64,000 nucleotides of DNA from Beijerinckiaceae bacterium (GTDB taxonomy: Bacteria; Pseudomonadota; Alphaproteobacteria; Rhizobiales; Beijerinckiaceae): NCBI GenBank assembly GCA_027533425.1, contig JAPZUD010000008.1, forward strand, positions 62,001-126,000. Direction: 5' to 3'. How positions within the stretch are numbered: the stretch's first letter is position 1; each line of letters begins with the position of its first letter. This document shows positions 1 through 64,000 of this stretch, piece after piece. Below the pieces are notes generated by a model. That model made no database searches and was not told the origin of the DNA. It saw nothing but the letters and a program-made list of their open reading frames with translations. The position numbers were made by a program, and so were the translations under genes.

Positions 1-479
1 AACCCGCGCCGGCCCACCGGGGCATGTTCGGCCACATACACGGCCGCACCGCCATATTCACCGCCGAGCGCCAGGCCCTGCAGCATGCGCAGGATGATGA
101 GGATGACCGGGGCCACCCAGCCGATCGTCGAATAGGACGGCAGCAGGCCGACTGCGAAGGTCGAGATGCCCATGATCAGGATGGTGACAAGGAAGGTCTG
201 CTTGCGGCCGATCAGGTCGCCGAGACGACCGAAGAACAGCGCGCCGAACGGACGCACGAGGAAGCCCGCCGCGAAGGCCAGCAGCGCGAAGACGTTCCGG
301 GTCGACTGGTCGAAGGACGAGAAGAACTGCGCCCCGATCATCACGGCCAGCGCGCCGTAAAGGTAGAAATCATACCATTCGAAAACGGTACCCAGCGAAG
401 AGGCCAGGATGACCTTCTTCTCTTCTTTCGTCATCGGTCGGACGTCGCGACCGGCCTGGACGGCTTGTGCCTGTGCCAT
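1..479 (-). CDS. MFS transporter, metabolite:H+ symporter type (C-terminus outside the window)
   Basis: Inner-membrane secondary transporter, first ~159 residues only; the gene continues beyond base 1. The N-terminal region has the GTVFEWYDFYLYG signature typical of the metabolite:H+ symporter group (ProP/ShiA/KgtP relatives), and the loop 2-3 MFS motif reads GRLGDLIGRK. The ATG at 479 is preceded by AGGAGA five bases upstream, which fixes the start. Substrate cannot be told: the group imports dicarboxylates, osmolytes or shikimate. It reads away from the tRNA-Thr, and about 360 bases separate its start from that tRNA. Confidence 0.9.
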   Translation of the reverse strand, partial: MAQAQAVQAGRDVRPMTKEEKKVILASSLGTVFEWYDFYLYGALAVMIGAQFFSSFDQSTRNVFALLAFAAGFLVRPFGALFFGRLGDLIGRKQTFLVTILIMGISTFAVGLLPSYSTIGWVAPVILIILRMLQGLALGGEYGGAAVYVAEHAPVGRRG

Positions 480-839
480 GGGCGTTCTCCTGAACTTGTG
501 CGGCATCGAATTCAGGACCGGACAGACAAAAAGCCGCCCTGCCCCGGACGAGCCGGAGTTGGCGGGGTCTTGCTGGTGCAGGCGACCCGGTTCGATGTTG
601 TCATTGAAGCGGCGGCATGCGCCCCCACTGCGCCGTGTGTAGGCTTCACGAGGCCTTAACCCCAGCGCGCAATTCGGCTGATAGACCAAGGTCGGGAGTC
701 TTTCGTCGGAACCGGCGGCGGGCCGGGCCTCCGCGATACAGAGGCACAGCGCGGAGGGCCCTTGCCGGCGATCGCCATTCGCGACCATGCACGCAAAGAC
801 ATTGCCAGCGCCGGCCAAATCGGGAATAGGAAAAGCCGC
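480..839. other. Intergenic region between MFS gene and tRNA-Thr
   Basis: Non-coding as far as can be seen. It must hold the promoter of the minus-strand transporter (ribosome binding site at about 485-490) and the promoter of the plus-strand tRNA. Open frames across it have no convincing starts or protein character. No repeat or structured RNA was recognised. Confidence 0.5.
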
Positions 840-915
<76 letters not shown>

Positions 916-1037
916 ACTCTCGTCCGCAGACGTCCTCTGCCGACCGTAAACATCTGAAAAACCGATATAAATCAATGATTATGTGTCCGCAGACGTCTGC
1001 GGGCGTCCATTTCCGTGCGCTTGAAGCCAACAGATTT

Positions 1038-1101
1038 GTTGGTATCGTCGTTGGTATCGGAGCCCATACCAACAGGGCGATACCAACAAACGGATACCAA
1101 C
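1038..1101. repeat. Five GTTGGTATC-type repeats in front of the integrase (arm-type or operator sites)
   Basis: GTTGGTATC occurs at 1038-1046 and 1050-1058 (12-bp period). Its complement lies at 1065-1073 (CATACCAAC, one mismatch), 1079-1087 and 1093-1101 (14-bp period). The last copy abuts the integrase ATG at 1102. Two direct and three inverted copies in 64 bases suit arm-type binding sites for the integrase or a recombination directionality factor, which would also repress int. Related GTTGGTC copies sit near the other end of the element. Confidence 0.65.
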
Positions 1102-2352
1102 ATGGCGCTGACCGACGTCGAAATTCGTTCCGCCAAACCGAGAGATTCGATCTACAAGCTGTCCGACGCCCAGGGCCTTCAGCTTTGGGTGATGCCGAAC
1201 GGGTCGAAACTTTGGCGATTGGCTTACCGGTTTGGAGGCAAGCAGAAGCCTCTTGCCATCGGCACTTATCCGGCAGTCAGCCTTTTCGAGGCCCGCAAGA
1301 AGCGCGACGAGGCCAAAGCGCTGTTGGCCTCGGGAGTGGACCCAGGCCAACAGAAGAAGCTCGACAAGCTCACCAAGGCCATCAGCACCGCGACCACCTT
1401 CCAAGCCGTGGCGGAGGAATTCATCGACAAGAAGATCCGCGAGCGAAAGGCGGACACGACCATCTCGAAAAACCGCTACTACCTCGAACTGGCCTATCCG
1501 TTTATCGGCACGCGCCCCGTTGCGGAGATCAAGGCGGCAGAGGTGCTGGCTGTCCTGAAGCATCTGGAGCGGCGCGGCACGCTGGAAACTGCCAAGCGCG
1601 TGCGGGCGACCATCGGCGCCGTGATCCGCTATGCCATTGCCACCACCCGGGCGGAGAGCGACCCCACCACCGCGCTTGCCGGCGCCATCGTCGCGCCTCA
1701 CGTCAAGCACCGCGCCGCGATCCTCGATCCGGTGGCCTTCGGAGGCCTGCTGCGGGCGATTGATTCCTACGATGGGCAACCGACCACCAAGGCAGCCCTC
1801 AACCTCCTGGCGCTTCTTTTCCCCCGACCGGGAGAACTCCGGCAGGCAAGCTGGCGGGAATTTGACCTTCGGAACCGGATCTGGATCATCCCGGCTGCCC
1901 GGACCAAGATGCGACGCGAGCATGAGGTGCCGCTGCCCCGGCAGGCGGTTGAAATCCTCGAATCGCTCCGCCTGATCGTCGGCCGGAGTGAATTGCTGTT
2001 TCCGGGCTTCGGCATGAGCGGCGGGCAAGGCAGGAAGGTCGGGCCGAAACCGATCAGCGAAAACACCCTGAATGGCGCGCTCCGCCGACTCGGCTACCCA
2101 AAGGAAGAGATGTCGGCCCATGGGTTCCGGTCCACCGCCTCGACGCTGCTCAACGCATCTCGCAGGTTTTCGCCCGATGCCATTGAAAACGCTCTCGCGC
2201 ATCAGGACGCAAATGCCATCCGCCGGGCCTATAATCGCGGGAATTCGTGGGACGAGCGGGTCATCATGGCGCAATGGTGGGCGGATTTTCTGGATAGATT
2301 GAAGGCTGGCAGCGAAATTGTCGCGTTTCTCGCGCCTCCGGGACAGCCTTGA
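1102..2352 (+). CDS. Tyrosine-type site-specific integrase, P4/DUF4102 family
   Basis: 416 aa recombinase expected to integrate and excise the island at tRNA-Thr. The N-terminus (MALTDVEIRSAKPRD) is the DUF4102 arm-binding domain of P4-type integrases. A SAM-like core-binding domain follows at about residues 95-195, then the catalytic domain with the first Arg in PGELRQ, the HGFR (HxxR) box, a later His in ALAHQD and the nucleophile Tyr in RRAYNRG. An in-frame ATG at 1015 exists, but starting there would translate the repeat cluster, and family members begin at the MALTD position. The gene looks intact. Confidence 0.93.
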   Translation: MALTDVEIRSAKPRDSIYKLSDAQGLQLWVMPNGSKLWRLAYRFGGKQKPLAIGTYPAVSLFEARKKRDEAKALLASGVDPGQQKKLDKLTKAISTATTFQAVAEEFIDKKIRERKADTTISKNRYYLELAYPFIGTRPVAEIKAAEVLAVLKHLERRGTLETAKRVRATIGAVIRYAIATTRAESDPTTALAGAIVAPHVKHRAAILDPVAFGGLLRAIDSYDGQPTTKAALNLLALLFPRPGELRQASWREFDLRNRIWIIPAARTKMRREHEVPLPRQAVEILESLRLIVGRSELLFPGFGMSGGQGRKVGPKPISENTLNGALRRLGYPKEEMSAHGFRSTASTLLNASRRFSPDAIENALAHQDANAIRRAYNRGNSWDERVIMAQWWADFLDRLKAGSEIVAFLAPPGQP

Positions 2353-2539
2353 CGGATTTTGCCCGCAAGGCCGTCAAGCAGAGCGAAATTTTTCTTTCCG
2401 GTCTGTGAGTTCCTGTGGGAATCAGGGAACAATTGCATTTCCAAACGTCCGAGACTTCACCTTGCGTGCGGTTCGGTGTCTCCCTGTAGAGGCTAGTTGC
2501 CGGGCTGTCCGGCAAAAGCAACACCTCGAAAGGGTCCGC

Positions 2540-2779
2540 ATGGGTATTCACAGCCTCTCCCCCTCCCCCAGCCATCATCTGTCCGAACCGATGGCACCGT
2601 CTTCGTTCGGCGCTTTCAGCGTCGCCGAATTCTGTACCCGTTACGGGATCAGCCGGTCCCTCGCGTATGAAGAACGCCGCGCTGGCCGCATCCGCTTCCG
2701 CAAGGTCGGTGCCCGGACGCTGATCCTGACCAGCGATGCGGAGGAATGGGCACGCGCGCTGCCGGAGGCCGACAGGTAA
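2540..2779 (+). CDS. AlpA/MerR-like helix-turn-helix protein, possible excisionase
   Basis: 79 aa. After a short leader comes a winged-HTH of the HTH_17/AlpA kind: FSVAEFCTRYGISRSLAYEE, followed by a basic segment RRAGRIRFRKVGARTLI and a closing helix. Such proteins act as recombination directionality factors or regulators in integrative elements, which fits its place just after int. The ATG at 2540 is the first plausible start; the frame is open upstream to 2318 but without the domain. AGGG stands 6 bases upstream. Targets are unknown; the GTTGGT repeats are the obvious candidates. Confidence 0.75.
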   Translation: MGIHSLSPSPSHHLSEPMAPSSFGAFSVAEFCTRYGISRSLAYEERRAGRIRFRKVGARTLILTSDAEEWARALPEADR

Positions 2780-3129
2780 GCCAACGGCCCCGCCGGAAAT
2801 GGAAAGGCCCAGCGAAGCGGTGCAACGCTTCCCGGGCCGGGTGAACTCTCCGCCTGGATCATTCACCCCTCCGTTCTAGCGGCTCCCCATCCCTTTTCAA
2901 CCGAAAGATCGGACCTGCCCGGCCTGTGCCGGCAGCGCGGGAACGCTTGTCCCGTGATGCCTTCGCATGGCCTCGGCTTGCCCGGTCTCCGCCGGAATTC
3001 CGCGTCGAAAATTCCATGCCGCCCTTTGGGGAGGCAATTGCGGATTTCCCCATCCTTTCAACGGATTGACGGCTCTGAAGCCCCGAGATCGGCGCGCATC
3101 CGTCTTTTATAGTTATGGAGACCGCATTC
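2780..3129. other. Intergenic region of the element before the Rep-like gene
   Basis: About 350 bases with no supportable gene. Two loosely similar stretches (near 2885 and near 3048), each with CCCATCC followed by TTTCAAC, lie about 160 bases apart and could be remnants of a duplication or regulatory sites. A plus-strand promoter for the next gene is expected just upstream of 3115, but I cannot define it. Confidence 0.35.
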
Positions 3130-3675
3130 ATGCGCACCCGGAAGCCCAGCAAGGCTCTCACCCATCTCGACGTGTCATTCCTGTTCGACGCATGGCACCG
3201 TGCCCGCCATATGGGCCTGCCGCTTAACATCCTCATCACGGCTCGCCCCGACGGGGTGGACAGGCTTGCCATCAACGAACGCTGCCGGATCTTCCTCCGG
3301 ATCAAGAAGAATTACACCGAGTTCGCCCGCCGGCATGGCTTCCCGCCGACCTTCCTCTGGACGCGCGAAATCTCGACAACCGGGACCGGCGAACATCTTC
3401 ACCTGCTTTGCCATGCTCCCTCGCCTCTGGTGGCAAGGCTGATGGCTTGCGCGGAACGCTGGCTTCCCGGCCCGCGCGAGATGGACGCCCGCCGGGCCTC
3501 GCAGGCGATGCGGAGGCACCCTCGCGGCAAGCTCCGGTCGGCCATCACTTACATTGTAAAGCAAATGACATCACAGGCCGCGTTCCGGCGCCCGTATTCC
3601 CGGAGGCCCGGCGGCACAATCCACGGGGATCGGTGCGGCGCCTCCCACAACTTGCGGAAAGGCCGCGTTCGCTGA
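3130..3675 (+). CDS. Rep-like protein with HUH and YxxK motifs (putative)
   Basis: 181 aa, not assigned to a named family. Three segments follow the order of rolling-circle Rep/HUH endonucleases: a hydrophobic strand LNILITARP (motif I-like), GEHLHLLCHAP with a His-hydrophobic-His core (motif II) and ITYIVKQM with Tyr-x-x-Lys (motif III, nicking Tyr). The C-terminus is strongly basic. If real, it would nick and initiate replication or transfer of the excised element. GGAG lies 9 bases before the ATG at 3130; an ATG at 3115 is an alternative with a poorer binding site. Function is inferred from short motifs only. Confidence 0.55.
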   Translation: MRTRKPSKALTHLDVSFLFDAWHRARHMGLPLNILITARPDGVDRLAINERCRIFLRIKKNYTEFARRHGFPPTFLWTREISTTGTGEHLHLLCHAPSPLVARLMACAERWLPGPREMDARRASQAMRRHPRGKLRSAITYIVKQMTSQAAFRRPYSRRPGGTIHGDRCGASHNLRKGRVR

Positions 3676-3735
3676 GGATCAACAAGGACGGGCGGCTGGA
3701 AACCAGAGAAGGCCCAGCCGCGCCGTTCCATCCGC

Positions 3736-4098
3736 TCAATCGTCGAGATAGGCCTCTTTCATCCGCCGGACGGCATAATCAAGCACGGCCCAGAAGGATT
3801 CATATTCCTGAAAAACTTCCAGACGGTCGGAATCACCCGGAAAGCGGACGATTTTCTGCCGGCCATCGACAAACACCCATGCGACATGCTCGTCCATCTG
3901 TCCGTCGTAGCAGATCGGCACGCAATCAAAGCCCAGAGTGCGCTGGATCCATTCTCGGACTGTCAATTGCCCACCGGCTGGCAAGAAACGGATAGGGCCG
4001 AATTCCGTGATCTCGTTCGCAGCAAAGAACAAGTACTCATCATCGTAGGAAAACCATTCCGGCAAAGCCTGCCTGTCTTCGACAATCATGGTGGTCAT
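3736..4098 (-). CDS. Hypothetical protein of the integrated element
   Basis: 120 aa, acidic, with many aromatics (DEYLFFAANEITEFGPIRF; VFQEYESFWAVLDYAVRR). No signal peptide or membrane segment and no recognised domain. An ATG at 4098 is taken as start because the open frame upstream to 4236 is Cys/Ser-rich and runs into the divergent promoter region. It is divergent from the gene at 4239, so the two share 140 bases of regulatory DNA. Small acidic proteins in such islands can be anti-restriction proteins or immunity factors, but nothing here shows that. Confidence 0.55.
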   Translation of the reverse strand: MTTMIVEDRQALPEWFSYDDEYLFFAANEITEFGPIRFLPAGGQLTVREWIQRTLGFDCVPICYDGQMDEHVAWVFVDGRQKIVRFPGDSDRLEVFQEYESFWAVLDYAVRRMKEAYLDD

Positions 4099-4238
4099 TG
4101 GTTCAAACCTGTCGATACAGCGCGAACAAGCCGTGCGTGCGAATTCCGGCCATCCTATACTGCCACTGTCGGAACACAAACAGTCCGCCGCATGTGTTGT
4201 TGTTTGCATTCGCCAGCCCGCCACGGAAGGAGGCACTC

Positions 4239-4826
4239 ATGCCCTCGGTTTGCGTTGAAGACGGGTTGGTCCTTGCCATCCATGGGCTTGTCGCGGGCGC
4301 CCTCCGCAGCCCCGCCGACGAGGCTTCCGGCAGCTGGATATGGTCGCAAGGCGAACGGCAGGTGGCCTCGGTTTCTTACCGCCTCGAAAGGCTGGGGCCG
4401 GCCATGGCGCGGCTCCTCCTGCGCTACACCGTGGATGGCGAGGCGATGGCCTATCCGATCACGCTGGTGGCGGAGCCATGCCGGTTCGGAGGCATCCGCT
4501 GGTTCGCCCTCTGCCCGCGCCTGGGGACGCGTGTGGCCAAGCTTTACCTGCCGCCGGGTGGCAAGCGCTTCCTCTCCCGCAAGGCCTGGCGCATCGCCTA
4601 TCGCTCGCAGAATGCCAGCTCGACCTTTGACCGCCTCTGCCTAAGCCGTGACCGGCTTCTCTCGCGCAAGCTGAAGTCCCGTGATCCGGATTTCCCGCTG
4701 AAGCCCAAATGGATGCGCCGCCGGACCTATGAAGCCCATCTCGAACGGCTCGACCATCTGCACACCCGGATGGACGTGGAGATGATACGGCGGTTTGCGC
4801 CGGACGTGCTGGAGGGGATCTGGTAA
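4239..4826 (+). CDS. Hypothetical protein, apparently a zinc-ribbon family member without its cysteines
   Basis: 195 aa. The centre (IRWFALCPRLGTRVAKLYLP, then GGKRFLSRKAWRIAYRSQ) resembles a protein family common on proteobacterial mobile DNA that, as I recall it, carries CPxC and CRxC zinc knuckles at these places. Here only one Cys remains of the expected four. The C-terminal half is basic with a predicted helical tail. A strong GGAAGGAGG site lies at 4225-4233 before the ATG at 4239. Its end faces the candidate ncRNA of the RT operon. No function is assigned. Confidence 0.6.
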   Translation: MPSVCVEDGLVLAIHGLVAGALRSPADEASGSWIWSQGERQVASVSYRLERLGPAMARLLLRYTVDGEAMAYPITLVAEPCRFGGIRWFALCPRLGTRVAKLYLPPGGKRFLSRKAWRIAYRSQNASSTFDRLCLSRDRLLSRKLKSRDPDFPLKPKWMRRRTYEAHLERLDHLHTRMDVEMIRRFAPDVLEGIW

Positions 4827-4885
4827 GCGCGGTTAGGCAGGGAATTTCGGGGGTGGGGCGGTAAGGGGGCCGGAGGCGGAAGGGC

Positions 4886-5066
4886 GGCTTTCGAGCCAAG
4901 TAAACAGAGAAACTGACATTTATTGAGCGCGGTCGTTTGCTATCTCTGGGGGATGGGACGGCCCACTCCTACCGTCCAGTTACCCAGCCCCCAATTGATA
5001 TAGGGACAGTGAGGGCGCTTGTGTGTGGGCTGCCAACAGCCATTTGGGTAGAGCGGAGCGCCATTC
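4886..5066 (-). ncRNA. Candidate DRT3 template RNA with a CACACACA linker
   Basis: It starts right after the drt3b stop on the same strand. RNA 5'-GGCGCU (5062-5057) pairs with AGCGCC (5019-5014). Inside lies a hairpin GGCUG-UUGG-CAGCC (5041-5028), and the bases between hairpin and outer stem (5027-5020) are exactly CACACACA. Downstream, CUGGG (4987-4983) pairs with CCCAG (4950-4946) around GGACGG/CCGUCC (4977-4972 with 4961-4956). A last small hairpin GGCU-CGAA-AGCC spans 4897-4886. No reading frame explains this. DRT3 systems are reported to use an ncRNA with an ACACAC template (from memory). Ends are approximate. Confidence 0.6.
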
Positions 5067-7139
5067 TCAGTATACCTCACGGCTGCGCTTCGCGTCCAGC
5101 TCCTTCCCGAGATTGAATTTATCGCCCCAAGCGGTAAACCAGTGATCGTTAGCGGCCTGAACAGATGCTAGACTTGCTGCATCCAGCTTGAAGATCAGCC
5201 CTATGGCATCCTTGGTGGCAGCGCTGATGTAAGGGCAAACGATGAGGTCGAGAAGCATGATCAGCGTTTCGGCATCATTTGGGCAATGAGCCTTCATGTA
5301 TTCGAGCTTAGCGATGATATGCGCCTCTATGAAGGTTTTCAGCTTCGCATACCGGACCTTGTCCTTGATATAGGAAAGTAGGATCGTGACGGAGAAGTGA
5401 TTCATGAATCCCGTGGGGCGAATGTAATTTCCCGTGCCATCTTCCTCTTTAATCAGGAAATGCCGGAGAAGGACGGAGACTGGCAGCCAGTATTCCCGGC
5501 CGATCTGCGACAATGCGATGAGAAGATAGAGACTCTCGACCTCGCGATGAACGCTCATCGTGTTCTTTTCGAGCTGCTGCATCACATTGTCGTGGACGTA
5601 CTTAAAAAGCAGGTGTTTCTGCTCGTAGGGCAGGCCTTGGGCGTGCAGAAAGTCCACCGAAGCCGCGATCATCCTGCATAGGCGGATAGTGTGATTGACC
5701 TTTGGGCACGCCGAGTATGCGAAAAAGGCAAACTCCATGATGGCCAGCAATGAGTTGGAGAGACGTTTGCGGTCGCGGTCTGACTTGTCGCTCGCGACAT
5801 ACGCCTTGAAGAGCTTCTCGATCTTGTTCTCGGTGATTGCGAACGTGTAGTTCAACAGGTCGCCATAGGTGACGTCTGCCTCCTTGATCGCGGCCTTGTA
5901 CCGGATGATCAGGCGGTTTGCGTTGATTGCGCAGACCAGCTTTTGCTTCGGAGGTTTGGTCGGATCGGCCAGCGGCTCCTCCTCGCAAACTGAATCGATC
6001 TCGGCATTCAGAATGGCCGAGATGCGTTCTTTGGCAATCGTGATCTCGGTAATGATCGGCTTTTGGTAATGCTTGATCTTGGCAGTGTTGATGCTGAGTT
6101 TTTTGCCTTTCAGGATTTCCTGAAGCATCTCGAAAATCTTAAGCTGGGTGGACTCCTCGTTGTAGAAAACGAAGAAGTCATCGACGTACCGGAAAATCTC
6201 GTAATCGACCTTATGGGTTAGATTGGCCACTTCTGCCAACTTCCTGATCAGCTCTGCATCGACCGATTGCAGAATGATCTCGGCAAAAATCCGGGAAAAC
6301 TCGGGGCCTATGACGATACCGTTGGTCTCTTTGTGATTCAGGTTCTGCATAAGGGCGTCGAAACGCCCGCCGAACGTACCCTTCGATGCATCGAGGCTAA
6401 ACTTCGTCTGATCCTTCCCAAGGACGGCCCAAGGAAGCGAGTGAGTATAGATGCTGTCGAAGCACTTGCTCACGTCGATCTGCACCATCGCGTCGTACTT
6501 TTTCTCGCTGCGGTGGTATTTATAAGATTCAAAGAAGCGATGAATATTCCGGTATTTCCGATATACGAAATAGGAACCAAGTTGCTCGTACTCGCGATCC
6601 TCCTCTTCCAGCCCGGCCACGGAATCCAGCCGCTCTTCATGGAGCTTGTCCTTGAAGTAAGCATAGCGTGACACCGAAACCGGGCGGCGGATTGAAAACT
6701 CGCTGACGGAGGTATGATAGATGATCAGCGCGCTGTGGGTGGCATAAAAGCTCGCCATCTCTACCTGATTGCGTGGATGCACGACGCTCAAGGTCCGGCC
6801 GTCAAGATTGTGGGCGACACGAAAATTGAAGGGGATGGTCGCCATCTGGCATTTTTTGAGAGGGACCGATCTGCGGGTTTTCCGCTTACCCCACTCGGTC
6901 ACGACCTCAGGGGTGATAACGGCGGCGGGATCGATACCGAACAGAAGCCGCATGGTTTGATCCAGAGCATCCGTCTCGCAAATCCAGCGCAACTGACCCT
7001 TTTCGATCTCGATGCCGTTGTCGCGCAGGAAGCGGTAGTAGCCCCGGTTTGAAAAGGTCGGAGGCACCTCGAATGGCAGCATGTCGGTCAGGACCGACCG
7101 CTGCTTCCGGTGTGTGAGCGAGACGCGACGCTTAGCCAT
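5067..7139 (-). CDS. drt3b: Reverse transcriptase Drt3b-like (UG8 class), DRT3 anti-phage system
   Basis: 690 aa RT. Palm motif A is IDVSKCFDSIY (Asp222), motif B NGIVIGPEFSRIFAEIIL (273-290) and motif C RYVDDFF (YVDD, Asp320/Asp321). The catalytic aspartates are intact. The long C-terminal half (about 380-690) is mainly helical with no maturase, endonuclease or nitrilase domain. Length and pairing with a shorter RT fit Drt3b (UG8) of defense-associated RT type 3, assigned by architecture and not by alignment. The start overlaps the drt3a stop by 8 nt, implying translational coupling. The candidate ncRNA follows its stop. Base composition is poorer in GC than the flanking chromosome. Confidence 0.78.
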   Translation of the reverse strand: MAKRRVSLTHRKQRSVLTDMLPFEVPPTFSNRGYYRFLRDNGIEIEKGQLRWICETDALDQTMRLLFGIDPAAVITPEVVTEWGKRKTRRSVPLKKCQMATIPFNFRVAHNLDGRTLSVVHPRNQVEMASFYATHSALIIYHTSVSEFSIRRPVSVSRYAYFKDKLHEERLDSVAGLEEEDREYEQLGSYFVYRKYRNIHRFFESYKYHRSEKKYDAMVQIDVSKCFDSIYTHSLPWAVLGKDQTKFSLDASKGTFGGRFDALMQNLNHKETNGIVIGPEFSRIFAEIILQSVDAELIRKLAEVANLTHKVDYEIFRYVDDFFVFYNEESTQLKIFEMLQEILKGKKLSINTAKIKHYQKPIITEITIAKERISAILNAEIDSVCEEEPLADPTKPPKQKLVCAINANRLIIRYKAAIKEADVTYGDLLNYTFAITENKIEKLFKAYVASDKSDRDRKRLSNSLLAIMEFAFFAYSACPKVNHTIRLCRMIAASVDFLHAQGLPYEQKHLLFKYVHDNVMQQLEKNTMSVHREVESLYLLIALSQIGREYWLPVSVLLRHFLIKEEDGTGNYIRPTGFMNHFSVTILLSYIKDKVRYAKLKTFIEAHIIAKLEYMKAHCPNDAETLIMLLDLIVCPYISAATKDAIGLIFKLDAASLASVQAANDHWFTAWGDKFNLGKELDAKRSREVY

Positions 7140-8478
7140 GTTTCCAGGCCCTCACGATAACCTGCAACTCGCGTGTGCTGAAATTATGATAGCGGCGCTG
7201 CGCAAAGCCGGTCGAAAATTTCAACTTCTTCAATTGTTTTTGCAGGCTGCTGCTCTTGAGCTTATCGATAAGCACCTTCAGCTCCTTGTCGAGCTGATCA
7301 AAGTCAGACAGGTCTGTCGCGATTGAATTGTTATAATATATACCGGTGACGGCCCGCGACTTGCTGTTTGAAAGGCGCGTGTTGCCCGTCAAGAACTTGA
7401 GGCGCGCGGCAAGCTCCCGGTACGCGCGCCTTGGACCAAGCGGACGCTGCTTCCAGTAGGCCTCGAACGCGGCATTCATCCGTGCGCGATATTTATCGAT
7501 CTTCGCCGCGCTCGGACCAATCTCGAATTTCACGCTGGTCAGGCTGAAACGATAGCCCAGATACTCAAAGGCCTTGGGAGCAGTATCGGCCAAGGCGAAT
7601 TCATGCGTTTTTGCCGGGTTGTGCGTGAGCGCATTATCATCGAATATTGCGATGATCCGGTCCTTAAACGAGCCGAGACTATTGCCTGCTGGCGGTCGGG
7701 CAAAAACTGCGACAATGTCATCGACAAACCGGCAGTAGAGAACCATGCCGGGAATTGCCCGGATCGCGTTATCGACCGGTCGCAGATACAATTCGGCCAG
7801 ATAAGCACTGATTCCGACACCGCGCGGAACACCCTTCGCCGCGCCAGATTTCGCGCCGTATGAGTCCAGCACTTGCTTGACGTATTTCTTCGATGCGGGG
7901 CTCAAGAGCTGATCGCGATCCAGCTTCTCCACCAGACGCTTGCGGTCAATGCTCTCATAGAACGACGAGATATCGGTACGGACCAGCTCGAAAGGAAAGC
8001 TGCTGCCGAGCATGTCCCGAAGCTGGCATACTAAGTCGTGTCGGTTTGCTTGTTTGACGCCGTAAATGTGGTGAATGTTTCGCTGGAGCTGCTTGATGAC
8101 GAAGAAAGTCTCGGGCTCTGCATCAATGCAGTATACAGGTTTTCCCTGTGGCCCGGCCTTCTGCGACAAGTCGATCTTGAAGCTCGGCTTTAGGACCTTA
8201 TGGCTGATATCATCCATCAGGTCATCGACGGCCGCTGACTTGCTGGCCTTTAAGGCGGCGAGTTCGGATTTCAACGTCGCCAGCGTCGCCGTGAAAACGT
8301 CGGCGGCCATCGTTGCTTGGAGTGCGCGATGGTCCCGAATGTCTTGCACCTTGTTGCGAACGGCCTGGGTCAGCGGTTCGAGCGTCGGAAAATATCGCCC
8401 AGCGAGGTCGAGCCCCTTGCGGTTCTCGGCATCGTAGATGCGGCGAAAATTATCCGCAGTGAACATCTGATCGAGCAT
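7132..8478 (-). CDS. drt3a: Reverse transcriptase Drt3a-like (UG3 class), DRT3 anti-phage system
   Basis: 448 aa RT, first gene of the two-gene operon. Motif A is VRTDISSFYESI (Asp169), motif B KGVPRGVGISAYLAELYL (215-232) and motif C YCRFVDDIV (FVDD, Asp253/Asp254). An N-terminal helical region (1-110) precedes the fingers and a C-terminal basic thumb-like part ends in KKLKFSTGF and a Trp-Lys-His-Gly tail. There is no group II intron domain X or endonuclease, and no retron msr/msd arrangement. Two RTs in tandem plus an adjacent structured RNA is the DRT3 layout. A sigma70-like promoter lies about 130 bases upstream of the ATG at 8478. Confidence 0.78.
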   Translation of the reverse strand: MLDQMFTADNFRRIYDAENRKGLDLAGRYFPTLEPLTQAVRNKVQDIRDHRALQATMAADVFTATLATLKSELAALKASKSAAVDDLMDDISHKVLKPSFKIDLSQKAGPQGKPVYCIDAEPETFFVIKQLQRNIHHIYGVKQANRHDLVCQLRDMLGSSFPFELVRTDISSFYESIDRKRLVEKLDRDQLLSPASKKYVKQVLDSYGAKSGAAKGVPRGVGISAYLAELYLRPVDNAIRAIPGMVLYCRFVDDIVAVFARPPAGNSLGSFKDRIIAIFDDNALTHNPAKTHEFALADTAPKAFEYLGYRFSLTSVKFEIGPSAAKIDKYRARMNAAFEAYWKQRPLGPRRAYRELAARLKFLTGNTRLSNSKSRAVTGIYYNNSIATDLSDFDQLDKELKVLIDKLKSSSLQKQLKKLKFSTGFAQRRYHNFSTRELQVIVRAWKHG

Positions 8479-8608
8479 TAATGGCGTCTCATTCGATTCG
8501 ATTTGGGACCGGGACTATTCGCGATGCTCTTCAAAGTGGAGCCAGACCGCAACGTCTAGACAACATAAATTTCTGCATGAGGGGCGTATTCGTTTGTTGT
8601 GTCGTAGG

Positions 8609-8638
8609 ATTAGACCAGCTGTTGACCATAAGCGTCAA
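8609..8638 (-). promoter_or_regulatory. Putative promoter of the drt3 operon
   Basis: On the minus strand TTGACG (8638-8633) is followed after 18 bases by TCTAAT (8614-8609), one mismatch each to the sigma70 -35 and -10 consensus. Predicted transcription would begin near 8602, giving a leader of about 124 bases before drt3a. Confidence 0.45.
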
Positions 8639-8662
8639 ATGAGAGCCGGTGTCCGGTCAACA
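8620..8662. promoter_or_regulatory. Inverted repeat overlapping the drt3 promoter (possible operator)
   Basis: TGTTGACC (8620-8627) and GGTCAACA (8655-8662) form a perfect 8-bp inverted repeat with a 27-base gap. The pair brackets the -35 element of the candidate drt3 promoter, so a bound dimer or looping repressor would block it. The regulator is unknown; the AlpA-like protein is one possibility. Confidence 0.4.
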
Positions 8663-8813
8663 AAAATTGCTCACAGTCTTCATCGCGACGAACGACCAGT
8701 CGTTGGACTGACCTCGTACCAGTTGAACGGCAGCAACGGGGGCGCAATCCAGCCATCCGCGCGCCTTCCCATCCACCGCCGTCCACCCGGATCCACCCCC
8801 AGCCAGCGAATTT

Positions 8814-8832
8814 GTTGGTCTTTTTGTTGGTC
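8814..8832 (+). repeat. Two GTTGGTC repeats at the right end of the element
   Basis: GTTGGTC occurs at 8814-8820 and 8826-8832, a 12-bp period identical to that of the two direct GTTGGTATC copies in front of the integrase. Located about 65 bases inside the right att copy, they look like integrase arm-type sites of that end. Confidence 0.55.
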
Positions 8833-8893
8833 TTTTGAAAAACAAAGTTATTTTTACGATTTTTAATCAATTAGATAACCAATAAAGGCGGTT

Positions 8894-8909
8894 CCCTCAT
8901 CCGCACCAA
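8894..8909 (+). repeat. Right attachment site copy (degenerate tRNA-Thr 3' end)
   Basis: CCCTCATCCGCACCAA matches the tRNA-Thr 3' end (899-915) except for loss of one G. It marks the far end of the island; sequence beyond it returns to chromosomal, GC-rich character. Confidence 0.65.
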
Positions 8910-9243
8910 GTCTCCGCGTCATTCCTCGAATCGCGCCTTGCGGGCCGGACTCCCGGGCGAGGCGCCGCGAGCCCCAGGCGACGCGCCGGACCTAGGCAAT
9001 GGTCGATCGCCCACCTGCCCCGCCCGTGGGTTTCCGGCCGGCTTGGCAGCTGCCGCCACCGTTCCGCGGCAAGCCCTGTGCTTCCGCGGACACACCCCTC
9101 GGATGCCGTGGACTAGTCCTTTCGATCATTTGCTCCCGCCGGTGACGGCTGCTTCTGTCCGCACGAAACCAGAAGGCGGCGGCGCTCGGGGCAGCTTCGG
9201 TACTCCGGCGGCGCTGGCTCGAGACGGCAAGGGGCTGATACGG
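8910..9243. other. Intergenic region after the element
   Basis: About 330 GC-rich bases with an open frame from 8938 that leads into the next gene but lacks protein character before its signal peptide. No RNA or repeat was seen. It presumably carries the promoter of the gene at 9244. Confidence 0.4.
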
Positions 9244-10164
9244 ATGCGCGTGACGCGAGCCATCATCATCACGGCGGGATTGTTCGTCCTGCCCTCCGCA
9301 GCATTGGCACAGGCGGGCTTCAGCAACGCCGGACTGCCGAAACTCCAGCAGGTACGGACGCTGCCCCTGCCGGTGGAATTCGATGATCCCGCCCGGCGCG
9401 GCTTCCTGCACAGCTTCCGGCTGTCAGTCGACCTTGGCGCGGGCATCACCGAGAAGCGCCGCCAGCCAACGCGCCTGAAGCAGAACAGCTACGGCACGCA
9501 ACTTGGCCTCAGCTTCGGCATCGGCTCGATGGGTTTTGCCTCGGTCACGGGCAATGTCTCGCGGGAGACGATCAAGTCGACCATTCTCGCCTTCCCCCTG
9601 TCGCTTGATTCGAAAGCGGGAGCCGGCGGCGGGGATCTCGTGCTCGGTCTGACGCCCCTGCCCTTCCTGCGCGTCGGGATCCTCGGCGGGTTCGGCGTCG
9701 GGAACAGCACCTACCAGTTCGTCGGGGTAGCAAGCGCACCGGTCGGGGCGGACAGCAGCAGCTACCGCTTCGGCGCCTTTGCCGGTGCGTCCTATCCGGT
9801 CGGCCCGGTATTGCTTTCGCTGGATGCCACGCTGCTGACCACCCGGAGCCGGCAGGCCTATGATCCGACCAACATTCCCCCCGTGGCACATTTCGGGGCG
9901 ACGATCGGGATGCTGCATCTGAGTGCGCTCTATTCGATCACGCCACGCCTGCGCCTGTCCGGCGGCATCATCCTGAACCAGGTGCTTTCCGAGAAGGTGG
10001 CACCGGCCGAGCGCGGACTCGACCCGAGCTGGTTCACGCTGCAATCCGGCCTTGCCTATCAGATCAACCGCAACTGGGAAGTGTCGATCAAGGGCATGAC
10101 CTGGCTCTCCAACCAGCGTATGCGCCACAGCCGGGCAACCATCGGCGCGGCCTACACATTCTGA
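9244..10164 (+). CDS. Putative outer-membrane beta-barrel protein
   Basis: 306 aa. A signal peptide (residues 1-21, hydrophobic IIITAGLFVLPSAALA, cleavage after ALA) is followed by alternating short strands with aromatic/Gly-rich turns, ending in GAAYTF, a terminal Phe as in outer-membrane proteins. No named domain is recognised; it resembles surface-exposed porin-like or autotransporter-barrel proteins. The ATG at 9244 is chosen because the signal peptide begins there; the upstream extension in the same frame is Pro/Arg-rich and non-secretory. A lipoprotein gene follows 60 bases downstream, possibly co-transcribed. Confidence 0.65.
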   Translation: MRVTRAIIITAGLFVLPSAALAQAGFSNAGLPKLQQVRTLPLPVEFDDPARRGFLHSFRLSVDLGAGITEKRRQPTRLKQNSYGTQLGLSFGIGSMGFASVTGNVSRETIKSTILAFPLSLDSKAGAGGGDLVLGLTPLPFLRVGILGGFGVGNSTYQFVGVASAPVGADSSSYRFGAFAGASYPVGPVLLSLDATLLTTRSRQAYDPTNIPPVAHFGATIGMLHLSALYSITPRLRLSGGIILNQVLSEKVAPAERGLDPSWFTLQSGLAYQINRNWEVSIKGMTWLSNQRMRHSRATIGAAYTF

Positions 10165-10224
10165 CCCCATTCCGGTGCCGCGGCCCTGCCCCCGGCGCAT
10201 TCCGACCCTTCCGGAGATACCCTG

Positions 10225-10965
10225 ATGTCCATGAGGATGCGTTCTTTTCCCCGGTTTTTTGCAATAGCCGGACTTCTGGTTGCGCTCGGCGGGTTGCCGG
10301 GCTGCGTGGGCGTTGATCCCGGCCTGGTGCATGGGGGCATCAAGGCGCATTTCCGCCAGACGCCGGAGGAGCGGAAGGCTGCGCTGGCGGAATTCGCCAA
10401 GGCCGATAACTGGGCCAACATCGCCTTCTGGAACACGGCCATGGGCGAGGCGATGTTCTACCTGCCGGATGATTTCCGGACCACATTCACCCGCGACGAG
10501 GATACCTTCATCAACTACGCCTTCGGGGCCTATCTCGCCCAGTATCCGGACGTGACCTATGAATCGCTCAACAGCTGGCTGGGCGAGATCGGCCTTCTCG
10601 AGCAAGCCGGCATCTCGCCACAGCGCCTCGAATACGCACGCGGATTCGGCCGGGTCTGGCTGAAGAACATCGCGGACGATCCGAAGAACCGGCCCATGAA
10701 AGAGCGCCTCGCGCTGTTCAAGCAGCGGTTCGGCGGGGGATCAGACAGCTACAAGCGAATTTTTCCGCCCCACAGGGTGCGGACCCTGCTGCGTGATGAT
10801 GTCGCTCTCAAGGCGTTCCTGACCGATGATGCCTATGCTGCAAACTGGGTTGAGCAGAACCGGGATATCAACACGACCACCCGAGACAGGACCTTCGATT
10901 ACAAATCGATCCAGGACTTCCTGAGCCCCGTCACGATCGGGATCCTGCCCGGTCTTGCGAGCTGA
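10225..10965 (+). CDS. Putative lipoprotein
   Basis: 246 aa. The N-terminus is basic, then hydrophobic, and ends in a lipobox LGGLPGC, predicting lipidation at Cys26. The mature part is soluble and helical with conserved-looking blocks DNWANIAFWNTAMGEAMFYL and YARGFGRVWLKN. No domain is recognised. GGAG lies about 9 bases before the ATG. Together with the preceding beta-barrel it may form an envelope pair. Function unknown. Confidence 0.65.
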   Translation: MSMRMRSFPRFFAIAGLLVALGGLPGCVGVDPGLVHGGIKAHFRQTPEERKAALAEFAKADNWANIAFWNTAMGEAMFYLPDDFRTTFTRDEDTFINYAFGAYLAQYPDVTYESLNSWLGEIGLLEQAGISPQRLEYARGFGRVWLKNIADDPKNRPMKERLALFKQRFGGGSDSYKRIFPPHRVRTLLRDDVALKAFLTDDAYAANWVEQNRDINTTTRDRTFDYKSIQDFLSPVTIGILPGLAS

Positions 10966-11091
10966 CCGCGCGCTGGCTCCGGACGGCCCGGGAGCCTTGG
11001 CGCGGCGGCGAAGCCTCGCTATACGATGGCGACGAGGGGCGATTCCTGTTGCGGGTAATGCCCGGTTTGGATTGCGTCCGGGGAGTGGTTG

Positions 11092-11691
11092 GTGTCAGGA
11101 AAGCGTCAGGCGCGGATCCTGATTGTCGATGACCACCCCTTGGTGCGAGTCGGCCTTCGGACTGCCTTGCAGACCGCCTATCCCGGCATTGATGTCGAGG
11201 AAAGCGCGAGCCTCGCAGAGGCCATGGTCCGTGCGGCCTCCGCCACGCCCGATGCAGTCATCCTCGACCTTGCCTTGCCGGATTCGACCGGCATCGGCAC
11301 CTATCGCGCCGTGCGGGGCCAGGCTGCCAGCCTGCCGATCATCATCGTAACCGGCAGCGATCCTGCCGAACTGCGCGCCGCGCCGGAGCTGGATGACGCC
11401 GCCGCGATCCTGTCCAAGGCATCCGGGCCCGAGGCCATCCTCGGCGTCCTGTCGGATCTCCTCTCCCAGGAACCGGGCGCCATCCCCGCCAATGGCCAAC
11501 CGGCCCTGACCCCGCGCGAACGCGACATTCTGGTGCTCTGTGCCCGCGGGCTGCAGAACAAGGTCATCGGGCGCAGCCTCGGCATCAGCGAGAATACGGT
11601 GCGGGCCCATCTCGCCAGCGTGTTCAAGCGCTTTGGCCTGACCCATCGTGGTGAGGTAAAGGAGTTTCTCGAACGGGCGGGGATCCGCTGA
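11092..11691 (+). CDS. Response regulator, NarL/FixJ (LuxR-type HTH) family
   Basis: 199 aa. The receiver domain carries IVDDHPLVRVGL, the phospho-acceptor Asp59 in AVILDLALPDS and Lys109 in ILSKA. The C-terminal LuxR HTH runs from LTPRERDILVLCARG to RAHLASVFKRFGL (about 140-185). It binds DNA after phosphorylation. Start is GTG at 11092 with GGGGAG six bases upstream; a TTG at 11089 is possible but too close to it. The 3' end overlaps the convergent hybrid kinase by 68 bases, so the likely partner kinase is the neighbour. Confidence 0.88.
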   Translation: MSGKRQARILIVDDHPLVRVGLRTALQTAYPGIDVEESASLAEAMVRAASATPDAVILDLALPDSTGIGTYRAVRGQAASLPIIIVTGSDPAELRAAPELDDAAAILSKASGPEAILGVLSDLLSQEPGAIPANGQPALTPRERDILVLCARGLQNKVIGRSLGISENTVRAHLASVFKRFGLTHRGEVKEFLERAGIR

Positions 11692-13438
11692 GGGCTTCGC
11701 CCAGCGCGGCGCGCAGCGTGCCGGCGGCGACGGGCTTCTGGAGCACGCGGATGGCCTCGCCTGGATCGGGCACGGCCGGATCCGCCGTGACCAGCAAAGC
11801 TGGAATGGCCTGCCCTGTGCGGGCGCGGACCTCCCGGATCAGCATCAGGCCATCCATCGCGCCGGGCAACCGCAGGTCGGATACAAGGATGTCGGGCGTG
11901 GCGCCGGCATCGACAAGGGCCAAAGCCGCCCTGGCATCCGCAGCCGTCTCGACGGTATAGCCCCAGCCGGCCAGCATCTCGCGCAGGATCTCGCGGACGG
12001 GATCGTGATCCTCGACCAGCAGGACCCGCCCGGCCTCCGGCCCGGATGCCACGGGGATGGCGGCCTCGCGGGCGGTATCCGCAAGCCCGGGAGGGCTGGA
12101 AACCGGCAGGTCGAGCGCAAAAAGCGACCCTTTGCCCGGCCAGGAACGCACCTCGATCGCGCCGCCGATAATCTCGGCCATGCTCTTGGCAATGGTGAGG
12201 CCAAGACCATGGCCGCGCCCCGCCTGCCGGGCCGGATTGGCAAGCTGGTGGAAGGGCTCGAAAATGCGCGGCAGGTCAGCCTCGTCGATACCCGGCCCGG
12301 TATCCCAGACCTGCAGGACGAGATGGCCCCCGCGCGGGCGCACGCCGACCAGCACCCGCCCGCTTCGGGTATAGCGGACGGCATTCCCGACAAAGTTGCG
12401 CAGGATCTGCGTCAGCAGGACCGGCTCGGCCAGCACCCAGCGGCGCGTGCCCACAAAACAGAGATCAAGCGACTTCCCTGCCGCTTCGGCGGCGAATTCC
12501 AGGCCGACCTGCCGGAAAACGCTGTCCAGCTCGACGGGAACGAGCCTTGGCTCGAACCCTTTCGCCCCCGCCCGCGCCGCCTCCAGCATGCGCTCGAGAA
12601 GGCCTGAAATCGCATCGACCGATTCTCCGATCGTCGCGATCCGCTGCGTGCGGATATCCGTTCCGGCAGCGTCGAGCGTATCCAGCAGCAGCCGGATGGC
12701 ATAAAGCGGCTGGCGCAGGTCATGGCCGGCGGCCAGCAGGAAACGTGTCTTTTCGGTGCTGGACCGTTCGGCGCGGTCGCGCGCCTCGGCCAATTCGCGC
12801 GAAAATGCCTTTTCCTGGTTCCGGAGGCGGATCAGATCGCGCATCGTGCGGTTCTGCAGCATCGAGTAGCCAAGATGCGTGACCAGAAAGACCAGGCCGA
12901 GCACGGCCATCCAGCGGCTGGTCTCGTCGGGCGCGAGCCCGAACCGGACGATGACCGGCCCCATGGCACTAAGCGCGAAAGCGGCATAAACCAGCCTGTC
13001 CGCCGACAGCGAGGCGACCGAGCCGGCCGTCAGCCCGACAAGCATCATGATGATGAAGAGCATGAGCGGTCCGTCCCCGGACCCGGTGACAACCCATCCG
13101 AACCAGCCGAACAGACTACCCGAAGCGAGGCTCCCGAGCATGAAGCCCGCCCGCCAGAACCAGAGATTGCTGCGCCGGCGATAGCGCCAGTAGGCCGCCA
13201 CGAACAGCGCCCGGAAGGCAGCGAGAACCAACGCCGCGACCAGCCACGACGAGGCGAGTGTGGAGGGGCCAAGGCGCAGGCCATGGACATAGGCGGCGGT
13301 CGGCGCCACCACCAGAACCGCGCCGATGACGATCGGCATCTGGCGCGCCAGCAGCTCGACGAGTTCCTCGGCCTCCCCCGTCTCCACCGGCAGGACCGAT
13401 GCATCCCGCCCCGGGTTTCTGCCAGCACTGATCGCCAT
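11624..13438 (-). CDS. Hybrid sensor histidine kinase with C-terminal receiver
   Basis: 604 aa membrane kinase. Six or more hydrophobic segments (about 33-190) form the sensor part. The H-box LAAGHDLRQPL gives His239, followed by the N-box RNFVGNAVRYT, G1 WDTGPGIDEADL and G2 GRGHGLGLTIAK. The receiver domain starts at VLLVEDHDPVREIL with the acceptor Asp in LVSDLRLPG. The HDLRQPL box places it with kinases that partner LuxR-type regulators and have an accessory receiver. Its last 68 coding bases overlap the convergent LuxR gene. The signal is unknown. Confidence 0.88.
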   Translation of the reverse strand: MAISAGRNPGRDASVLPVETGEAEELVELLARQMPIVIGAVLVVAPTAAYVHGLRLGPSTLASSWLVAALVLAAFRALFVAAYWRYRRRSNLWFWRAGFMLGSLASGSLFGWFGWVVTGSGDGPLMLFIIMMLVGLTAGSVASLSADRLVYAAFALSAMGPVIVRFGLAPDETSRWMAVLGLVFLVTHLGYSMLQNRTMRDLIRLRNQEKAFSRELAEARDRAERSSTEKTRFLLAAGHDLRQPLYAIRLLLDTLDAAGTDIRTQRIATIGESVDAISGLLERMLEAARAGAKGFEPRLVPVELDSVFRQVGLEFAAEAAGKSLDLCFVGTRRWVLAEPVLLTQILRNFVGNAVRYTRSGRVLVGVRPRGGHLVLQVWDTGPGIDEADLPRIFEPFHQLANPARQAGRGHGLGLTIAKSMAEIIGGAIEVRSWPGKGSLFALDLPVSSPPGLADTAREAAIPVASGPEAGRVLLVEDHDPVREILREMLAGWGYTVETAADARAALALVDAGATPDILVSDLRLPGAMDGLMLIREVRARTGQAIPALLVTADPAVPDPGEAIRVLQKPVAAGTLRAALGEALSGSPPVRETPLPHHDGSGQSA

Positions 13439-13640
13439 GAACCGAACCGCTTTGTCGTCAACAGGAAATGTCTGGGTTTTTCCTAAGGCTCACCCTCGAC
13501 CACGGAAAGACCCGACAGGAAGTTTTCTGGACGAGAGGATTTCTGGCAAAAGGTCTTTGGACCAGAGGCGACGGCCCGGAACCCGCGGCCAAGCGAAGCG
13601 CCTTGACGGCGGCGCAGACTGTGCTAGCCGTGGTCCTCGC

Positions 13641-13820
13641 GGAAGAGTTCAGCCGGTCCGCCGGTTGACGCCGAAGGAGCAACCGCCCCGGAAACTCTCA
13701 GGCCCCGAGACCGCACCCGTTTTTGACTCTGAAAAGTGGAGCAGCCGCTCCCGCCGATGGTGTAAGCCGCGACCTGACGAACAGGGCCGGTGATGCTCTC
13801 AGGCCAATGACAGAGGGGGC
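13641..13820 (+). promoter_or_regulatory. Tandem glycine riboswitch upstream of dadA
   Basis: Two glycine aptamers in series. The first has GACGCCGAAGGAGCAACC followed by AACTCTCAGGCC; the second has TGATGCTCTCAGGCC and AATGACAGAGGGGG, the hallmark conserved blocks of gcvT-type glycine riboswitches, separated by a short linker near 13725. The end lies about 40 bases before the dadA ATG. It probably turns the gene on when glycine is abundant. Boundaries are by eye. Confidence 0.88.
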
Positions 13821-13861
13821 TCCGCCTCGCGCCGTGTGCGCGGGCTCAAGGAGCCATTGTC

Positions 13862-15127
13862 ATGTCTGCTTCCCGTTCTGACTCCGTCGCCGTGATCGGC
13901 GCCGGCATTACCGGCATCACGACCGCCTATTCCCTCATGAAGCGCGGCTGCCGCGTCACCGTCTTCGATCGCCAGCCCTATGCGGCGATGGAAACCTCCT
14001 TCGCCAATGGCGGCCAGCTCTCGGCCTCGAATGCCGAGGTCTGGAACAGCTGGGCCACCGTGCTCAAGGGCATCAAGTGGATGATGGAGCCCGGCGCACC
14101 GCTGCTCGTCAACCCGCGCCCCTCCTGGCACAAGATCTCCTGGATGGGCGAGTTCATCGCCTCGATCCCGAAATACGAGGAGAACACCGTCACCACCGCC
14201 CGCCTCGCCATCGAGGCCCGTGCCTATCTCAAGGCCATGGCGGAAGCGGAGGGCATCGATTTCGACTGCGAAACCCGCGGCATCCTGCATTTCTACGAAT
14301 CGAAGAAGGACTTCGACGCCGCCGCCCGCGTCAGCGCCCTGCTGGCCAAGGGCGGTCTCGAGCGCCGCGCCGTCACACCGTCGGAGATCAAATCCATCGA
14401 GCCGGCCCTGCGCGGTGACTATTACGGCGGCTTCTACACCCCGTCGGATTTCACCGGCGACATCCACAAATTCACGATCGGCCTCGCCAAAGCCTGCGAG
14501 CGGCAGGGCGTGTCGATGCGCTTCTCGACCGAGATCCTCTCGACTGCCGCAGGCGGGAACGATGTGACGCTTGTCACCCGTTCCACCGAACCGACGCTGG
14601 ATGGCAGCCAGCATCCGGAGCAGGTCGAGACCTTCGACAAGGTGATCGTCTGTGGCGGCGTGATGTCCCGCGCGATTGCCAGCGGCTTCGGGGACCGCGT
14701 CAATGTCTATCCCGTGAAGGGCTATTCGATCACGGTCAGCTTGGCCGAAAAGGCCGACCAGGAGGCCGCACCCTGGGTCAGCCTGCTGGACGACAAGGCC
14801 AAGATCGTCACCAGCCGCCTGGGGGCAACGCGCTTCCGCGTGGCGGGCACGGCCGAGTTCAACGGCTATAACCGCGATATCCGCGCCGCCCGCATCGCCC
14901 CGCTCATCGCCTGGTGCCGGGTGCATTTCCCCGGCATGAGCACGCGCCAGAGCGTGCCCTGGGCCGGCCTTCGCCCGATGATGCCGGACATGATGCCCCG
15001 CGTCATGCGGGGCCGGAACCCGCGCGTGTTCTACAATACCGGCCATGGCCATCTCGGCTGGACGCTGTCTGCCGCCACGGCGGATGCCGTCGGCGCGCTG
15101 GTCACCGCCCGCCCGAACGCGGCGTGA
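13862..15127 (+). CDS. dadA: D-amino acid dehydrogenase small subunit
   Basis: 421 aa FAD-dependent oxidoreductase of the DAO family that deaminates D-amino acids (classically D-alanine) at the inner membrane and feeds electrons to the quinone pool. Seen: Rossmann motif VAVIGAGITGITTAYSLMKRG (about 10-30), family blocks SFANGGQLSASNAEVWNSW and NTGHGHLGWTLSAATAD near the C-terminus. Length matches DadA. It stands alone with no alanine racemase beside it. The glycine riboswitch directly upstream suggests its real role may include glycine or is tied to glycine excess. Confidence 0.9.
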   Translation: MSASRSDSVAVIGAGITGITTAYSLMKRGCRVTVFDRQPYAAMETSFANGGQLSASNAEVWNSWATVLKGIKWMMEPGAPLLVNPRPSWHKISWMGEFIASIPKYEENTVTTARLAIEARAYLKAMAEAEGIDFDCETRGILHFYESKKDFDAAARVSALLAKGGLERRAVTPSEIKSIEPALRGDYYGGFYTPSDFTGDIHKFTIGLAKACERQGVSMRFSTEILSTAAGGNDVTLVTRSTEPTLDGSQHPEQVETFDKVIVCGGVMSRAIASGFGDRVNVYPVKGYSITVSLAEKADQEAAPWVSLLDDKAKIVTSRLGATRFRVAGTAEFNGYNRDIRAARIAPLIAWCRVHFPGMSTRQSVPWAGLRPMMPDMMPRVMRGRNPRVFYNTGHGHLGWTLSAATADAVGALVTARPNAA

Positions 15128-15133
15128 ATGCAA

Positions 15134-15155
15134 AGGGCCGCCCCGGGGCGGCCCT
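15134..15155. terminator. Palindromic terminator between dadA and the Usp gene
   Basis: A perfect 22-bp palindrome AGGGCCGCCCC/GGGGCGGCCCT between two convergent genes, with only short pyrimidine runs after it. It can serve both strands. Confidence 0.65.
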
Positions 15156-15180
15156 CCTTCCTGTTGAGCGGGCGGCAGGA

Positions 15181-16029
15181 TCAATAGGCCATGAGCAGCG
15201 GCACATGCGCGTTCTGCGTCAGCTCGACGGTCACGCCGCCGAACAGGAACTCCTTGATCCGGGAATGACCGAACCCACCCATGACGATAAGATCGGCGCC
15301 GGTTTCCACGGCATGCCGGTCCAGAACGGCGCCGACTGATTCGCCCACTACCGTCTTCTCGACCAGCTTCGTCTCGATCCCCTTGCGGGCGAGATGATGG
15401 GCGAGATCAGCACCGGGGAGCATCCGGTCCAGCGGCTTCTCGCCGGAAACGACCACGATATCCGCCTGCGTGATGCCGGGGAAAAGCTGCGCCATGTCGT
15501 TGACGGCACGGGCAGCATGGGGCGAGCCATCCCAGCCGATTACGGCACGCTGGAAGGCGCCCTTGGGTGTCGCCCGGGGCGAGGCGACGAGGATCGGCCG
15601 GCCGGACCGGAACAACGCCTCCTCGAGGATCAGCCCGGTGACATCGAGAACCGCCTTGGGCTGGTCGACGATGATCAGATCGGTCGCGCGGGCCTGCCGG
15701 ACAGCGCGGGCCGCCGCGTCCTCGAGCAGATCATGTGTCATCTCGACATGCGCCGAAAGACCCGCAGCGGCGATCTGCGCCTTGGCCTCGACGATCAGTT
15801 TCTCGCCCTCGGTCAGCGCGCGCTGGTTGAGGTCGGCCATCATCGGCGCCACATAGGACGATCCCAGCAGCGAGAACGGGACATGGGCCTTGGGCGTGAT
15901 GACCGTGACGCCGAGATAGGCTCCGGCGGCTTCCGCCAGTTTCGCGCTGGCCGGAAGGGCAGCGGACCGGGCCTCGTCGGCAACCCGGATGATGCAATGG
16001 ACCGATGTCAGTGATTTGGTGGTTGGCAT
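15181..16029 (-). CDS. Universal stress protein with two UspA-like domains
   Basis: 282 aa. The first half (about 8-145) is a divergent UspA fold. The second ends with the nucleotide-binding signature GGFGHSRIKEFLFGGVT (G-2x-G-9x-G-T), so ATP binding is likely only there. Start ATG at 16029 follows GGGAGG; the upstream open frame has no Usp character. Such tandem UspA proteins are cytoplasmic stress factors. It is convergent with dadA and read in the same direction as bS21 and the cold-shock gene. Confidence 0.85.
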   Translation of the reverse strand: MPTTKSLTSVHCIIRVADEARSAALPASAKLAEAAGAYLGVTVITPKAHVPFSLLGSSYVAPMMADLNQRALTEGEKLIVEAKAQIAAAGLSAHVEMTHDLLEDAAARAVRQARATDLIIVDQPKAVLDVTGLILEEALFRSGRPILVASPRATPKGAFQRAVIGWDGSPHAARAVNDMAQLFPGITQADIVVVSGEKPLDRMLPGADLAHHLARKGIETKLVEKTVVGESVGAVLDRHAVETGADLIVMGGFGHSRIKEFLFGGVTVELTQNAHVPLLMAY

Positions 16030-16189
16030 GGTGGACTTTCCTCCCTGGAACTGGAACTGGGAGGACCATGCCGGATCGGCGGAAAGTCCGCTCTGATCTG
16101 GCGCAAAGAGACCCGGCAATCGGTCGGGACGCACGAAAGCCGGCTGGCGCAGGACGCCGGCCGGCTTCACGGCAAATTCGGAGGGAAGG

Positions 16190-16456
16190 TCAGGCCGTGC
16201 GCGGCGCGCCGCGGCCCGGGCCGGCAACGCGCGGCTTGGCCTTCGGCATGGGCAACAGGCCTTCGCGCTGCATCTGCTTGCGCTGGGCCTTGCGGGCGCG
16301 ACGCACCGCTTCACCCTTTTCGCGCGTCTTGCGCTCGGACGGCTTCTCGTAGGCCTTGCGCTGCCGCATTTCGCGGAAGACGCCTTCGCGCTGCATCTTC
16401 TTCTTCAGGACGCGCAGCGCCTGCTCGATATTGTTGTCACGGACAAGAACTTGCAA
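16190..16456 (-). CDS. rpsU: 30S ribosomal protein bS21
   Basis: 88 aa. [20 protein letters not shown] then [20 protein letters not shown] is the canonical bS21 N-terminus; the C-terminal extension rich in Lys/Arg/Pro is longer than in E. coli (71 aa) and common in alphaproteobacteria. The start codon is TTG at 16456 with GGGAGA six bases upstream; an ATG four bases earlier is in another frame. It lies about 100 bases downstream of the cold-shock gene on the same strand. Confidence 0.92.
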
Positions 16457-16557
16457 AAGCCATCTCCCGGCATCGGCCGATAGGGAAAGGCGCGCCAGCC
16501 CGGTTCAACGGGCGGCGCGCCGGGGTCACGGTGCCGGGTGGAAACCCGGCATCAGGT

Positions 16558-16770
16558 TCAGCCGATGATCTGGAGGCGATCGGCGGCGGACTTGCCGCTG
16601 CGGCGATCGGCAACGACCTCGAACGACACCTTCTGGCCTTCGTTCAGGCCGCTGAGGCCCGAGCGCTCGACAGCGCTGATATGGACGAAGACATCGGTGC
16701 CGCCGTTGCTCGGCTGGATGAAACCAAAGCCCTTTTGGGCGTTGAACCACTTCACGGTTCCGTTCTGCAT
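16558..16770 (-). CDS. Cold-shock domain protein
   Basis: 70 aa, a single cold-shock OB-fold. RNP1 is GFGFI within [10 protein letters not shown] and RNP2 is VFVHI within [12 protein letters not shown]. Length is that of CspA-type RNA chaperones. The ATG at 16770 begins the domain ([10 protein letters not shown]); AGGGAC lies upstream. The roughly 300 bases upstream are non-coding and could include a cold-responsive leader. Confidence 0.93.
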
Positions 16771-17075
16771 GGGAAGTCCCTTTGGATCAGTTTGAGTACG
16801 TAGTCTGGCTGACGGCGCAGGCACGCAAACCGGTCAGGCTGGCGGCACGCGCTGTTTACATCGATGTTCTAGGAGGAGGTCATCAGCCAAGGCGGATTCA
16901 GATCCGCAGTAGCAAAGTCGTTCGGCCGAAACTCGATACCACGTCCATAGCATCAACCGCCCGGCGCGGCAACACGTTCTTCCGGAACAGCCGATCTTCG
17001 CTGAAAACCGCGTGATCATCGCGACTTGCCGGCCTTCCGAACCTGTTTTACGCTCTCGGCTCCTGAGGGTGAAGC
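16771..17075. other. Divergent intergenic region between cold-shock gene and lipoprotein gene
   Basis: About 305 bases with no gene. It should hold the promoter and long 5' leader of the minus-strand cold-shock mRNA and the plus-strand promoter of the envelope operon. No defined RNA structure was recognised by eye. Confidence 0.4.
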
Positions 17076-17564
17076 ATGATGGTGTCCGCGTATCCTGCCT
17101 TGCCGATCCGCGCCGGAATTCCGGCGATCCTGGTCCTGCTGCTGGGCGGCTGCGGCACGACGATCGACGAAGGCGTTATCGCCCCCGGCGCATTGACGGA
17201 ACGCCCGTCCACGATCCGGAACGAGCAGCTCATCGGGAAGTGGGGCGTTGCCTCCTATCGCGAGGAAAAGGACCGCAAGCGCGTGGAAGCCCAGGCCCGC
17301 GCGCAATGCCGCCTGCCCTATATCATTGCGAAGGGCCCGTCCGATGGCGTGATGATGCATCTCGCCGATGACGCCAAGCTCTATGAATTGCGGATCAAGG
17401 GCGGCTCGGACGGCAAGACCTATCTCGGGCCCGAGGCGCCGCCCGGCGAATGGCAGGATCGCGAGATCATTTCCATCACGGAGAAGGAAATGATCATGCG
17501 CTTCGTCGATCCCGAAGTGCATGGCCGCTACGGCACCTTCATCTATGTCCGCTGCCCCGGCTGA
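17076..17564 (+). CDS. Putative lipoprotein
   Basis: 162 aa. The hydrophobic leader ends in LLLGGC (lipobox, Cys26). The mature part contains IGKWGVASYREEKDRKR, a conserved pair of Cys (Cys78 region QCRLPY and the C-terminal YVRCPG) and an acidic beta-rich centre. No named domain. It is the first gene of a three-gene run, 15 bases before an L,D-transpeptidase, which suggests a role in the periplasm. Confidence 0.65.
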   Translation: MMVSAYPALPIRAGIPAILVLLLGGCGTTIDEGVIAPGALTERPSTIRNEQLIGKWGVASYREEKDRKRVEAQARAQCRLPYIIAKGPSDGVMMHLADDAKLYELRIKGGSDGKTYLGPEAPPGEWQDREIISITEKEMIMRFVDPEVHGRYGTFIYVRCPG

Positions 17565-17579
17565 TCGACAGGGAGATCC

Positions 17580-18242
17580 ATGACACCACGCCGCTTCCTT
17601 CCCTGCCGCTCCAGCTGTTCCGGCCTGCCCGTGACGCCCCGCCGCGGAACGGGGTTCTTCCTCGCCGGCCTCGCTGTCCTGGCGCTTTCGGGGGCGGCGC
17701 AGGGTCGCCAGCAGGCCGCCCCGATCTCGATGGATATCGGCGATGAACCCGGCCGCGTGGCCACGGCAGAGCAGATCGTGGAGGAAGGCCCCTTCGCGCG
17801 CCAGCTCGTGTTCTTCCGGAGCAGCGAGCCGGCGGGCACCATCGTCATCCATACCAGCGAGCGTTTCCTCTATGTGGTGCAGGGCAACAACCGCGCCCTG
17901 CGCTACGGGATCGGCGTCGGGCGCGAGGGGTTCCAGTGGTCGGGGCTCGTCCGGGTCTCGCGCAAGGCCGAGTGGCCGGACTGGACCCCGCCACCGGAAA
18001 TGATTGCGCGCCAGCCTTACCTGCCCCGCTTCATGGCGGGCGGTCCCGGCAATCCGATGGGCGCGCGGGCCCTCTATCTCGGTTCGACAGTCTACCGCAT
18101 CCACGGCACCAATCAGCCCGAGACAATCGGCCACGCCGTGTCTTCCGGCTGTTTCCGGCTGGCCAACGGCGACGTGATCGACCTGTTCGAGCGCATTGCC
18201 GTGGGTGCGAAGGTCATCATCCGCCACGGCGCGAGCATCTGA
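17580..18242 (+). CDS. L,D-transpeptidase (YkuD/ErfK family), periplasmic
   Basis: 220 aa. A basic then hydrophobic N-terminus (about 20-42) is a signal sequence or anchor. The YkuD catalytic signature spans YRIHGTNQPETIG (His) to AVSSGCFRLANGDVIDLF (Ser-x-Gly-Cys-Phe-Arg, nucleophile Cys). Such enzymes make 3-3 cross-links or attach proteins to peptidoglycan. GGGAGA lies just before the ATG. It is followed after 12 bases by a solute-binding protein gene, and the set looks like one operon. Confidence 0.9.
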   Translation: MTPRRFLPCRSSCSGLPVTPRRGTGFFLAGLAVLALSGAAQGRQQAAPISMDIGDEPGRVATAEQIVEEGPFARQLVFFRSSEPAGTIVIHTSERFLYVVQGNNRALRYGIGVGREGFQWSGLVRVSRKAEWPDWTPPPEMIARQPYLPRFMAGGPGNPMGARALYLGSTVYRIHGTNQPETIGHAVSSGCFRLANGDVIDLFERIAVGAKVIIRHGASI

Positions 18243-18254
18243 AGGAGGTCGGCC

Positions 18255-19274
18255 ATGCCCATCGGTTTCCGTGCCTTCGCCCTTGCAGGCACCCTTTTCG
18301 CGGCAACGCTGCCGGCCTTCTCCGGCACGCTGGACGACGTTCGAAAGCGCGGCAACCTCGTCTGCGGCGTCAGCATGGGGCTGCTGGGTTTTTCCGAGCA
18401 GAAGCCGGATGGCAGCTGGACCGGCTTCGATGTCGATTTCTGCCGCGCCCTCGCCGCTGTGATCTTCGATGATCCGAAGAAGGTGACGTTCCAGCCCCTT
18501 TCGGCCTTGGATCGCTTTGACGCCCTGAAAGCCGGGAAAATCGACATCCTGTCGCGCAACTCCACCTGGACCCTCGATCGGGAGGCCGGGCTCGGCCTGC
18601 TCTTCGCCGGCGTCAATTTCTACGACGGCCAGGGCTTCATGATCCGGCGCGACAACAGGGCCGTCAGCGCGCTCGAACTGAACAGGACGCGGGTCTGCGT
18701 CCAGGCCGGGACGACAAACGCGCAGGGAGCGAGCGAATTCTTCTCGACCAATTCGATCACCGCCGAGCTGAAAACCTTCCCGGATGGTCCTTCCACCCTG
18801 CGCGGTTTCGAGACCGGCGAGTGCGATGTCATGACCGCCGACAATTCGGGCCTGTTCGCCGAGCGCCTCCGGCTGGCACGCTCGAGCGAGGCCGTCATCC
18901 TGCCGGACATCGTCAGCAAGGAACCGCTCGGCCCCGTTGTCCGGAATGACGATGTCCGCTGGTACACCTTGGTCCGCTGGGTCAATTTCGCGCTGATCAA
19001 TGCCGAGGAACTGGGCGTGACCAGCGCCAATGTCAACGAGGCGAAACGATCCGCCAAGCCGGATGTGCGCCGCTTTGTCGGGATGGACGGCACCGATCTC
19101 GGACCCAAGCTCGGCGTCACCGCCGACTGGGCGGCCCGGGCGGTCGCGGCTGTCGGGAATTACGGCGAGATCTACGAGCGCAATGTCGGCAGCAAGTCAC
19201 GCCTCGGCATTCCGCGCGGGCTGAACCAGCTCTGGACCGAGGGCGGCATCCTCTACGCACCGCCCATCCGGTAG
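18255..19274 (+). CDS. Amino-acid ABC transporter substrate-binding protein, AapJ/BztA-like
   Basis: 339 aa periplasmic binding protein, family 3. The signal peptide ends at PAFSG, after which GTLDDVRKRGNLVCGVSMGL, NSTWTLDREAGLGLLF and VNFYDGQGFMIRR match the AapJ/BztA pattern of general L-amino-acid transporters. No AapQMP-type permease or ATPase lies nearby, so it either serves a transporter encoded elsewhere or has another sensing role. It is the last gene of the operon with the L,D-transpeptidase; a terminator hairpin follows at 19312. Confidence 0.85.
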   Translation: MPIGFRAFALAGTLFAATLPAFSGTLDDVRKRGNLVCGVSMGLLGFSEQKPDGSWTGFDVDFCRALAAVIFDDPKKVTFQPLSALDRFDALKAGKIDILSRNSTWTLDREAGLGLLFAGVNFYDGQGFMIRRDNRAVSALELNRTRVCVQAGTTNAQGASEFFSTNSITAELKTFPDGPSTLRGFETGECDVMTADNSGLFAERLRLARSSEAVILPDIVSKEPLGPVVRNDDVRWYTLVRWVNFALINAEELGVTSANVNEAKRSAKPDVRRFVGMDGTDLGPKLGVTADWAARAVAAVGNYGEIYERNVGSKSRLGIPRGLNQLWTEGGILYAPPIR

Positions 19275-19311
19275 GAGGGGGCTGCGCATCGGAACAGCCG
19301 CCGCATGGGAA

Positions 19312-19338
19312 AAGGCCGCCGGGTTCGCCGGCGGCCTT
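19312..19338. terminator. Bidirectional terminator hairpin
   Basis: AAGGCCGCCGG (19312-19322), loop GTTCG, then CCGGCGGCCTT (19328-19338): an 11-bp perfect stem flanked by A and T residues, between the convergent substrate-binding protein and chemoreceptor genes. Confidence 0.75.
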
Positions 19339-19380
19339 CTGATTTCGGGTCCTCGCAATGCCTGTGGCCCACCGCCAGTA

Positions 19381-21378
19381 TCAGGCAGCGCGCACTTCCT
19401 CGAGGAAGGTCGAGACCACGCCTTCGAGCGATACCGCCTCGCTGGCGACGGTCTGGGCGGCCTGCGCCACTTCCGTCGAGGTCGAACGGCTGGATGAGGC
19501 CCGGCTTTCGGCATCGCGGATCGCCGAGGCGCCTTCCGCGGAGCTGCGCGCCGCTTCGTTGACATTGTCCGAGATCGTCGCGATCGCGCTGGATTGCTCC
19601 TCGACCGCCGAGGCGACGCTGGTGGCGATCGCGCTCATCTCGGAAAGGATGCCGCCGATCTGACCGATGGCCTGGCTGACATCGCCCGAGGCGCTCTGGA
19701 TCGAGGTGATCCGCGAGACGATATCCTCGGTCGCCTGCGCCGTCTGGTTGGCGAGCGCCTTCACTTCGCTGGCCACGACCGCGAAGCCCTTGCCGGCCTC
19801 GCCGGCGCGGGCCGCCTCGATCGTCGCGTTCAGCGCGAGCAGGTTGGTCTGGCCGGCAATCGACCGGATCAGCTCCACCACGCCGCCGATCTTGTCGGCT
19901 TCCGCAGCGAGCTCCGACATCATCGAGGTCGCGCGGTGCGATTGCTGGACAGCGCGGTCGGCGACTTCGGTCGAGCGGACAGCCTGGCGGGAAACCTCAT
20001 CCACCGACTTGGAAAGCTGCTCGGCCGCAACCGCCACCGAGGAGACTTCCCGCGAGGCGATGGCCGTCGCGTTGCCCGCCACTTCGGCCTGGGCCGTGAG
20101 GGCGCGCGAATCGTTGTCGAGCGTTTCCGAGGCCTGGCGCATCTTGTCGGCCGAGGATTGCAGATGCTGCAGGGCCGATTCGATGGACGAGGCGAAACCG
20201 CTGATCGCCGCCTCGACCCGGCGGGCCCGCGAGAGACGGGCAGCACCCTCCTCCTCGGAACGCCGCGTCAGTTCGGCACGCTCGGAAATCGACATCTGGA
20301 AGACGCCGAGGGCCTGAGCCATGTCGCCGATCTCGTCCTTGCGGGTGGTGTAGGGGATCTCGACATCGGCCTCGCCATCGGCGACGCGGCGCATCGCCAG
20401 GGCCAGGCGGGAGAGGGCCTTGCCGATCCCACGGCCGATCACGAAAATGATCGCCACCGAGATCAGCGCAGCAAGGGCCGCCGTGATCAGCGACCAGCGG
20501 GCAGCCTGCTCGTTGGCCGCCGCATTCTGGCGACGGGCTTCGGCCTGGCGGGCATCGGCCCGGTCACGGATGGCCGCAGTGGCAGCCAGAGCGCGCTTCG
20601 CATGACCGACAGTATCATCGCGCGCCTCGCGTTCCGCCGCCACACCCTGGCGCCAGGAATCATAGGTGGCCTTCTGCTTGCGCACCGATTCGAGCAGCAT
20701 ATCCGCCTGCTGGCGGTCGAAATCGGCCCGGGTCAGGCGCTCGATCAGGCCGGACCGCATGAATTCGATGCGGTTTTCAAGCTTGTCGTCGCGCTTCCAG
20801 CGATAGCGCAGCTCGACGCCGCGCAATTCGCCATAGGCACCCGCCAGCGGGCGAAATCCTTCATGGGTCGAGGTCGCGCCATCGAACAGGGCCGAAAGCA
20901 CCTCGGTCATCTTGTCGAGATCGTCGGTCAGGCCGTCATTGCTGGTCCGGCCAACCGCCTCGACCTTTTCCTTCAGCGTGCCGAAGGAATCCTTCGCGCG
21001 CTTGAGACGCAGCTCGGCATTCTCGACGCTGTCGCGCATCTGCTGGTCATTCGAGGCTTTCAGCTTGTCGAGAGCCTTCTGGGCATCCGCGATGCCGACA
21101 GTGATCTCGCGTTCGACAAGGTCAGTCCGGCTTTCGAGATACGAGGAAACCTGTGACGTGATCAGCGAAAGGTTCGAGGAGAGGATGTCGACCTGCGCCA
21201 GCTCCTCGACGGAGACCTGATACGATTGGTCGGCTTCGGCGCGAATTTGTTCGGCATGCTGGTTCAGGGCGAGGGTGAGTCCCAGCCCGATCGCCGGTCC
21301 CAGGGCAATCAATGCGATTTTCCAGGTCACCGACCGTCCAAATCGCCCCAGAACGCTGGCTTTTCTGGCCTCACTCAT
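19381..21378 (-). CDS. Methyl-accepting chemotaxis protein
   Basis: 665 aa. Transmembrane segments near 17-37 and 303-325 enclose a periplasmic helical sensor of about 260 residues (MCP/HBM-like helical bundle). A HAMP domain follows, then the signalling domain with the hairpin tip [34 protein letters not shown] and QTAQATEDI. The C-terminus lacks a CheR pentapeptide. The ATG at 21378 is chosen because the upstream frame has no protein character. The ligand is unknown. No other chemotaxis genes are adjacent. Confidence 0.92.
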
Positions 21379-21700
21379 TCCATCCCCCTCGAGCGCAACC
21401 GCGCCATCGACGTCACTGACGGCGCAACTATGCCGGCCATTGTTGAAGAAGTGGTGAACTGTTGCTTGGCCGAATCTGCCGGAATCCGAGGCAATCCGCC
21501 GCAAATCCGGGCAGATTCCGGCCTTCTGGCCCATAAAATCCGGATGTGGTGACCGGATTCCTTTTTGCTTTTGCGCAAGAAATATTTGCGTCTATGAATG
21601 TCGCTTATCCACGCCGCTGCCCGATCTATGGGGCACTGTTGTTCAGACGTTGAAGCCGGTGCGGACAGATGATCCAGACCGGCAAATGGAGGAGGCCGAC
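21379..21700. other. Divergent promoter region of chemoreceptor and MBL hydrolase genes
   Basis: About 320 bases without a gene, including an AT-richer part (21550-21610, TTTTTGCTTTTGCGCAAGAAATATTT) likely to hold promoter elements. The ribosome binding site GGAGGAGG of the plus-strand gene is at 21688-21695. No repeat or RNA was recognised. Confidence 0.4.
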
Positions 21701-22681
21701 ATGATTTCCCGCCGTTCCGTTCTCACCACCACCACGCTCGCCGGCACGGCGCTGATTGCCGCCCCGGCCATCCTGCGCGGGGTCAGCAGCCCTGCCATGG
21801 CCAAGGCGCCCATCGTCGGCACCCAGGGCCCGTCCTTTTATCGCTACAAGCTCGGCGAGTTCGAGATCATTGCCCTCCACGAGGGCGAATTCACCCGGCC
21901 GCTCGATGCGTCCTTCGTCCGCAATGCGCCGCTGGAAGCTGTCCAGAAGACGCTGGCCGACGCGTTCCTTCCGACGGACAAGCTGACGATCAGCTTCACC
22001 GCCGTTCTCGTCAATACCGGCTCGAAGCTGGTGCTGATCGATACCGGCTTCAACGACAATGGCGGCCCGACCAATGGCCGTACCGTTGCCGCCATGAAGG
22101 CAGCCGGCATCGAGCCTTCGATGGTCGATACCGTCATCCTCAGCCATTTCCACGGCGACCACCTCCAGGGCCTGCGGAACAAGGCCGGCGAGATCGTCTA
22201 TCCGAATGCCGAGATCATGGTGCCGGAAGCCGAATGGGCCTTCTGGATGGACGATGCCCGCATGGCCGCCGCGCCGGATGCCATGAAGGGGGCCTTCCAG
22301 GGTGTCCGTCGCGTGCTCGCACCGAGCGCCAAGGATGTGAAGCAGTTCAAGTGGGGCCAGGAAATCGTCACCGGCATCACCACGGTCGATGCCTCGGGCC
22401 ATACGCCGGGCCATACTGCCTTCGTCATCGCCTCGGGCAATGCGAAGATGATGTATGTCGCCGATACGACCAACACGCCGGTTCTCTTCGCCACGAACCC
22501 GGAATGGAAGGTCATGTTCGACATGGACGCCGACAAGGCGGTGGCGACGCGCAAGCGCATTCTCGACATGGCCGCCGCCGACAAGATCCGCCTCGCCTTC
22601 TATCATGCCTCGTTCCCGGCCACCGGGTTCATCGCCAAGGAAGGCGCCGGCTATCGCTTCGTTCCGGCCCAGTGGTCGTGA
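21701..22681 (+). CDS. Exported MBL-fold metallo-hydrolase (Tat signal)
   Basis: 326 aa. The N-terminus SRRSVLTTTTLAG with its twin arginines is a Tat signal ending near SSPAMA, so export in folded form is likely. The metal site is HFHGDH (HxHxDH), with later ligands in SGHTPGHTAF and VADTTN. The family includes AHL lactonase-like and quorum-quenching hydrolases, but substrate cannot be told. ATG 21701 with GGAGGAGG upstream. A strong terminator follows at 22711. Confidence 0.88.
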   Translation: MISRRSVLTTTTLAGTALIAAPAILRGVSSPAMAKAPIVGTQGPSFYRYKLGEFEIIALHEGEFTRPLDASFVRNAPLEAVQKTLADAFLPTDKLTISFTAVLVNTGSKLVLIDTGFNDNGGPTNGRTVAAMKAAGIEPSMVDTVILSHFHGDHLQGLRNKAGEIVYPNAEIMVPEAEWAFWMDDARMAAAPDAMKGAFQGVRRVLAPSAKDVKQFKWGQEIVTGITTVDASGHTPGHTAFVIASGNAKMMYVADTTNTPVLFATNPEWKVMFDMDADKAVATRKRILDMAAADKIRLAFYHASFPATGFIAKEGAGYRFVPAQWS

Positions 22682-22710
22682 CATCCGGCCATCCGGGCTG
22701 ACCGTCAGGA

Positions 22711-22741
22711 AAGGCAGGGCGCAGACCGCCCTGCCTTTTTT
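22711..22741 (+). terminator. Rho-independent terminator
   Basis: AAGGCAGGGC (22711-22720) pairs with GCCCTGCCTT (22728-22737), followed by a T-run to 22741. It ends the MBL hydrolase transcript. Confidence 0.85.
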
Positions 22742-22878
22742 GCTGGCCGCCTTCTGTCCAGCCCCTCGCGCGCCGCAGGTTTCCCCGTCCCGCGGCAGGG
22801 GCACCTTGCCTTTGTTCCCGACATGGCTACCGTCCCAGCAGAAGGTGCCCCGGGCGCCGCAGATCGCCGGGAGGGCGG

Positions 22879-23703
22879 ATGAGCATCGAGGGCGAGAATT
22901 CCGCCGCCGGCCCTGCCGGCATGCCGGCCAGCCGGTCCTCCGGCCCCGTGCTCGCCTTTGTCGCGTCGACAACGCCCGAGGCCCAGCTGGCGGCCCGGCG
23001 CCTTGCACGCTTCTACGGCGAGAACGATCCGGACAAGGCCGATATCGTCGTGGCTTTGGGCGGCGATGGCTTCATGCTGCAGACGCTGCATCGCTTCCTG
23101 GGCACGGAGAAGCCGATCTACGGGATGAATCGCGGCTCGGTCGGCTTCCTCATGAACGAGTTCCGCGAGGATGGCCTTGTCGAGCGGATTGCGCAGGCGG
23201 AGCGCAGCGTCGTGCATCCTCTCAACATGCGCTGCCGCGATTCGGCCGGCCGCGTGACCGAGGCCCGCGCCCTCAACGAGGTTTCACTGCTCCGCCAGTC
23301 CTTCCAGGCCGCGAAGCTGGAAATCGCCATCGATGGCCAGGTGCGGCTGCCCGAACTGGTGGCGGATGGCGTGCTTGTTGCCACGCCGACAGGCTCGACC
23401 GCCTATAACTTCTCGGCCAATGGCCCGATCCTGCCGCTCAACGCGCCGCTGATCGCGCTCACGCCGATCTCCGCCTTCCGGCCGCGGCACTGGCGCGGCG
23501 CCTTGCTGCCCGACAGCACCGCCATCACGATCACCGTGCTGGAGCCGGAGAAGCGCCCTGTCGCGGCCGTGGCCGACCATTTCGAGACGCGGGATGCGCG
23601 GGAAGTCTCGGTGGCGATGGATCGCTCGGTCAACCTCGTGATGCTGCATGATCCCGGGCATTCGCTCGACGAGCGGATCCTGCGCGAACAATTCGGCCAT
23701 TGA
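22879..23703 (+). CDS. nadK: NAD kinase
   Basis: 274 aa, ATP-dependent phosphorylation of NAD to NADP. Seen: GGDG at 61-64 (VVALGGDGFML), NRGSVGFLMNEF, ALNEVSLLR and the TPTGSTAYNFSANGPI block, all diagnostic of NAD kinases. The N-terminus is shorter than in E. coli, lacking part of the first subdomain, which is usual in alphaproteobacteria. The ATG at 22879 is preceded by GGGAGGG. Confidence 0.93.
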   Translation: MSIEGENSAAGPAGMPASRSSGPVLAFVASTTPEAQLAARRLARFYGENDPDKADIVVALGGDGFMLQTLHRFLGTEKPIYGMNRGSVGFLMNEFREDGLVERIAQAERSVVHPLNMRCRDSAGRVTEARALNEVSLLRQSFQAAKLEIAIDGQVRLPELVADGVLVATPTGSTAYNFSANGPILPLNAPLIALTPISAFRPRHWRGALLPDSTAITITVLEPEKRPVAAVADHFETRDAREVSVAMDRSVNLVMLHDPGHSLDERILREQFGH

Positions 23704-23855
23704 AGCCCTGATTTGGCGCGACGGGTCCGGCATTTCACGGCGCGTTAACGGTCTTTGGTTAGCTTCGCCTGCGTTGAGAGAATTCTTCGACCCGGGTGCA
23801 GTATCGCGTCACACGCCAGGGTCGGCGGCAGGATCCGTGACGCGCTGGGCTATGC

Positions 23856-24374
23856 ATGTTTCGCGTCGATTGTAGCCGCCTGCGCTTTCTCGTGATCGAT
23901 GACAACGGCTATATGCGCCGGATCATCCGCACGCTTCTCCATGGGTTCGGCACGCGCGAGGTCTTCGAGGCCGAGGATGGTGCCGCCGGGCTCGAATCGT
24001 TCGCCACGCACCTGCCCGATGTCGTGATCACAGACTGGTCGATGCCGGTCTTTGACGGGATCGAGCTGACCAAGATGATCCGCCAGCCGGATACCAGCCC
24101 CAACCCGTTCGTGCCGATCATCATGGTCACCGGTTATGCCGAGCGGAATCGCGTTTTCGAGGCCCGGGATGCCGGCGTCTCGGAAATGCTGGTCAAGCCG
24201 ATCTCGGCCAAGGGCCTTTATGCCCGGATCGCAAAGGTCGTGCTGAATCCGCGCCCGTTCATCCGTACGGAAAACTATTTCGGTCCCGACCGTCGCCATC
24301 TCGTGAAGGCGGACCAGTACAAGAACCGCGGTGCCGTTGCGGCATTCGCAGGAACGGGGATAGGCAATGCGTAA
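23856..24374 (+). CDS. Single-domain response regulator
   Basis: 172 aa receiver. Acidic pocket LVIDDNGYMRR, acceptor Asp60 in VVITDWSMPVFDG, Thr in IIMVTGY and Lys in EMLVKPIS. The roughly 45-residue tail (NPRPFIRTENYFGPDRRH) has no output domain but carries the FxGPDRR block common in alphaproteobacterial CheY-like proteins. The stop overlaps the start of the next gene, an Hpt-like protein, by 8 bases, implying coupled translation and a phosphorelay partnership. Confidence 0.88.
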   Translation: MFRVDCSRLRFLVIDDNGYMRRIIRTLLHGFGTREVFEAEDGAAGLESFATHLPDVVITDWSMPVFDGIELTKMIRQPDTSPNPFVPIIMVTGYAERNRVFEARDAGVSEMLVKPISAKGLYARIAKVVLNPRPFIRTENYFGPDRRHLVKADQYKNRGAVAAFAGTGIGNA

Positions 24375-24960
24375 CAACAACACCCTTGCGCAGAACGAAG
24401 CGCCGGAATCGGACGGCACGGTCGCCCAGGATTTCGGCGATACGCGCGTGATCCATCTCGGTGGCACGCTCCGCGCCAAGGCGGCGGTGCGTTCCTCCGA
24501 TGCGGGCGGTGTGGACGAGATGTCCGTTGCGGCAGCCGATGCCGCAATGAAGGACCTGTCGGGCGACTTCCAGAACTGGATGGGCGACGAGGTGAACCGC
24601 CTGATCGCGGCCTATGAGGTTTTCCGCGATTCTCCGCCCGACCAGCGCGATGTCGGCCCGCTTTTCCGCGCCTCGCATGATATCCGCGGTCAGGCGGCGG
24701 TGTTCGGCTTCCCGATCGCGGCGGAAATTGCCGGTTCGCTGTCGAAGCTGCTGGACAAGATCGAGCCGGATTACCTGCCGATCCAGCTCGTTGCGCATCA
24801 TGTCGATTCCGTGAAGGCCATCTACCGGAACAACATCCGCGACTATGCCAATCCGGTCGCCACGCAGATCATCCACAACCTGCGCCGTGCGATTGACCGC
24901 GTGGTCGAGGCCCGCCAGAAGGCGATGCAGGAGGAGATGCGGTTCCGCCGCGCGACCTGA
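24367..24960 (+). CDS. Hpt-domain phosphotransfer protein
   Basis: 197 aa. The C-terminal half is an Hpt four-helix bundle with the phosphorylatable His104 in FRASHDIRGQAAVFGF (HxxRG, where the family has HxxKG). The N-terminal about 50 residues look disordered. Overlapping the receiver gene, it would relay phosphate to or from that receiver. A terminator lies just after, inside the convergent DUF2336 gene. Confidence 0.82.
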   Translation: MRNNNTLAQNEAPESDGTVAQDFGDTRVIHLGGTLRAKAAVRSSDAGGVDEMSVAAADAAMKDLSGDFQNWMGDEVNRLIAAYEVFRDSPPDQRDVGPLFRASHDIRGQAAVFGFPIAAEIAGSLSKLLDKIEPDYLPIQLVAHHVDSVKAIYRNNIRDYANPVATQIIHNLRRAIDRVVEARQKAMQEEMRFRRAT

Positions 24961-24993
24961 GGCCCTCGCCCGGCGCGGGGCCCGCTCGAACGA

Positions 24994-26415
24994 TCAGGCA
25001 GCCCGGCTTCGGCCGGGCTTTTCTGTTGAGACCGCCGGCAGCGGGGTCGCGGGAATGCCGAGCTCGGTCTTCCATTCCGCGATGATCGTCGCGAGATCGG
25101 GAATCGGCTCGTCAAGCACGAGGCCGCGCTCGCGCAGGATACGGCGCTTCGGCGTGGCAGCTTCGGGCTCCGCCCGGACAATCTCCGCGACCAGCTTCTC
25201 ACCCTCGGCATCGAAGCCGCCGAGACGCAGGAGATCCTGCGCGTCACCGGGCATGCTGAGCGCCAGCAATTCGGATTTCTCCTGGCGGAGATCCTGCCGG
25301 AGGCTTTCTGCCCGGGCGCGGGATTCCTCCCGCATCGTCTGGGCCTCGAAACGCCGGAGCATGGCCATCAGCCGCACACCTTCTTCGCCGGCAATGTCGA
25401 TGCAGGCGCCTTGTGCCGCCCGGAGCACCGGCAGCGAGAATTCGGCCCGCCCTTCGCTGGCCGGCAGGCGCGCCGCCGCCATGATCGCGGCGGCCAGGAC
25501 AGGCTCGGCGAAGGCCGGCAGGCCTGCCCGCCTGAGCAGGACGAGGATCGAGGGCTCGGAGCGGCCGCGCAGCAGGGCCGAGACCCGGCTGGCCGGCACC
25601 GCGCAGAGGTCGGCCAGAGCCTGGGTGACCAGACCGAGGTCGCCGCCAAGGACGCTGCGCAGCAGCAGCGCGGGCGTCAACAGCCCCTGCTTGCGCAGAT
25701 GGGCCACGAAGGAGCCGACTTCGCCGGGGCTCTGCCGCGCCAGCGCGATCGTGCCGCTCTGGAGCGTATCGTCGAGCAGTCGGGCCTTCCGCCCGCCGGC
25801 CAGGAAACCACCCTCGGTTACGAACTGGCCGAGCCCCTCCGCCGTGCGCAGCATCAGCGCATGCCGCGCCGTGACGGGCAGGTCGGGGCGCGCCTGGACG
25901 ATCCTGCGGAATTTCGGCAGATGACCGAACGCCTCGATGAGGGCCAGCAAGTCCGCCTCGGCGATCTCGCTGGCGCCGTTTCCGGCCAGCGCGAACGCGC
26001 ACTCGGCATCTCGCCGGTGGATCAGCGCCTGCGCCACGGCACGGCTGACATCCTGCCGGATCGCAATCGCAACCAGCGCCTTGCGTTCCCCGGTCGTCGC
26101 GAGATCGACGAGATCGGCCTCGGTCAGCAGCGGCGAGCGGGCGATGAGCGGCGCGGAAACTTCCGCCTGGTCGGCGGCGAGGCCAAGAACAAGATGGCGC
26201 GGCGCTTCGCGGCTTTCGGCAAAGGCCAGCGCGAGGGCGCGGCGAACCATCGGCGACGGATCATCGAGCACAGAGGTCAGGGCGGCCTCCACAGCCTCCG
26301 GCGTGTCCTCGCCGAGCGCGCCGGCCTGCCACGCCTCGGCTAGCACTGTCGCCGCCTCGGCCCGCTCGCGGGCAGGCGCTTCATCCATCCAGCTCAGGAA
26401 CGATTTGACCAGCAT
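24994..26415 (-). CDS. DUF2336 domain-containing protein
   Basis: 473 aa, helical and Ala/Leu-rich, with HEAT-like repeats (SVLDDPSPMVRRALALAFAES and later LARSPLLTEADLVDLA-like units). It matches the alphaproteobacterial DUF2336 type, of unknown function, found near two-component genes. The start ATG at 26415 lies 9 bases after the stop of the lytic transglycosylase gene, so the two form an operon. Its last codons hold the terminator of the convergent receiver/Hpt operon. Confidence 0.8.
   Translation of the reverse strand: MLVKSFLSWMDEAPARERAEAATVLAEAWQAGALGEDTPEAVEAALTSVLDDPSPMVRRALALAFAESREAPRHLVLGLAADQAEVSAPLIARSPLLTEADLVDLATTGERKALVAIAIRQDVSRAVAQALIHRRDAECAFALAGNGASEIAEADLLALIEAFGHLPKFRRIVQARPDLPVTARHALMLRTAEGLGQFVTEGGFLAGGRKARLLDDTLQSGTIALARQSPGEVGSFVAHLRKQGLLTPALLLRSVLGGDLGLVTQALADLCAVPASRVSALLRGRSEPSILVLLRRAGLPAFAEPVLAAAIMAAARLPASEGRAEFSLPVLRAAQGACIDIAGEEGVRLMAMLRRFEAQTMREESRARAESLRQDLRQEKSELLALSMPGDAQDLLRLGGFDAEGEKLVAEIVRAEPEAATPKRRILRERGLVLDEPIPDLATIIAEWKTELGIPATPLPAVSTEKPGRSRAA
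25000..25022 (+). terminator. Rho-independent terminator of the receiver/Hpt operon, inside DUF2336 coding sequence
   Basis: GCCCGGC (25001-25007), TTCG tetraloop, GCCGGGC (25012-25018), then TTTTC. It lies about 40 bases after the Hpt stop and within the C-terminal codons of the opposite-strand DUF2336 gene. Confidence 0.75.
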
Positions 26416-26424
26416 GTTCTTGAC

Positions 26425-27555
26425 TCAACGCTTGGGAGAGGGAGGGGGCGGCGTCAGGTCGAGGGGACCTGTTCCCCCGAGATGGGCCGGACGCATCGGC
26501 GGCAGGGGCGCACGGACGGCCGGATAGGCCTGCGCCGGCTCGGCCGGCCGGGACAAAGCCTCGAAACCGGCCAGTGGCGAAGGCGGCTCGATATCGCTCA
26601 GGCGCTTGTCCACCGCCGCGATGATGGCCGCCTCGGCAGCGGCCACCTTCACCGGGTCCGCCCGCGGGAAGAAGGAGGGCGCGTTCGGGTTCATCCGGGA
26701 CTCGGCGACCGTGGTCCAGGTCTTGCGCAGATCGGCACCGGCCTGGCTGTTCGCCCCGGTGCGGAAGAAGCCGCCCACCGCCGCCGGGCTGGGCTGCGGC
26801 ATACCGGTGACCGTGGCGACGCGGGCCGGCGCGATGGCGAGCGGCGAACGGGTCGCCATTTCCGGCTCAGGCTGCATACCCGCCTGCTGCGTGGCCGGCG
26901 GCATGGTGGTTGTCGCACCGTCATGGAAGGAAACCAGCCGGGCATAGACCTCGCGGGTGGTACGGGCCCGGCCCTTCGGGTCGAAGAAGATGGAACGGTT
27001 CGCCGAAGCCGCTTCGGGGAAGGCGCTCGCGGCGGACCGTTCGGGGCTGCCATTGGCGAGGCCGATCAGCTCTTTCGCCCCGCCCGCCCCCATGAAATGG
27101 GCGATATAGAGTTCGCCGCCGGTCGGGTCCCGGCCGAGCGCATCCCGCAAGGATGCGCGGTTCTCGCTGGTGAAGACGCCGGCGAGCCGGGCGGAGAGGG
27201 TCGGGTCCTTGCGCAGGGCAAGGATCTGCTGGCGCATGTCGCCTTCCGGCACCACATAGCGCCCGGAGCTGTCACGCTGGATCGCGCTGGCCGCCTCGCT
27301 GAGCCCGAGATTGGGGCCCTCGCGTTTCACAAGGCCGAGCCAGGTCTGCTCGATGAACTGGAACAGGCCGGTCGCGCTAGAACTGGCGGCCTTGGCCTCG
27401 GGGTTGAGGTTGGATTCGCGCTTCGCCGTCTTGACGAGATAGTCAAAGGGAATGCCGGTCGCCTCGGAGGCCTGGCGCAGCGGCCGGGAAAGCGGATGCT
27501 CGCCTTGCACCTGCGGCACCGACTCCGTACGGTTCGGTGTGGTGAAAAAGAACAT
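26425..27555 (-). CDS. Lytic transglycosylase-like protein
   Basis: 376 aa. The SLT-like domain occupies residues about 25-185: catalytic Glu in KTAKRESNLNPEAKA (RESNLN), then SSATGLFQFIEQTWL and GELYIAHFMGAGGAKEL. The rest (200-376) is Pro/Ala-rich and probably disordered. No signal peptide is visible at the chosen start (MFFFTTPNRTE), so secretion may use another route. It resembles cytosolic-start transglycosylases near flagellar and regulatory genes of rhizobia. A 150-base gap separates it from the divergent MaoC-like gene. Confidence 0.82.
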   Translation of the reverse strand: MFFFTTPNRTESVPQVQGEHPLSRPLRQASEATGIPFDYLVKTAKRESNLNPEAKAASSSATGLFQFIEQTWLGLVKREGPNLGLSEAASAIQRDSSGRYVVPEGDMRQQILALRKDPTLSARLAGVFTSENRASLRDALGRDPTGGELYIAHFMGAGGAKELIGLANGSPERSAASAFPEAASANRSIFFDPKGRARTTREVYARLVSFHDGATTTMPPATQQAGMQPEPEMATRSPLAIAPARVATVTGMPQPSPAAVGGFFRTGANSQAGADLRKTWTTVAESRMNPNAPSFFPRADPVKVAAAEAAIIAAVDKRLSDIEPPSPLAGFEALSRPAEPAQAYPAVRAPLPPMRPAHLGGTGPLDLTPPPPSPKR

Positions 27556-27705
27556 GGCGCGGGTCCCTCTGCCGGAGATTCGCTTGCGCTCCGGCCCTCT
27601 TGAACTTTCTCCGTTTATGGTAAACCGCAGTTTAATTCGGGCGCAGAATTCTGTTCCGAATTGAGACGGACCCGCTTTTGACCTCTGAATTTCAAGGATT
27701 TTTGC

Positions 27706-28221
27706 ATGTCTTCCCCTTTTCCCGCGCCGACTCAGCCCTGGAGTCCGGGGACGCGCCATCCCCGCGGCGGCCGATTTTTCGAGGATTTCACCATTGGCGA
27801 GACCATCCGCCACGGGCTGACGCGCACCGTCACGCAGATGGACAACATGCTGTTTTCCAACATGACGCTGAACCCGCAGCCGCTCCATATCGATGCGCAT
27901 TTCTGCGCAACCGAAACCGAATGGGGCAAACCGCTGATGAATTCGCTCTTCACCCTCGGGCTGATGATCGGCATCTCGGTCAACGACACCACGGTCGGCA
28001 CCACGATCGGCAATCTCGGCATGACCGATGTGAAATTCCCCGCCCCGCTCTTCGAAGGGGATTCGGTGCATGTCACCACGGAGATCATCGCCAAGCGCGA
28101 GTCGAAATCCCGGCCCGATGCCGGTATCGTCGATTTCCACCACAGGGCCTACAAGCAGGATGGGACTTTGGTCGCCGAATGCCGCCGCCAGGCCTTCATG
28201 CGCAAGGCCATTCCCGGCTGA
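27706..28221 (+). CDS. MaoC-like dehydratase (hot-dog fold)
   Basis: 171 aa. GRFFEDFTIGETIRHG and the hydratase-2-like stretch NPQPLHIDAHF (Asp/His) with PLMNSLFTLGLMIG are typical of MaoC-like enoyl- or mesaconyl-CoA hydratases. Only 8 bases separate it from the CitE-like lyase gene, so they are co-transcribed, and the pair suggests C4/C5 acyl-CoA metabolism such as mesaconyl-/malyl-CoA or related side-chain oxidation. Substrate not determinable. Confidence 0.85.
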   Translation: MSSPFPAPTQPWSPGTRHPRGGRFFEDFTIGETIRHGLTRTVTQMDNMLFSNMTLNPQPLHIDAHFCATETEWGKPLMNSLFTLGLMIGISVNDTTVGTTIGNLGMTDVKFPAPLFEGDSVHVTTEIIAKRESKSRPDAGIVDFHHRAYKQDGTLVAECRRQAFMRKAIPG

Positions 28222-28229
28222 GAGGGTTC

Positions 28230-29108
28230 ATGCGTTCGCTGCTGTTCATTCCGGGGGATGACCCGAAGAAGATTGCCAAGGGTCTCGGCTCGGGCGCCGA
28301 TGCCCTGATCCTCGATCTCGAGGATTCCGTCGCCACGAGCCGCAAGGCCGAGGCGCGGGCGCTGGTGCGCGAAACCCTGCTGGCCCGCCAGCCCGGCCAG
28401 CCGCGTCTGGTTGTCCGCGTCAATGCCCTGCGCTCCGGCGATATCGCCGCCGATCTTGATGGCGTGATGCCCGGTGCCCCGGAGGCGATCATGCTGCCGA
28501 AATGCGAGGGCGGCGCCGATATCCAGCATCTCGGCGCGCTGGTTGCCGTCCGCGAGGCGGAAAACAATCTGCCCGATGGCGGCACGCGGATCATCGCCAT
28601 CGCCACCGAAACGCCGATCGCCCTGTTCCGGCTCGGCACCATTCCCGGCGCGAGCCAGCGGCTGGAAGGCCTGACCTGGGGCGCGGAGGATCTGGCCGGT
28701 GCCATCGGCGCGGAGCGCAACCGCGACGAAAACGGCTTCTATACCGAACCGTTCCGGCTGGCCCGCTCGCTCGCGCTCTTCGCCGCAGCGGCGGCAGACG
28801 TCGCCCCGATCGACACGGTCTCGGTGGATTTCCGCAATATGGAGGCCCTGCGCGCCGAATGCCTCGCCGCCCGGCAGGATGGTTTCACCGCCAAGATGGC
28901 GATCCATCCGGCGCAGGTGCCGGTGATCAACGAGGTTTTCACGCCGGATGCCGCCGCGATTGCCTGGGCGCAAAAGATCGACCGCTATTTTATCGAGCAT
29001 CCCGATGTCGGCGTGGTCGGTATCGATGGCCAGATGATCGACAGGCCCCACCGCGTTCAGGCTGCGCGCATCCTTGCGCGGGCCCGCGCTGCGGGAGTGT
29101 TGGGCTAG
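28230..29108 (+). CDS. CitE-like CoA ester lyase (HpcH/HpaI aldolase family)
   Basis: 292 aa TIM barrel. MRSLLFIPGDDPKKIAKG, LILDLEDSV (metal-binding Glu/Asp), IIAIATETP (acidic ligand) and LTWGAEDLAGAIGA are diagnostic of the CitE/malyl-CoA lyase group. Alternatives are L-malyl-CoA/beta-methylmalyl-CoA lyase, malyl-CoA thioesterase or citramalyl-CoA lyase. It forms an operon with the MaoC-like gene. Its stop shares CTAG with the convergent flavin reductase stop. Confidence 0.86.
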   Translation: MRSLLFIPGDDPKKIAKGLGSGADALILDLEDSVATSRKAEARALVRETLLARQPGQPRLVVRVNALRSGDIAADLDGVMPGAPEAIMLPKCEGGADIQHLGALVAVREAENNLPDGGTRIIAIATETPIALFRLGTIPGASQRLEGLTWGAEDLAGAIGAERNRDENGFYTEPFRLARSLALFAAAAADVAPIDTVSVDFRNMEALRAECLAARQDGFTAKMAIHPAQVPVINEVFTPDAAAIAWAQKIDRYFIEHPDVGVVGIDGQMIDRPHRVQAARILARARAAGVLG

Positions 29109-29707
29109 ACTGTCGGCCGTTCCAGCGAAAAGACGGATTCCACCGCCGCATATTCCATATAGCCCAGCCGGGCGAGATGGTTCATCGCCGAGGAATCCAC
29201 CTTGCCGTCGCGGATGAAGGCGTCGTCGATATGCACGCCGACCACCTCGCCGAGGACGAGGAAATACGGTCCCTCCTGCCCATCAAGGCCCTTGAGATTC
29301 TGGATCAAGGTCACCTTGCATTCGAGCGCCGCCGCGGCGCCCTTGACCCGGGGCGGCCGGACAAGGCGGCTCGGTTCCATCTCCAGCCCGGCCTTTTCGA
29401 ATTCGTTGACCCCGCGCGGATAGGGCGCGGAACTCTGGTTCATGGCCTCGACATCGGCCTTGATGACGATATTGCAAACGAATTCACGCGTTTCCGCGGC
29501 ATTGGCGGCACTGTCCTTCATGCCGGCCGACGAGAACCCGACAATCGCCGGCCTGTCCGAGAACGCGTTGAAGAACGAATAGGGCGCGAGATTGGGCACA
29601 CCGTCAGCCGAGACGGTCGAGATCCACCCGATCGGCCGCGGCGCGACGAGCGATTTGAACGGATCATGCGGCAGGCCGTGATTGCGCAGGCGCGGTTCGT
29701 AGAACAT
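29105..29707 (-). CDS. Flavin reductase-like domain protein
   Basis: 200 aa, FMN-binding split barrel. LVAPRPIGWISTVSADGVPNLAPYSFFN is the flavin-binding signature; FVCNIVIKADVEAMNQSSAPYP and HLARLGYMEYA complete the family pattern. These proteins reduce FMN with NAD(P)H, often for a partner oxygenase, but none is adjacent. The ATG at 29707 is the family start; a longer frame to 29749 exists. Confidence 0.87.
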   Translation of the reverse strand: MFYEPRLRNHGLPHDPFKSLVAPRPIGWISTVSADGVPNLAPYSFFNAFSDRPAIVGFSSAGMKDSAANAAETREFVCNIVIKADVEAMNQSSAPYPRGVNEFEKAGLEMEPSRLVRPPRVKGAAAALECKVTLIQNLKGLDGQEGPYFLVLGEVVGVHIDDAFIRDGKVDSSAMNHLARLGYMEYAAVESVFSLERPTV

Positions 29708-29837
29708 GGCAAACTCCTTGATGTTGCCGACCAGATGGTCGATTGCCACGCTTAAGGCAAGATCATGCGCACAAGCTGGTCAGGCTGGGTTGCGCAGGTG
29801 ACTTGCCTGCCCGCGCTCTCTGTCGGAAAAGCCTGTG

Positions 29838-30701
29838 ATGGATGTTGCCCGCCTGATTCCCCGCCTCCTGTCTCGCCGGCGCCTTCTGGCCGCCGGTGGC
29901 GTGCTCGCGGCCGGGCTCGTGCCGGCCGTGGCGCAGTTCACGCCGGGCCGGACGGGCATCCTCGCCCTGCGCGCCACCTATGGTGACCGGGGCGCCGAGA
30001 TCCCGGGCGATCTCGTCTGGCGCATCTACACGGTCCGCGGACCGGATGTGCAGCTCTACACCAAGGTGGAGACGCCCCGCCCGAGCCTTGTCCTGCCACC
30101 GGGTCAATATGCGATCCATGTCAGCCACGGACTGGCCACGGCCACGCGGGATCTCGCCCTGAGCGAGACCGGCTCGGTCGTGACCCTGCCGATCAATGTC
30201 GGTGCGCTGACCGTGAGCGGCCATCTCGGCGTGCCGGAGCGGCCGATCCCGCCGCAGCGGCAGAAGCTCTCGGTCTTCATTCCCACCGCCAACAATTCGG
30301 AAGGCAAGCTCGTCACGGATTCGCTGCGCCCGTTGACGCGGATCATGCTGCCCGAAGGCACCTACCACCTCGTCTCCACCTATTCGGGCTCGAATTCCGT
30401 TGTCCGGACCGATGTGCGCATCACGACCGGCCGCGTCACCGAGGCGGCGGTGAACCATCGCGCCGCGACGATGACGCTGAAACTCGTCCGCCAGCGCGGC
30501 GGCGTGGCCCTGGCCGGCGCCGAATGGACGATCGAGACCCCCGGCGGCGATATCGTGGCGGAGGCGGTCGGCGCCTTCCCGAGCGTCGATATCGGCGAAG
30601 GGACCTACAATGTCCTCGCCCGCCACAATGACCGCGAATATCGCGGCCAGATGAAGGTGGAGGGCGGCATCAGCCGCGATTTCGAGATCATCGTGGAGTG
30701 A
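29838..30701 (+). CDS. Exported hypothetical protein with repeated beta-sandwich segments
   Basis: 287 aa. SRRRLLAAGGVLAAGLVPAVA is a signal sequence with a Tat-like twin Arg. The mature protein is beta-rich with recurrent units (LPPGQYAIHVSHGLA, LPEGTYHLVSTYSGSN and IGEGTYNVLARHNDREYRG), each an EGTY-like turn as in carboxypeptidase-regulatory/PEGA-type sandwich folds. ATG 29838 is preferred over GTG 29835. The family is not recognised; a periplasmic structural or binding role is inferred. Confidence 0.65.
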   Translation: MDVARLIPRLLSRRRLLAAGGVLAAGLVPAVAQFTPGRTGILALRATYGDRGAEIPGDLVWRIYTVRGPDVQLYTKVETPRPSLVLPPGQYAIHVSHGLATATRDLALSETGSVVTLPINVGALTVSGHLGVPERPIPPQRQKLSVFIPTANNSEGKLVTDSLRPLTRIMLPEGTYHLVSTYSGSNSVVRTDVRITTGRVTEAAVNHRAATMTLKLVRQRGGVALAGAEWTIETPGGDIVAEAVGAFPSVDIGEGTYNVLARHNDREYRGQMKVEGGISRDFEIIVE

Positions 30702-30708
30702 CTCCACC

Positions 30709-30795
30709 GTCATGGCCGGGCTTGGCCCGGCCATCCACGACTTCGGTTGGATGGCAACAGTAAGTCATGGATGCCCGCCCCGAGGCGGGCATGAC
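30709..30795. repeat. Dispersed palindromic intergenic element
   Basis: Two hairpins: ATGGCCGGGC/GCCCGGCCAT (30712-30734) and ATGCCCGCC/GGCGGGCAT (30771-30792). The second sits in the larger palindromic context GTCATGG...CATGAC. The pattern is that of the mosaic palindromic repeats (RIME/REP-like) scattered in rhizobial genomes. It lies at the 3' end of the preceding gene and may act as a terminator or mRNA stabiliser. Confidence 0.65.
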
Positions 30796-30903
30796 AGGAA
30801 CAGCATGACCTGCCGGGGAAATCTTCCCCACCCCCTTCACTTCCCCCGAAAACTGGGCTCTGATCCTGCCGAAGCGCGAACGCGCGCCGGGCAGCCAGCC
30901 CGG

Positions 30904-30953
30904 ACCCCGCGAAGCGGCAAGAAAAACCTACCCCGCGAAGCGGCAAGGAAAAA
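30904..30953 (+). repeat. Tandem duplication of the leader before the Lrp-like gene
   Basis: ACCCCGCGAAGCGGCAAG followed by AAAAA at 30904-30926 is repeated at 30930-30953 with one extra G (AAGGAAAAA). Only the second copy has the AAGGA ribosome-binding core. A CGCGAAGCG dyad lies in each copy. Confidence 0.65.
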
Positions 30954-30955
30954 GC

Positions 30956-31192
30956 ATGCAGACCTTTTTTGTCCAGATCAAATGCAAGCTCGGCAAGACC
31001 TACGAGGTTGCCACCGCACTGGCTGATGCCGAGATCGCCTCGGAAATCTATTCCACGGCCGGTCATTACGACATTCTCGCCAAGTTCCACCTCGATGACG
31101 CGCACGATATCGGCCATTTCGTCGGCGAGAAGGTACAGACCCTGCCGGGCATCCAGGACACGCTGACGGTGATTACCTTCAAGGCGTTTTGA
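30956..31192 (+). CDS. Stand-alone Lrp/AsnC ligand-binding (RAM) domain protein
   Basis: 78 aa consisting only of the RAM domain of Lrp/AsnC regulators: FFVQIKCKLGKTYEVATALAD, STAGHYDILAKFHLDD and QTLPGIQDTLTVITFKAF. No HTH is present, so it cannot bind DNA by itself and probably acts as an amino-acid-responsive effector or partner of other Lrp proteins. AAGGA lies 7 bases before the ATG. Similar single-domain proteins are common in alphaproteobacteria. Confidence 0.87.
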   Translation: MQTFFVQIKCKLGKTYEVATALADAEIASEIYSTAGHYDILAKFHLDDAHDIGHFVGEKVQTLPGIQDTLTVITFKAF

Positions 31193-31215
31193 GGGGCGGG
31201 AGCGCTAGGAGTGTT

Positions 31216-31413
31216 CTAGCTCTCATCTCCGTTCCGCAAGAGACTGTCCAGAATTTCGGGCTTGATACGTCGGATCTTCTGTTCGACCCTTGGGTCATAG
31301 CTGCGATCATTCGGATCATGCCCGGGTTGCTTCTTTCGTGCATATTTCTTGATGAAGACATTCAGCTGTTCCGACTGAAGTGCCCGCTTTTCTTCTGAGT
31401 TGCGCTTCTTCAC
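31216..31413 (-). CDS. Small protein encoded downstream of a RelE-type toxin
   Basis: 65 aa, highly charged: a basic, helical N-terminus (KKRNSEEKRALQSEQLNVFIKKYARKKQ) and a second helix (RVEQKIRRIKPEILDSLLRNG). The start is GTG at 31413, overlapping the toxin stop by 4 bases (GTGA), so it is translated from the toxin mRNA. No recognised domain. It could be a chaperone-like or accessory part of the module, or a passenger. Confidence 0.6.
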   Translation of the reverse strand: MKKRNSEEKRALQSEQLNVFIKKYARKKQPGHDPNDRSYDPRVEQKIRRIKPEILDSLLRNGDES

Positions 31414-31694
31414 CTTCGCTCCTCCGCAGCCCGATACACCGCGTCCTTGTCGCGCTTGCCCACGGCGATCACAACCACAAGCACGTCCGTGTCGCGCACC
31501 TCATAAACCAGCCGCCATCCCGCCGCGCGCAGCTTGATCTTGTAGCGATTGGCACTGCCCGAAAGCCGCGAGGCCGGCACATGCGGATTCTGAAGCCGTT
31601 CGACCAGCTTGGCCTTGAACTGCGATCGGGTCTGATCGTCGAGCTTCTTCCATTCCTTCAGCGCGGGCGCAAGGAAGGCGAGTTCATAGGTCAT
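31410..31694 (-). CDS. RelE/ParE-superfamily toxin
   Basis: 94 aa. YELAFLAPALKEWKKLDDQTRSQFKAKLVERL, RLSGSANRYKIKLRAAGWRLVYEVRD and VVVIAVGKRDKDAVYR are the RelE/StbE pattern (basic RNase residues in the beta-sheet, C-terminal GKRDKDAVY). It would cleave mRNA on the ribosome. Its start overlaps the antitoxin gene by 11 bases, the normal order antitoxin-toxin. Confidence 0.9.
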   Translation of the reverse strand: MTYELAFLAPALKEWKKLDDQTRSQFKAKLVERLQNPHVPASRLSGSANRYKIKLRAAGWRLVYEVRDTDVLVVVIAVGKRDKDAVYRAAEERR

Positions 31695-31932
31695 CCAGCG
31701 TGACCCTGATCACGGCCTCGTCCTTGCGTGCATCGGCAATCGCATTGAGTTCGGCATCCTCAAGGCGGTCCATCATCGCCTCGAAGACCTCCGCCGGCAC
31801 GCAATAGAAAGCCGGCGCATTGCGGTTGAGAATGGCAACAGGCGCGCCTTCACCCGCCGCAACCGTTCCCATGGGGTCACGCTTGAGTTCCGTGATGCTG
31901 GCGGCGATACGAGAGAGTACGGCATTGGGCAT
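31684..31932 (-). CDS. Antitoxin, Phd/YefM/StbD type
   Basis: 82 aa. AVLSRIAASITELKRDPMGTV is the Phd/YefM-like N-terminal DNA-binding region, NRNAPAFYCVPAEVFEAMMDRLED the central part and the acidic C-terminus would neutralise the toxin. ATG 31932 has GGAGG five bases upstream; a GTG at 31938 overlaps that site and is unlikely. An inverted repeat upstream is the likely autorepression site. Confidence 0.88.
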   Translation of the reverse strand: MPNAVLSRIAASITELKRDPMGTVAAGEGAPVAILNRNAPAFYCVPAEVFEAMMDRLEDAELNAIADARKDEAVIRVTLDDL

Positions 31933-31946
31933 CAGCACCTCCGGAT

Positions 31947-31982
31947 GCGATCAAGAGTGCTTTTAATAGCACCTTTGATCGC
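31947..31982. promoter_or_regulatory. Inverted-repeat operator of the toxin-antitoxin operon
   Basis: GCGATCAA (31947-31954) pairs with TTGATCGC (31975-31982). Inside is a second dyad GTGC (31957-31960)/GCAC (31969-31972) around TTTTAATA, an AT-rich core that could be the -10 element. It lies 15 bases upstream of the antitoxin ATG, where antitoxin-toxin complexes normally bind. Confidence 0.6.
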
Positions 31983-31994
31983 ATCTTGAAAGCC

Positions 31995-33974
31995 TCACCG
32001 CCTCAAATCCGGCGGCACCGCTTCCGCCTCCAGCATGGCCAGCGCCTCGGCCAGCGGCATGGTGGTCTGCGCCTGCGAACCCAGCCGGCGGATCGTCACC
32101 GTCCGCTCCTCGGCCTCGCGCTTGCCCACGGCGAAGATCACCGGAACCTTGGCGAGGGAATGCTCGCGCACCTTGTAGCTGATCTTCTCGTTGCGCAGGT
32201 CGGCCCGGGCCCGAAGGCCGGCGGCGAAGGCGGCTTCCGTCACTTCATGCGCATACTCATCCGCTTCCGAGGTGATCGGGCAGACGACGAGCTGTTCCGG
32301 CGCCAGCCAGAGCGGGAAATGCCCGGCATAGCTCTCGATCAGGATGCCGAGGAAGCGTTCGAGGCTGCCGACAATGGCACGATGCACCATGACCGGCTGC
32401 TTCTTCTCGCCATCGGCGCCGATATAGAAGGCCCCGAACCGCTCCGGCAGGTTGAAATCGACCTGCGTCGTGCCGCATTGCCAGTCACGCCCGATCGCAT
32501 CCTTCAGCGTGTACTCGAATTTCGGGCCGTAGAAGGCGCCCTCGCCCGGGTTGAGCCCGGTCTTGATCTTGCCGCCGGATTCCGCGGCGATCTTGTCGAG
32601 CACCCGCATCATGATCGCCTCGGCCCGGTCCCAGGCCTCGTCGGTGCCGACGCGCTTTTCCGGCCGGGTGGAGAGTTTCACCACCAGGCTGTCAAAGCCG
32701 AAATCGCGATAGACCGAGAGCATCAGCTCGTTGATCTTCATGCACTCGGATTCAAGCTGCTCCTCGGTGCAGAAGACATGCGCGTCATCCTGCGTGAAGC
32801 CGCGCACGCGCATCAGCCCGTGCAGGGCGCCGGAAGCCTCGTAGCGATGCACCACGCCGAATTCCGCGAGGCGGATCGGCAGGTCGCGATAGCTCTTGAG
32901 CCCATGCTTGAAGAGCTGCACATGGCCGGGGCAATTCATCGGCTTCAGCGCGAAAACCTTGTGGTCGCGCGTGGCATCGAGCGGATTCTCGAAGGCCGAG
33001 GCCGATTTCACGGCGAACATGCCGTCCTGGTACCAGCCCCAATGGCCCGAGGTTTCCCAGAGGCTCTTGTCGAGAATCTGCGGCGCATTCACCTCCTCGT
33101 AATCGCGGCGGAGGCGCCGGCGCATATAGGCGATGAGCTGCTGGAACATCGTCCAGCCCTTGGAATGCCAGAACACCGTGCCCGGCCCCTCATCCTGGAA
33201 ATGGAACAGGTCCATCTCCCGGCCGAGCTTGCGATGGTCGCGCTTCTCCGCTTCCTCGATCTGCTTGAGATAGGCGTCGAGATCCTCCTGCGCGGCAAAG
33301 GCCGTGCCGTAGATCCGGGTCAGCATCGGGTTGTTCGAATCGCCGCGCCAATAGGCGCCCGCCACCTTCATCAGCTTGAAGGCGGTGCCCACCTTGCCGA
33401 CGCTGGTCATATGCGGGCCGCGGCAGAGGTCGATCCACTCGCCCTGTTTGTACATCTTCAGGTCTTCGCCGGGCGGGATCGCGTCGACCAGCTCGACCTT
33501 GAAATGCTCACCCTTCGCCCGGAAGAAATCCGTCGCCTGCTCGCGCGTCCAGAATTCCTTGGTGAAGGCCGCATCCCTCGCGATGATCTCGCGCATCTTC
33601 TTCTCGATGGCGGCAAAATCGTCCGGCGTGAACGGCTCGTTCCGGAAGAAATCGTAATAGAAGCCGTTCTCGATCACCGGCCCGATCGTCACCTGCGTGC
33701 CGGGCCAGAGCGCCTGCACCGCCTCGGCCAGCACATGCGCCGCATCATGGCGGATCAGTTCGAGGCAGCGCGGGTCCGTCCGCGGCAGGAACTCGATCCG
33801 GGCATCGCGCTCGATCGGATCGGCAAGGTCACGGACCTCGCCATCCAGCGCCATGACGGCAGTGCGCTTCAGCAGCGAGGGGGAAATGCCGCCGGCAATC
33901 GCCGCGCCGGTCGTTCCGGCGGGAAACTCGCGCTGCGCGCCATCGGGAAAGGTGAGGGAAATCATGGGGGCCAT
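31995..33974 (-). CDS. thrS: Threonine--tRNA ligase
   Basis: 659 aa class II synthetase. The N-terminal TGS domain ([14 protein letters not shown]) is followed by the editing domain and then the catalytic core with [13 protein letters not shown] (zinc Cys), [26 protein letters not shown] and [18 protein letters not shown], and an anticodon-binding domain at the C-terminus. Length fits bacterial ThrRS. Start at ATG 33974; an internal ATG three codons later is possible. Convergence with the toxin operon is absent; both read on the minus strand. Confidence 0.96.
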
Positions 33975-34152
33975 CGGCCATTCTCCTGCTCACTCGGGGA
34001 TACGGACCCCGTAAGCCAGTCCGGATGCTGGGATGATGTCGATCGGCGAAGCCCGCATCCGGTCAGGGCGAATCGCGTCCATCGGTGCTTGTAACCGCCA
34101 AAGGTTCACGGCACCTTGCTCCCGATAGACGACGCGCAGGACCAAAACAAGC

Positions 34153-34947
34153 ATGTTCCAGCCCCGCCTTTCCCGCCTTGCCGCCCGGACCACACTGCTC
34201 CTTGCGGCGCTCTTTCTGGCCCTTCCGGCCAGCCAGGCGAATGACGCGATGACCTTCACGCTCGGCCGTCTCGACTCCGCGCCGGCCTGCGGCGCCTCCT
34301 GTGCGCAGTTCATCGTCGCGCGCGGCGAGATCACCCATGCCAGCGCCTTCGGCTTCTTCTATGCCCGTAAGCGGGCCGGCGACCGCGACCTGCCGGTCAT
34401 CCTCGACTCGCCCGGCGGCTTCGTGATCGGGGCCACGTTCCTCGCCCGGAAATGGCGCGAGCTCGAGGTCACCGCCATTGTCGCCGCCGCCGAACCCACT
34501 TGCCGCTGGGGCGGCAATGGCCGTGCCTGCGACCCGCGCGATGCCGATGGCCGCGTCCAGACCTTCCGGCTTGTGCGCGGCGGCTCCTGCGCCTCGGCCT
34601 GCCCGATGCTGCTGGCCGGCGCTGTCCGCCGGCTCGCCATGTCCGATGCCCGGTTCGGGGTGCATCGGCCGGCCATCAACCGCGATTCCGCCGCCGGGCG
34701 TCTGGCCCTCTCGCTGGGCGGCGACGATGCTGAAACAGGGAAGCGACTGGACAGGGGCATCCCCGATCATTTCGGCGCCATGGGCATCGATCCGCGCCTC
34801 GCCGAGCGCTATCACGCCACCCCGAACGAGACGATGGACTGGTTCCCGCTGGAGGAAGCCCGCGCGCTCGGCCTCGTCAACGCCCTGCCGGCCGAACTGG
34901 CAGGGCATCCGGCCCTGCCGAAAGCCTTGCTGGAGGCGATCCGCTGA
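34153..34947 (+). CDS. Periplasmic ClpP/crotonase-fold protein
   Basis: 264 aa with a cleavable signal peptide (LLLAALFLALPASQA). The core has ILDSPGGFVIGATFLARKW (the DSPGG oxyanion loop), GGSCASACPMLLAGAVRRLA (candidate nucleophile Ser/Cys region) and RFGVHRP (His), a layout seen in secreted alphaproteobacterial ClpP-like proteins. Several Cys suggest disulfides. Whether it is a protease is not shown. It is convergent with yidD and divergent from thrS. Confidence 0.75.
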   Translation: MFQPRLSRLAARTTLLLAALFLALPASQANDAMTFTLGRLDSAPACGASCAQFIVARGEITHASAFGFFYARKRAGDRDLPVILDSPGGFVIGATFLARKWRELEVTAIVAAAEPTCRWGGNGRACDPRDADGRVQTFRLVRGGSCASACPMLLAGAVRRLAMSDARFGVHRPAINRDSAAGRLALSLGGDDAETGKRLDRGIPDHFGAMGIDPRLAERYHATPNETMDWFPLEEARALGLVNALPAELAGHPALPKALLEAIR

Positions 34948-34957
34948 CCGGAAGGGC

Positions 34958-35293
34958 TCAGCGAGATCCCTCGCCCCCATCGGGTTCCGGCCCGGCCGGC
35001 CGCATGCCTTCCGGCACCCAGGTGCCCCGCCACCGCCCGTATCGCCAGGGCCGGTGCCAGCCGGCATCCGCCGGCAATTCCTCGCAGACGAAATCGAGCC
35101 CGGATGTCCCGCCCGGCCGACAGCGGCAGATCCGGGCCAGCCCCATCCAGCCGCCGGGCCAGACCCCGTGCTTTTCCACGGCTTCGATCATGTATTCAGA
35201 ACAGCTCGGCATATGCCGGCAGGTCCGGCCGATCAGCGCGGAGAGCGTGTAGCGATAGAGATAGACCGGCGCGAGGAAGAGACGGCGGATCAC
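34958..35293 (-). CDS. yidD: Membrane protein insertion efficiency factor YidD
   Basis: 111 aa. LYRYTLSALIGRTCRHMPSC, SEYMIEAVEKHGVWPGGWMG and the basic CRPGG segment are the full YidD signature (peripheral inner-membrane helper of YidC). The start codon appears to be GTG at 35293 because the frame upstream lies in the Fe-S scaffold gene. The Fe-S scaffold stop lies 7 bases before, giving an operon. Confidence 0.9.
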   Translation of the reverse strand: MIRRLFLAPVYLYRYTLSALIGRTCRHMPSCSEYMIEAVEKHGVWPGGWMGLARICRCRPGGTSGLDFVCEELPADAGWHRPWRYGRWRGTWVPEGMRPAGPEPDGGEGSR

Positions 35294-35300
35294 CGCCCGT

Positions 35301-35747
35301 CTACTCCGCCGCCACGTGGCGCTTCGCCTCGATCTGGCCGATCGCGTCGACCACGGCATCGAAGGTGAGAAGGGTGGAGGCATGCCGGGCCTTGTAGTCA
35401 CGCACCGGTTCCAGCACCCGGAGATCGGCCCATTTGCCCTCCGGCGCCGCACCATTCTCCTTGAGCATCCGCCGCGCCACGTCGCGGATCTCGCGCAATT
35501 CCGCCGCTGTCGAGCCCACGACATGGCGCGCCATGATCGAGGAAGAAGCCTGCCCGAGGGCACAGGCCTTCACCTCATGGGCGAAATCGGTGACGACATC
35601 GCCCGCCATCACGAGATCGACGGTAACGGTCGAGCCGCAGAGCTTGGAATGCGCGGTCGCGCTGGCCTGCGGCGCTGCAAGACGCCCCTGACGGGGAATG
35701 TCGGCAGCCAGTTCCAGAATGCGGCGGTTATAGACATCGTCGAGCAT
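35301..35747 (-). CDS. Iron-sulfur cluster scaffold, IscU/NifU-like
   Basis: 148 aa. MLDDVYNRRILELAADIPRQGRL, the cluster-binding KLCGSTVTVDL and VKACALGQASSSIMARHVVG (Cys residues of the U-type scaffold) and the tail region with EPVRDYKARH. The third Cys usual in IscU (xxCV) is replaced by Arg-His context, as in the SufU-like/IscU-like stand-alone proteins next to yidD and folE in alphaproteobacteria. Start ATG 35747. Confidence 0.85.
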   Translation of the reverse strand: MLDDVYNRRILELAADIPRQGRLAAPQASATAHSKLCGSTVTVDLVMAGDVVTDFAHEVKACALGQASSSIMARHVVGSTAAELREIRDVARRMLKENGAAPEGKWADLRVLEPVRDYKARHASTLLTFDAVVDAIGQIEAKRHVAAE

Positions 35748-35908
35748 GGAAAATCCTCTTGCCGCAAAAGATAAGGCCAAAGCCGCCGAATTGCCATAAG
35801 CTGGCGCAATCCTCCCGGGGTTGGGCCGCGACAAATTTCCTGGCGGCTGGGCAATCCATGCCCTGCAGCCCCGCGTAAGCCGAGCGATACAACAACAGGA
35901 GGCGCCAC

Positions 35909-36541
35909 ATGGATGCAGTGGTTAAGACCTTTCCGGCCAGGTCTTCGGTCCGGAAACCCGTCGATCGTCCGTCCCGTGAGGAAGCCGAAGCCGCCGTGCG
36001 GACGCTGCTTCGCTGGGCCGGCGACGATCCAACCCGTGAGGGCCTTCTTGAAACGCCCAAACGCGTCGTCAAGGCCTATGAGGAGCTGTTTTCCGGCTAC
36101 CAGAAGGACGCATCCGAAGCCCTCTCGAAAGTATTCGAGGAAGTTGAAGGATACGATGATCTCGTGCTGGTGAAGGACATTCCCTTCCACTCGCATTGCG
36201 AGCATCACATGGTTCCCTTCGTCGGAAAGGCGCATATTGCGTACTATCCGGAAGGCGGCGTGGTCGGGCTGTCAAAGCTCGCCCGTGTGGTCGATATCTT
36301 CGCCCGCCGGCTCCAGACGCAGGAGACCATGACCGCGGAGATCGTCCAGGCGATCGATGCCGCCCTTCATCCGCGTGGCATCGCCGTGCTGGTCGAGGCC
36401 GAGCATATGTGCATGTCGATGCGCGGCATCCAGAAGCAGGGCGCCTCGACGACAACCTGCCAGTTCACCGGCATCTTCCGGGATGATCCTTCCGAGCAGG
36501 TCCGTTTCTTCACCCTGCTGAATACCGGCCGTCGCACCTGA
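35909..36541 (+). CDS. folE: GTP cyclohydrolase I
   Basis: 210 aa, first enzyme of tetrahydrofolate synthesis. [20 protein letters not shown] (zinc Cys and His), [20 protein letters not shown] and [17 protein letters not shown] are diagnostic. An N-terminal extension of about 20 residues is usual here. CAGGAGG precedes the ATG at 35909. It reads divergently from the scaffold gene and is followed by a terminator. Confidence 0.95.
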
Positions 36542-36618
36542 GCGGCGCCGTTCCAGTTTCCGATGTTGCTCGCGCCGGGCCGCTCTCCCGCCCGACCTCT
36601 CCCGAGCAATATCGCCTC

Positions 36619-36645
36619 AAGGCCGGGCCCCGCCTGGCCTTTTTT
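36619..36645 (+). terminator. Rho-independent terminator after folE
   Basis: AAGGCC (36619-36624) pairs with GGCCTT (36636-36641) around a GC-rich loop, followed by a T-run ending at 36645. Confidence 0.7.
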
Positions 36646-36713
36646 CTTGTCCGCCCGGCATCACGCGGGAAAAAAGGCTTGATTCGGCACGCCGATCGCC
36701 CAACAACCGCGGC

Positions 36714-37124
36714 ATGTGGACCCCGTCGACACCCTTCGCCCCGCCGGGCACCAAGCTGGACCTCGAGGAAGGCCGCCGCCTCTCGCCGCGCTTCAATGCC
36801 GACGGGTTGATCACGGCCATCACGATGGATCATGCCAATGGCGAGATCCTGATGCTCGCCCATATGAATGCCGAGGCCCTCGCCCGTACGCTGGAAACCG
36901 GCGATATCTGGTATTTCTCGCGCTCGCGCAATGAGTTATGGCGCAAGGGCGCGACCAGCGGCCACACGCAGCGGCTGGTCGAGATGCGGATCGATTGCGA
37001 CCAGGATGCCGTGCTGCTCCGCGTCGAGCAGATCGGCCCGGCCTGCCATACGAACCGGCGCTCCTGTTTCTACCGCCGCGTCGAGGCGCGCGACGGCGGC
37101 TTCGTCCTCGTGACGGAGGAGTGA
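36714..37124 (+). CDS. hisI: Phosphoribosyl-AMP cyclohydrolase
   Basis: 136 aa histidine-pathway enzyme. FSRSRNELWRKGATSGHTQ, the DCDQDAVLLRVEQIG metal-binding block and CHTNRRSCFYR with its zinc cysteines are complete. HisI alone, without fused HisE, is the usual alphaproteobacterial form. Start at ATG 36714. Convergent with the CBS gene. Confidence 0.95.
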   Translation: MWTPSTPFAPPGTKLDLEEGRRLSPRFNADGLITAITMDHANGEILMLAHMNAEALARTLETGDIWYFSRSRNELWRKGATSGHTQRLVEMRIDCDQDAVLLRVEQIGPACHTNRRSCFYRRVEARDGGFVLVTEE

Positions 37125-37140
37125 GGCCGCCGGCCGGAAC

Positions 37141-37572
37141 TCAACTGGCAGCGATGTAATCACGCAGGGTCGCGCTTTCCTGCTCGAGCTCGGCGAGGCG
37201 ATACTTCACCACATCCCCGATCGAGATCATCCCGTCGAGCCGCCCGTCCAGAACCACCGGCACATGGCGGAACTTCCCGGCCGTCATGATTTCCATCACC
37301 TGGTTGATCGGCGATGCGGCGACGCAGGTCACGACGCGCCGCGTCATGTGATCGGCCACGCGGTCCTTCATCGCGGTCTCGCCGCCATTGGCAACTGCGC
37401 GGACGATGTCGCGCTCGGAGAGGATACCGGCGATCGTGCCGCCGGCACCGGCGACGACCACGGCACCGATGCGGTGCTCGGCCAGAAGCGCCGCCGCCTG
37501 CTGGAGGCTCTGCCCGGGCTCTACGGTGATGACGGCCCTGCCCTTGTTCGCGAGAATCTTGCCAACGCTCAT
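37141..37572 (-). CDS. Tandem CBS-domain protein
   Basis: 143 aa with two CBS motifs: VEPGQSLQQAAALLAEHRIGA to GILSERDIVRAVA (about 17-75) and RRVVTCVAASPINQVMEIM to DGMISIGDVVKYRL (about 80-137). A Bateman module alone usually binds adenosine nucleotides and regulates partners. The upstream region is 417 bases of non-coding DNA with one strong hairpin. Confidence 0.9.
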   Translation of the reverse strand: MSVGKILANKGRAVITVEPGQSLQQAAALLAEHRIGAVVVAGAGGTIAGILSERDIVRAVANGGETAMKDRVADHMTRRVVTCVAASPINQVMEIMTAGKFRHVPVVLDGRLDGMISIGDVVKYRLAELEQESATLRDYIAAS

Positions 37573-37989
37573 CGGTCGCTCCCTTGTTGCGGTTCTGGCG
37601 CGGCCTCGTCACGCGGGCCGCGTGACATACGACTTTTGTCGAAATCGCCGCCGGACGCAACGCGAAGATGTTGCGCAGCGCAATATGAGAATTAGCGAAT
37701 GAAGGGCCCGGAAAAGTAAACGCCGCGCCCGGAGCCAGGCGCGGCGTGAATTCCTTGGAGCGAGTGAAAGGTCTCACATTGCCCCGGTTTCCGCAATTGC
37801 CATCCCTGATTAAGGTTACTTTGACCGACTGCGCAGCCCCCCGGGCGTTAACTTCTGCCGGCACGGATTTCGCGAGGCACCCGGCCAGAGGCCAGTCCTG
37901 TTCCGGATCGGAACGGATCGGCCACCTGAACCAGAAATCAGCGTCCGCCCCTTCCCGAAAAGGGACGGCACCGAGCCCGGGAAACCGTC
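37573..37989. other. Divergent intergenic region
   Basis: 417 bases without a gene. It holds promoters of the CBS gene and the PAS_5 gene and a 10-bp stem hairpin (37720-37747). The stretch 37611-37700 is AT-richer and probably carries the minus-strand promoter. Confidence 0.4.
37720..37747. other. Strong isolated hairpin in intergenic DNA
   Basis: ACGCCGCGCC (37720-37729), loop CGGAGCCA, GGCGCGGCGT (37738-37747). No T-run follows, so it is not a plain rho-independent terminator. It may be an attenuator-like or protein-binding site. Confidence 0.4.
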
Positions 37990-38664
37990 ATGCGTCATTC
38001 GTCGATCCGCTCCGTCTATGCCTACTGGAACCAGTTGCGGGCCCATCGTCCGGCACCGTTCCGCACGGAGGTCGATCCGCGCGCGCTCGCGCGGGAACTG
38101 GGAGACCTGTTTCTGCTGGAAGGCGAAAGCGAAGACATGCAGTTCCGCCTCGCCGGATCGCGGATCGTCCAGGCTCTCGGGGACAGCCTCACCGGCCGGC
38201 GCTTCTCCCTGCTCTGGGAAGACGGGGCGAAGGCCGGTGCCGAGGAAGCCATAAGGACCGTGCTGGATGCCGAAGAGCCGATGCTGCTCGGCATCCGCCT
38301 GTCCGAACCCGATACACGGCCTGAACCGAGGCCGGCGCCACCGCCGGCATCGCGCCCGGCCCCATGGCTCAATCTCCGCCCGTTGCCCGGCCCCCGGATC
38401 GAGCGCCGCGCGCCGCTGGGTCTGGCCGGCGAATTGCTGCTCCTTCCACTTCGCCACCCTGCCGCATCAGGCCGGCGGATCTTCGGAGCGATGGCCCTGT
38501 TCGACCCCCCGGCCCTGCCGCGTACCACACCGGCCCGGCTGGTGATTTCCGGCGGCCGCATGCTCGGCCGCGATGCCCTGCCCCTGCGGGGCTTCGATCT
38601 GGTGCCGGGCGGTGTCGAGCGCCGCGCCCACCTGTTGGTGCTGAAGGGCGACCGCGATCATTGA
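37990..38664 (+). CDS. PAS_5 domain protein
   Basis: 224 aa. VYAYWNQLRAHRPAPFRTEVDP, LFLLEGESEDMQFRLAGSRIV and LTGRRFSLLWEDG match the PAS_5 family, common in alphaproteobacteria and usually uncharacterised. A low-complexity Pro/Arg region (about 106-130) separates it from a C-terminal extension with no domain. Downstream, a PilZ protein may share a regulatory theme. Confidence 0.7.
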   Translation: MRHSSIRSVYAYWNQLRAHRPAPFRTEVDPRALARELGDLFLLEGESEDMQFRLAGSRIVQALGDSLTGRRFSLLWEDGAKAGAEEAIRTVLDAEEPMLLGIRLSEPDTRPEPRPAPPPASRPAPWLNLRPLPGPRIERRAPLGLAGELLLLPLRHPAASGRRIFGAMALFDPPALPRTTPARLVISGGRMLGRDALPLRGFDLVPGGVERRAHLLVLKGDRDH

Positions 38665-38759
38665 CGCGGTTGCGCCCGAGGCCGCGAGCGAACAGGCTTA
38701 AGCTTTCGTTTCCGGCTTCGTGGCAATGTGCATCATCGTGCTTTTCCACGGAAATTCGG

Positions 38760-39404
38760 ATGCCCTTGCCAATGATCAAACCTCGGGATGCCTCCATCCC
38801 GGCGCGCCTTTTCCGGATGAGCGACGAACAGCGCCAGGGGCCGCGCGTCAAGCTGTCGATCGGCGGCCGCTTCATGCGCCCCGACCGGAGCGAACACGGC
38901 GCCACGATCACCGAGGCCTCCCTGCGGACCATGGAAATCGAGTCGGACGCCCTCGTGGTGACCGGCGAGCGGATTGTCGGCTATTTCTACACGATTGGCC
39001 GGATCGAGGGCAAAGTCCTGCGGGTGAAGTCGCGGAGCTTCATCCTCGAACTGGTGACAACCCTCGTCAAGCGGGACCGTCTGGCCAGCCAGCTCATCTG
39101 GCTCGCCAACCGCGAGATCCTGAACCTGCCCGAAGATCGCCGCCATGACCGCGTGGTGCCGAACGATCCGCGCATCAGCGTGCGGCACAAGATGTCGCCG
39201 CATGTCGAGCCGGTCAATGGCCATCTGATCGACGTTTCGCGCTCGGGCGCGGCGCTCTCGATCCGGGGTGACTTCAACAAGGGCGACGAGATCATCATCG
39301 GCACCACGCCGGCGCGGGTGGTCCGTGTCTTCGATGGCGGGATCGCGGTCGAGTTCCATGGCTCGGTCCCCGAAGCGATGTTCGACGTCAAGATGCGTCT
39401 CTAG
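38760..39404 (+). CDS. PilZ-domain protein (two PilZ-like modules)
   Basis: 214 aa. A first module (about 20-105) has RVKLSIGGRFMRPDRSEHGA; a second begins with DRRHDRVVPNDPRISVRH and ends in VAVEF-like context, carrying HLIDVSRSGAALS, the D/NxSxxG c-di-GMP motif with an Arg-rich upstream part. ATG 38760 is the likely start; ATG 38772 or 38817 are alternatives. A c-di-GMP receptor role is inferred. A terminator lies at 39480. Confidence 0.75.
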   Translation: MPLPMIKPRDASIPARLFRMSDEQRQGPRVKLSIGGRFMRPDRSEHGATITEASLRTMEIESDALVVTGERIVGYFYTIGRIEGKVLRVKSRSFILELVTTLVKRDRLASQLIWLANREILNLPEDRRHDRVVPNDPRISVRHKMSPHVEPVNGHLIDVSRSGAALSIRGDFNKGDEIIIGTTPARVVRVFDGGIAVEFHGSVPEAMFDVKMRL

Positions 39405-39819
39405 ATCCTGCATTTGCAAGCGATACCCGCCCTGACGCGGGATTGCCGGCACTCGGCTCGCCGGCCGGACCGGAAACAGGCCGCCCCCTCGGGCGGCTTT
39501 TTTGTGCCTGAAACACAGGAGCCGGGCACTGGCCGGAGAGCCGTCCTTTCGCTAGCCTTTATTCGCGCCTAACCGGCCTAGTAAATCCTGATTAATTCCG
39601 GAAGCTGCAATTTGATCGATTTTTTATCGCCACTTCCAAAAGCCATTTTTTGTCAATTGATTACATGGTTAACAAATTTTGCGCCCCATCGCTTGGCAGA
39701 TCAATCGGGTGAGCATGCTTAGAAATCCCTTAATCCGACATTGAAAATCCGAGCACTGAAAATCGCCGGATTTGAAAAGGCCCCATGCGATCACTCATCT
39801 CGACGAACGGGAGGGGTGT
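39405..39819. other. Intergenic region with terminator and AT-rich stretch
   Basis: About 415 bases. The first part ends in the terminator at 39480-39503. The stretch 39570-39740 is clearly AT-richer than the window (TTGATCGATTTTTTATCGCC and neighbours) and probably contains the promoter of the cysteine proteinase gene. No gene was found. Confidence 0.4.
39480..39503 (+). terminator. Rho-independent terminator after the PilZ gene
   Basis: GCCGCCC (39480-39486), loop CCTC, GGGCGGC (39491-39497), then six T. Confidence 0.88.
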
Positions 39820-40419
39820 ATGAAGAGCGTTATCGTCAAGACTTCGGGGTTCATGGGCTTGTTGATGCTTGCGAATACTGGGGCGCAGGCTCAGCAGACA
39901 GCAAGCATCGGCGCGGCGACATCGCCACCGCTCGGCTTCGTGCAGTTCTGCCGGGATTATCCGGAGGACTGCGAGAACCGCAGCTTCGCCCGCACGACCA
40001 TCCAGCTCTCTGAATCGAGCTGGCGGACGATCGTGAAGATCAATGCCGATGTGAACCGCGAGATCATCGCCGTGACGGATCAGGACCATTGGGGTACGCC
40101 CGAGCATTGGTCCTATCCGGAAGACGGCAAGGGCGATTGCGAGGATTTCGTCCTGGAGAAGCGTCGTCGCCTCGTGAAGGCGGGATTCCCGATCCAGACG
40201 CTGCTGGTTACCGTGGTCCGCGACCACAAGGGTGACGGCCATGCCGTGCTGACGGTCAAGACCGACCGCGGCGACTTCATTCTCGACAACCAGGTGGGAA
40301 AGATCCTCGCCTGGAAGGAGACCGGCTACCGTTTCATCAAGCGGCAGGCGGATGACAACCCTGCCCGCTGGGTTTCCCTCGGCGGGATCGATACCAGCAC
40401 GGTCGCGGCGAGCCGCTGA
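39820..40419 (+). CDS. Secreted transglutaminase-like cysteine peptidase (BTLCP)
   Basis: 199 aa. The signal peptide ends near ANTGAQA. The BTLCP signature is present: PLGFVQFCRDYPEDC, WSYPEDGKGDCEDFVLEKRRRL (nucleophile Cys, in GDCEDF), then DHKGDGHAVLTVKTDRGDFILDNQ (His and Asp). Homologs process surface adhesins in c-di-GMP control of biofilms. GGGAGGGG lies upstream of ATG 39820. A terminator follows. Confidence 0.88.
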   Translation: MKSVIVKTSGFMGLLMLANTGAQAQQTASIGAATSPPLGFVQFCRDYPEDCENRSFARTTIQLSESSWRTIVKINADVNREIIAVTDQDHWGTPEHWSYPEDGKGDCEDFVLEKRRRLVKAGFPIQTLLVTVVRDHKGDGHAVLTVKTDRGDFILDNQVGKILAWKETGYRFIKRQADDNPARWVSLGGIDTSTVAASR

Positions 40420-40496
40420 TCTCGGCAAACGGAGTTTCGCAAGTCACGGTCAGGTCCCCACCCCACCCCGTCCCCCCGGATCGGGCTTGCGAAATA

Positions 40497-40538
40497 GGGC
40501 CGGTTCACGTCACCCGCGTGAGCCGGCCCGCCCTTTTT
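40497..40538 (+). terminator. Rho-independent terminator after the cysteine peptidase gene
   Basis: GGGCCGGTTCACG (40497-40509) pairs with CGTGAGCCGGCCC (40517-40529, one mismatch), followed by GCCC and a T-run (40534-40538). The carbonic anhydrase gene end (40557) lies just downstream, convergent. Confidence 0.82.
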
Positions 40539-40556
40539 CAGGGCCAATGGTGAGTC

Positions 40557-41087
40557 TCAGCCGACAACCTTGAGGCCGGCGGCGAAGCGCTTCCAGTTGC
40601 GGGCATAGCCGGCGGCCGAGCCCCGGAGCCCCTCCAGCGCCTTCTCGTCAAGCGTCCGGATCGAGCGCGCCGGCGATCCGACAATCAGCGAACCCGGCGG
40701 AAACTCCTTGCCTTCTGTGACAAGCGCATTGGCACCCACCAGCGAGCCTGCACCGATCTTCGCGCCGTTCAGCACCGTGGCGCCCATGCCGACGAGGACA
40801 TGGTCGCCGAGGACGCAGCCATGCAGGATTGCCCCATGGCCAATCGTGCAGCCGCGCCCGAGAGTCATCGGGAAGCCCATATCCGTATGGAGCATCGCAT
40901 GCTCCTGGATATTGGTCTCGGGCCCGATCGTGATCGTCTCGTTGTCGCCCCGGATGACGGCCCCGAACCAGATGCCGACATCCGCCCCGATCACCACCTT
41001 GCCGATCACATGGGCGTCCGGGGCTACCCAGAACTGCCCGGCTCCCGGGGTTTCGGGCGCGTGGCCATCGAGCGCGTAGAGCGGCAT
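40557..41087 (-). CDS. Gamma-class carbonic anhydrase-like hexapeptide protein
   Basis: 176 aa left-handed beta-helix of the YrdA/PaaY group. Hexapeptide repeats run from APDAHVIGKVVIGADVGIW to LVGANALVTEGKEFPPGS, and the HxHxxH-like zinc residues appear in EHAMLHTDMG and GHGAILHG. Some members are active anhydrases, others not. Start ATG 41087, 20 bases downstream of the next minus gene. Confidence 0.85.
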   Translation of the reverse strand: MPLYALDGHAPETPGAGQFWVAPDAHVIGKVVIGADVGIWFGAVIRGDNETITIGPETNIQEHAMLHTDMGFPMTLGRGCTIGHGAILHGCVLGDHVLVGMGATVLNGAKIGAGSLVGANALVTEGKEFPPGSLIVGSPARSIRTLDEKALEGLRGSAAGYARNWKRFAAGLKVVG

Positions 41088-41108
41088 CGCGATTCTCCTG
41101 TCGTTGCC

Positions 41109-41420
41109 TCAGCCTTGCACAAGCTTCAGCAACTGGAAACCGATCGCAATGGACCAGAATGAGGCGATGATGGTCGACATCGCCACGAAATGGATCGGGC
41201 GACGCTCGTATTTGCGGCCCCGGAGGGTGTTCCGCATGATGATGGCCGGCCCGGCTGCGGCCAGAAGCGGCAAAGCGGCGAGCGAGCCCGTCCCGCCCGC
41301 CATGAGCAGGCTGAAGCTGACGGGCTGTTGCCGCCACGCGCTGTAGACCGAGGCGATCAACCCGGCAAAGGCAAAGCCAAGGCCGAGGGCGAGGAAGGAA
41401 TCAATCTGGTGAGCCGACAT
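41109..41420 (-). CDS. Small inner-membrane protein
   Basis: 103 aa with three hydrophobic stretches (about 10-28 FLALGLGFAFAGLIASVYSA, 36-57 LLMAGGTGSLAALPLLAAAG and 79-97 MSTIIASFWSIAIGFQLL) separated by basic loops (RNTLRGRKYERRP). Start ATG 41420. The family is not named with certainty; it may be one of the alphaproteobacterial membrane DUFs. Read ahead of the carbonic anhydrase-like gene, it probably shares a transcript. Confidence 0.65.
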   Translation of the reverse strand: MSAHQIDSFLALGLGFAFAGLIASVYSAWRQQPVSFSLLMAGGTGSLAALPLLAAAGPAIIMRNTLRGRKYERRPIHFVAMSTIIASFWSIAIGFQLLKLVQG

Positions 41421-41695
41421 GACGCAGAACTCCGCAACCTGTGTTTGCGAGAGGCGTTGCAAACCTCATGCTGCGATGTACTGCGCCAGATCGGGTCAGG
41501 AAAACCGGTTTCGTAACCTTTGGTTAACGCTAACGGATCGTTACAGCGCTGATTTTACGGCGCTTCAGTGCAAGCCAGCCTGATCTCGCGCCCAAGAAGG
41601 CCCGATCCAGCCCCGTCCCGTTCCGGGACGTTTCCCTGCACGCGTACAAAGTGGTCTTAAGGGTGGATTAACCATGATCGGGCTTCCATGCGGGC

Positions 41696-42337
41696 ATGAA
41701 CCGCCTGATCCTTGCTTTGGCCCTGTTCGGAATCGCCCTCGGCGCCAATGCCGCCCTGCTGATGCGGGCCGGCCCAGCCCATGCGCCTCAACTGGGTACC
41801 GCCCGGGTGGAACTGGGGCGCATCACCCTTGCCGTGCCGCAGGCGCTGATCCGCGAGAAGGTGCAGTTTGCGGGAGGGCGGCTCGACCGGCTTGATCTGG
41901 CGGTCGGGATCCAGGACTTCGCGCCCCTGCCGCAGCCCTCGGCGGAGGATCCGTTCCGCCCGATGCCCGAACGGCTGACGCTGATCCTCACGGCATCACG
42001 CGGCGAACCGGTGGCGGCAGAACTGTTCCACACGGTCTATGCCCGGTTCCTCGCGCGGGAAACGTGGTCGAATCCCGGCGGCCTTGTCATGCGACGCTTC
42101 CGCCAGGGAACACCCTACGAGGACCGGGAACTCTATCTCGGGGTCGGCGGGCGCAGGCCCTTCGTCGCCCTGTGCCCGCTCGATGCCCATCGCGAGATGG
42201 AACCCTGCCTGACACGGATCCGCCTCGGTGACCTCGATGCAGAGCTGCGCTTCAATGCCCGCCACCTGCCGGAATGGCGGCGGATCCTTCAGGAGACGAG
42301 CCTGCTGGTGGAAAGCCTGCCGGTGACCGGAGGCTGA
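41696..42337 (+). CDS. Hypothetical exported or membrane-anchored protein
   Basis: 213 aa. The N-terminal hydrophobic helix (ILALALFGIALGANAALL) is a signal sequence or anchor. The rest is a soluble alpha/beta part with no recognised domain (RLTLILTASRGEPVAAELFH, RRFRQGTPYEDRELYLG and a pair of Cys). Start ATG 41696. About 275 bases of non-coding DNA precede it. Confidence 0.55.
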   Translation: MNRLILALALFGIALGANAALLMRAGPAHAPQLGTARVELGRITLAVPQALIREKVQFAGGRLDRLDLAVGIQDFAPLPQPSAEDPFRPMPERLTLILTASRGEPVAAELFHTVYARFLARETWSNPGGLVMRRFRQGTPYEDRELYLGVGGRRPFVALCPLDAHREMEPCLTRIRLGDLDAELRFNARHLPEWRRILQETSLLVESLPVTGG

Positions 42338-42370
42338 TCTGCCCGGTGCAGTCAAACCGGCGGCGGCAGA

Positions 42371-42580
42371 TCACTCCAGATCGGTGTCGAGAATCGCCAT
42401 TTCGAAGAAATACGACTTGTCGCCATCCTCGTTATCCTCGGACACGACCCCGATGAACTCGTCGCCGATATAGACCTCGGCGGAATCCTTCTTCTTGGGA
42501 CGGGCGACAACCCGGATCGCCGCATTCGAAAAGGTCCGCCGCAGATAGGTTTCCACCTTCTGGAGATCCGCCTTGTCCAT
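42371..42580 (-). CDS. DUF3126 family protein
   Basis: 69 aa. ADLQKVETYLRRTFSNAAIRVVARPKKKDSAEVYIGDEFIGVVSEDNEDGDKSYFF is split here only in description: it begins VETYLRRTFSN and ends DEDGDKSYFFEMAILDTDL-like, the DUF3126 pattern of small alphaproteobacterial proteins. Reads in the same direction as cysE with 134 bases between. Function unknown. Confidence 0.85.
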   Translation of the reverse strand: MDKADLQKVETYLRRTFSNAAIRVVARPKKKDSAEVYIGDEFIGVVSEDNEDGDKSYFFEMAILDTDLE

Positions 42581-42714
42581 GATTGTCCCCCCTCTCGTCA
42601 CGCTTTGACGGCCGAACCTGAATCGCGGCGGCCATCCGTGCGGGACTTGCCATCTTGCTGGGGCGAGGACAACCGGAAAAACACAGACGGGCTGCGCCGT
42701 CCCCGGTTGCGCGC

Positions 42715-43536
42715 TCAAATGCCGCTGTCGATCACCTGGTCCATCGAGCGCGACGGCTCGGCGCAGCCGGCCTCGCCGACCACGCGCGCCGGCACGCCGG
42801 CCACGGTCTTGCAGCTCGGAACCGCCTGCAAGACCACCGACCCGGCCGCCACGCGGGCGCAATGGCCGATCTCGATATTGCCGAGGATCTTCGCGCCGGC
42901 CCCGATCAGCACGCCGCGCCGGATCTTCGGATGCCGGTCCCCATGCTCCTTGCCGGTCCCTCCGAGCGTGACGCCCTGGAGGATGGAGACATCATCCTCG
43001 ATCACCGCCGTCGCGCCGACGACGAGGCCCGTTGCATGGTCGAGGAACACGCCCTTGCCCATCGGCACGGCCGGGTGGATGTCTGTCTGGAAGACGGCCG
43101 AGGAGCGGCTTTGCAGGTAGAGCGCGAAATCCCGCCTGCCGTTGGTCCAGAGCCAATGCGCGAGGCGATGCGTCTCGATGGCATGGAATCCCTTGAAATA
43201 GAGCACAGGCTCGATCACCCGCTCGCAGGCGGGATCGCGGTCGAGCACCGCCATGATGTCGGCGCGCAGGTTCTCGCGAAAGGCTGGCTGGGCCTCCACG
43301 AACTCGGCAAAAGCCTGCCGGATCAGGCTGGCGGAGAGATCGGTATGGTCAAGCCGCTCGGCGATGCGATGCGCAACAGCAGCCTCGAGCGAGCGCTGCT
43401 GCAGGATGGTCGCCAGAACCATGCCGGCAAGCGAGGGTTCGCCGGTGCGCACGGTTTCCGCCTCCTGGCGGAGCTGCGCCCAGACCGGGTCGAGTTGGGC
43501 GAGGGACTGCACCCTCTCGGCAATGGCCTTGACCAT
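42715..43536 (-). CDS. cysE: Serine O-acetyltransferase
   Basis: 273 aa; makes O-acetylserine for cysteine synthesis. The N-terminal helical SATase domain (ILQQRSLEAAVAHRIAERL) is followed by the left-handed beta-helix with DIHPAVPMGKGVFLDHATG, ILQGVTLGGTGKEHGDRHPK (the active-site His) and VLIGAGAKILGNIEIG. The C-terminal tail ends in Ile, as in CysE proteins that bind CysK. Start ATG 43536. Confidence 0.93.
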   Translation of the reverse strand: MVKAIAERVQSLAQLDPVWAQLRQEAETVRTGEPSLAGMVLATILQQRSLEAAVAHRIAERLDHTDLSASLIRQAFAEFVEAQPAFRENLRADIMAVLDRDPACERVIEPVLYFKGFHAIETHRLAHWLWTNGRRDFALYLQSRSSAVFQTDIHPAVPMGKGVFLDHATGLVVGATAVIEDDVSILQGVTLGGTGKEHGDRHPKIRRGVLIGAGAKILGNIEIGHCARVAAGSVVLQAVPSCKTVAGVPARVVGEAGCAEPSRSMDQVIDSGI

Positions 43537-43636
43537 TTTCAGGTCCTTTCAGCTGCGTTGTCCGCCAATGTATCATCCCGGCAGGAAAAATCGACCTTCC
43601 GCCGCCGGCGCCGTTAACACATTTGCTTGAAGCCGC

Positions 43637-44410
43637 TCAGCCGGCGTGGATCCGCTCGAAGAAGCCGAGCACGGCCTGCCGGTGCGCGCGGTCCCCCACC
43701 GCGAGATTATGGTCGCGCCCCTCGATGGCGAAGGCCTCCGCCGCCGGCATCAGCGCGACCAGCGGCTCGGGCGCCCCGGCGATCGGATCGTTGGTGCCGA
43801 CACAGACGATCGCCGGGGTGGCGATCCGGCCCGCCTCGTCCGGAGTCAAGGCCTGGCGCGATCCGCGGATGCAGGCCGCAAGCGCTGTCAGGTCCTGGCG
43901 GTTCCGCTCGGCGAAGGTGCGGAACATCTTCTGCGTCGGATCGGTGATCGCCTCCGGGTCCGGGCGCTCCAGCGCCTCGGCGATCCCGAGCGGCAGGCCG
44001 ACACCATCGACGAGATGGATGCCGAGCCCGCCCAGGGCCAGCGCATGCAACCGGCCAGGGGCCCGGAGCGCGACAAAGGCAGAGATCCGCGCGCCCATCG
44101 AATAGCCCTGCAGGAAGGCACGCTCGATCCCGAGATGGTCAAGCAGGGCCAGCGCATCGCCGGCCATCCTGTCCGTATGGTAGGCAGCCGGCTCGGACGG
44201 CTTGTCCGAAGCGCCATGGCCGCGATTCTCGATGGCGATCACGCGGTAGCCGGCATCGCCATAGGTTTTGAACCAGCCCGGGAAATTCCAGTTCACCTCG
44301 ATGGACGAGGCGAAGCCATGCACCAGCAGCACAGGCGTATTGTGGCCACCCGCAGCCGGTTCGTCACGATAGGCGAGCCGCAGCCCGTCGGAATGGAAAT
44401 GATGCAGCAT
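43637..44410 (-). CDS. Alpha/beta hydrolase
   Basis: 257 aa. VLLVHGFASSIEVNWNFPGW (oxyanion region), the nucleophile elbow LQGYSMGARIS (Ser) and the C-terminal His in EGRDHNLAVGD. No signal peptide; a cytosolic esterase or similar hydrolase. Substrate unknown. Divergent from the zf-CHCC gene. Confidence 0.87.
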   Translation of the reverse strand: MLHHFHSDGLRLAYRDEPAAGGHNTPVLLVHGFASSIEVNWNFPGWFKTYGDAGYRVIAIENRGHGASDKPSEPAAYHTDRMAGDALALLDHLGIERAFLQGYSMGARISAFVALRAPGRLHALALGGLGIHLVDGVGLPLGIAEALERPDPEAITDPTQKMFRTFAERNRQDLTALAACIRGSRQALTPDEAGRIATPAIVCVGTNDPIAGAPEPLVALMPAAEAFAIEGRDHNLAVGDRAHRQAVLGFFERIHAG

Positions 44411-44543
44411 GTCCCTCGCCTAGCCGCCTTTGCGGGAGGGTGCAACCGGCCACACCGCGCGGGATGACCGGAAGTTTAGCTTGGCCGGACCCTTCAATCC
44501 CGCTATTCACAAGAGGAGCCAATGCCATCAGGAGAGACGCGCC

Positions 44544-44792
44544 ATGGCCGAGAAATCGGTGCCACATTTCCAGAATTCCGCCGGCCTTCGGGAAATCCGG
44601 GTCGGTGCCCGGGAATTCATGTGCATCGGCGCGCTCCCGCCCTTCGATCACCCGCATGTCTATCTCGATATGGGTTCCGACAGCGAGATCATCTGCCCGT
44701 ATTGCTCGACGCTCTATCGTTTCGATGCGGCCCTGAAAGCCGGCACTTGCGCGCCGCCGGACGCCCTCTGGCAGGAACCGGACGCCGCCTGA
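44544..44792 (+). CDS. zf-CHCC zinc-finger protein (NDUFS6-like)
   Basis: 82 aa. MCIGALPPFDHPHVYLDMG followed by ICPYCSTLYRFD gives Cys, His, Cys and Cys zinc ligands, the zf-CHCC pattern of the complex I accessory NDUFS6/NUMM in alphaproteobacteria. AGGAGA precedes the ATG at 44544. Ten bases separate it from the FAD monooxygenase gene, so the two are likely co-transcribed. Confidence 0.87.
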   Translation: MAEKSVPHFQNSAGLREIRVGAREFMCIGALPPFDHPHVYLDMGSDSEIICPYCSTLYRFDAALKAGTCAPPDALWQEPDAA

Positions 44793-44802
44793 GCCCTTCC
44801 CG

Positions 44803-46044
44803 ATGCCTGAGGATCGAGAACGGCCCGACGCGCTTGAGGCCAAACCGCATGTCCTGATCGCCGGGTCCGGCATTGGCGGCCTTTCGGCCGCCCTGTTCGC
44901 GGCCCGTGCCGGCTGGCGCGTCACGTTGGTCGATCGCGAACCGGCCTTGCAGGAAGCCGGGGCCGGGCTGCAGATCTCGCCCAATGCCGCCCGCCTTCTG
45001 GCCGGGATCGGCGTCCTCGATGCGCTGGACGACATCGCCGTGGAGCCGAACGGCATCCTCGTGCACCGCGCCTCGGATGACCGCATCCTGACCCATGCCC
45101 GGTTCGGCCATCGCATCCTCGCGAAGTTCGGCGCACCCTTCCTTGTCGCCCACCGGGCCGATCTCCAGCGCGCGCTGCTCGACAAGGTCGAGGCGCATGT
45201 CGCGATCACCCTGAAGCTGGGCCTCGCCCTGCAGGAGATCCACGAACGGCCGGACATCATCGAGGCCGATTTCATCGCCGCCGACGGCACAGCCCACCGG
45301 ATCGGCGCGGATCTGCTCGTCGGCGCGGACGGGCTCTGGTCCCGCGCGCGGAAGCTCTGCGGGCTGCCCTCGCCCTCGCGCTATTCGGGCAAGACCGCCT
45401 GGCGCACACTGATCCCGCGGGAGGAGGCCCCGCTCTTCGCCCGCGAGCCCGACATCCATCTCTGGCTGGGCGCAAATGCCCATCTCGTCCACTACCCGGT
45501 CCGGGGTGGCCACGAGATCAACGTCGTCGCCATCATCGAGGATGACTGGCGCGAGGAGGGCTGGTCGGCGCCGGGCCACCCGGATGTGCTGGCCTCGCGC
45601 TTCGCCGGCTGGCATGCCCGTGCCCGCAGCCTGATCGCCGCCGCCGAAAGCTGGAAGCGCTGGGCTTTGGTTGACCGCGCGCCGGAAACCCGTTGGTCGC
45701 GCGCCCGGATGACCCTGCTCGGCGATGCCGCGCATCCGATGATGCCGTTCCTGGCACAGGGGGCCAGCCAGGCCATCGAGGATGCGGCCTGCCTCGGCTC
45801 GCTGATCGCCGGCGCAGGGGCCGATCCGGCCGCACTCGCTGCCGCGCTCTCGCGCTATGACCGGCTGCGCATTCCGCGCACAGCGCGCATCCAAAAGGCG
45901 GCGCTCAGTCAGGGCCGACTCTACCACGCCTCCGGCCTGCAGGCCCGCCTGCGGGATACCGCCCTCTCCCTCCTGCCGGGGGATGCCCCGCTCGAGCGCT
46001 TCGGCTGGATCTACCAGCATGATGCCCGCGTTCCGGGGGCCTGA
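44803..46044 (+). CDS. FAD-dependent aromatic monooxygenase-like protein
   Basis: 413 aa of the PheA/TfdB (salicylate-hydroxylase-like) flavoprotein family. VLIAGSGIGGLSAALFAARAG (FAD-binding GxGxxG), DLLVGADGLWSRAR (DG motif) and MTLLGDAAHPMMPFLAQGAS (GD motif). Substrate unknown; ubiquinone-biosynthesis-type and salicylate-hydroxylase-type members look alike at this level. An EamA gene starts 2 bases after its stop. Confidence 0.88.
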   Translation: MPEDRERPDALEAKPHVLIAGSGIGGLSAALFAARAGWRVTLVDREPALQEAGAGLQISPNAARLLAGIGVLDALDDIAVEPNGILVHRASDDRILTHARFGHRILAKFGAPFLVAHRADLQRALLDKVEAHVAITLKLGLALQEIHERPDIIEADFIAADGTAHRIGADLLVGADGLWSRARKLCGLPSPSRYSGKTAWRTLIPREEAPLFAREPDIHLWLGANAHLVHYPVRGGHEINVVAIIEDDWREEGWSAPGHPDVLASRFAGWHARARSLIAAAESWKRWALVDRAPETRWSRARMTLLGDAAHPMMPFLAQGASQAIEDAACLGSLIAGAGADPAALAAALSRYDRLRIPRTARIQKAALSQGRLYHASGLQARLRDTALSLLPGDAPLERFGWIYQHDARVPGA

Positions 46045-46045
46045 G

Positions 46046-46969
46046 ATGCAGGAGGAGGGCGGCGAATCGGGACAAACAGCCGAGCAGATCCGGGAACGTA
46101 AGAACCGGATGAAGGCCATCCTGCTGATTTTCCTCGCCTTTGCCTGTTTCTCGGCGCTGGATGCGACGGCAAAATGGCTCTCGCCCCGGATCGGCGTCGT
46201 CGAGACGACCTGGGCCCGTTACCTCTCCAGCTTCCTGATCGTCTCGGTGTTCCTCAACCCGTGGTCGAAGCCCGGGCTGATGCGGACCAGCCGGCCGATG
46301 CTGCAGGCCATCCGTTCGGCCACTTTGCTGATCTCGACCGTTCTGAACTTCATCGCCCTGCAATATCTGCAGCTGGCGGAAACCACGACGATTCTCTTCC
46401 TCCAGCCCCTGCTGGTCGCGTTGCTGTCAGGCCCGCTCCTCGGCGAATGGCCCGGGCCGCGCCGCCTGGTGGCAATTGGCGTCGGCTTTATCGGTGTGCT
46501 GCTGATCACCCGGCCCGGCGCCGGCGGCATCCATTGGGCGGCGATCTTCTCCTTCCTCGGCGTCGGCGCCTACGCCGCCTATTCGATGATCACGCGCGTG
46601 CTTGCGGCGCATGATTCATCCGAAACCACGATGTTCTATTCCGCCATTGCCGGTGTGGTCGTCCTGACGCCGATCATCCCCTTTATCTGGCGCATGCCGG
46701 CCGATGCATTGACATGGGCGCTGATGGGGCTGGTCGGCTTCTGGGGGGCCCTCGGCCATTGGCTGCTGATCCTCGCCCATCGCCATGCCTCGGCCGCCAC
46801 GCTCTCGCCGTTCCTTTACACCCAGATCATCTGGATGATCGGCCTCGGCTATTTCATCTTCGGCGATGTGCCCGATCTCTGGACCCTCGCAGGGGCCAGC
46901 ATCGTGATCATGTCCGGCATTTACCTGTTCCACCGCGAACGGGTCCGCGGCGTATCGCCGGGTAAATAA
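46046..46969 (+). CDS. EamA/DMT-superfamily permease
   Basis: 307 aa with about ten transmembrane helices in two EamA repeats (e.g. ILLIFLAFACFSALDATAKW; AIFSFLGVGAYAAYSMITRV). A basic, acidic-rich cytosolic leader of 20 residues precedes the first helix. A metabolite exporter or drug/metabolite transporter is inferred. Start ATG 46046, ATG 46109 possible. The tight spacing to the FAD gene implies an operon. Confidence 0.87.
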   Translation: MQEEGGESGQTAEQIRERKNRMKAILLIFLAFACFSALDATAKWLSPRIGVVETTWARYLSSFLIVSVFLNPWSKPGLMRTSRPMLQAIRSATLLISTVLNFIALQYLQLAETTTILFLQPLLVALLSGPLLGEWPGPRRLVAIGVGFIGVLLITRPGAGGIHWAAIFSFLGVGAYAAYSMITRVLAAHDSSETTMFYSAIAGVVVLTPIIPFIWRMPADALTWALMGLVGFWGALGHWLLILAHRHASAATLSPFLYTQIIWMIGLGYFIFGDVPDLWTLAGASIVIMSGIYLFHRERVRGVSPGK

Positions 46970-47199
46970 TCTCCACATTCGGATTCACGAAATTTAAGGC
47001 AAAACCGCTGAATCCGGCCACCGGGCCGTGCATTTGTTCCGGCAACCATCGCAATTCCATGAAGTATTAACGGCCCGCCGCCTAGCGTGCTGGCACGGGC
47101 ATGACGGGGGATCAGGAGCCTCCCCGCGGGCATGCCCCGGAGAACCGATCCTGACAGCGCCGGAAGAACGCGCTGTCCACGACCCAGAAGGGAGCCGCC

Positions 47200-47481
47200 A
47201 TGTTTAACAATCGACGCGAGCCGCGCAATCTCTGCTTTCTCCGGGCCGAGATCTACACTGACCCGTCAGCGCCACCGATCATGGCGGAAGCGCACGACAT
47301 TTCGGAAACCGGCATCCGGCTCAAGGTCCTCAACTCCCGGACACTTCCGCCGAAATTCTGGCTGTCGATTCCGCGGCGGCATTTCCGCGAATTCGTCGAG
47401 ATCAAGCGGCGCGGCGACGGTGAAGTCGGCGTGGTCATTCACCGCATCGAACCGCCGAAGGTCGCAGGCCAGAGGCGCTGA
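47200..47481 (+). CDS. Small PilZ-like domain protein
   Basis: 93 aa. NRREPRNLCFLRAEIYTD supplies the basic RxxxR-like start and AEAHDISETGIRLKVL the D/NxSxxG-like motif (DISETG), so it is a single PilZ-like domain. The second half (IPRRHFREFVEIKRRGDG) completes the barrel. Possible c-di-GMP receptor. ATG 47200. Confidence 0.75.
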   Translation: MFNNRREPRNLCFLRAEIYTDPSAPPIMAEAHDISETGIRLKVLNSRTLPPKFWLSIPRRHFREFVEIKRRGDGEVGVVIHRIEPPKVAGQRR

Positions 47482-47493
47482 ACGCGTTGGTGC

Positions 47494-47580
47494 TGGTGCG
47501 GACGGCGGGGCTCGAACCCGCACGGCCTTGCGGCCGAGAGATTTTAAGTCTCTTGCGTCTACCGGTTTCGCCACGTCCGC
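47494..47580 (-). tRNA. tRNA-Leu (anticodon UAA), CCA encoded
   Basis: On the minus strand GCGGACG (47580-47574) pairs with CGTCCGC (47504-47498). The anticodon loop in GAGACTTAAAATCTC reads UAA. A long variable arm GGCCGCAAGGCC identifies a class II tRNA-Leu, the T-loop is TTCGAGC and CCA is encoded at 47496-47494. Confidence 0.95.
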
Positions 47581-47659
47581 ATCGCGCCCGGTATAGTCGA
47601 GCCGGGCGCATCCGCAAGGCAATCCCTCGAGGCATTCCCTTCCTCGCCCGCACGCGGCC

Positions 47660-49249
47660 TCAGATCATCGCGCGCATGGTCCGCGCGAGTTCGGCGGTTC
47701 CCACATAATCCACCTTGCCGGAGCCCAGGACTGGCACGGCGCCGACGACGAGGATCGCCCGCGGGATAAAAAGCTCGCTGATCCCCTCCTTCCGGCCATG
47801 GGCCAGCAAGGCCGCGCGATCGGCATCCGGCCGGTCGGTGACCAGCACGATCTGCTCGCCCTTCTTTGCATCCGGCAGCGTCACCGCGACATGGGTCGCA
47901 TCCGGCCAGAGCGCGGCGGCCTGCGCCTCGATCGCGGCGAGCGAGACCATCTCTCCGCCGATCTTGGCGAAACGCTTGGCGCGGCCCCGGATGATGATCT
48001 CGCCCGAGGGGCCGATCGCCACGATATCCCCGGTATCATGCCAGTCCGAATGGCGCGGCTGCAGCCGGCCCGGTTCGGAGGGCAGCATGTAGCCCAGCAT
48101 GACATTGCCGCCACGCACATGCAGCCGGCCGCCTTCCTCGATCCCCTCGACCCTCTCGAGCCGCCAGGCGATGCCCGGCAGGGGCGGGCCGACCGAACCC
48201 GGCAGGTTGTTGCGCGGGTGGTTGCAGGCGATGACCGGCGAGCATTCCGTGCAGCCATAGCCCTCGACAATGGCGGCCGGCAGGTGGGACCAGAGCCGGC
48301 GGGTCTCGTCCTTCACCTTTTCCGCGCCGGACACGATGAGGCGAAGCCCCTCGAGATCGCCGGGATCAGCCGCGCGGATATAGCCGAGCAGGAAGGTGTC
48401 CGTGCCGAAAAGCAAGGTCGAGCGCGTCTCGCCGACCAGCCGCGGCACCTGCTTGAAATGCAGCGGCGAAGGATAGAGCACGATCTTGTAGCCGGAAAGC
48501 AGCCCGAACAGGATGCCCGCTGTCAGCCCGAAGGAATGGAAGGCCGGCAGCGGGTTGAACACGATCTCGCGCTGGAGGAAATCGGCGCCATAGGCGGCGA
48601 TCTGCTGCGCATTGGCGATCAGATTCGCATGCGAGAGCACAACCCCCTTGGGCTCGCCCTCGGAACCCGAGGTGAAAAGGATCACCGCCGGATCATCGGG
48701 CCCGTTCGTGCAGGAACGCGCCGTGAGGCCGGCGAAGCGGCTGCGGATCAGCCCGCCGAGCTTGGCAGCGAGGCCGATACCCTTTCGGATATCCTCGAGA
48801 TAGACGATCCGGCATTGCTCGCCGAGCCCCGCCACCAGTTCGTCCAGCTTCGCCGTATCGACGAAACGGCGCGAGGTAACGATGGTCTTCAGCTCGGCCG
48901 TCCGGCAGGCGGAGCGCAGGTTCTTCAGCCCGGCGGTGAAATTGAGCATCACCGGCACGCGGCCCTCGAACCAGAGGCCGAACAACGTCACCACCATGCC
49001 GTTGACATTGGGCAGCAGCACCCCGATCCGCCCGCCACGGGGGGCAAAGGGCGAGAGCTGCCGCCCGAGGATCAGCGCCCCGAGAATCAGGCGGTCGAAA
49101 CTGAGCGGCTGGCGCTCCGGATCCTCCAGCGCCTCGGCGCCGCCGCCCACCTTCCGCCGGGCGGCGAGCAAGGCTTGCGGCAACGAACGGAAGCGCTCGA
49201 AACGCGCATCCTTCCCCTGCCCTTCGGCAAGGATGGCCCGATCCAGCAT
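47660..49249 (-). CDS. Acyl-[ACP]/acyl-CoA synthetase-like AMP-dependent ligase
   Basis: 529 aa ANL-superfamily ligase similar to the second (synthetase) half of Aas. Seen: ILFTSGSEGEPKGVVLSHANL (A3), VEGYGCTECSPVIACN (A5), WHDTGDIVAIGPSGEIIIRGR (A7/A8) and the C-terminal Lys in GSGKVDYVG (A10). No acyltransferase domain is fused and none is next to it. The acyl chain is not determinable. Confidence 0.85.
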   Translation of the reverse strand: MLDRAILAEGQGKDARFERFRSLPQALLAARRKVGGGAEALEDPERQPLSFDRLILGALILGRQLSPFAPRGGRIGVLLPNVNGMVVTLFGLWFEGRVPVMLNFTAGLKNLRSACRTAELKTIVTSRRFVDTAKLDELVAGLGEQCRIVYLEDIRKGIGLAAKLGGLIRSRFAGLTARSCTNGPDDPAVILFTSGSEGEPKGVVLSHANLIANAQQIAAYGADFLQREIVFNPLPAFHSFGLTAGILFGLLSGYKIVLYPSPLHFKQVPRLVGETRSTLLFGTDTFLLGYIRAADPGDLEGLRLIVSGAEKVKDETRRLWSHLPAAIVEGYGCTECSPVIACNHPRNNLPGSVGPPLPGIAWRLERVEGIEEGGRLHVRGGNVMLGYMLPSEPGRLQPRHSDWHDTGDIVAIGPSGEIIIRGRAKRFAKIGGEMVSLAAIEAQAAALWPDATHVAVTLPDAKKGEQIVLVTDRPDADRAALLAHGRKEGISELFIPRAILVVGAVPVLGSGKVDYVGTAELARTMRAMI

Positions 49250-49302
49250 GGTTCCCCCCCGTTTTTCGGAGGATCATGCCGCCCGCGCGGGCGCTTGTCC
49301 AC

Positions 49303-49818
49303 TCAGCCGCTGGCGCCGTCCGCAATCGGCGGCAGGAAGGCGTAGCCCATATCCCACGGGAAATAGATCCAGGTATCCTGGCTGACTTCGGTCACGAAGG
49401 TGTCGACCAGGGGCCGGCCCTGCGGCTTGGCATAGACCGTGGCGACATGCGCCTTCGGCAGCATGTCCCGCACCACACGCGCCGTCTTTCCGGTATCGAC
49501 AAGATCATCGATGACCAGCACGCCCTTGCCGCCATCGGTGCCGGAGACGACGCTGTCGATCCCCTTGATCACCTCCAGGCCGCCCTGTTCGGTGTAGCTG
49601 TGATACGAGGCGATGCAGACCGTCTCGATCATCCGGATTTCCAGCTCGCGCGCCACGATCGCCGCCGGCACCAGCCCGCCCCGCGTGATGCAGACGATCG
49701 ACTCGAACGGGCCGGAGCCCGCAAGGCGCCAGGCCAGCGCCCGGGCATCGCGGTGGAACTGGTCCCAGGAAACCGGGAAGGCCTTGGCCGGCAGGGCCTT
49801 GGGTGCGGGTTGCTGCAT
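49303..49818 (-). CDS. gpt: Xanthine phosphoribosyltransferase
   Basis: 171 aa. The PRPP-binding loop [39 protein letters not shown] and the hood region [10 protein letters not shown] match Gpt of purine salvage. Length is near that of E. coli Gpt (152 aa) with an N-terminal addition. The gap to the CinA-like gene is about 50 bases. Confidence 0.9.
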
Positions 49819-49872
49819 GGGATCCTCCCCTGTTCTGGTTCTTGGTCGGGCGTCGGCGTTTTCGGCGTGGTC

Positions 49873-50619
49873 TCAGATCGGCACAGAATCGGATCGCAGC
49901 CGCGCCAGCAACGCCAGCACATCGGCTTCGGCGGCGGCAAGGATCGCGGCATCGCGGGCACGCAGGACAATCTGGTTGCGGAAATTACCCTGGGAAAAGG
50001 ACGGGTAGGAGCCGATGCTCACCCCCGGATGCGCCTTGGCCACCTCGCCGAGCGCGGTGCCATAGATGCCCTCCGGCAGCCCGCCGGCATCCAGCGTGAC
50101 GACCTGCATCTTGACGCCCGTCCGGAGCGTGGGCGCGACATTGTCGAGCATGGCCTGCATGATCGAGGGCACGCCGGCCATGACGATGACATTGGCGATC
50201 CGGAACCCCGGCGCCTTGGAGATCGGGTTCTCGATCAGGTCGGCCCCGGCGGGAATGCGCGCCATCCGCAGCCGGGCCTCGTTGAGATCGCCCTCGGCAT
50301 AGCGCTCGCGCAGCATGGCCACGGCCCGCGGGTCAATATCGATGGTGACGCCGCAAGCCTTGGCCACGCAATCGGCGGTGATGTCATCATGCGTCGGGCC
50401 GATGCCCCCCGTCGTGAAGAGATAGGCATAGCGGCTCTTCAGCGCCTGGATCGCAGCGATGATCTCGTCCTCGATATCCGGCACCACCCGCACCTCGCGG
50501 AGGTCGATCCCGATCGTGGTGAGATATTCGGCGATATAGCCGATATTCTTGTCCTTGGTCCGGCCGGAGAGAATCTCGTCGCCGATGACCAGCAGGGCGG
50601 CCGTGACGGGATCGCTCAT
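49873..50619 (-). CDS. CinA N-terminal (molybdopterin-binding MoCF-biosynthesis fold) protein
   Basis: 248 aa. ALLVIGDEILSGRTKDKNIGYIAEYLT and TTGGIGPTHDDITADCVAKACG are the MoaB/CinA N-terminal signatures; the C-terminal deamidase domain of full CinA is missing, as usual for the short form in alphaproteobacteria. It starts at 50619, overlapping the FkbM gene stop by 4 bases (ATGA). Role unproven (pyrophosphatase or nucleotide repair have been suggested for the family). Confidence 0.88.
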   Translation of the reverse strand: MSDPVTAALLVIGDEILSGRTKDKNIGYIAEYLTTIGIDLREVRVVPDIEDEIIAAIQALKSRYAYLFTTGGIGPTHDDITADCVAKACGVTIDIDPRAVAMLRERYAEGDLNEARLRMARIPAGADLIENPISKAPGFRIANVIVMAGVPSIMQAMLDNVAPTLRTGVKMQVVTLDAGGLPEGIYGTALGEVAKAHPGVSIGSYPSFSQGNFRNQIVLRARDAAILAAAEADVLALLARLRSDSVPI

Positions 50620-51464
50620 GCCTTCAGCTCCAGCAGGTGGTTGTTGCGCGTGCCGCCGATCGGCGCGTAGCCGCGCTCGGCGAGATAGGCCAGCAGGTCG
50701 AAGCTCCAGCGGTCCTCGCCGCGTTCGACGATGATCAGCTTCGGCCAGAGTGCAACCGGAGCCTCGCTGAAGAACTGCTTGAGGATCATGTCCTCGGCGC
50801 CTTCCACATCGAGCTTGACCGCATCGATATGGCCGAAGCCCTCATCCTGCACGATACCGAACAAGGTGCGTGCCGCGACCCGGACCTGCCGGGCATGGTC
50901 GGCGCTGACGATCTTGACGCTCGCCTCGCCCTTGTTGCGCGGATCGAGGAACAGGGTGATCTCGCCATCGCGGTCCGCCACGGCCACCGCCAGCGCCTTG
51001 ACCGTTCCGAACGGATTGGCGCGGATATTGTAGACCAGCCGCTCGAAGACATCCGGCTGCGGTTCCATGGCGAGGATGCGGGCGCGCGGCCCCGCCTTCG
51101 CCGCCACCGCCAGCGCATAGCCGCCGATATTCGCGCCGATATCAAGGAACACGAAATCCGGATGCAGACGCGAGACCAGCAGGTTGCGCTCGGCTTCGTC
51201 GAAATCGCGCGGGGCGAACAGGATCCGCTTCTCGCAGACATTGTTGTACGGATAGAGGCGGAACCGGGCACCGAGGGATTCCGCATCGACCGGCCGTCCG
51301 CCGAGCCGCGAGATCGCGATGCGCCGGAGCAGGAAGCCGAGGCGCTTGCCCAGCCAGGTCGCCGGCATCTTGCGGGTCCAGTTCAGAAGCGTGGCCACGA
51401 GGCCCCGTGCGGCGAAGGTGCCGAATTCCGATGGCCCGGTCTCGGAAGGGATGCGTTCTGTCAT
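50616..51464 (-). CDS. FkbM-family methyltransferase
   Basis: 282 aa. FVFLDIGANIGGYALAVAAKAG is the SAM-binding motif I and LAMEPQPDVFERLVYNI motif II of the FkbM family; HIDAVKLDVEGAEDMILKQF is the family-specific DVEG segment. Acts on a small-molecule or sugar hydroxyl; substrate unknown. The start ATG is 51464. Translationally coupled to the CinA-like gene. Confidence 0.87.
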   Translation of the reverse strand: MTERIPSETGPSEFGTFAARGLVATLLNWTRKMPATWLGKRLGFLLRRIAISRLGGRPVDAESLGARFRLYPYNNVCEKRILFAPRDFDEAERNLLVSRLHPDFVFLDIGANIGGYALAVAAKAGPRARILAMEPQPDVFERLVYNIRANPFGTVKALAVAVADRDGEITLFLDPRNKGEASVKIVSADHARQVRVAARTLFGIVQDEGFGHIDAVKLDVEGAEDMILKQFFSEAPVALWPKLIIVERGEDRWSFDLLAYLAERGYAPIGGTRNNHLLELKA

Positions 51465-51653
51465 GATGGCCGTCCTTAGCGAGCCTTCCGCAAAAAAGCG
51501 AGAGCCGAAAGTGCATTGCCACCCTGACGCGAGGGGCCGGCGCGGGATTTCGTTTTCACAACTCCTGCCCTCTTGGATCGACGGGCGAGTCCCGCTACAT
51601 CTCGCCCCGCACCCCTCGCTCCGGAAGGGGCGCCAGCCGGGAACACCAGACGC

Positions 51654-52499
51654 ATGAACCTGCACGTCGCCGAAGAGCCGGTCCGCCGGCAGCCGGGCAC
51701 GATCAAGCTTCACGGGGCGGAAGGCTTCGCCGCGATGCGCAAGGCTGGCCGGCTGACGGCGGAAGCGCTCGACATGCTCGTCGGCATGGTCCAGCCGGGC
51801 GTGACGACCGACACGATCGACCGCGCGGTCTTCGAATTCGCCATGGATCACGGCGCCTTCCCGGCGACGCTGTATTATCATGGCTATCCGCGGTCCTGCT
51901 GCACCTCGATCAACCATGTCGTGTGCCATGGGATCCCGACTGACAAACCCCTGCGGGACGGCGATATCGTCAATATCGACGTCACGCTCATCGTCGACGG
52001 CTGGCATGGTGATTCCAGCCGCATGTATGGCGTGGGCGAGGTGCCCCGCCGCGCGATGCGACTGCTCGAGATCACCCATGAATGCCTGGAGCGCGGCATT
52101 GCCGCCGTTCGCCCCGGCAACACGACCGGCCATATCGGCGCGGCGATCCAGAGTTTCGCCGAAGCCGAGCGCTGTTCGGTGGTCCGGGATTTCTGCGGCC
52201 ATGGTCTCGGCCAGCTCTTCCATGACGAACCGAACATCCTGCATTACGGCCGGGCCGGCGAAGGCGTGATGCTCAAGCCGGGCATGATCTTCACGATCGA
52301 GCCGATGATCAATCTCGGCCGGCCGCATGTGAAAATCCTCTCCGATGGCTGGACCGCCGTCACGCGGGATCGCTCGCTCTCGGCCCAGTTCGAGCACACG
52401 ATCGGCGTCACCGAGACCGGCGTCGAGATCTTCACCCGCTCGCCGAAGGGCCTCGATTTTCCGGATCGTCCCGGCGCGCCGCTTCCCGCCATCCTATGA
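51654..52499 (+). CDS. map: Methionine aminopeptidase, type I
   Basis: 281 aa. [13 protein letters not shown] (His), [20 protein letters not shown] (two metal Asp), [15 protein letters not shown] (His) and FTIEPMI (Glu), then QFEHTIGVT (Glu) give the five metal ligands of MetAP. An N-terminal extension of 27 residues upstream of ATG 51654 is left out since [13 protein letters not shown] is a more typical start. Its stop overlaps the radC start by 4 bases (ATGA). Confidence 0.93.
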
Positions 52500-53209
52500 C
52501 CACCCGCAAGCCGGGCCCTCGGGGGCCGGGAATGGGCGAGGTGCCGCATTATCACGGCCATCGCCAGCGCCTGCGCGAGCGGTTCGCTCAGAACCGCGAC
52601 ATCGTCCCCGATTACGAATTGCTGGAGATGATCCTGTTCCGGTCGATCGCGCGGGGTGATGTGAAGGGCATCGCCAAGGAGCTGATCGCGCGGTTCGGCT
52701 CCTTCGCCGAGGTGGTGGCGGCGCCGGCGGATCTCCTGCAGGAAACAAAAGGCGTCGGTCCCTCGATCGTCCATGACCTCAAGTTGATCGAGCAGGCGGC
52801 CCGCCGCGTTGCCCATGGCGATATCCGCCAGCGCCCGGTCCTTGCTTCCTATGCCGGCGTCGTCGATTACTGCCGGACCGCCATGGCCTTCGCCGAGCGA
52901 GAGGAATTCCGCCTGCTCTTCCTCGACAAGAAGAACGGCCTGATGGGCGACGAGGTGATGCAACGCGGCACGGTGGACCACACCCCCGTCTATCCGCGCG
53001 AGATCATCCGCCGCGCGCTCCAGCTCAATGCCTCGGCGATCATCCTCGTGCACAACCACCCTTCGGGGGATCCGACGCCCTCGCGGGCCGATATCGAGAT
53101 GACGCGCGAGATCGTTGCCCTCGCTACCCCGCTCGGCATTTCCGTGCATGACCACCTGATTGTCGGCCGGAACGGCCATGCCAGTTTCCGGGCGCTCGGG
53201 CTGCTGTGA
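52496..53209 (+). CDS. radC: RadC family JAB-domain protein
   Basis: 237 aa. [14 protein letters not shown] and the HhH-like part [26 protein letters not shown] precede the JAB metallo-domain with [21 protein letters not shown] (HxHP...D). Despite the name, RadC is a poorly understood JAB protease-like protein. Coupled to map by a 4-base overlap. Confidence 0.92.
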
Positions 53210-53353
53210 CGCAGCGCCGGGCCATAGGAAAAGCCACGGCCCGGCACCGGTTTTCGGGGTGAATCCGGCGAGAATTCTGGCCGGAAACCTCCTATTCACT
53301 TTCTTCGCGCATTGTCCGGTCTGCGAGTAGCGCGTTGTAAGTTGAGTTCCCGG

Positions 53354-55501
53354 ATGAAAATTGTGCCGCCCCGCGCCCAGAAGGGACAGGGAGCCTCTCT
53401 TTCGATCGTGCCGATTTTCCTCCTGGTCCTGTGTGTCATGGGCTCGATGGTGCTTGTCGCGAACCGGGCAGCCGATCGCCAGCACGAATACGAGCTTGAC
53501 CGCGAGCGCCGGCAGGTTGCCCAGACCCTGAGTTTCGAGGCCGAGCGGCTGTTGACCGGCGTCTCGCGGGACGAAGCGCTGGGGGAATTGTTCCAGATCC
53601 AGCGCCAGCGCGAGCAGGCGGAACGCATCCTCGCCGGGCTCAACCGCCGGCAGGCGACGGATTTCTCCATCCTGATCAACCGGATGGAGGGCGAGGTCAT
53701 TGCCGAAGCCGGTGATGCCGAGAGTTTCGACCAGCGCCGTGCTTTCATCCGGCAGTTCATCGAGGGCAGCCGCCTGCGCGGACTCGACGCCACGACCCTG
53801 GGCATCGGCCGTGAGGCGCGGATCGTCCAGGATGGCGTCAATGTCATCAATCTCGCGGCGGTGCCGATCGGCCGCAACCACGTGCTGATCGCCACGCGGG
53901 CCATCGGAGCGAACGGCTTCCGCCGGCTCTCGAGCATGCTCGCCATTCCGAACCTGCGCGCGGTTCCCGGCACGACGAATGCGGAAACAAGCTACGCCAT
54001 TCCCAGTCTCGGCGGCACCGAGCAGCTCGCCATTGTCTGGAGCCCGAGCCGCTTCGCAGCCGACACCCTGGCCGATCTGGCCTTTTACGGCCTGTTCGCC
54101 TCGATCGCGATCGGGATCGTGTCGATCTTCCTGATCAAGCGGATGCAGGCCTCCACGGCCGCCATCCTCAAACGCGAGGCAAAGGCCAGCCACGAGGCCC
54201 GGCATGACCCGCTTTCGGGCCTGCCGAACCGTGCTGTCTTCTGCGAGCGGCTTGCCGAGAATATCGAGGATCTGGCCAATCGCGACACCAACATCGCCGT
54301 GCTGCTGCTCGATCTGGACAAGTTCAAGGATGTCAATGACACCTATGGCCATGCGGCCGGCGACAAGGTGATCGTCGATTTCGGCACCCGCGTGAAACCC
54401 CTGCTGAAGCAGACAGACCTGATCGCCCGACTGGGTGGCGACGAATTCGCCATCCTGCAGACGGGAATTCACTCGCATCTCGAGCCGAGCCGTCTCGCCC
54501 AGGCCATCATCGACGCCACCAACAAGCCCTTCACGATGGATGGCGCCCAGATGCGCATCGGCGTGACCGTGGGCATCTCGATCTCGCCCGATGACGGCAC
54601 CGATGTGGCGACGATCCTCCGGGCCGCCGATACCGCCCTCTACCGGGCGAAGAACGAGGGCCGAAACCGCTTCGCCCTGTACGAACACCGCATGACCGAG
54701 GCCGAGCGGATCCGGAAGCTGGTTGATGACGAGCTGCTCCGCGCCATCGAGAATGACGAGCTGACCCTCGCCTACCAGCCGCAGGTCCATGCCGATACGG
54801 CCCGGATCGCCAGTGTCGAGGCTTTGGTCCGCTGGCGGCACCCGACCCATGGCCTGATAGCACCCGGGGTCTTCATCGCCGCCGCGGAGGAACGCGGGCT
54901 GATCGTGGCCCTCGGCGAATGGGTGATGCGCCGCGCCTGCCAGGATGCCGCCCGGTGGCCGGGCCTCCGCGTCGGCGTGAATGTCTCGGCCCTGCAGTTC
55001 CGGCAGGCGAACTTTGTCCAGGACGTCCATCGCATCATGCGTGAGACCAATCTCGAGACCGGGCGGCTGGAAATCGAGCTGACCGAAAGCGTGCTCGTCG
55101 AGGATGCCGACCAGGCGGAAGCCGCGATGATGGAACTGCGCGCCATCGGCGTGAAACTGGCGCTTGATGATTTCGGCACCGGCTATTCCTCGCTGATCTA
55201 TCTGCGGCGCTTTGCCTTCGACAAGATCAAGATCGACAAGTCGTTCCTCGACTCGATGGAAGCCACCGGCGAAAGCGCGATCCTCGTCCATTCCGTCGTG
55301 CATCTCGGTCGCGCGCTGGGGCTGGAAGTGACGGCCGAAGGCGTCGAGACCGAGGAACAGCGCCGCTTCCTCCAGGCCGTTGGCTGCCATTATCTGCAGG
55401 GTTTCCTGTTCTCGCGGCCCGTGTCCGCCGAGACCATCGACGAATTGCTGGCCGCAGAGCGGGCCGAGGACAGCGGCCGCAACGCGCCGAATGCGGCCTG
55501 A
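53354..55501 (+). CDS. Diguanylate cyclase/phosphodiesterase (GGDEF-EAL) with periplasmic sensor
   Basis: 715 aa. Membrane helices near 18-38 and 233-257 enclose a helical periplasmic region. The GGDEF domain has RLGGDEFAIL (intact active site) and the EAL domain has EALVRW, DDFGTGYSSL and the acidic catalytic set near LTESVLVED. Both activities are therefore possible, and the net direction is not determinable. ATG 53354 chosen over the upstream TTG. The stop is followed immediately by the convergent exoD stop. Confidence 0.92.
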   Translation: MKIVPPRAQKGQGASLSIVPIFLLVLCVMGSMVLVANRAADRQHEYELDRERRQVAQTLSFEAERLLTGVSRDEALGELFQIQRQREQAERILAGLNRRQATDFSILINRMEGEVIAEAGDAESFDQRRAFIRQFIEGSRLRGLDATTLGIGREARIVQDGVNVINLAAVPIGRNHVLIATRAIGANGFRRLSSMLAIPNLRAVPGTTNAETSYAIPSLGGTEQLAIVWSPSRFAADTLADLAFYGLFASIAIGIVSIFLIKRMQASTAAILKREAKASHEARHDPLSGLPNRAVFCERLAENIEDLANRDTNIAVLLLDLDKFKDVNDTYGHAAGDKVIVDFGTRVKPLLKQTDLIARLGGDEFAILQTGIHSHLEPSRLAQAIIDATNKPFTMDGAQMRIGVTVGISISPDDGTDVATILRAADTALYRAKNEGRNRFALYEHRMTEAERIRKLVDDELLRAIENDELTLAYQPQVHADTARIASVEALVRWRHPTHGLIAPGVFIAAAEERGLIVALGEWVMRRACQDAARWPGLRVGVNVSALQFRQANFVQDVHRIMRETNLETGRLEIELTESVLVEDADQAEAAMMELRAIGVKLALDDFGTGYSSLIYLRRFAFDKIKIDKSFLDSMEATGESAILVHSVVHLGRALGLEVTAEGVETEEQRRFLQAVGCHYLQGFLFSRPVSAETIDELLAAERAEDSGRNAPNAA

Positions 55502-56131
55502 TCAGCCGAAGCCGAGCAGCCTCGGCAGCAGAACGAAGAACTTCCAGAGGATGAGATAGGTCAGCGAAACGGTGAAGATCAGCGCGATCACCGCCGCAAC
55601 GGCCGCCACCAGCATCACGATTCCGTCCCGTTCGGCCATCGCCAGTCCCACGAGGATCACCGCGATCCCCGGCGGAATCCCGCCGATGAAAGGAATGGGC
55701 GACATCAGGCATACGGCCATCACCATGACGAGCGCGCCGATCGCCCGCTGCGCCTGAACATCGGTCAAGATGAGGAGCCGGGGCCGCATCACCCGCTCGA
55801 ACCAGCGCAAGGTCGGCTCCGATTTCTCGAACACGTTCTGGAGATCGCGGCGTTTCACGCGCCTTTGCGCAAGCCATCGCGGCAGGACCAGCGCATCATG
55901 CCCGCGCAGCATCTGCAATGCGACAACACCGACGATGACGCCGCAGAGGATGGGCAGGCCCGGCACGGGCAGCAGGTTCGGCAAGCCGAACAGCACCAGC
56001 ACGATGCCGAAGGAGCGCTTGCCGAGCAGCGCGACGAGATCGCCCAGCATGGGCATCGGATCGTCGGCCTCGTCCTTGCTCCGGACCGTCTCGGCAAGCA
56101 CATCGGAAATGCGGGCCGAGAACGGCTTCAT
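55502..56131 (-). CDS. exoD: ExoD-family membrane protein
   Basis: 209 aa. GDLVALLGKRSFGIVLVLFGLPNLLPVPG is the ExoD signature in three hydrophobic segments, followed by the C-terminal pair of helices around ALIFTVSLTYLILWKFFVLLP. In rhizobia exoD mutants are affected in exopolysaccharide and alkaline growth; the molecular role is unknown. ATG 56131; a TTG upstream exists. Its stop abuts that of the GGDEF-EAL gene. Confidence 0.88.
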   Translation of the reverse strand: MKPFSARISDVLAETVRSKDEADDPMPMLGDLVALLGKRSFGIVLVLFGLPNLLPVPGLPILCGVIVGVVALQMLRGHDALVLPRWLAQRRVKRRDLQNVFEKSEPTLRWFERVMRPRLLILTDVQAQRAIGALVMVMAVCLMSPIPFIGGIPPGIAVILVGLAMAERDGIVMLVAAVAAVIALIFTVSLTYLILWKFFVLLPRLLGFG

Positions 56132-56312
56132 ACGGACGTTACCACGCAAGGAAAGAACCCCGCCCGCTCATACGGTGATTGGTCGGGAAAGGAAAGGCCC
56201 CGTTCCGGCGGCGGCGACAGACGTCTGATCCTCGGGATTCAACTGCACCTTGGTGGCCAGAGCAGAATAGGTGTTTATTCCTAGGCAGGTCATCCACCCC
56301 GGAACCGCGCTG

Positions 56313-57218
56313 ATGTTTGGGATCCCGCGCCTTGTCGCAGCCCTTGCCGGATACCTCCTGCTCACGTTCGCCCTCCCCTGCAGCCTGCATTCGCTTGTCC
56401 CGGATCCGCGCAACGCCGTGACGCCAGACGAGGCGTCGGAACGTGATCCGCAGTCGCCGGACCCGCTTTTTGCCGGACTTTCGCGCGCCTCCCGGCTACC
56501 CTTCCTGTCGCGCAGCGTGGCGCGGACAGGGGATCTGTGGTTCCGCCCGGAACCTGCCCGCACTCGGCTCGCCTTCGCCTTTGGCGGCGACGCCCGGCAT
56601 GCCGCGGCAGCAACCGAGCTGCGGCACAGCCTGGCGGGCACGCTTGACCGCTCCGGCTGGTTCTTCGCCTTCGGGAGCCAGATCCGGCTGAATGGCGGCG
56701 AAGCCGGCGCCGAGCCCCGGCTCCTCCAGCAGCGGGTTGTCCTCGGGCGAACCTTTCGGCAGGCCGATCTCCAGCTGACGCTGCAGGCTGGTCTGTCGCG
56801 GATCGGGCTGGATGGGCTCGCCGCGGCGCTGACTGGGCGCACGGAACGGCTCGGTCTGGTGGCGGCCATGCAACTCTGGCGCGACTGGCCAGAAGCTGGC
56901 CCGGCCGGATTGCGCTTCATCCAGGTCGCTCTCGAGGCCGATCGTGCACAAGAGGGGCTGACTGCCATCGCGCGGATCAGCTTTGCGCTGGGCACGGGCA
57001 GCCTTGCCCTCGGACCGGAACTTCTCGCCTCCGCCGGGGAACGCTGGCGGCTCGGCCCGCTCACCTATCGCGATCCCTATCGCCACCTGCGCCTCGGCAT
57101 GCATGCCTCGGGCCTGCAACTGGGGCGGGCCAGCCTCACCCTGTCCGGCGGCGCATTGTTCGACAGCCGAAACAGGCCGCGCCCCTATGCCACGTTCGGC
57201 CTGTCGCTCGCCTATTGA
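56313..57218 (+). CDS. Putative outer-membrane or exported protein
   Basis: 301 aa. The hydrophobic leader RLVAALAGYLLLTFALPC looks like a signal or anchor. The rest is beta-rich with alternating strands ([57 protein letters not shown]) and a terminal aromatic, suggesting a small beta-barrel (BcsS-like cellulose proteins have this look, not established). ATG 56313 over GTG 56271. Its 3' end overlaps the photolyase stop by 7 bases. Confidence 0.55.
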   Translation: MFGIPRLVAALAGYLLLTFALPCSLHSLVPDPRNAVTPDEASERDPQSPDPLFAGLSRASRLPFLSRSVARTGDLWFRPEPARTRLAFAFGGDARHAAAATELRHSLAGTLDRSGWFFAFGSQIRLNGGEAGAEPRLLQQRVVLGRTFRQADLQLTLQAGLSRIGLDGLAAALTGRTERLGLVAAMQLWRDWPEAGPAGLRFIQVALEADRAQEGLTAIARISFALGTGSLALGPELLASAGERWRLGPLTYRDPYRHLRLGMHASGLQLGRASLTLSGGALFDSRNRPRPYATFGLSLAY

Positions 57219-58744
57219 GCCACCGGCAGGCTGTCGAGGAAGGCGCCCGCCTCGGCCACGATCTCGACCCGTCGCGCCGGAGCCATTTTCGCGAGCGTCC
57301 GGTAGGGCATGGCCATGCGCGGATTGCCGGCAAGGCGAGGCTCGTTGGCGATCAGGAAATTCCAGTAGAGATAGTTGAACGGGCAGGCCCTGGGGCCACT
57401 TTTCACTGCCGGATCATAGCGGCAGCCCGTGCAGTAATCGCTCATCCGGTCAATATAAGCCCCGGAAGCGGCATAGGGTTTCGACGCCAGCAGCCCGCCA
57501 TCGGCGAACAGCGCCATGCCATGGGTATTCGGCAATTCCACCCATTCATAGGCATCCGCATAGACCAGCAGGTACCATTCCTCGACCGCTTTCGGCGCGA
57601 TTCCCGCCAGCAACGCGAAATTGCCGGTCACCATCAACCGCTGGATGTGATGGGCATAGGCATTCCGCGCCGTCGCCTGCACCACCTCGGCCAGGCACCG
57701 CAGATCGGTCTCGCCCGTCCAGTAGAAATCCGGCAGCGGGCGATGCGCGTCGAGCGCATTGGTCTCGGCATAGCCCGGCATTTCCAGCCAGTAGAGACCG
57801 CGCACATATTCCCGCCAGCCAAGGATCTGGCGGATGAACCCCTCCACCGCATTGAGCGGCGCGCGCCCCTCGAACCAGGCCCGTTCGGCGGCGAGGCAGA
57901 TCTCGCCCGGCAGGAGCAGGCCCATATTGAGCGCCGGCGCCAGCAGGGCGTGATGCACGAAATCCTCGCCGCGTTTCATTGCATCCTGATAATCGCCGAA
58001 CCAGGGCAGCGCATCGGCGATGAAATGGTCGAGCGCCTCCAGCGCCTGGTCGCGCGTCACCGGCCAGCCGAATCCCTCGATCTGGCCGAAATGCCCTGCG
58101 AAACGGGCCTCGACCACGGCAATGACCTCGCGCGTCAGCGCATCGGGCGGAAAACGCAGCCTCCCGGGCAGGCGATGCCCCGCCGGCAGCGCCTTGCGGT
58201 TCTCCGCATCGAAATTCCATTGCCCGCCGACCGGCTGGTCTCCGTCCATCAGCAGGCCGGTCTTGCGGCGCATCTCGCGGTAGAAAAACTCCATCCGGTA
58301 GGTCTTGCGGCCTTCGGCCCAGCGCGCGAACTCCTCGATCCGTGCGAAGAAACGCGTATCCGGGCGGATCTCCACTGCAGGGCCCAGCGTCTCGGCCCAG
58401 TCGCGCATCATCTCCAGCACCCGCCATTCGCCCGGCTCCGTGAGGATCACGGCGTCCGGCCGGTGCTGCTCGACAGCAAGGCGGAGCGCGGCGTCGAGCG
58501 AGCCGGGATTGCCCGCATCCTCGATGCGCCAGTATTCGACCGTCAGCCCCTCGGCGCGGAGGCGCTCCGCGAAATGCCGCATGGCCGCGAAAACCATGAC
58601 CAGCTTCTGCTTGTGATGGCGCACATAGGTGGCCTCGCTGGCCACTTCCGCCATGAGGATCCGGTCCCGCGCCGGGTCGAACCCCTCCAGCGCGCTGATC
58701 GACCGGCTGAGCTGGTCGCCCAGAAGCAGGACAAGCCGGCTCAT
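57212..58744 (-). CDS. FeS-type cryptochrome/photolyase (6-4 photolyase-like)
   Basis: 510 aa. The N-terminal antenna-like domain starts [13 protein letters not shown]. The C-terminal FAD half has [19 protein letters not shown] and the Fe-S signature [22 protein letters not shown] with three Cys; the fourth, DLRCLAEVV, lies upstream. This is the FeS-BCP class (prokaryotic (6-4) photolyases such as PhrB). Its start overlaps the DUF2256 stop by 4 bases, and DUF2256 genes accompany this class. Confidence 0.93.
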
Positions 58745-58920
58745 GGCCTCGCCGCCCGATGGTCAGCCTCGCGGCCGCGGCGCGCCTCTGCCCGGCAGCG
58801 ATCCGAGCAGAACCGCACCTCGTCCCAGACCTTTTCCCATTTCTTCCGCCAGGTGAAAGGCCGGCTGCACTGGGCGCAGGGCTTTTCCGGCAGATGGGCT
58901 TTCTTCACGCCACGTGGCAT
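58741..58920 (-). CDS. DUF2256 zinc-knuckle protein coupled to the photolyase
   Basis: 59 aa, below usual ORF-length limits. The sequence begins [20 protein letters not shown], continues [20 protein letters not shown] and then RCRAEARRG. Two CxxC-like pairs (CAQC and CSDRC) and the [12 protein letters not shown] segment identify DUF2256. The ATG is at 58920, 3 bases after the SDR stop, and its TGA overlaps the photolyase ATG (ATGA). Role unknown; the fixed linkage implies support of the FeS photolyase. Confidence 0.88.
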
Positions 58921-58923
58921 GGA

Positions 58924-59652
58924 TCAGCCCTTGGTGCGCAGCCGCGAGCGGCCACCATCCACCGCCATGACCTGCCCGGAAATCCAGCCGCTTTCCGCAC
59001 TGGCGAGGAACGTTGCCAGCCCGGCCACATCCTCGGCCTGGCCGAGGCGCGGGATGGCATGAAGTTCGGCAATCGCCTTGGCCATCGCCTCGTTGCCGGT
59101 CAGCGCGGCTGCCATCTTCGTCCGGGTCAGCGAGGGCGCGATGCAATTCACCCGGATGCGCGGCGCGAGTTCCGCCCCGAGCGCCCGGGTCAGCCCCTCG
59201 ACGGCGCCCTTGGCCATGGAAACCGAGGCATGGGCCGAGAAGCCCTGCGCCACCGCCACGGTCGAGAACAGCACGATCGAGGCCGCCTCGCTGCGCTTCA
59301 ACGCCGGCAGAAGGGCCTGCACCGCGCGGGCGGCGCCGAGCGCATTAAGCGTGAAATCGCCGAGGAAATCCGCGTCATTCAGCCGGTTGACCGGCTTGAG
59401 ATTGATCGAGCCCACCGCATAGACCAGCGCATCGACGGACCTTTCGCCGAGAGCGACAGCGACGTCGGCGAAATGCGCCGGCTCGCGCGCATCGCCGGCG
59501 GTGAACCCGGCGCCAAGTTCGCCGGCCAGCGCCTCGAGCCGGCCGGCATCGCGCCCCGCAAGATGCAACGCATAGCCCTTCGCCTTCAGCCCGCGCGCCG
59601 TGGCCGCACCGATCCCGCCGGTGCTGCCGAAAATCACTGCCGTCTTCGTCAT
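58924..59652 (-). CDS. SDR-family protein with an altered active site
   Basis: 242 aa short-chain dehydrogenase fold. VIFGSTGGIGAATARGLKAKG is the cofactor site and VYAVGSIN replaces the classical NNAG. The catalytic Ser is in LFSTVAVAQ, but the YxxxK motif reads SVSMAKGAVEGL: Lys is kept and Tyr is replaced by Val. IAPSLTRTKM is the PG-like block. It may be a non-canonical or inactive SDR. Operon with DUF2256 and photolyase. Confidence 0.85.
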   Translation of the reverse strand: MTKTAVIFGSTGGIGAATARGLKAKGYALHLAGRDAGRLEALAGELGAGFTAGDAREPAHFADVAVALGERSVDALVYAVGSINLKPVNRLNDADFLGDFTLNALGAARAVQALLPALKRSEAASIVLFSTVAVAQGFSAHASVSMAKGAVEGLTRALGAELAPRIRVNCIAPSLTRTKMAAALTGNEAMAKAIAELHAIPRLGQAEDVAGLATFLASAESGWISGQVMAVDGGRSRLRTKG

Positions 59653-59697
59653 GGAAAATCCTGCCCTTGCCTGCGCGGGAGGCCGCGCCTGCCGGGC

Positions 59698-61326
59698 TTA
59701 CGCAGGAAGCGCCCCTGCCGGACCACCCGCCGCCGCCTCGAGCGCGGCCGGTGTGTCGAAATCCGCGAGGATGCCGGGATCCTCGACCGGCACTTCGGCG
59801 ACCCGGTCGCGCCGGGCTTCAAGAAGACGCCGTGCCCCCTGGTCGCCCGTCAGGGCCATGAGATCGGGAAACAGGCTCCGCCGCACCAGGACCGGGTTGC
59901 CCCATTGCCCGCGAAAGAGCGGCACGAACGCCTCCATCCCCGGCTGCTCGACCGCCTGCTGGGCGAGGCGCTGCAACGTTTCCGGGTGGAGGCGCGGCAT
60001 GTCGCCCAGCATCACGAAGGCCGCCTCCGACCCATCCGGGAGCGCGGCAAGCCCGGCCCTGAGCGAGGTGGCGAGCCCGTCGCGATACTCGGGATTCGTG
60101 ACCAGCCGGATGCCTGTCCCTGCCGCCAGCGCCTCGACCTTCTCGGCCTCGTGCCCGGTCACCACGACAAGGGGCCCCTGCCCGGCCGTCCGGGCAATCT
60201 CCAGCACCCGGGCGAGCATCGGCTGCCCCTCGAAGGGCGCAAGCAGCTTGTTCTCGGCCCCGAACCGGGTCGAACGCCCGGCCGCGAGGATGACAATGCC
60301 GGGTGCGCCCGACGCGCCGGCCCGGGCCTCGCCCGCACGGGGCTGCGGCCGCGAGACGATCTCCATCAGCAACCCGCCCGTGCCCATGCGCTGGATATCC
60401 TGCCCGCTCACCGGCAGATCGGCGCAGAGCCTGGCCAGCACCCAGTCGAACCCGTTCTCGCGCGGGGAACGGGCGCAACCCGGCGCACCGATCACCGGCC
60501 GGCCTTGCCATTCGGCCAGCATCAGGAGGTTCCCGGGATCGACCGGCATGCCGAGATGGACGAGACGCCCACCCTGCGCCACCAAAGCGGCGGGGATCAC
60601 ATCGCGCCGGTCGGCGATCGCCGCCGCGCCAAACACGATCAGAATGTCGAAATCCGCCGGATCAAGCCCGGCAAGGCAGGATTCCAGCGTATCCTGACGA
60701 TGCTCGATCCGGGCCTCCGAGACGAGCCGGCTGCCGAGCGCGGCCAGCCGCTCCTCCATCACACGGCGTGTCTTCTCGATCACGCTGTCCTTGAGGCCCG
60801 GCAGACGCAGTGAGATCAGCGCCACCCTTTTCGGCCGGAACGGCGACACCCGCATCGCGCCACCGGCAAGCTGCCGGCAACCGGCCTCGACCAGCGCGCC
60901 CGGCACGGCGAAGGGAATGATCTTGACCGTCGCCACCATCTCGCCCGGTACCACCCGGCGGAAGGCCGGCAGGGTAGCAAGCGTCAGATCGGGATCGATC
61001 AGGTTGAACGCGTCGATCGCTGCCGGATCGGGCAGGAACAGCCCGGCTTCGGTCGCGAAGAGATTGGCCCGCCCGGTAAAGGCCGGATCGGCGCGAAGGC
61101 CCGGCCCGAGCGCCGCCTCGGCCAGTTTTGCCGCCGCCTCGTCCTCGGAGAGATCACCGGGATCAAGCCGGGCAATCGTCACCTCCGTCACCCCCGCCGC
61201 CGCGAGGACAAGGCAATCCGCCCCTTCGAGGCGATGCCCCTTCCGGAAGGCGGTCTCGCCCGCGCGGACCTGATGCGCCAGCATGGCGCCCTCGGCCTCG
61301 CGCACAGGAACCCGCCCGAAAAACAT
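59698..61326 (-). CDS. Fusion of molybdopterin-binding domain and MocA-type nucleotidyltransferase
   Basis: 542 aa. Residues about 1-340 belong to a molybdopterin-binding domain (GADCLVLAAAGVTEVTIARLD and VFGAAAIADRRDVIPAALVAQGG). Residues 345-542 form a NTP_transf_3 domain with GIVILAAGRSTRFGAENKLL (nucleotide loop) and FVMLGDMPRLHPETL, as in MocA. Together they suggest cytidylylation of Mo-cofactor for xanthine-dehydrogenase-family enzymes. The start ATG 61326 overlaps the preceding stop by 1 base. Confidence 0.88.
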   Translation of the reverse strand: MFFGRVPVREAEGAMLAHQVRAGETAFRKGHRLEGADCLVLAAAGVTEVTIARLDPGDLSEDEAAAKLAEAALGPGLRADPAFTGRANLFATEAGLFLPDPAAIDAFNLIDPDLTLATLPAFRRVVPGEMVATVKIIPFAVPGALVEAGCRQLAGGAMRVSPFRPKRVALISLRLPGLKDSVIEKTRRVMEERLAALGSRLVSEARIEHRQDTLESCLAGLDPADFDILIVFGAAAIADRRDVIPAALVAQGGRLVHLGMPVDPGNLLMLAEWQGRPVIGAPGCARSPRENGFDWVLARLCADLPVSGQDIQRMGTGGLLMEIVSRPQPRAGEARAGASGAPGIVILAAGRSTRFGAENKLLAPFEGQPMLARVLEIARTAGQGPLVVVTGHEAEKVEALAAGTGIRLVTNPEYRDGLATSLRAGLAALPDGSEAAFVMLGDMPRLHPETLQRLAQQAVEQPGMEAFVPLFRGQWGNPVLVRRSLFPDLMALTGDQGARRLLEARRDRVAEVPVEDPGILADFDTPAALEAAAGGPAGALPA

Positions 61327-62012
61327 CAGCCGCGCCGCCTCTGGCGCTGCGTGCCGATGATCTCCGCAAGGATCGAGACCGCGATCTCCGCCGGGCTGAC
61401 CGCGCCGATATCGAGCCCGATCGGGGCGCGGATCCGCGCAAGATCGCCTTCGGAAAATCCGGCGGCTGCCAGCCGTTCCAGGCGCCTGGCATGCGTCTTC
61501 CGGCTGCCCAGCGCACCGATATAGAAGCAGCCGGCCCGGAGCGCGATGGTCAAAGCGGGATCGTCGATCTTGGGATCATGCGTCAGCGCGACAAAGGCGG
61601 TGTATCGATCCGGCTTCAGCGGCGGCAGGGCCACATCGGGCCATTCCGCAACAAGCCGGACATTCGGAAACCGCTCCGGCGTGGCAAAGGCCTCGCGCGG
61701 GTCGATCAGCGTGCAATCCAGCTCGACCAGCCGCGCCATCTCCGCCAGCGCCTGGCTGATATGCACCGCCCCGATCACGATCAGCCGTACCGGCGGGACA
61801 TGGACATCGATGAAGATGTCCCGGTCCCCCACCGTGACCTTGCTGGACTTGCCGGTCCGGAAGGCCTCGGCGAGAGCCTCGGCGGCGGGATCGCCGGCCA
61901 GCCCCTCGGGCGTGACCAGCCGGGCCATACCGCTCTCGAGATCGGTGACCAGCGCCACCGCCTCGCGGGCGGCGCGATGACGGTTCAGGGCAGAGAGCAG
62001 GGCAAGATCCAC
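61326..62012 (-). CDS. XdhC/CoxF-like maturation protein (Rossmann domain)
   Basis: 228 aa. N-terminal XdhC-like part (ALVTDLESGMARLVTPEG) and a Rossmann part with LIVIGAVHISQALAEMARLV and FYIGALGSRKTHARRLERL typical of XdhC C-terminal domains. These insert or sulfurate the Mo-cofactor of molybdenum hydroxylases. Start is GTG at 62012. Gap of 9 bases from the N-terminal-type XdhC gene. Confidence 0.87.
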   Translation of the reverse strand: MDLALLSALNRHRAAREAVALVTDLESGMARLVTPEGLAGDPAAEALAEAFRTGKSSKVTVGDRDIFIDVHVPPVRLIVIGAVHISQALAEMARLVELDCTLIDPREAFATPERFPNVRLVAEWPDVALPPLKPDRYTAFVALTHDPKIDDPALTIALRAGCFYIGALGSRKTHARRLERLAAAGFSEGDLARIRAPIGLDIGAVSPAEIAVSILAEIIGTQRQRRRG

Positions 62013-62021
62013 CGGAGCCTC

Positions 62022-62366
62022 TCACGTTACCGGAACGACATGCACGGCAATCCGCCCGCCGCAGGACAGGCCAACGCGCCAGGCCGTCTCATCCGCTACG
62101 CCGAATTCGAGCAATTTCGGCACGCCGCTGGCAATGACATCGATCGCCTCCGTCACCACCGCCCCCTCGACGCAACCGCCGGAGACCGAACCGAGAAAAT
62201 TCCCCTCCCCGTCAATGACGAGATGCGACCCGACCGGCCTCGGCGCCGAGCCCCAGGTCTCGGTGACGGTGGCGAGGGCCACGCCGCGCCCGGCCTTCCG
62301 CCAGGCCTCGGCCGTGGCGAGGATTTCGGTTTCGGTGGCAAGCCCGCCCGCCAGGTTCTCGCTCAT
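62022..62366 (-). CDS. XdhC/CoxI-like protein (N-terminal domain only)
   Basis: 114 aa. ALATVTETWGSAPRPVGSHLVIDGEGNFLGSVSGGCVEGAV is the XdhC_CoxI domain in two halves; family hallmark SGGCVEG is present. The Rossmann half is encoded by the next gene, so XdhC function is split over two cistrons. The start overlaps the CoxE-like gene by 4 bases. Confidence 0.87.
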   Translation of the reverse strand: MSENLAGGLATETEILATAEAWRKAGRGVALATVTETWGSAPRPVGSHLVIDGEGNFLGSVSGGCVEGAVVTEAIDVIASGVPKLLEFGVADETAWRVGLSCGGRIAVHVVPVT

Positions 62367-63571
62367 GGTCCCTCCCGGAGGTAACGGCGTGGATCCGCTT
62401 CCGCGCCCTGCCCGTCGGCCAGCGCCCGGCAGAGATCTGCCATGGCATTCAGGCTATGACAGGTGCGGAATTCGTCAACATGCGGCAGCATCGCCCGGAT
62501 GCCGGCCGCCTTCGCCTCGAACCCGTCGAAGCGCAGCAGCGGGTTGAGCCAGATCAGCCGCCGCGCCGAACGCCGCAGCCGCGCCAGTTCACGCGCAAGA
62601 TCGGGCCGGATTTCCCGTTCCAGCCCGTCGGTGATGAGCAGAACCACCGCACCGCCGCTCATCACCCGCCGCGCCCAGCGTTTGTTGAACCGCTCCAGCG
62701 TCTGGCCGATCCGCGTCCCGCCATCCCAGTCGCGCACCATCTTGGCCGCGCCGCGCAAAGCGAGATCGGGGTCCTTCGTGCTCTTCAGCGCATGGGTCAC
62801 ATTCGTCAGCTCGGTCGCGAAGGTGAAGCCCGAGACCCGCCGTCCGGTCTGCGCGACGGCATGCAGGAAATGCAGGAAAATCCGCGAATACTGGCTCATC
62901 GAGCCGGAAATGTCGCAAAGCGCGACCAGCGGCGGCACCTTTTCCGCCCGCGCACGGAAGCGCAGTTCGAACGCATCGCCGCCGGCCCGCAGGCTGGCGC
63001 GCATCGCCCGCCGCGGATCAGGCCGGTTGCCGTGCGGATCGGCCAGGAAACGCCGCGTTTTCACCCGCTGCAACGGCATGACGAGCCGCGCCACCTCGCG
63101 CTTGGCCTCGGCCAGCTCCAGCGCGGACATGCCGTCGAAATCGCGGCTGCGGAACACCTCGATATCCGACACGGTCAGTCGGGAATCGAGATCGACCCGC
63201 TCGCGTTCGGGCTGGTCTTCCGGTGGTTTGGGCTGGAACAGGGCCTCGGTCAGCCGGCGCAGGGCTTCCTCGCGCCGCGATTCCGGATCGCCCGGCGCCA
63301 CCGGCATCATCGTGGCCATCATCTTCTCGAGCAGCGCCCGCCGCCGCCAGAACAGGCGGAAGGCCTGGTCGAACAGATCCGCATCCTGCCGCCTTTTGAC
63401 GAAAACCGCCTCCAGCGCCGCGCGGAATTCCTCCTTGTGGCCGATCCCGATCGCCTCGACCGCCGCCACCGCGTCGAGCATGGCGCCCGGGCCGACCGCC
63501 ATGCCCGCCTGCCGCAGGGCGCGGCCGAAAAAGGCGACATTCTCCGCGAGATGGCCGCCGGCCGCCTGCAT
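62363..63571 (-). CDS. CoxE-like VWA-domain protein
   Basis: 402 aa. VWA domain with the MIDAS loop PLVALCDISGSMSQYSRIFL (DISGS), then FTFATELTNVTHALKS and LLITDGLE. The N-terminal part (ENVAFFGRALRQAGMAVGPG) is characteristic of CoxE, which works with the CoxD AAA+ ATPase in maturing the Mo-Cu or Mo site of CO dehydrogenase-like enzymes. ATG 63571 overlaps the CoxD stop by one base. Confidence 0.9.
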   Translation of the reverse strand: MQAAGGHLAENVAFFGRALRQAGMAVGPGAMLDAVAAVEAIGIGHKEEFRAALEAVFVKRRQDADLFDQAFRLFWRRRALLEKMMATMMPVAPGDPESRREEALRRLTEALFQPKPPEDQPERERVDLDSRLTVSDIEVFRSRDFDGMSALELAEAKREVARLVMPLQRVKTRRFLADPHGNRPDPRRAMRASLRAGGDAFELRFRARAEKVPPLVALCDISGSMSQYSRIFLHFLHAVAQTGRRVSGFTFATELTNVTHALKSTKDPDLALRGAAKMVRDWDGGTRIGQTLERFNKRWARRVMSGGAVVLLITDGLEREIRPDLARELARLRRSARRLIWLNPLLRFDGFEAKAAGIRAMLPHVDEFRTCHSLNAMADLCRALADGQGAEADPRRYLREGP

Positions 63572-64000
63572 CACAGCCCCGCCTTCACCTGGTCGAGGAT
63601 CTCCTTGGCGCGGCTGCCCTGCAGCTTCACGATATCGTCCTGGTATTTCAGCAGGACGCCAAGCGTATCGGAGACGAGCGCCGGGTCGAGCGCCACGGCA
63701 TCGAGCTCCACCAGAGCGGTGGCCCAATCCAGCGTCTCGGCGACGCCGGGCACCTTGAACAGGTCCTCCTGACGGATTGCCTGGACATAGGCCACGATCT
63801 GCTTCGAGAGCTGCGCCGGCACCTTCGGCGCCTTGGCCTTGAGGATGGCCAGTTCCCGCTGGGTATCCGGGTAATCGACCCAATGATAAAGGCAGCGCCG
63901 CTTCAGGGCGTCATGCACCTCGCGGGTGCGGTTCGAGGTGATGATGACGATCGGCGGCGCCGGGGCGCGGATCGTGCCGAGTTCCGGGATCGTCGCCTGG
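63571..64000 (-). CDS. MoxR/CoxD-like AAA+ ATPase (N-terminal part outside the window)
   Basis: C-terminal about 143 residues of a MoxR-family ATPase; the gene enters from beyond base 64000. The visible part includes the sensor-1 region IVIITSNRTREVHDALKRRC and the lid domain ending in QGSRAKEILDQVKAGL. Next to CoxE it is best read as CoxD, a chaperone for molybdenum hydroxylase maturation. Walker motifs are outside the window. Confidence 0.88.
   Translation of the reverse strand, partial: QATIPELGTIRAPAPPIVIITSNRTREVHDALKRRCLYHWVDYPDTQRELAILKAKAPKVPAQLSKQIVAYVQAIRQEDLFKVPGVAETLDWATALVELDAVALDPALVSDTLGVLLKYQDDIVKLQGSRAKEILDQVKAGL

What the first reader, a model, noticed from the sequence alone, without database searches (positions are those of the whole stretch)
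5014..5062. Structured non-coding RNA with a pure CACACACA linker directly after drt3b
Read 5' to 3' on the minus strand: GGCGCU stem strand, 15-nt linker, perfect hairpin GGCUG-UUGG-CAGCC, then exactly CACACACA, then the closing strand AGCGCC. The only single-stranded bases on that side of the stem are an AC repeat, which is what a (GT)n-templating RNA needs. A second nested stem-loop (4946-4987) follows. No coding frame accounts for this, and the operon's upstream region has no such repeat.
Basis: partly seen in the sequence, partly recalled or inferred. Interest (0 to 1): 0.9.

Follow-up and report, generated by a model that had tools for sequence, protein, structure and literature searches.

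The report
Template RNA of DRT3 phage defence
Right after two reverse-transcriptase genes of a bacterial anti-phage system lies a small folded RNA whose exposed CACACACA stretch is almost certainly the template for GT-repeat DNA; such RNAs are known, but this branch of the family has its own fold and what looks like its own promoter.

Summary
Window 5067-7139(-) and 7132-8478(-) are Drt3b and Drt3a. A structured RNA follows directly: a covariance model from 17 distant relatives, window excluded, finds it at 5067-4947(-), E 5.9e-20. ACACAC follows drt3b in 89 of 89 compared loci of its clade.

A downstream ACACAC RNA that templates poly(dTdG) is already published for E. coli DRT3 (PMC13174585), so the kind is known. 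The variant is new as far as I could check: the two Drt3b proteins with solved structures fall outside this clade, and my RNA model finds nothing convincing in their group.

Two further features: a covarying kissing pseudoknot, 5056-5051 with 4968-4963, 99.5% paired over 37 loci and confirmed out of sample; and a conserved sigma-70-like promoter in the last drt3b codons, its -10 box overlapping the codon of the predicted DNA-priming tyrosine and the stop. Transcription, binding and templating are inferred, not shown. Single-sequence folding energy gives no support (z 0.22).

The parts
7132..8478 (-). drt3a: 448-aa reverse transcriptase, predicted to copy the RNA template into poly(dTdG)
   Evidence: NCBIfam Drt3a 410 bits, cut-off 200; PADLOC Drt3a E 5.3e-121
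5067..7139 (-). drt3b: 690-aa reverse transcriptase, predicted protein-primed and protein-templated poly(dCdA) maker
   Evidence: NCBIfam Drt3b 722 bits, cut-off 350; E24, R283, YVDD 318-321 and Y690 align with EcoDRT3b E22, R241, YVDD 276-279, Y666
5069..5098 (-). promoter-like element inside the last codons of drt3b: TGGACG (5098-5093), 18 nt, TATACT (5074-5069); start of transcription expected near 5062 (spacing rule recalled)
   Evidence: scan of 4850-5250 (1 found; shuffles mean 0.1, sd 0.4); excess synonymous conservation; GTA 74 of 86 against 16.8 expected, site of 9 of 12 at the same fixed place in 71 of 89 loci
4956..5062 (-). the DRT3 template RNA, core as conserved (P1 to P4); true ends not known
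   Evidence: hold-out covariance model R1, 81.4 bits, E 5.9e-20, 5067-4947
5058..5062 (-). P1, 5' strand (pairs with 5014-5018)
   Evidence: 98.9% of cells paired, 3 of 5 pairs with compensatory change over 37 loci
5014..5018 (-). P1, 3' strand
5051..5056 (-). pseudoknot, 5' strand CCGCUC (pairs with 4963-4968)
   Evidence: 99.5% paired, 5 of 6 pairs with compensatory change; best-ranked in a scan of the linker against the 3' half; out-of-sample swap test
4963..4968 (-). pseudoknot, 3' strand GAGUGG in the loop of P4
5028..5041 (-). P2 hairpin GGCUG-UUGG-CAGCC directly 5' of the template; likely template boundary
   Evidence: 98.9% paired over 37 loci; a stem of this kind in 79 of 89 loci, but also at 303 of 880 random places
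5020..5027 (-). template CACACACA, copied to TGTGTGTG
   Evidence: ACACAC in 89 of 89 loci, 25-76 nt after the stop
4983..5011 (-). P3, variable hairpin region
   Evidence: about 82% of cells paired
4956..4977 (-). P4 hairpin GGACGG-loop-CCGUCC whose loop holds the pseudoknot partner
   Evidence: 97.3% paired, 5 of 6 pairs with compensatory change

Best explanation
This is the template RNA of a DRT3 antiphage system. A roughly 110-nt RNA, probably started from its own promoter in the last codons of drt3b, folds with P1 closing a loop that exposes CACACACA. P2 sits directly 5' of the template and P4 docks by a kissing pseudoknot next to P1. Drt3a binds it and copies the CA repeat into TG repeats. 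At P2 it stalls, and the product slips back in register and is extended again, giving poly(dTdG). Drt3b, primed on its last tyrosine, makes poly(dCdA) without a nucleic-acid template, and the strands pair. Shown here: conserved position, template, stems, pseudoknot and codon bias, and the conserved catalytic, templating and priming residues. Inferred from the published relatives: binding, templating, product and defence. Inferred with less support: the promoter's activity, P2 as boundary, and the role of the pseudoknot. The confidence given is for the identity as DRT3 template RNA, not for every step.
For: Drt3a and Drt3b above curated cut-offs. Hold-out covariance model finds the window and 82 of 90 clade sources at E 0.01 or better, 17 of which built it. 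Structure: 93.8% of cells paired against 79.9% in shuffles, 25 pairs with changes on both sides against 17.6. Pseudoknot. ACACAC 89 of 89. Drt3a directly upstream by a strict rule in 79 of 82 loci with enough DNA; the other 3 have a match upstream on the same strand, that of L025 partial; 6 more had too little DNA. Residues used by EcoDRT3b for dA/dC gating and priming kept in 88 of 88, 88 of 88 and 89 of 89. Published mechanism in E. coli: PMC13174585, section 7 in full, half of the figure legends, and passages. Promoter signs.
Against: No expression data here. Single-sequence folding energy is not exceptional. P2 is not universal: 10 of 89 loci fail the stem rule, four of them with no stem at all (L058, L084, L096, L100). 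Eight of 90 sources are not found at E 0.01 (L005, L007, L045, L062, L086, L092, L095, L097; L045's contig ends inside drt3b). Five of 82 score under 5 for the pseudoknot (L076, L080, L081, L096, L100). No terminator-like site was found in window 4850-5250 and the window has no U-rich tail after P4; such a tail is seen in 33 of 82. Loci are related by descent, so counts are not independent events.
Confidence: 0.92

Rival explanations
1. The element is only the 3' untranslated end or terminator of the drt3 operon, and the AC stretch is incidental.
For: It lies at the operon's end, and P4 is followed by a U-rich tail in 33 of 82 loci. Single-sequence energy is ordinary and one CACACACA in 64 kb is not rare.
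Against: ACACAC invariant in 89 of 89 while its flanks vary; pseudoknot and P1 covary; no terminator-like site in the window itself; in EcoDRT3 the ACACAC segment is needed for defence (PMC13174585, passage).
Confidence: 0.03
2. It is a template RNA (so nested in the best explanation), but made only by trimming the operon mRNA; the conserved codons near the stop serve RNA folding or processing, not a promoter.
For: P1 starts only about 5 nt after the stop (68 of 82 loci at 5-6 nt), so operon transcripts that run on would contain it. The excess synonymous conservation also covers codons between the two hexamers. The clade includes Bacteroidota, which use other promoter hexamers (recalled).
Against: The conserved letters match TTGACA-18-TATAAT, with GTA 74 of 86 against 16.8 expected and GAC 68 of 73 against 28.8. 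The -10 box sits at the spacing that puts the start at P1's first base (rule recalled).
Confidence: 0.3
3. The RNA templates a different product, or acts mainly as a scaffold or sensor rather than a template.
For: The published DRT3 RNA is also described as a scaffold of a 6:6:6 complex (review PMC13314766, passages). The pseudoknot suggests a role beyond presenting the template.
Against: In the aligned stretch around it only the AC core is invariant in sequence, the pattern expected of a fixed template.
Confidence: 0.05

Closest known systems
EcoDRT3 ncRNA (PMC13174585; Drt3b structure 26CZ)
   Same: Encoded in cis after drt3b, ACACAC template in a loop next to a stem-loop, same two RT families, same Drt3b gating and priming residues.
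   Different: EcoDRT3b matches L017 over all 667 residues (1308.7 bits to 26CZ), in the other group of Drt3b. Template 92 and 129 nt after the stop in L016 and L017 against 25-76 nt here. Model R1 finds nothing convincing there. L017's last codons and stop do not form the promoter-like letters, by inspection. The words pseudoknot and kissing do not occur in that paper's main text.
DRT3 of Deng et al., Science 2026 (paper not held; taken here to be structures 9Z6Y/9Z6Z, an inference from the molecule name)
   Same: Drt3a, Drt3b and ncRNA with ACACAC, 6:6:6 complex (as told in two reviews, passages).
   Different: The Drt3b of 9Z6Y matches L109 (1308.8 bits), again outside the clade of the window. 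Model R1 has no hit in L109.
DRT10 and DRT9 ncRNAs
   Same: [quoted passage not shown] repeat addition by realignment (DRT10, PMC12632851 passages).
   Different: Different RT groups; DRT10 templates are variable in sequence, here the core is invariant.
DRT2 ncRNA
   Same: A pseudoknotted RNA used as template by a defence RT (start of abstract of PMC12039810 in a search listing).
   Different: The product codes for a protein by rolling circle (review passage); no dinucleotide template.
Telomerase RNA
   Same: Short template, boundary element formed by a stem-loop or pseudoknot, repeat addition (passage in PMC12632851).
   Different: Analogy of working only; no homology tested.

Membership tests
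DRT3 antiphage system | Drt3a (UG3) and Drt3b (UG8) adjacent in one operon | tested here: met
   NCBIfam equivalogs 410 (cut-off 200) and 722 bits (cut-off 350), overlapping genes
DRT3 antiphage system | Drt3b dA/dC gating residues, catalytic YVDD and priming tyrosine | tested here: met
   E24, R115, R283, Y318-V-D-D321, Y690 in the window
DRT3 antiphage system | ncRNA after drt3b with ACACAC in a loop | tested here: met
   (sequence and structure only; no transcript seen)
DRT3 antiphage system | makes poly(dTdG) and poly(dCdA), protects against phage | not testable with these tools
   needs cells or purified parts
EcoDRT3-type ncRNA (same RNA fold) | sequence-structure homology with the RNA of the characterised systems | tested here: not met
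   Model R1: no match at E 10 or better in L016/L017 with default filters; with filters off seven weak matches in nine loci, best E 3.3; none in L109, and one 20-nt fragment (E 0.24) in the 19 loci. The published covariance model itself was not available.
Compact-type DRT3 ncRNA (this clade) | P1, pseudoknot with P4 loop, template 25-76 nt after drt3b stop | tested here: met
Rfam families | match to any of 4227 models at the gathering score | tested here: not met
   only 2 tRNAs and 2 glycine aptamers in the window, none here

The most novel reading that the evidence does not exclude
A second architecture of DRT3 template RNA, not yet described: it serves a clade of DRT3 that is separate from the two systems with solved Drt3b structures and is found in at least six phyla. 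The terminal hairpin's loop makes a kissing pseudoknot beside P1, so the template is held in a telomerase-like pseudoknotted core. The RNA has its own promoter whose -10 box is made of the codon for Drt3b's DNA-priming tyrosine and the stop codon, so one stretch of DNA encodes the primer of one strand and starts the template of the other.
Probability: 0.6. Interest if true: 0.68.

Novelty: new variant of a known kind. Interest (0 to 1): 0.55.

Why it matters
DRT3 is one of the few systems reported to make DNA on a protein template, and both Drt3b structures found lie outside this clade. The clade here spreads widely (Drt3b over 80% identical to the window's in several orders) and has its own RNA fold with a strongly covarying pseudoknot. 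It gives an independent system for asking how the RNA sets the repeat, what stops synthesis, and whether the template RNA is regulated apart from the enzymes. The covariance model makes such systems findable and the pseudoknot directly testable by swap mutants.

Tried and rejected
Energy of the single fold: no support. A second pseudoknot by eye, linker UACCC with GGGUA at 4985-4981: present in the window and close kin, but not among the 14 best helices printed by the scan over 37 loci; dropped. Attachment site of a mobile element: no exact direct repeat of 15 nt or more of window 831-1009 in the window. Published covariance model not available; Deng et al. not held; Mestre et al. 2022 not held. 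P2 as a universal boundary: not universal. The stem rule itself is loose, since 303 of 880 random places pass it.

What was dropped before counts: the 89-locus set is 79 of the 80 loci (L045 left out, contig ends inside drt3b), 4 viral loci (L098-L101), the window, L005, L007, L013-L015. Of the 23 viral loci, 7 went to the other group and 12 were not read downstream because the match does not reach the protein's last residue. L003 and L004 (short matches) were not read downstream. A4 holds 37 and A5 17 chosen loci, all of A5 being in A4. The out-of-sample pseudoknot test on 24 loci is a hand-listed distant part of the 45 aligned loci not in A4; the 45 give 5.92 against 4.03. The synonymous test used 24 of 35 close loci, those that align without gaps over the last 201 codons. 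L050 (broken frame) was left out of the tree and is a gap at all listed residues but the final tyrosine.

Full report
What is there. On the minus strand two overlapping genes run 8478-7132 and 7139-5067. They are Drt3a and Drt3b by curated NCBIfam cut-offs (410 against 200 bits, 722 against 350) and by PADLOC. The stop codon of drt3b is 5069-5067. Its letters and coordinates are right. No ORF of 80 aa or more overlaps it, and Rfam has no match there at the gathering scores.

Is it more than chance? Taken alone, hardly: the folding energy is ordinary (z +0.22) and one CACACACA in 64 kb is expected 0.29 times. Comparison settles it. For 89 loci of the window's Drt3b clade the 300 nt after the stop were read (what was left out is told under Tried and rejected). 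All 89 hold ACACAC, at +25 to +76. In the same loci 73 of 6757 100-nt windows elsewhere on that strand hold it. The bases on either side vary; the six do not.

Structure. In an alignment of 37 chosen loci the 31 pairs of P1, P2, P3, P4 and a pseudoknot are formed in 93.8% of cells (79.9% in shuffles), with 25 pairs changed on both sides (17.6 in shuffles; 0 of 500 reach it); sliding the partners by 1-3 columns drops pairing to 37-50%. The pseudoknot joins the six bases after P1's 5' strand (window CCGCUC 5056-5051) to the loop of P4 (GAGUGG 4968-4963). I first saw it by eye; it then came out on top of a scan of three-pair helices between linker and 3' half. It is paired in 99.5% of cells with 5 of 6 pairs compensated, though the count of such pairs alone is reached by 61 of 500 shuffles. 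Out of sample, in 24 hand-listed distant loci used in neither alignment (22 distinct pairs), cognate partners score 5.75 against 4.00 (sd 0.20) for swapped partners, 0 of 2000 as high; all 45 aligned loci outside A4 give 5.92 against 4.03. Examples: UCAGGC/GCCUGA in E. coli, UCACCC/GGGUGA in Halomonas, CAGUCC/GGACUG in Bacteroidota. Over all 82 aligned loci, 77 reach a score of 5.

Hold-out test. A covariance model from 17 loci, all with Drt3b at most 46% identical to the window's and the window left out, finds the window at 5067-4947(-) with 81.4 bits, E 5.9e-20; the next hit in 64 kb has E 1.2. It is the only hit in the 3.75-Mb genome at E 0.001, where 150 of 578 first-look candidates were scored. 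Of 90 clade sources 82 are found at E 0.01 or better, 17 of them in the model. P1 starts 5 or 6 nt after the stop in 68 of 82. The eight not found are named under evidence against.

The proteins. EcoDRT3b (structure 26CZ) matches L017 over all 667 residues (1308.7 bits). Its residues E22, R71, D182, R241, YVDD and Y666 (PMC13174585 section 7, read in full) are found in L017 at those numbers. The window has E24, R115, D222, R283, YVDD 318-321 and Y690. In the 89-locus set E22, R71 and R241 are kept in 88 of 88 (L050 is a gap) and the final Y in 89 of 89; V277 departs in two. Drt3a lies directly upstream by a strict rule in 79 of 82 loci with enough DNA; the other three have a match upstream on the same strand, one of them partial.

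Promoter in the gene's end. Over 24 close loci the last ten codons of drt3b show excess same-codon use (+0.216 after allowing for amino acid; the best of 157 other ten-codon windows is +0.115). A simple scan of 4850-5250 finds TGGACG-18-TATACT at 5098-5069 (1 found, 0.1 in shuffles). The valine before the final tyrosine is GTA in 74 of 86 loci (16.8 expected from each gene's own usage), and the aspartate at codon -10 is GAC in 68 of 73 (28.8 expected). A site of at least 9 of 12 lies at the same place in 71 of 89. By the usual spacing (recalled) transcription would start near 5062, P1's first base. So the -10 box TATACT overlaps the valine codon, the codon of the predicted priming tyrosine Y690 and the first base of the stop. 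That it works as a promoter is inference; codons between the two hexamers are conserved too, and related descent inflates all such counts.

Mechanism. Shown by others for E. coli: Drt3a with its ncRNA makes poly(dTdG), mutations in the ACACAC segment abolish product and defence, and Drt3b makes poly(dCdA) from its tyrosine with E22 and R241 as gates (PMC13174585; section 7 in full, part of the legends, other passages, except 12). Read-through into the stem-loop next to the template is linked there to product truncation. In DRT10 the stem-loop just upstream of the template is proposed to set the 5' boundary (PMC12632851, passages). Here P2 abuts the template in the same way, so the same role is likely, but some members have no P2.

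What is known and what is not. A DRT3 ncRNA with ACACAC after drt3b is published, so the kind is known. The window's clade is separate: a tree of 103 Drt3b rows puts the 15 rows of the other group, including L017 (26CZ) and L109 (9Z6Y, 1308.8 bits), on one side of a branch with 100 support and the 88 clade rows on the other (quick method, unrooted, with long branches among the 15). In the 15 loci of the other group the template lies 92 nt or more after the stop, and the RNA model finds nothing convincing there. The clade's rows come from Pseudomonadota, Bacteroidota, Verrucomicrobiota, Acidobacteriota, Margulisiibacteriota and Nitrospirota (some are assembled from metagenomes). I found no mention of this fold, the pseudoknot or the embedded promoter of DRT3 in what I saw of the held papers (searches, of which mostly listings and abstract starts were seen; find). 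Deng et al. and Mestre et al. could not be read, nor the figures or supplement of PMC13174585, whose model covers 32 to 41 systems and might include some of this clade.

Verdict. The finding is correct and useful for annotation, but not a new kind: a new variant of the DRT3 template RNA, with a new pseudoknot and a probable promoter inside the gene.

Noticed in passing
window 840-2352: tRNA-Thr followed by a phage-type integrase next to the DRT3 operon; no exact direct repeat of the tRNA region (15 nt or more) in the window, so the element's other end was not found.
   Followed up: partly
window 13630-13815: Two tandem glycine riboswitch aptamers upstream of an ORF at 13862-15127.
   Followed up: no
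many of L018-L050: Drt3b 80-96% identical to the window's in Sphingomonadales, Rhizobiales, Acetobacteraceae and Burkholderiales: wide recent transfer of the operon with its RNA.
   Followed up: partly
L058, L084, L096, L100 downstream of drt3b: RNAs of the clade without any P2 hairpin before the template; others (L076, L078, L087, L090) have a much longer stretch there.
   Followed up: partly
L016 against L017, end of drt3b: L016's annotated Drt3b (679 aa) ends differently from L017's (667 aa, Tyr-Glu end); whether the priming tyrosine survives there is unclear.
   Followed up: no
window 5090-5085 (AAGCGC in drt3b, minus strand): A copy of most of P1's 3' strand in the last codons of drt3b could pair with P1's 5' strand in the operon mRNA and compete with the RNA fold.
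   Followed up: no
L006 (plasmid CP083496.1): drt3b annotated in two pieces, while nine E. coli chromosomes carry the same element with drt3a and drt3b annotated whole.
   Followed up: partly
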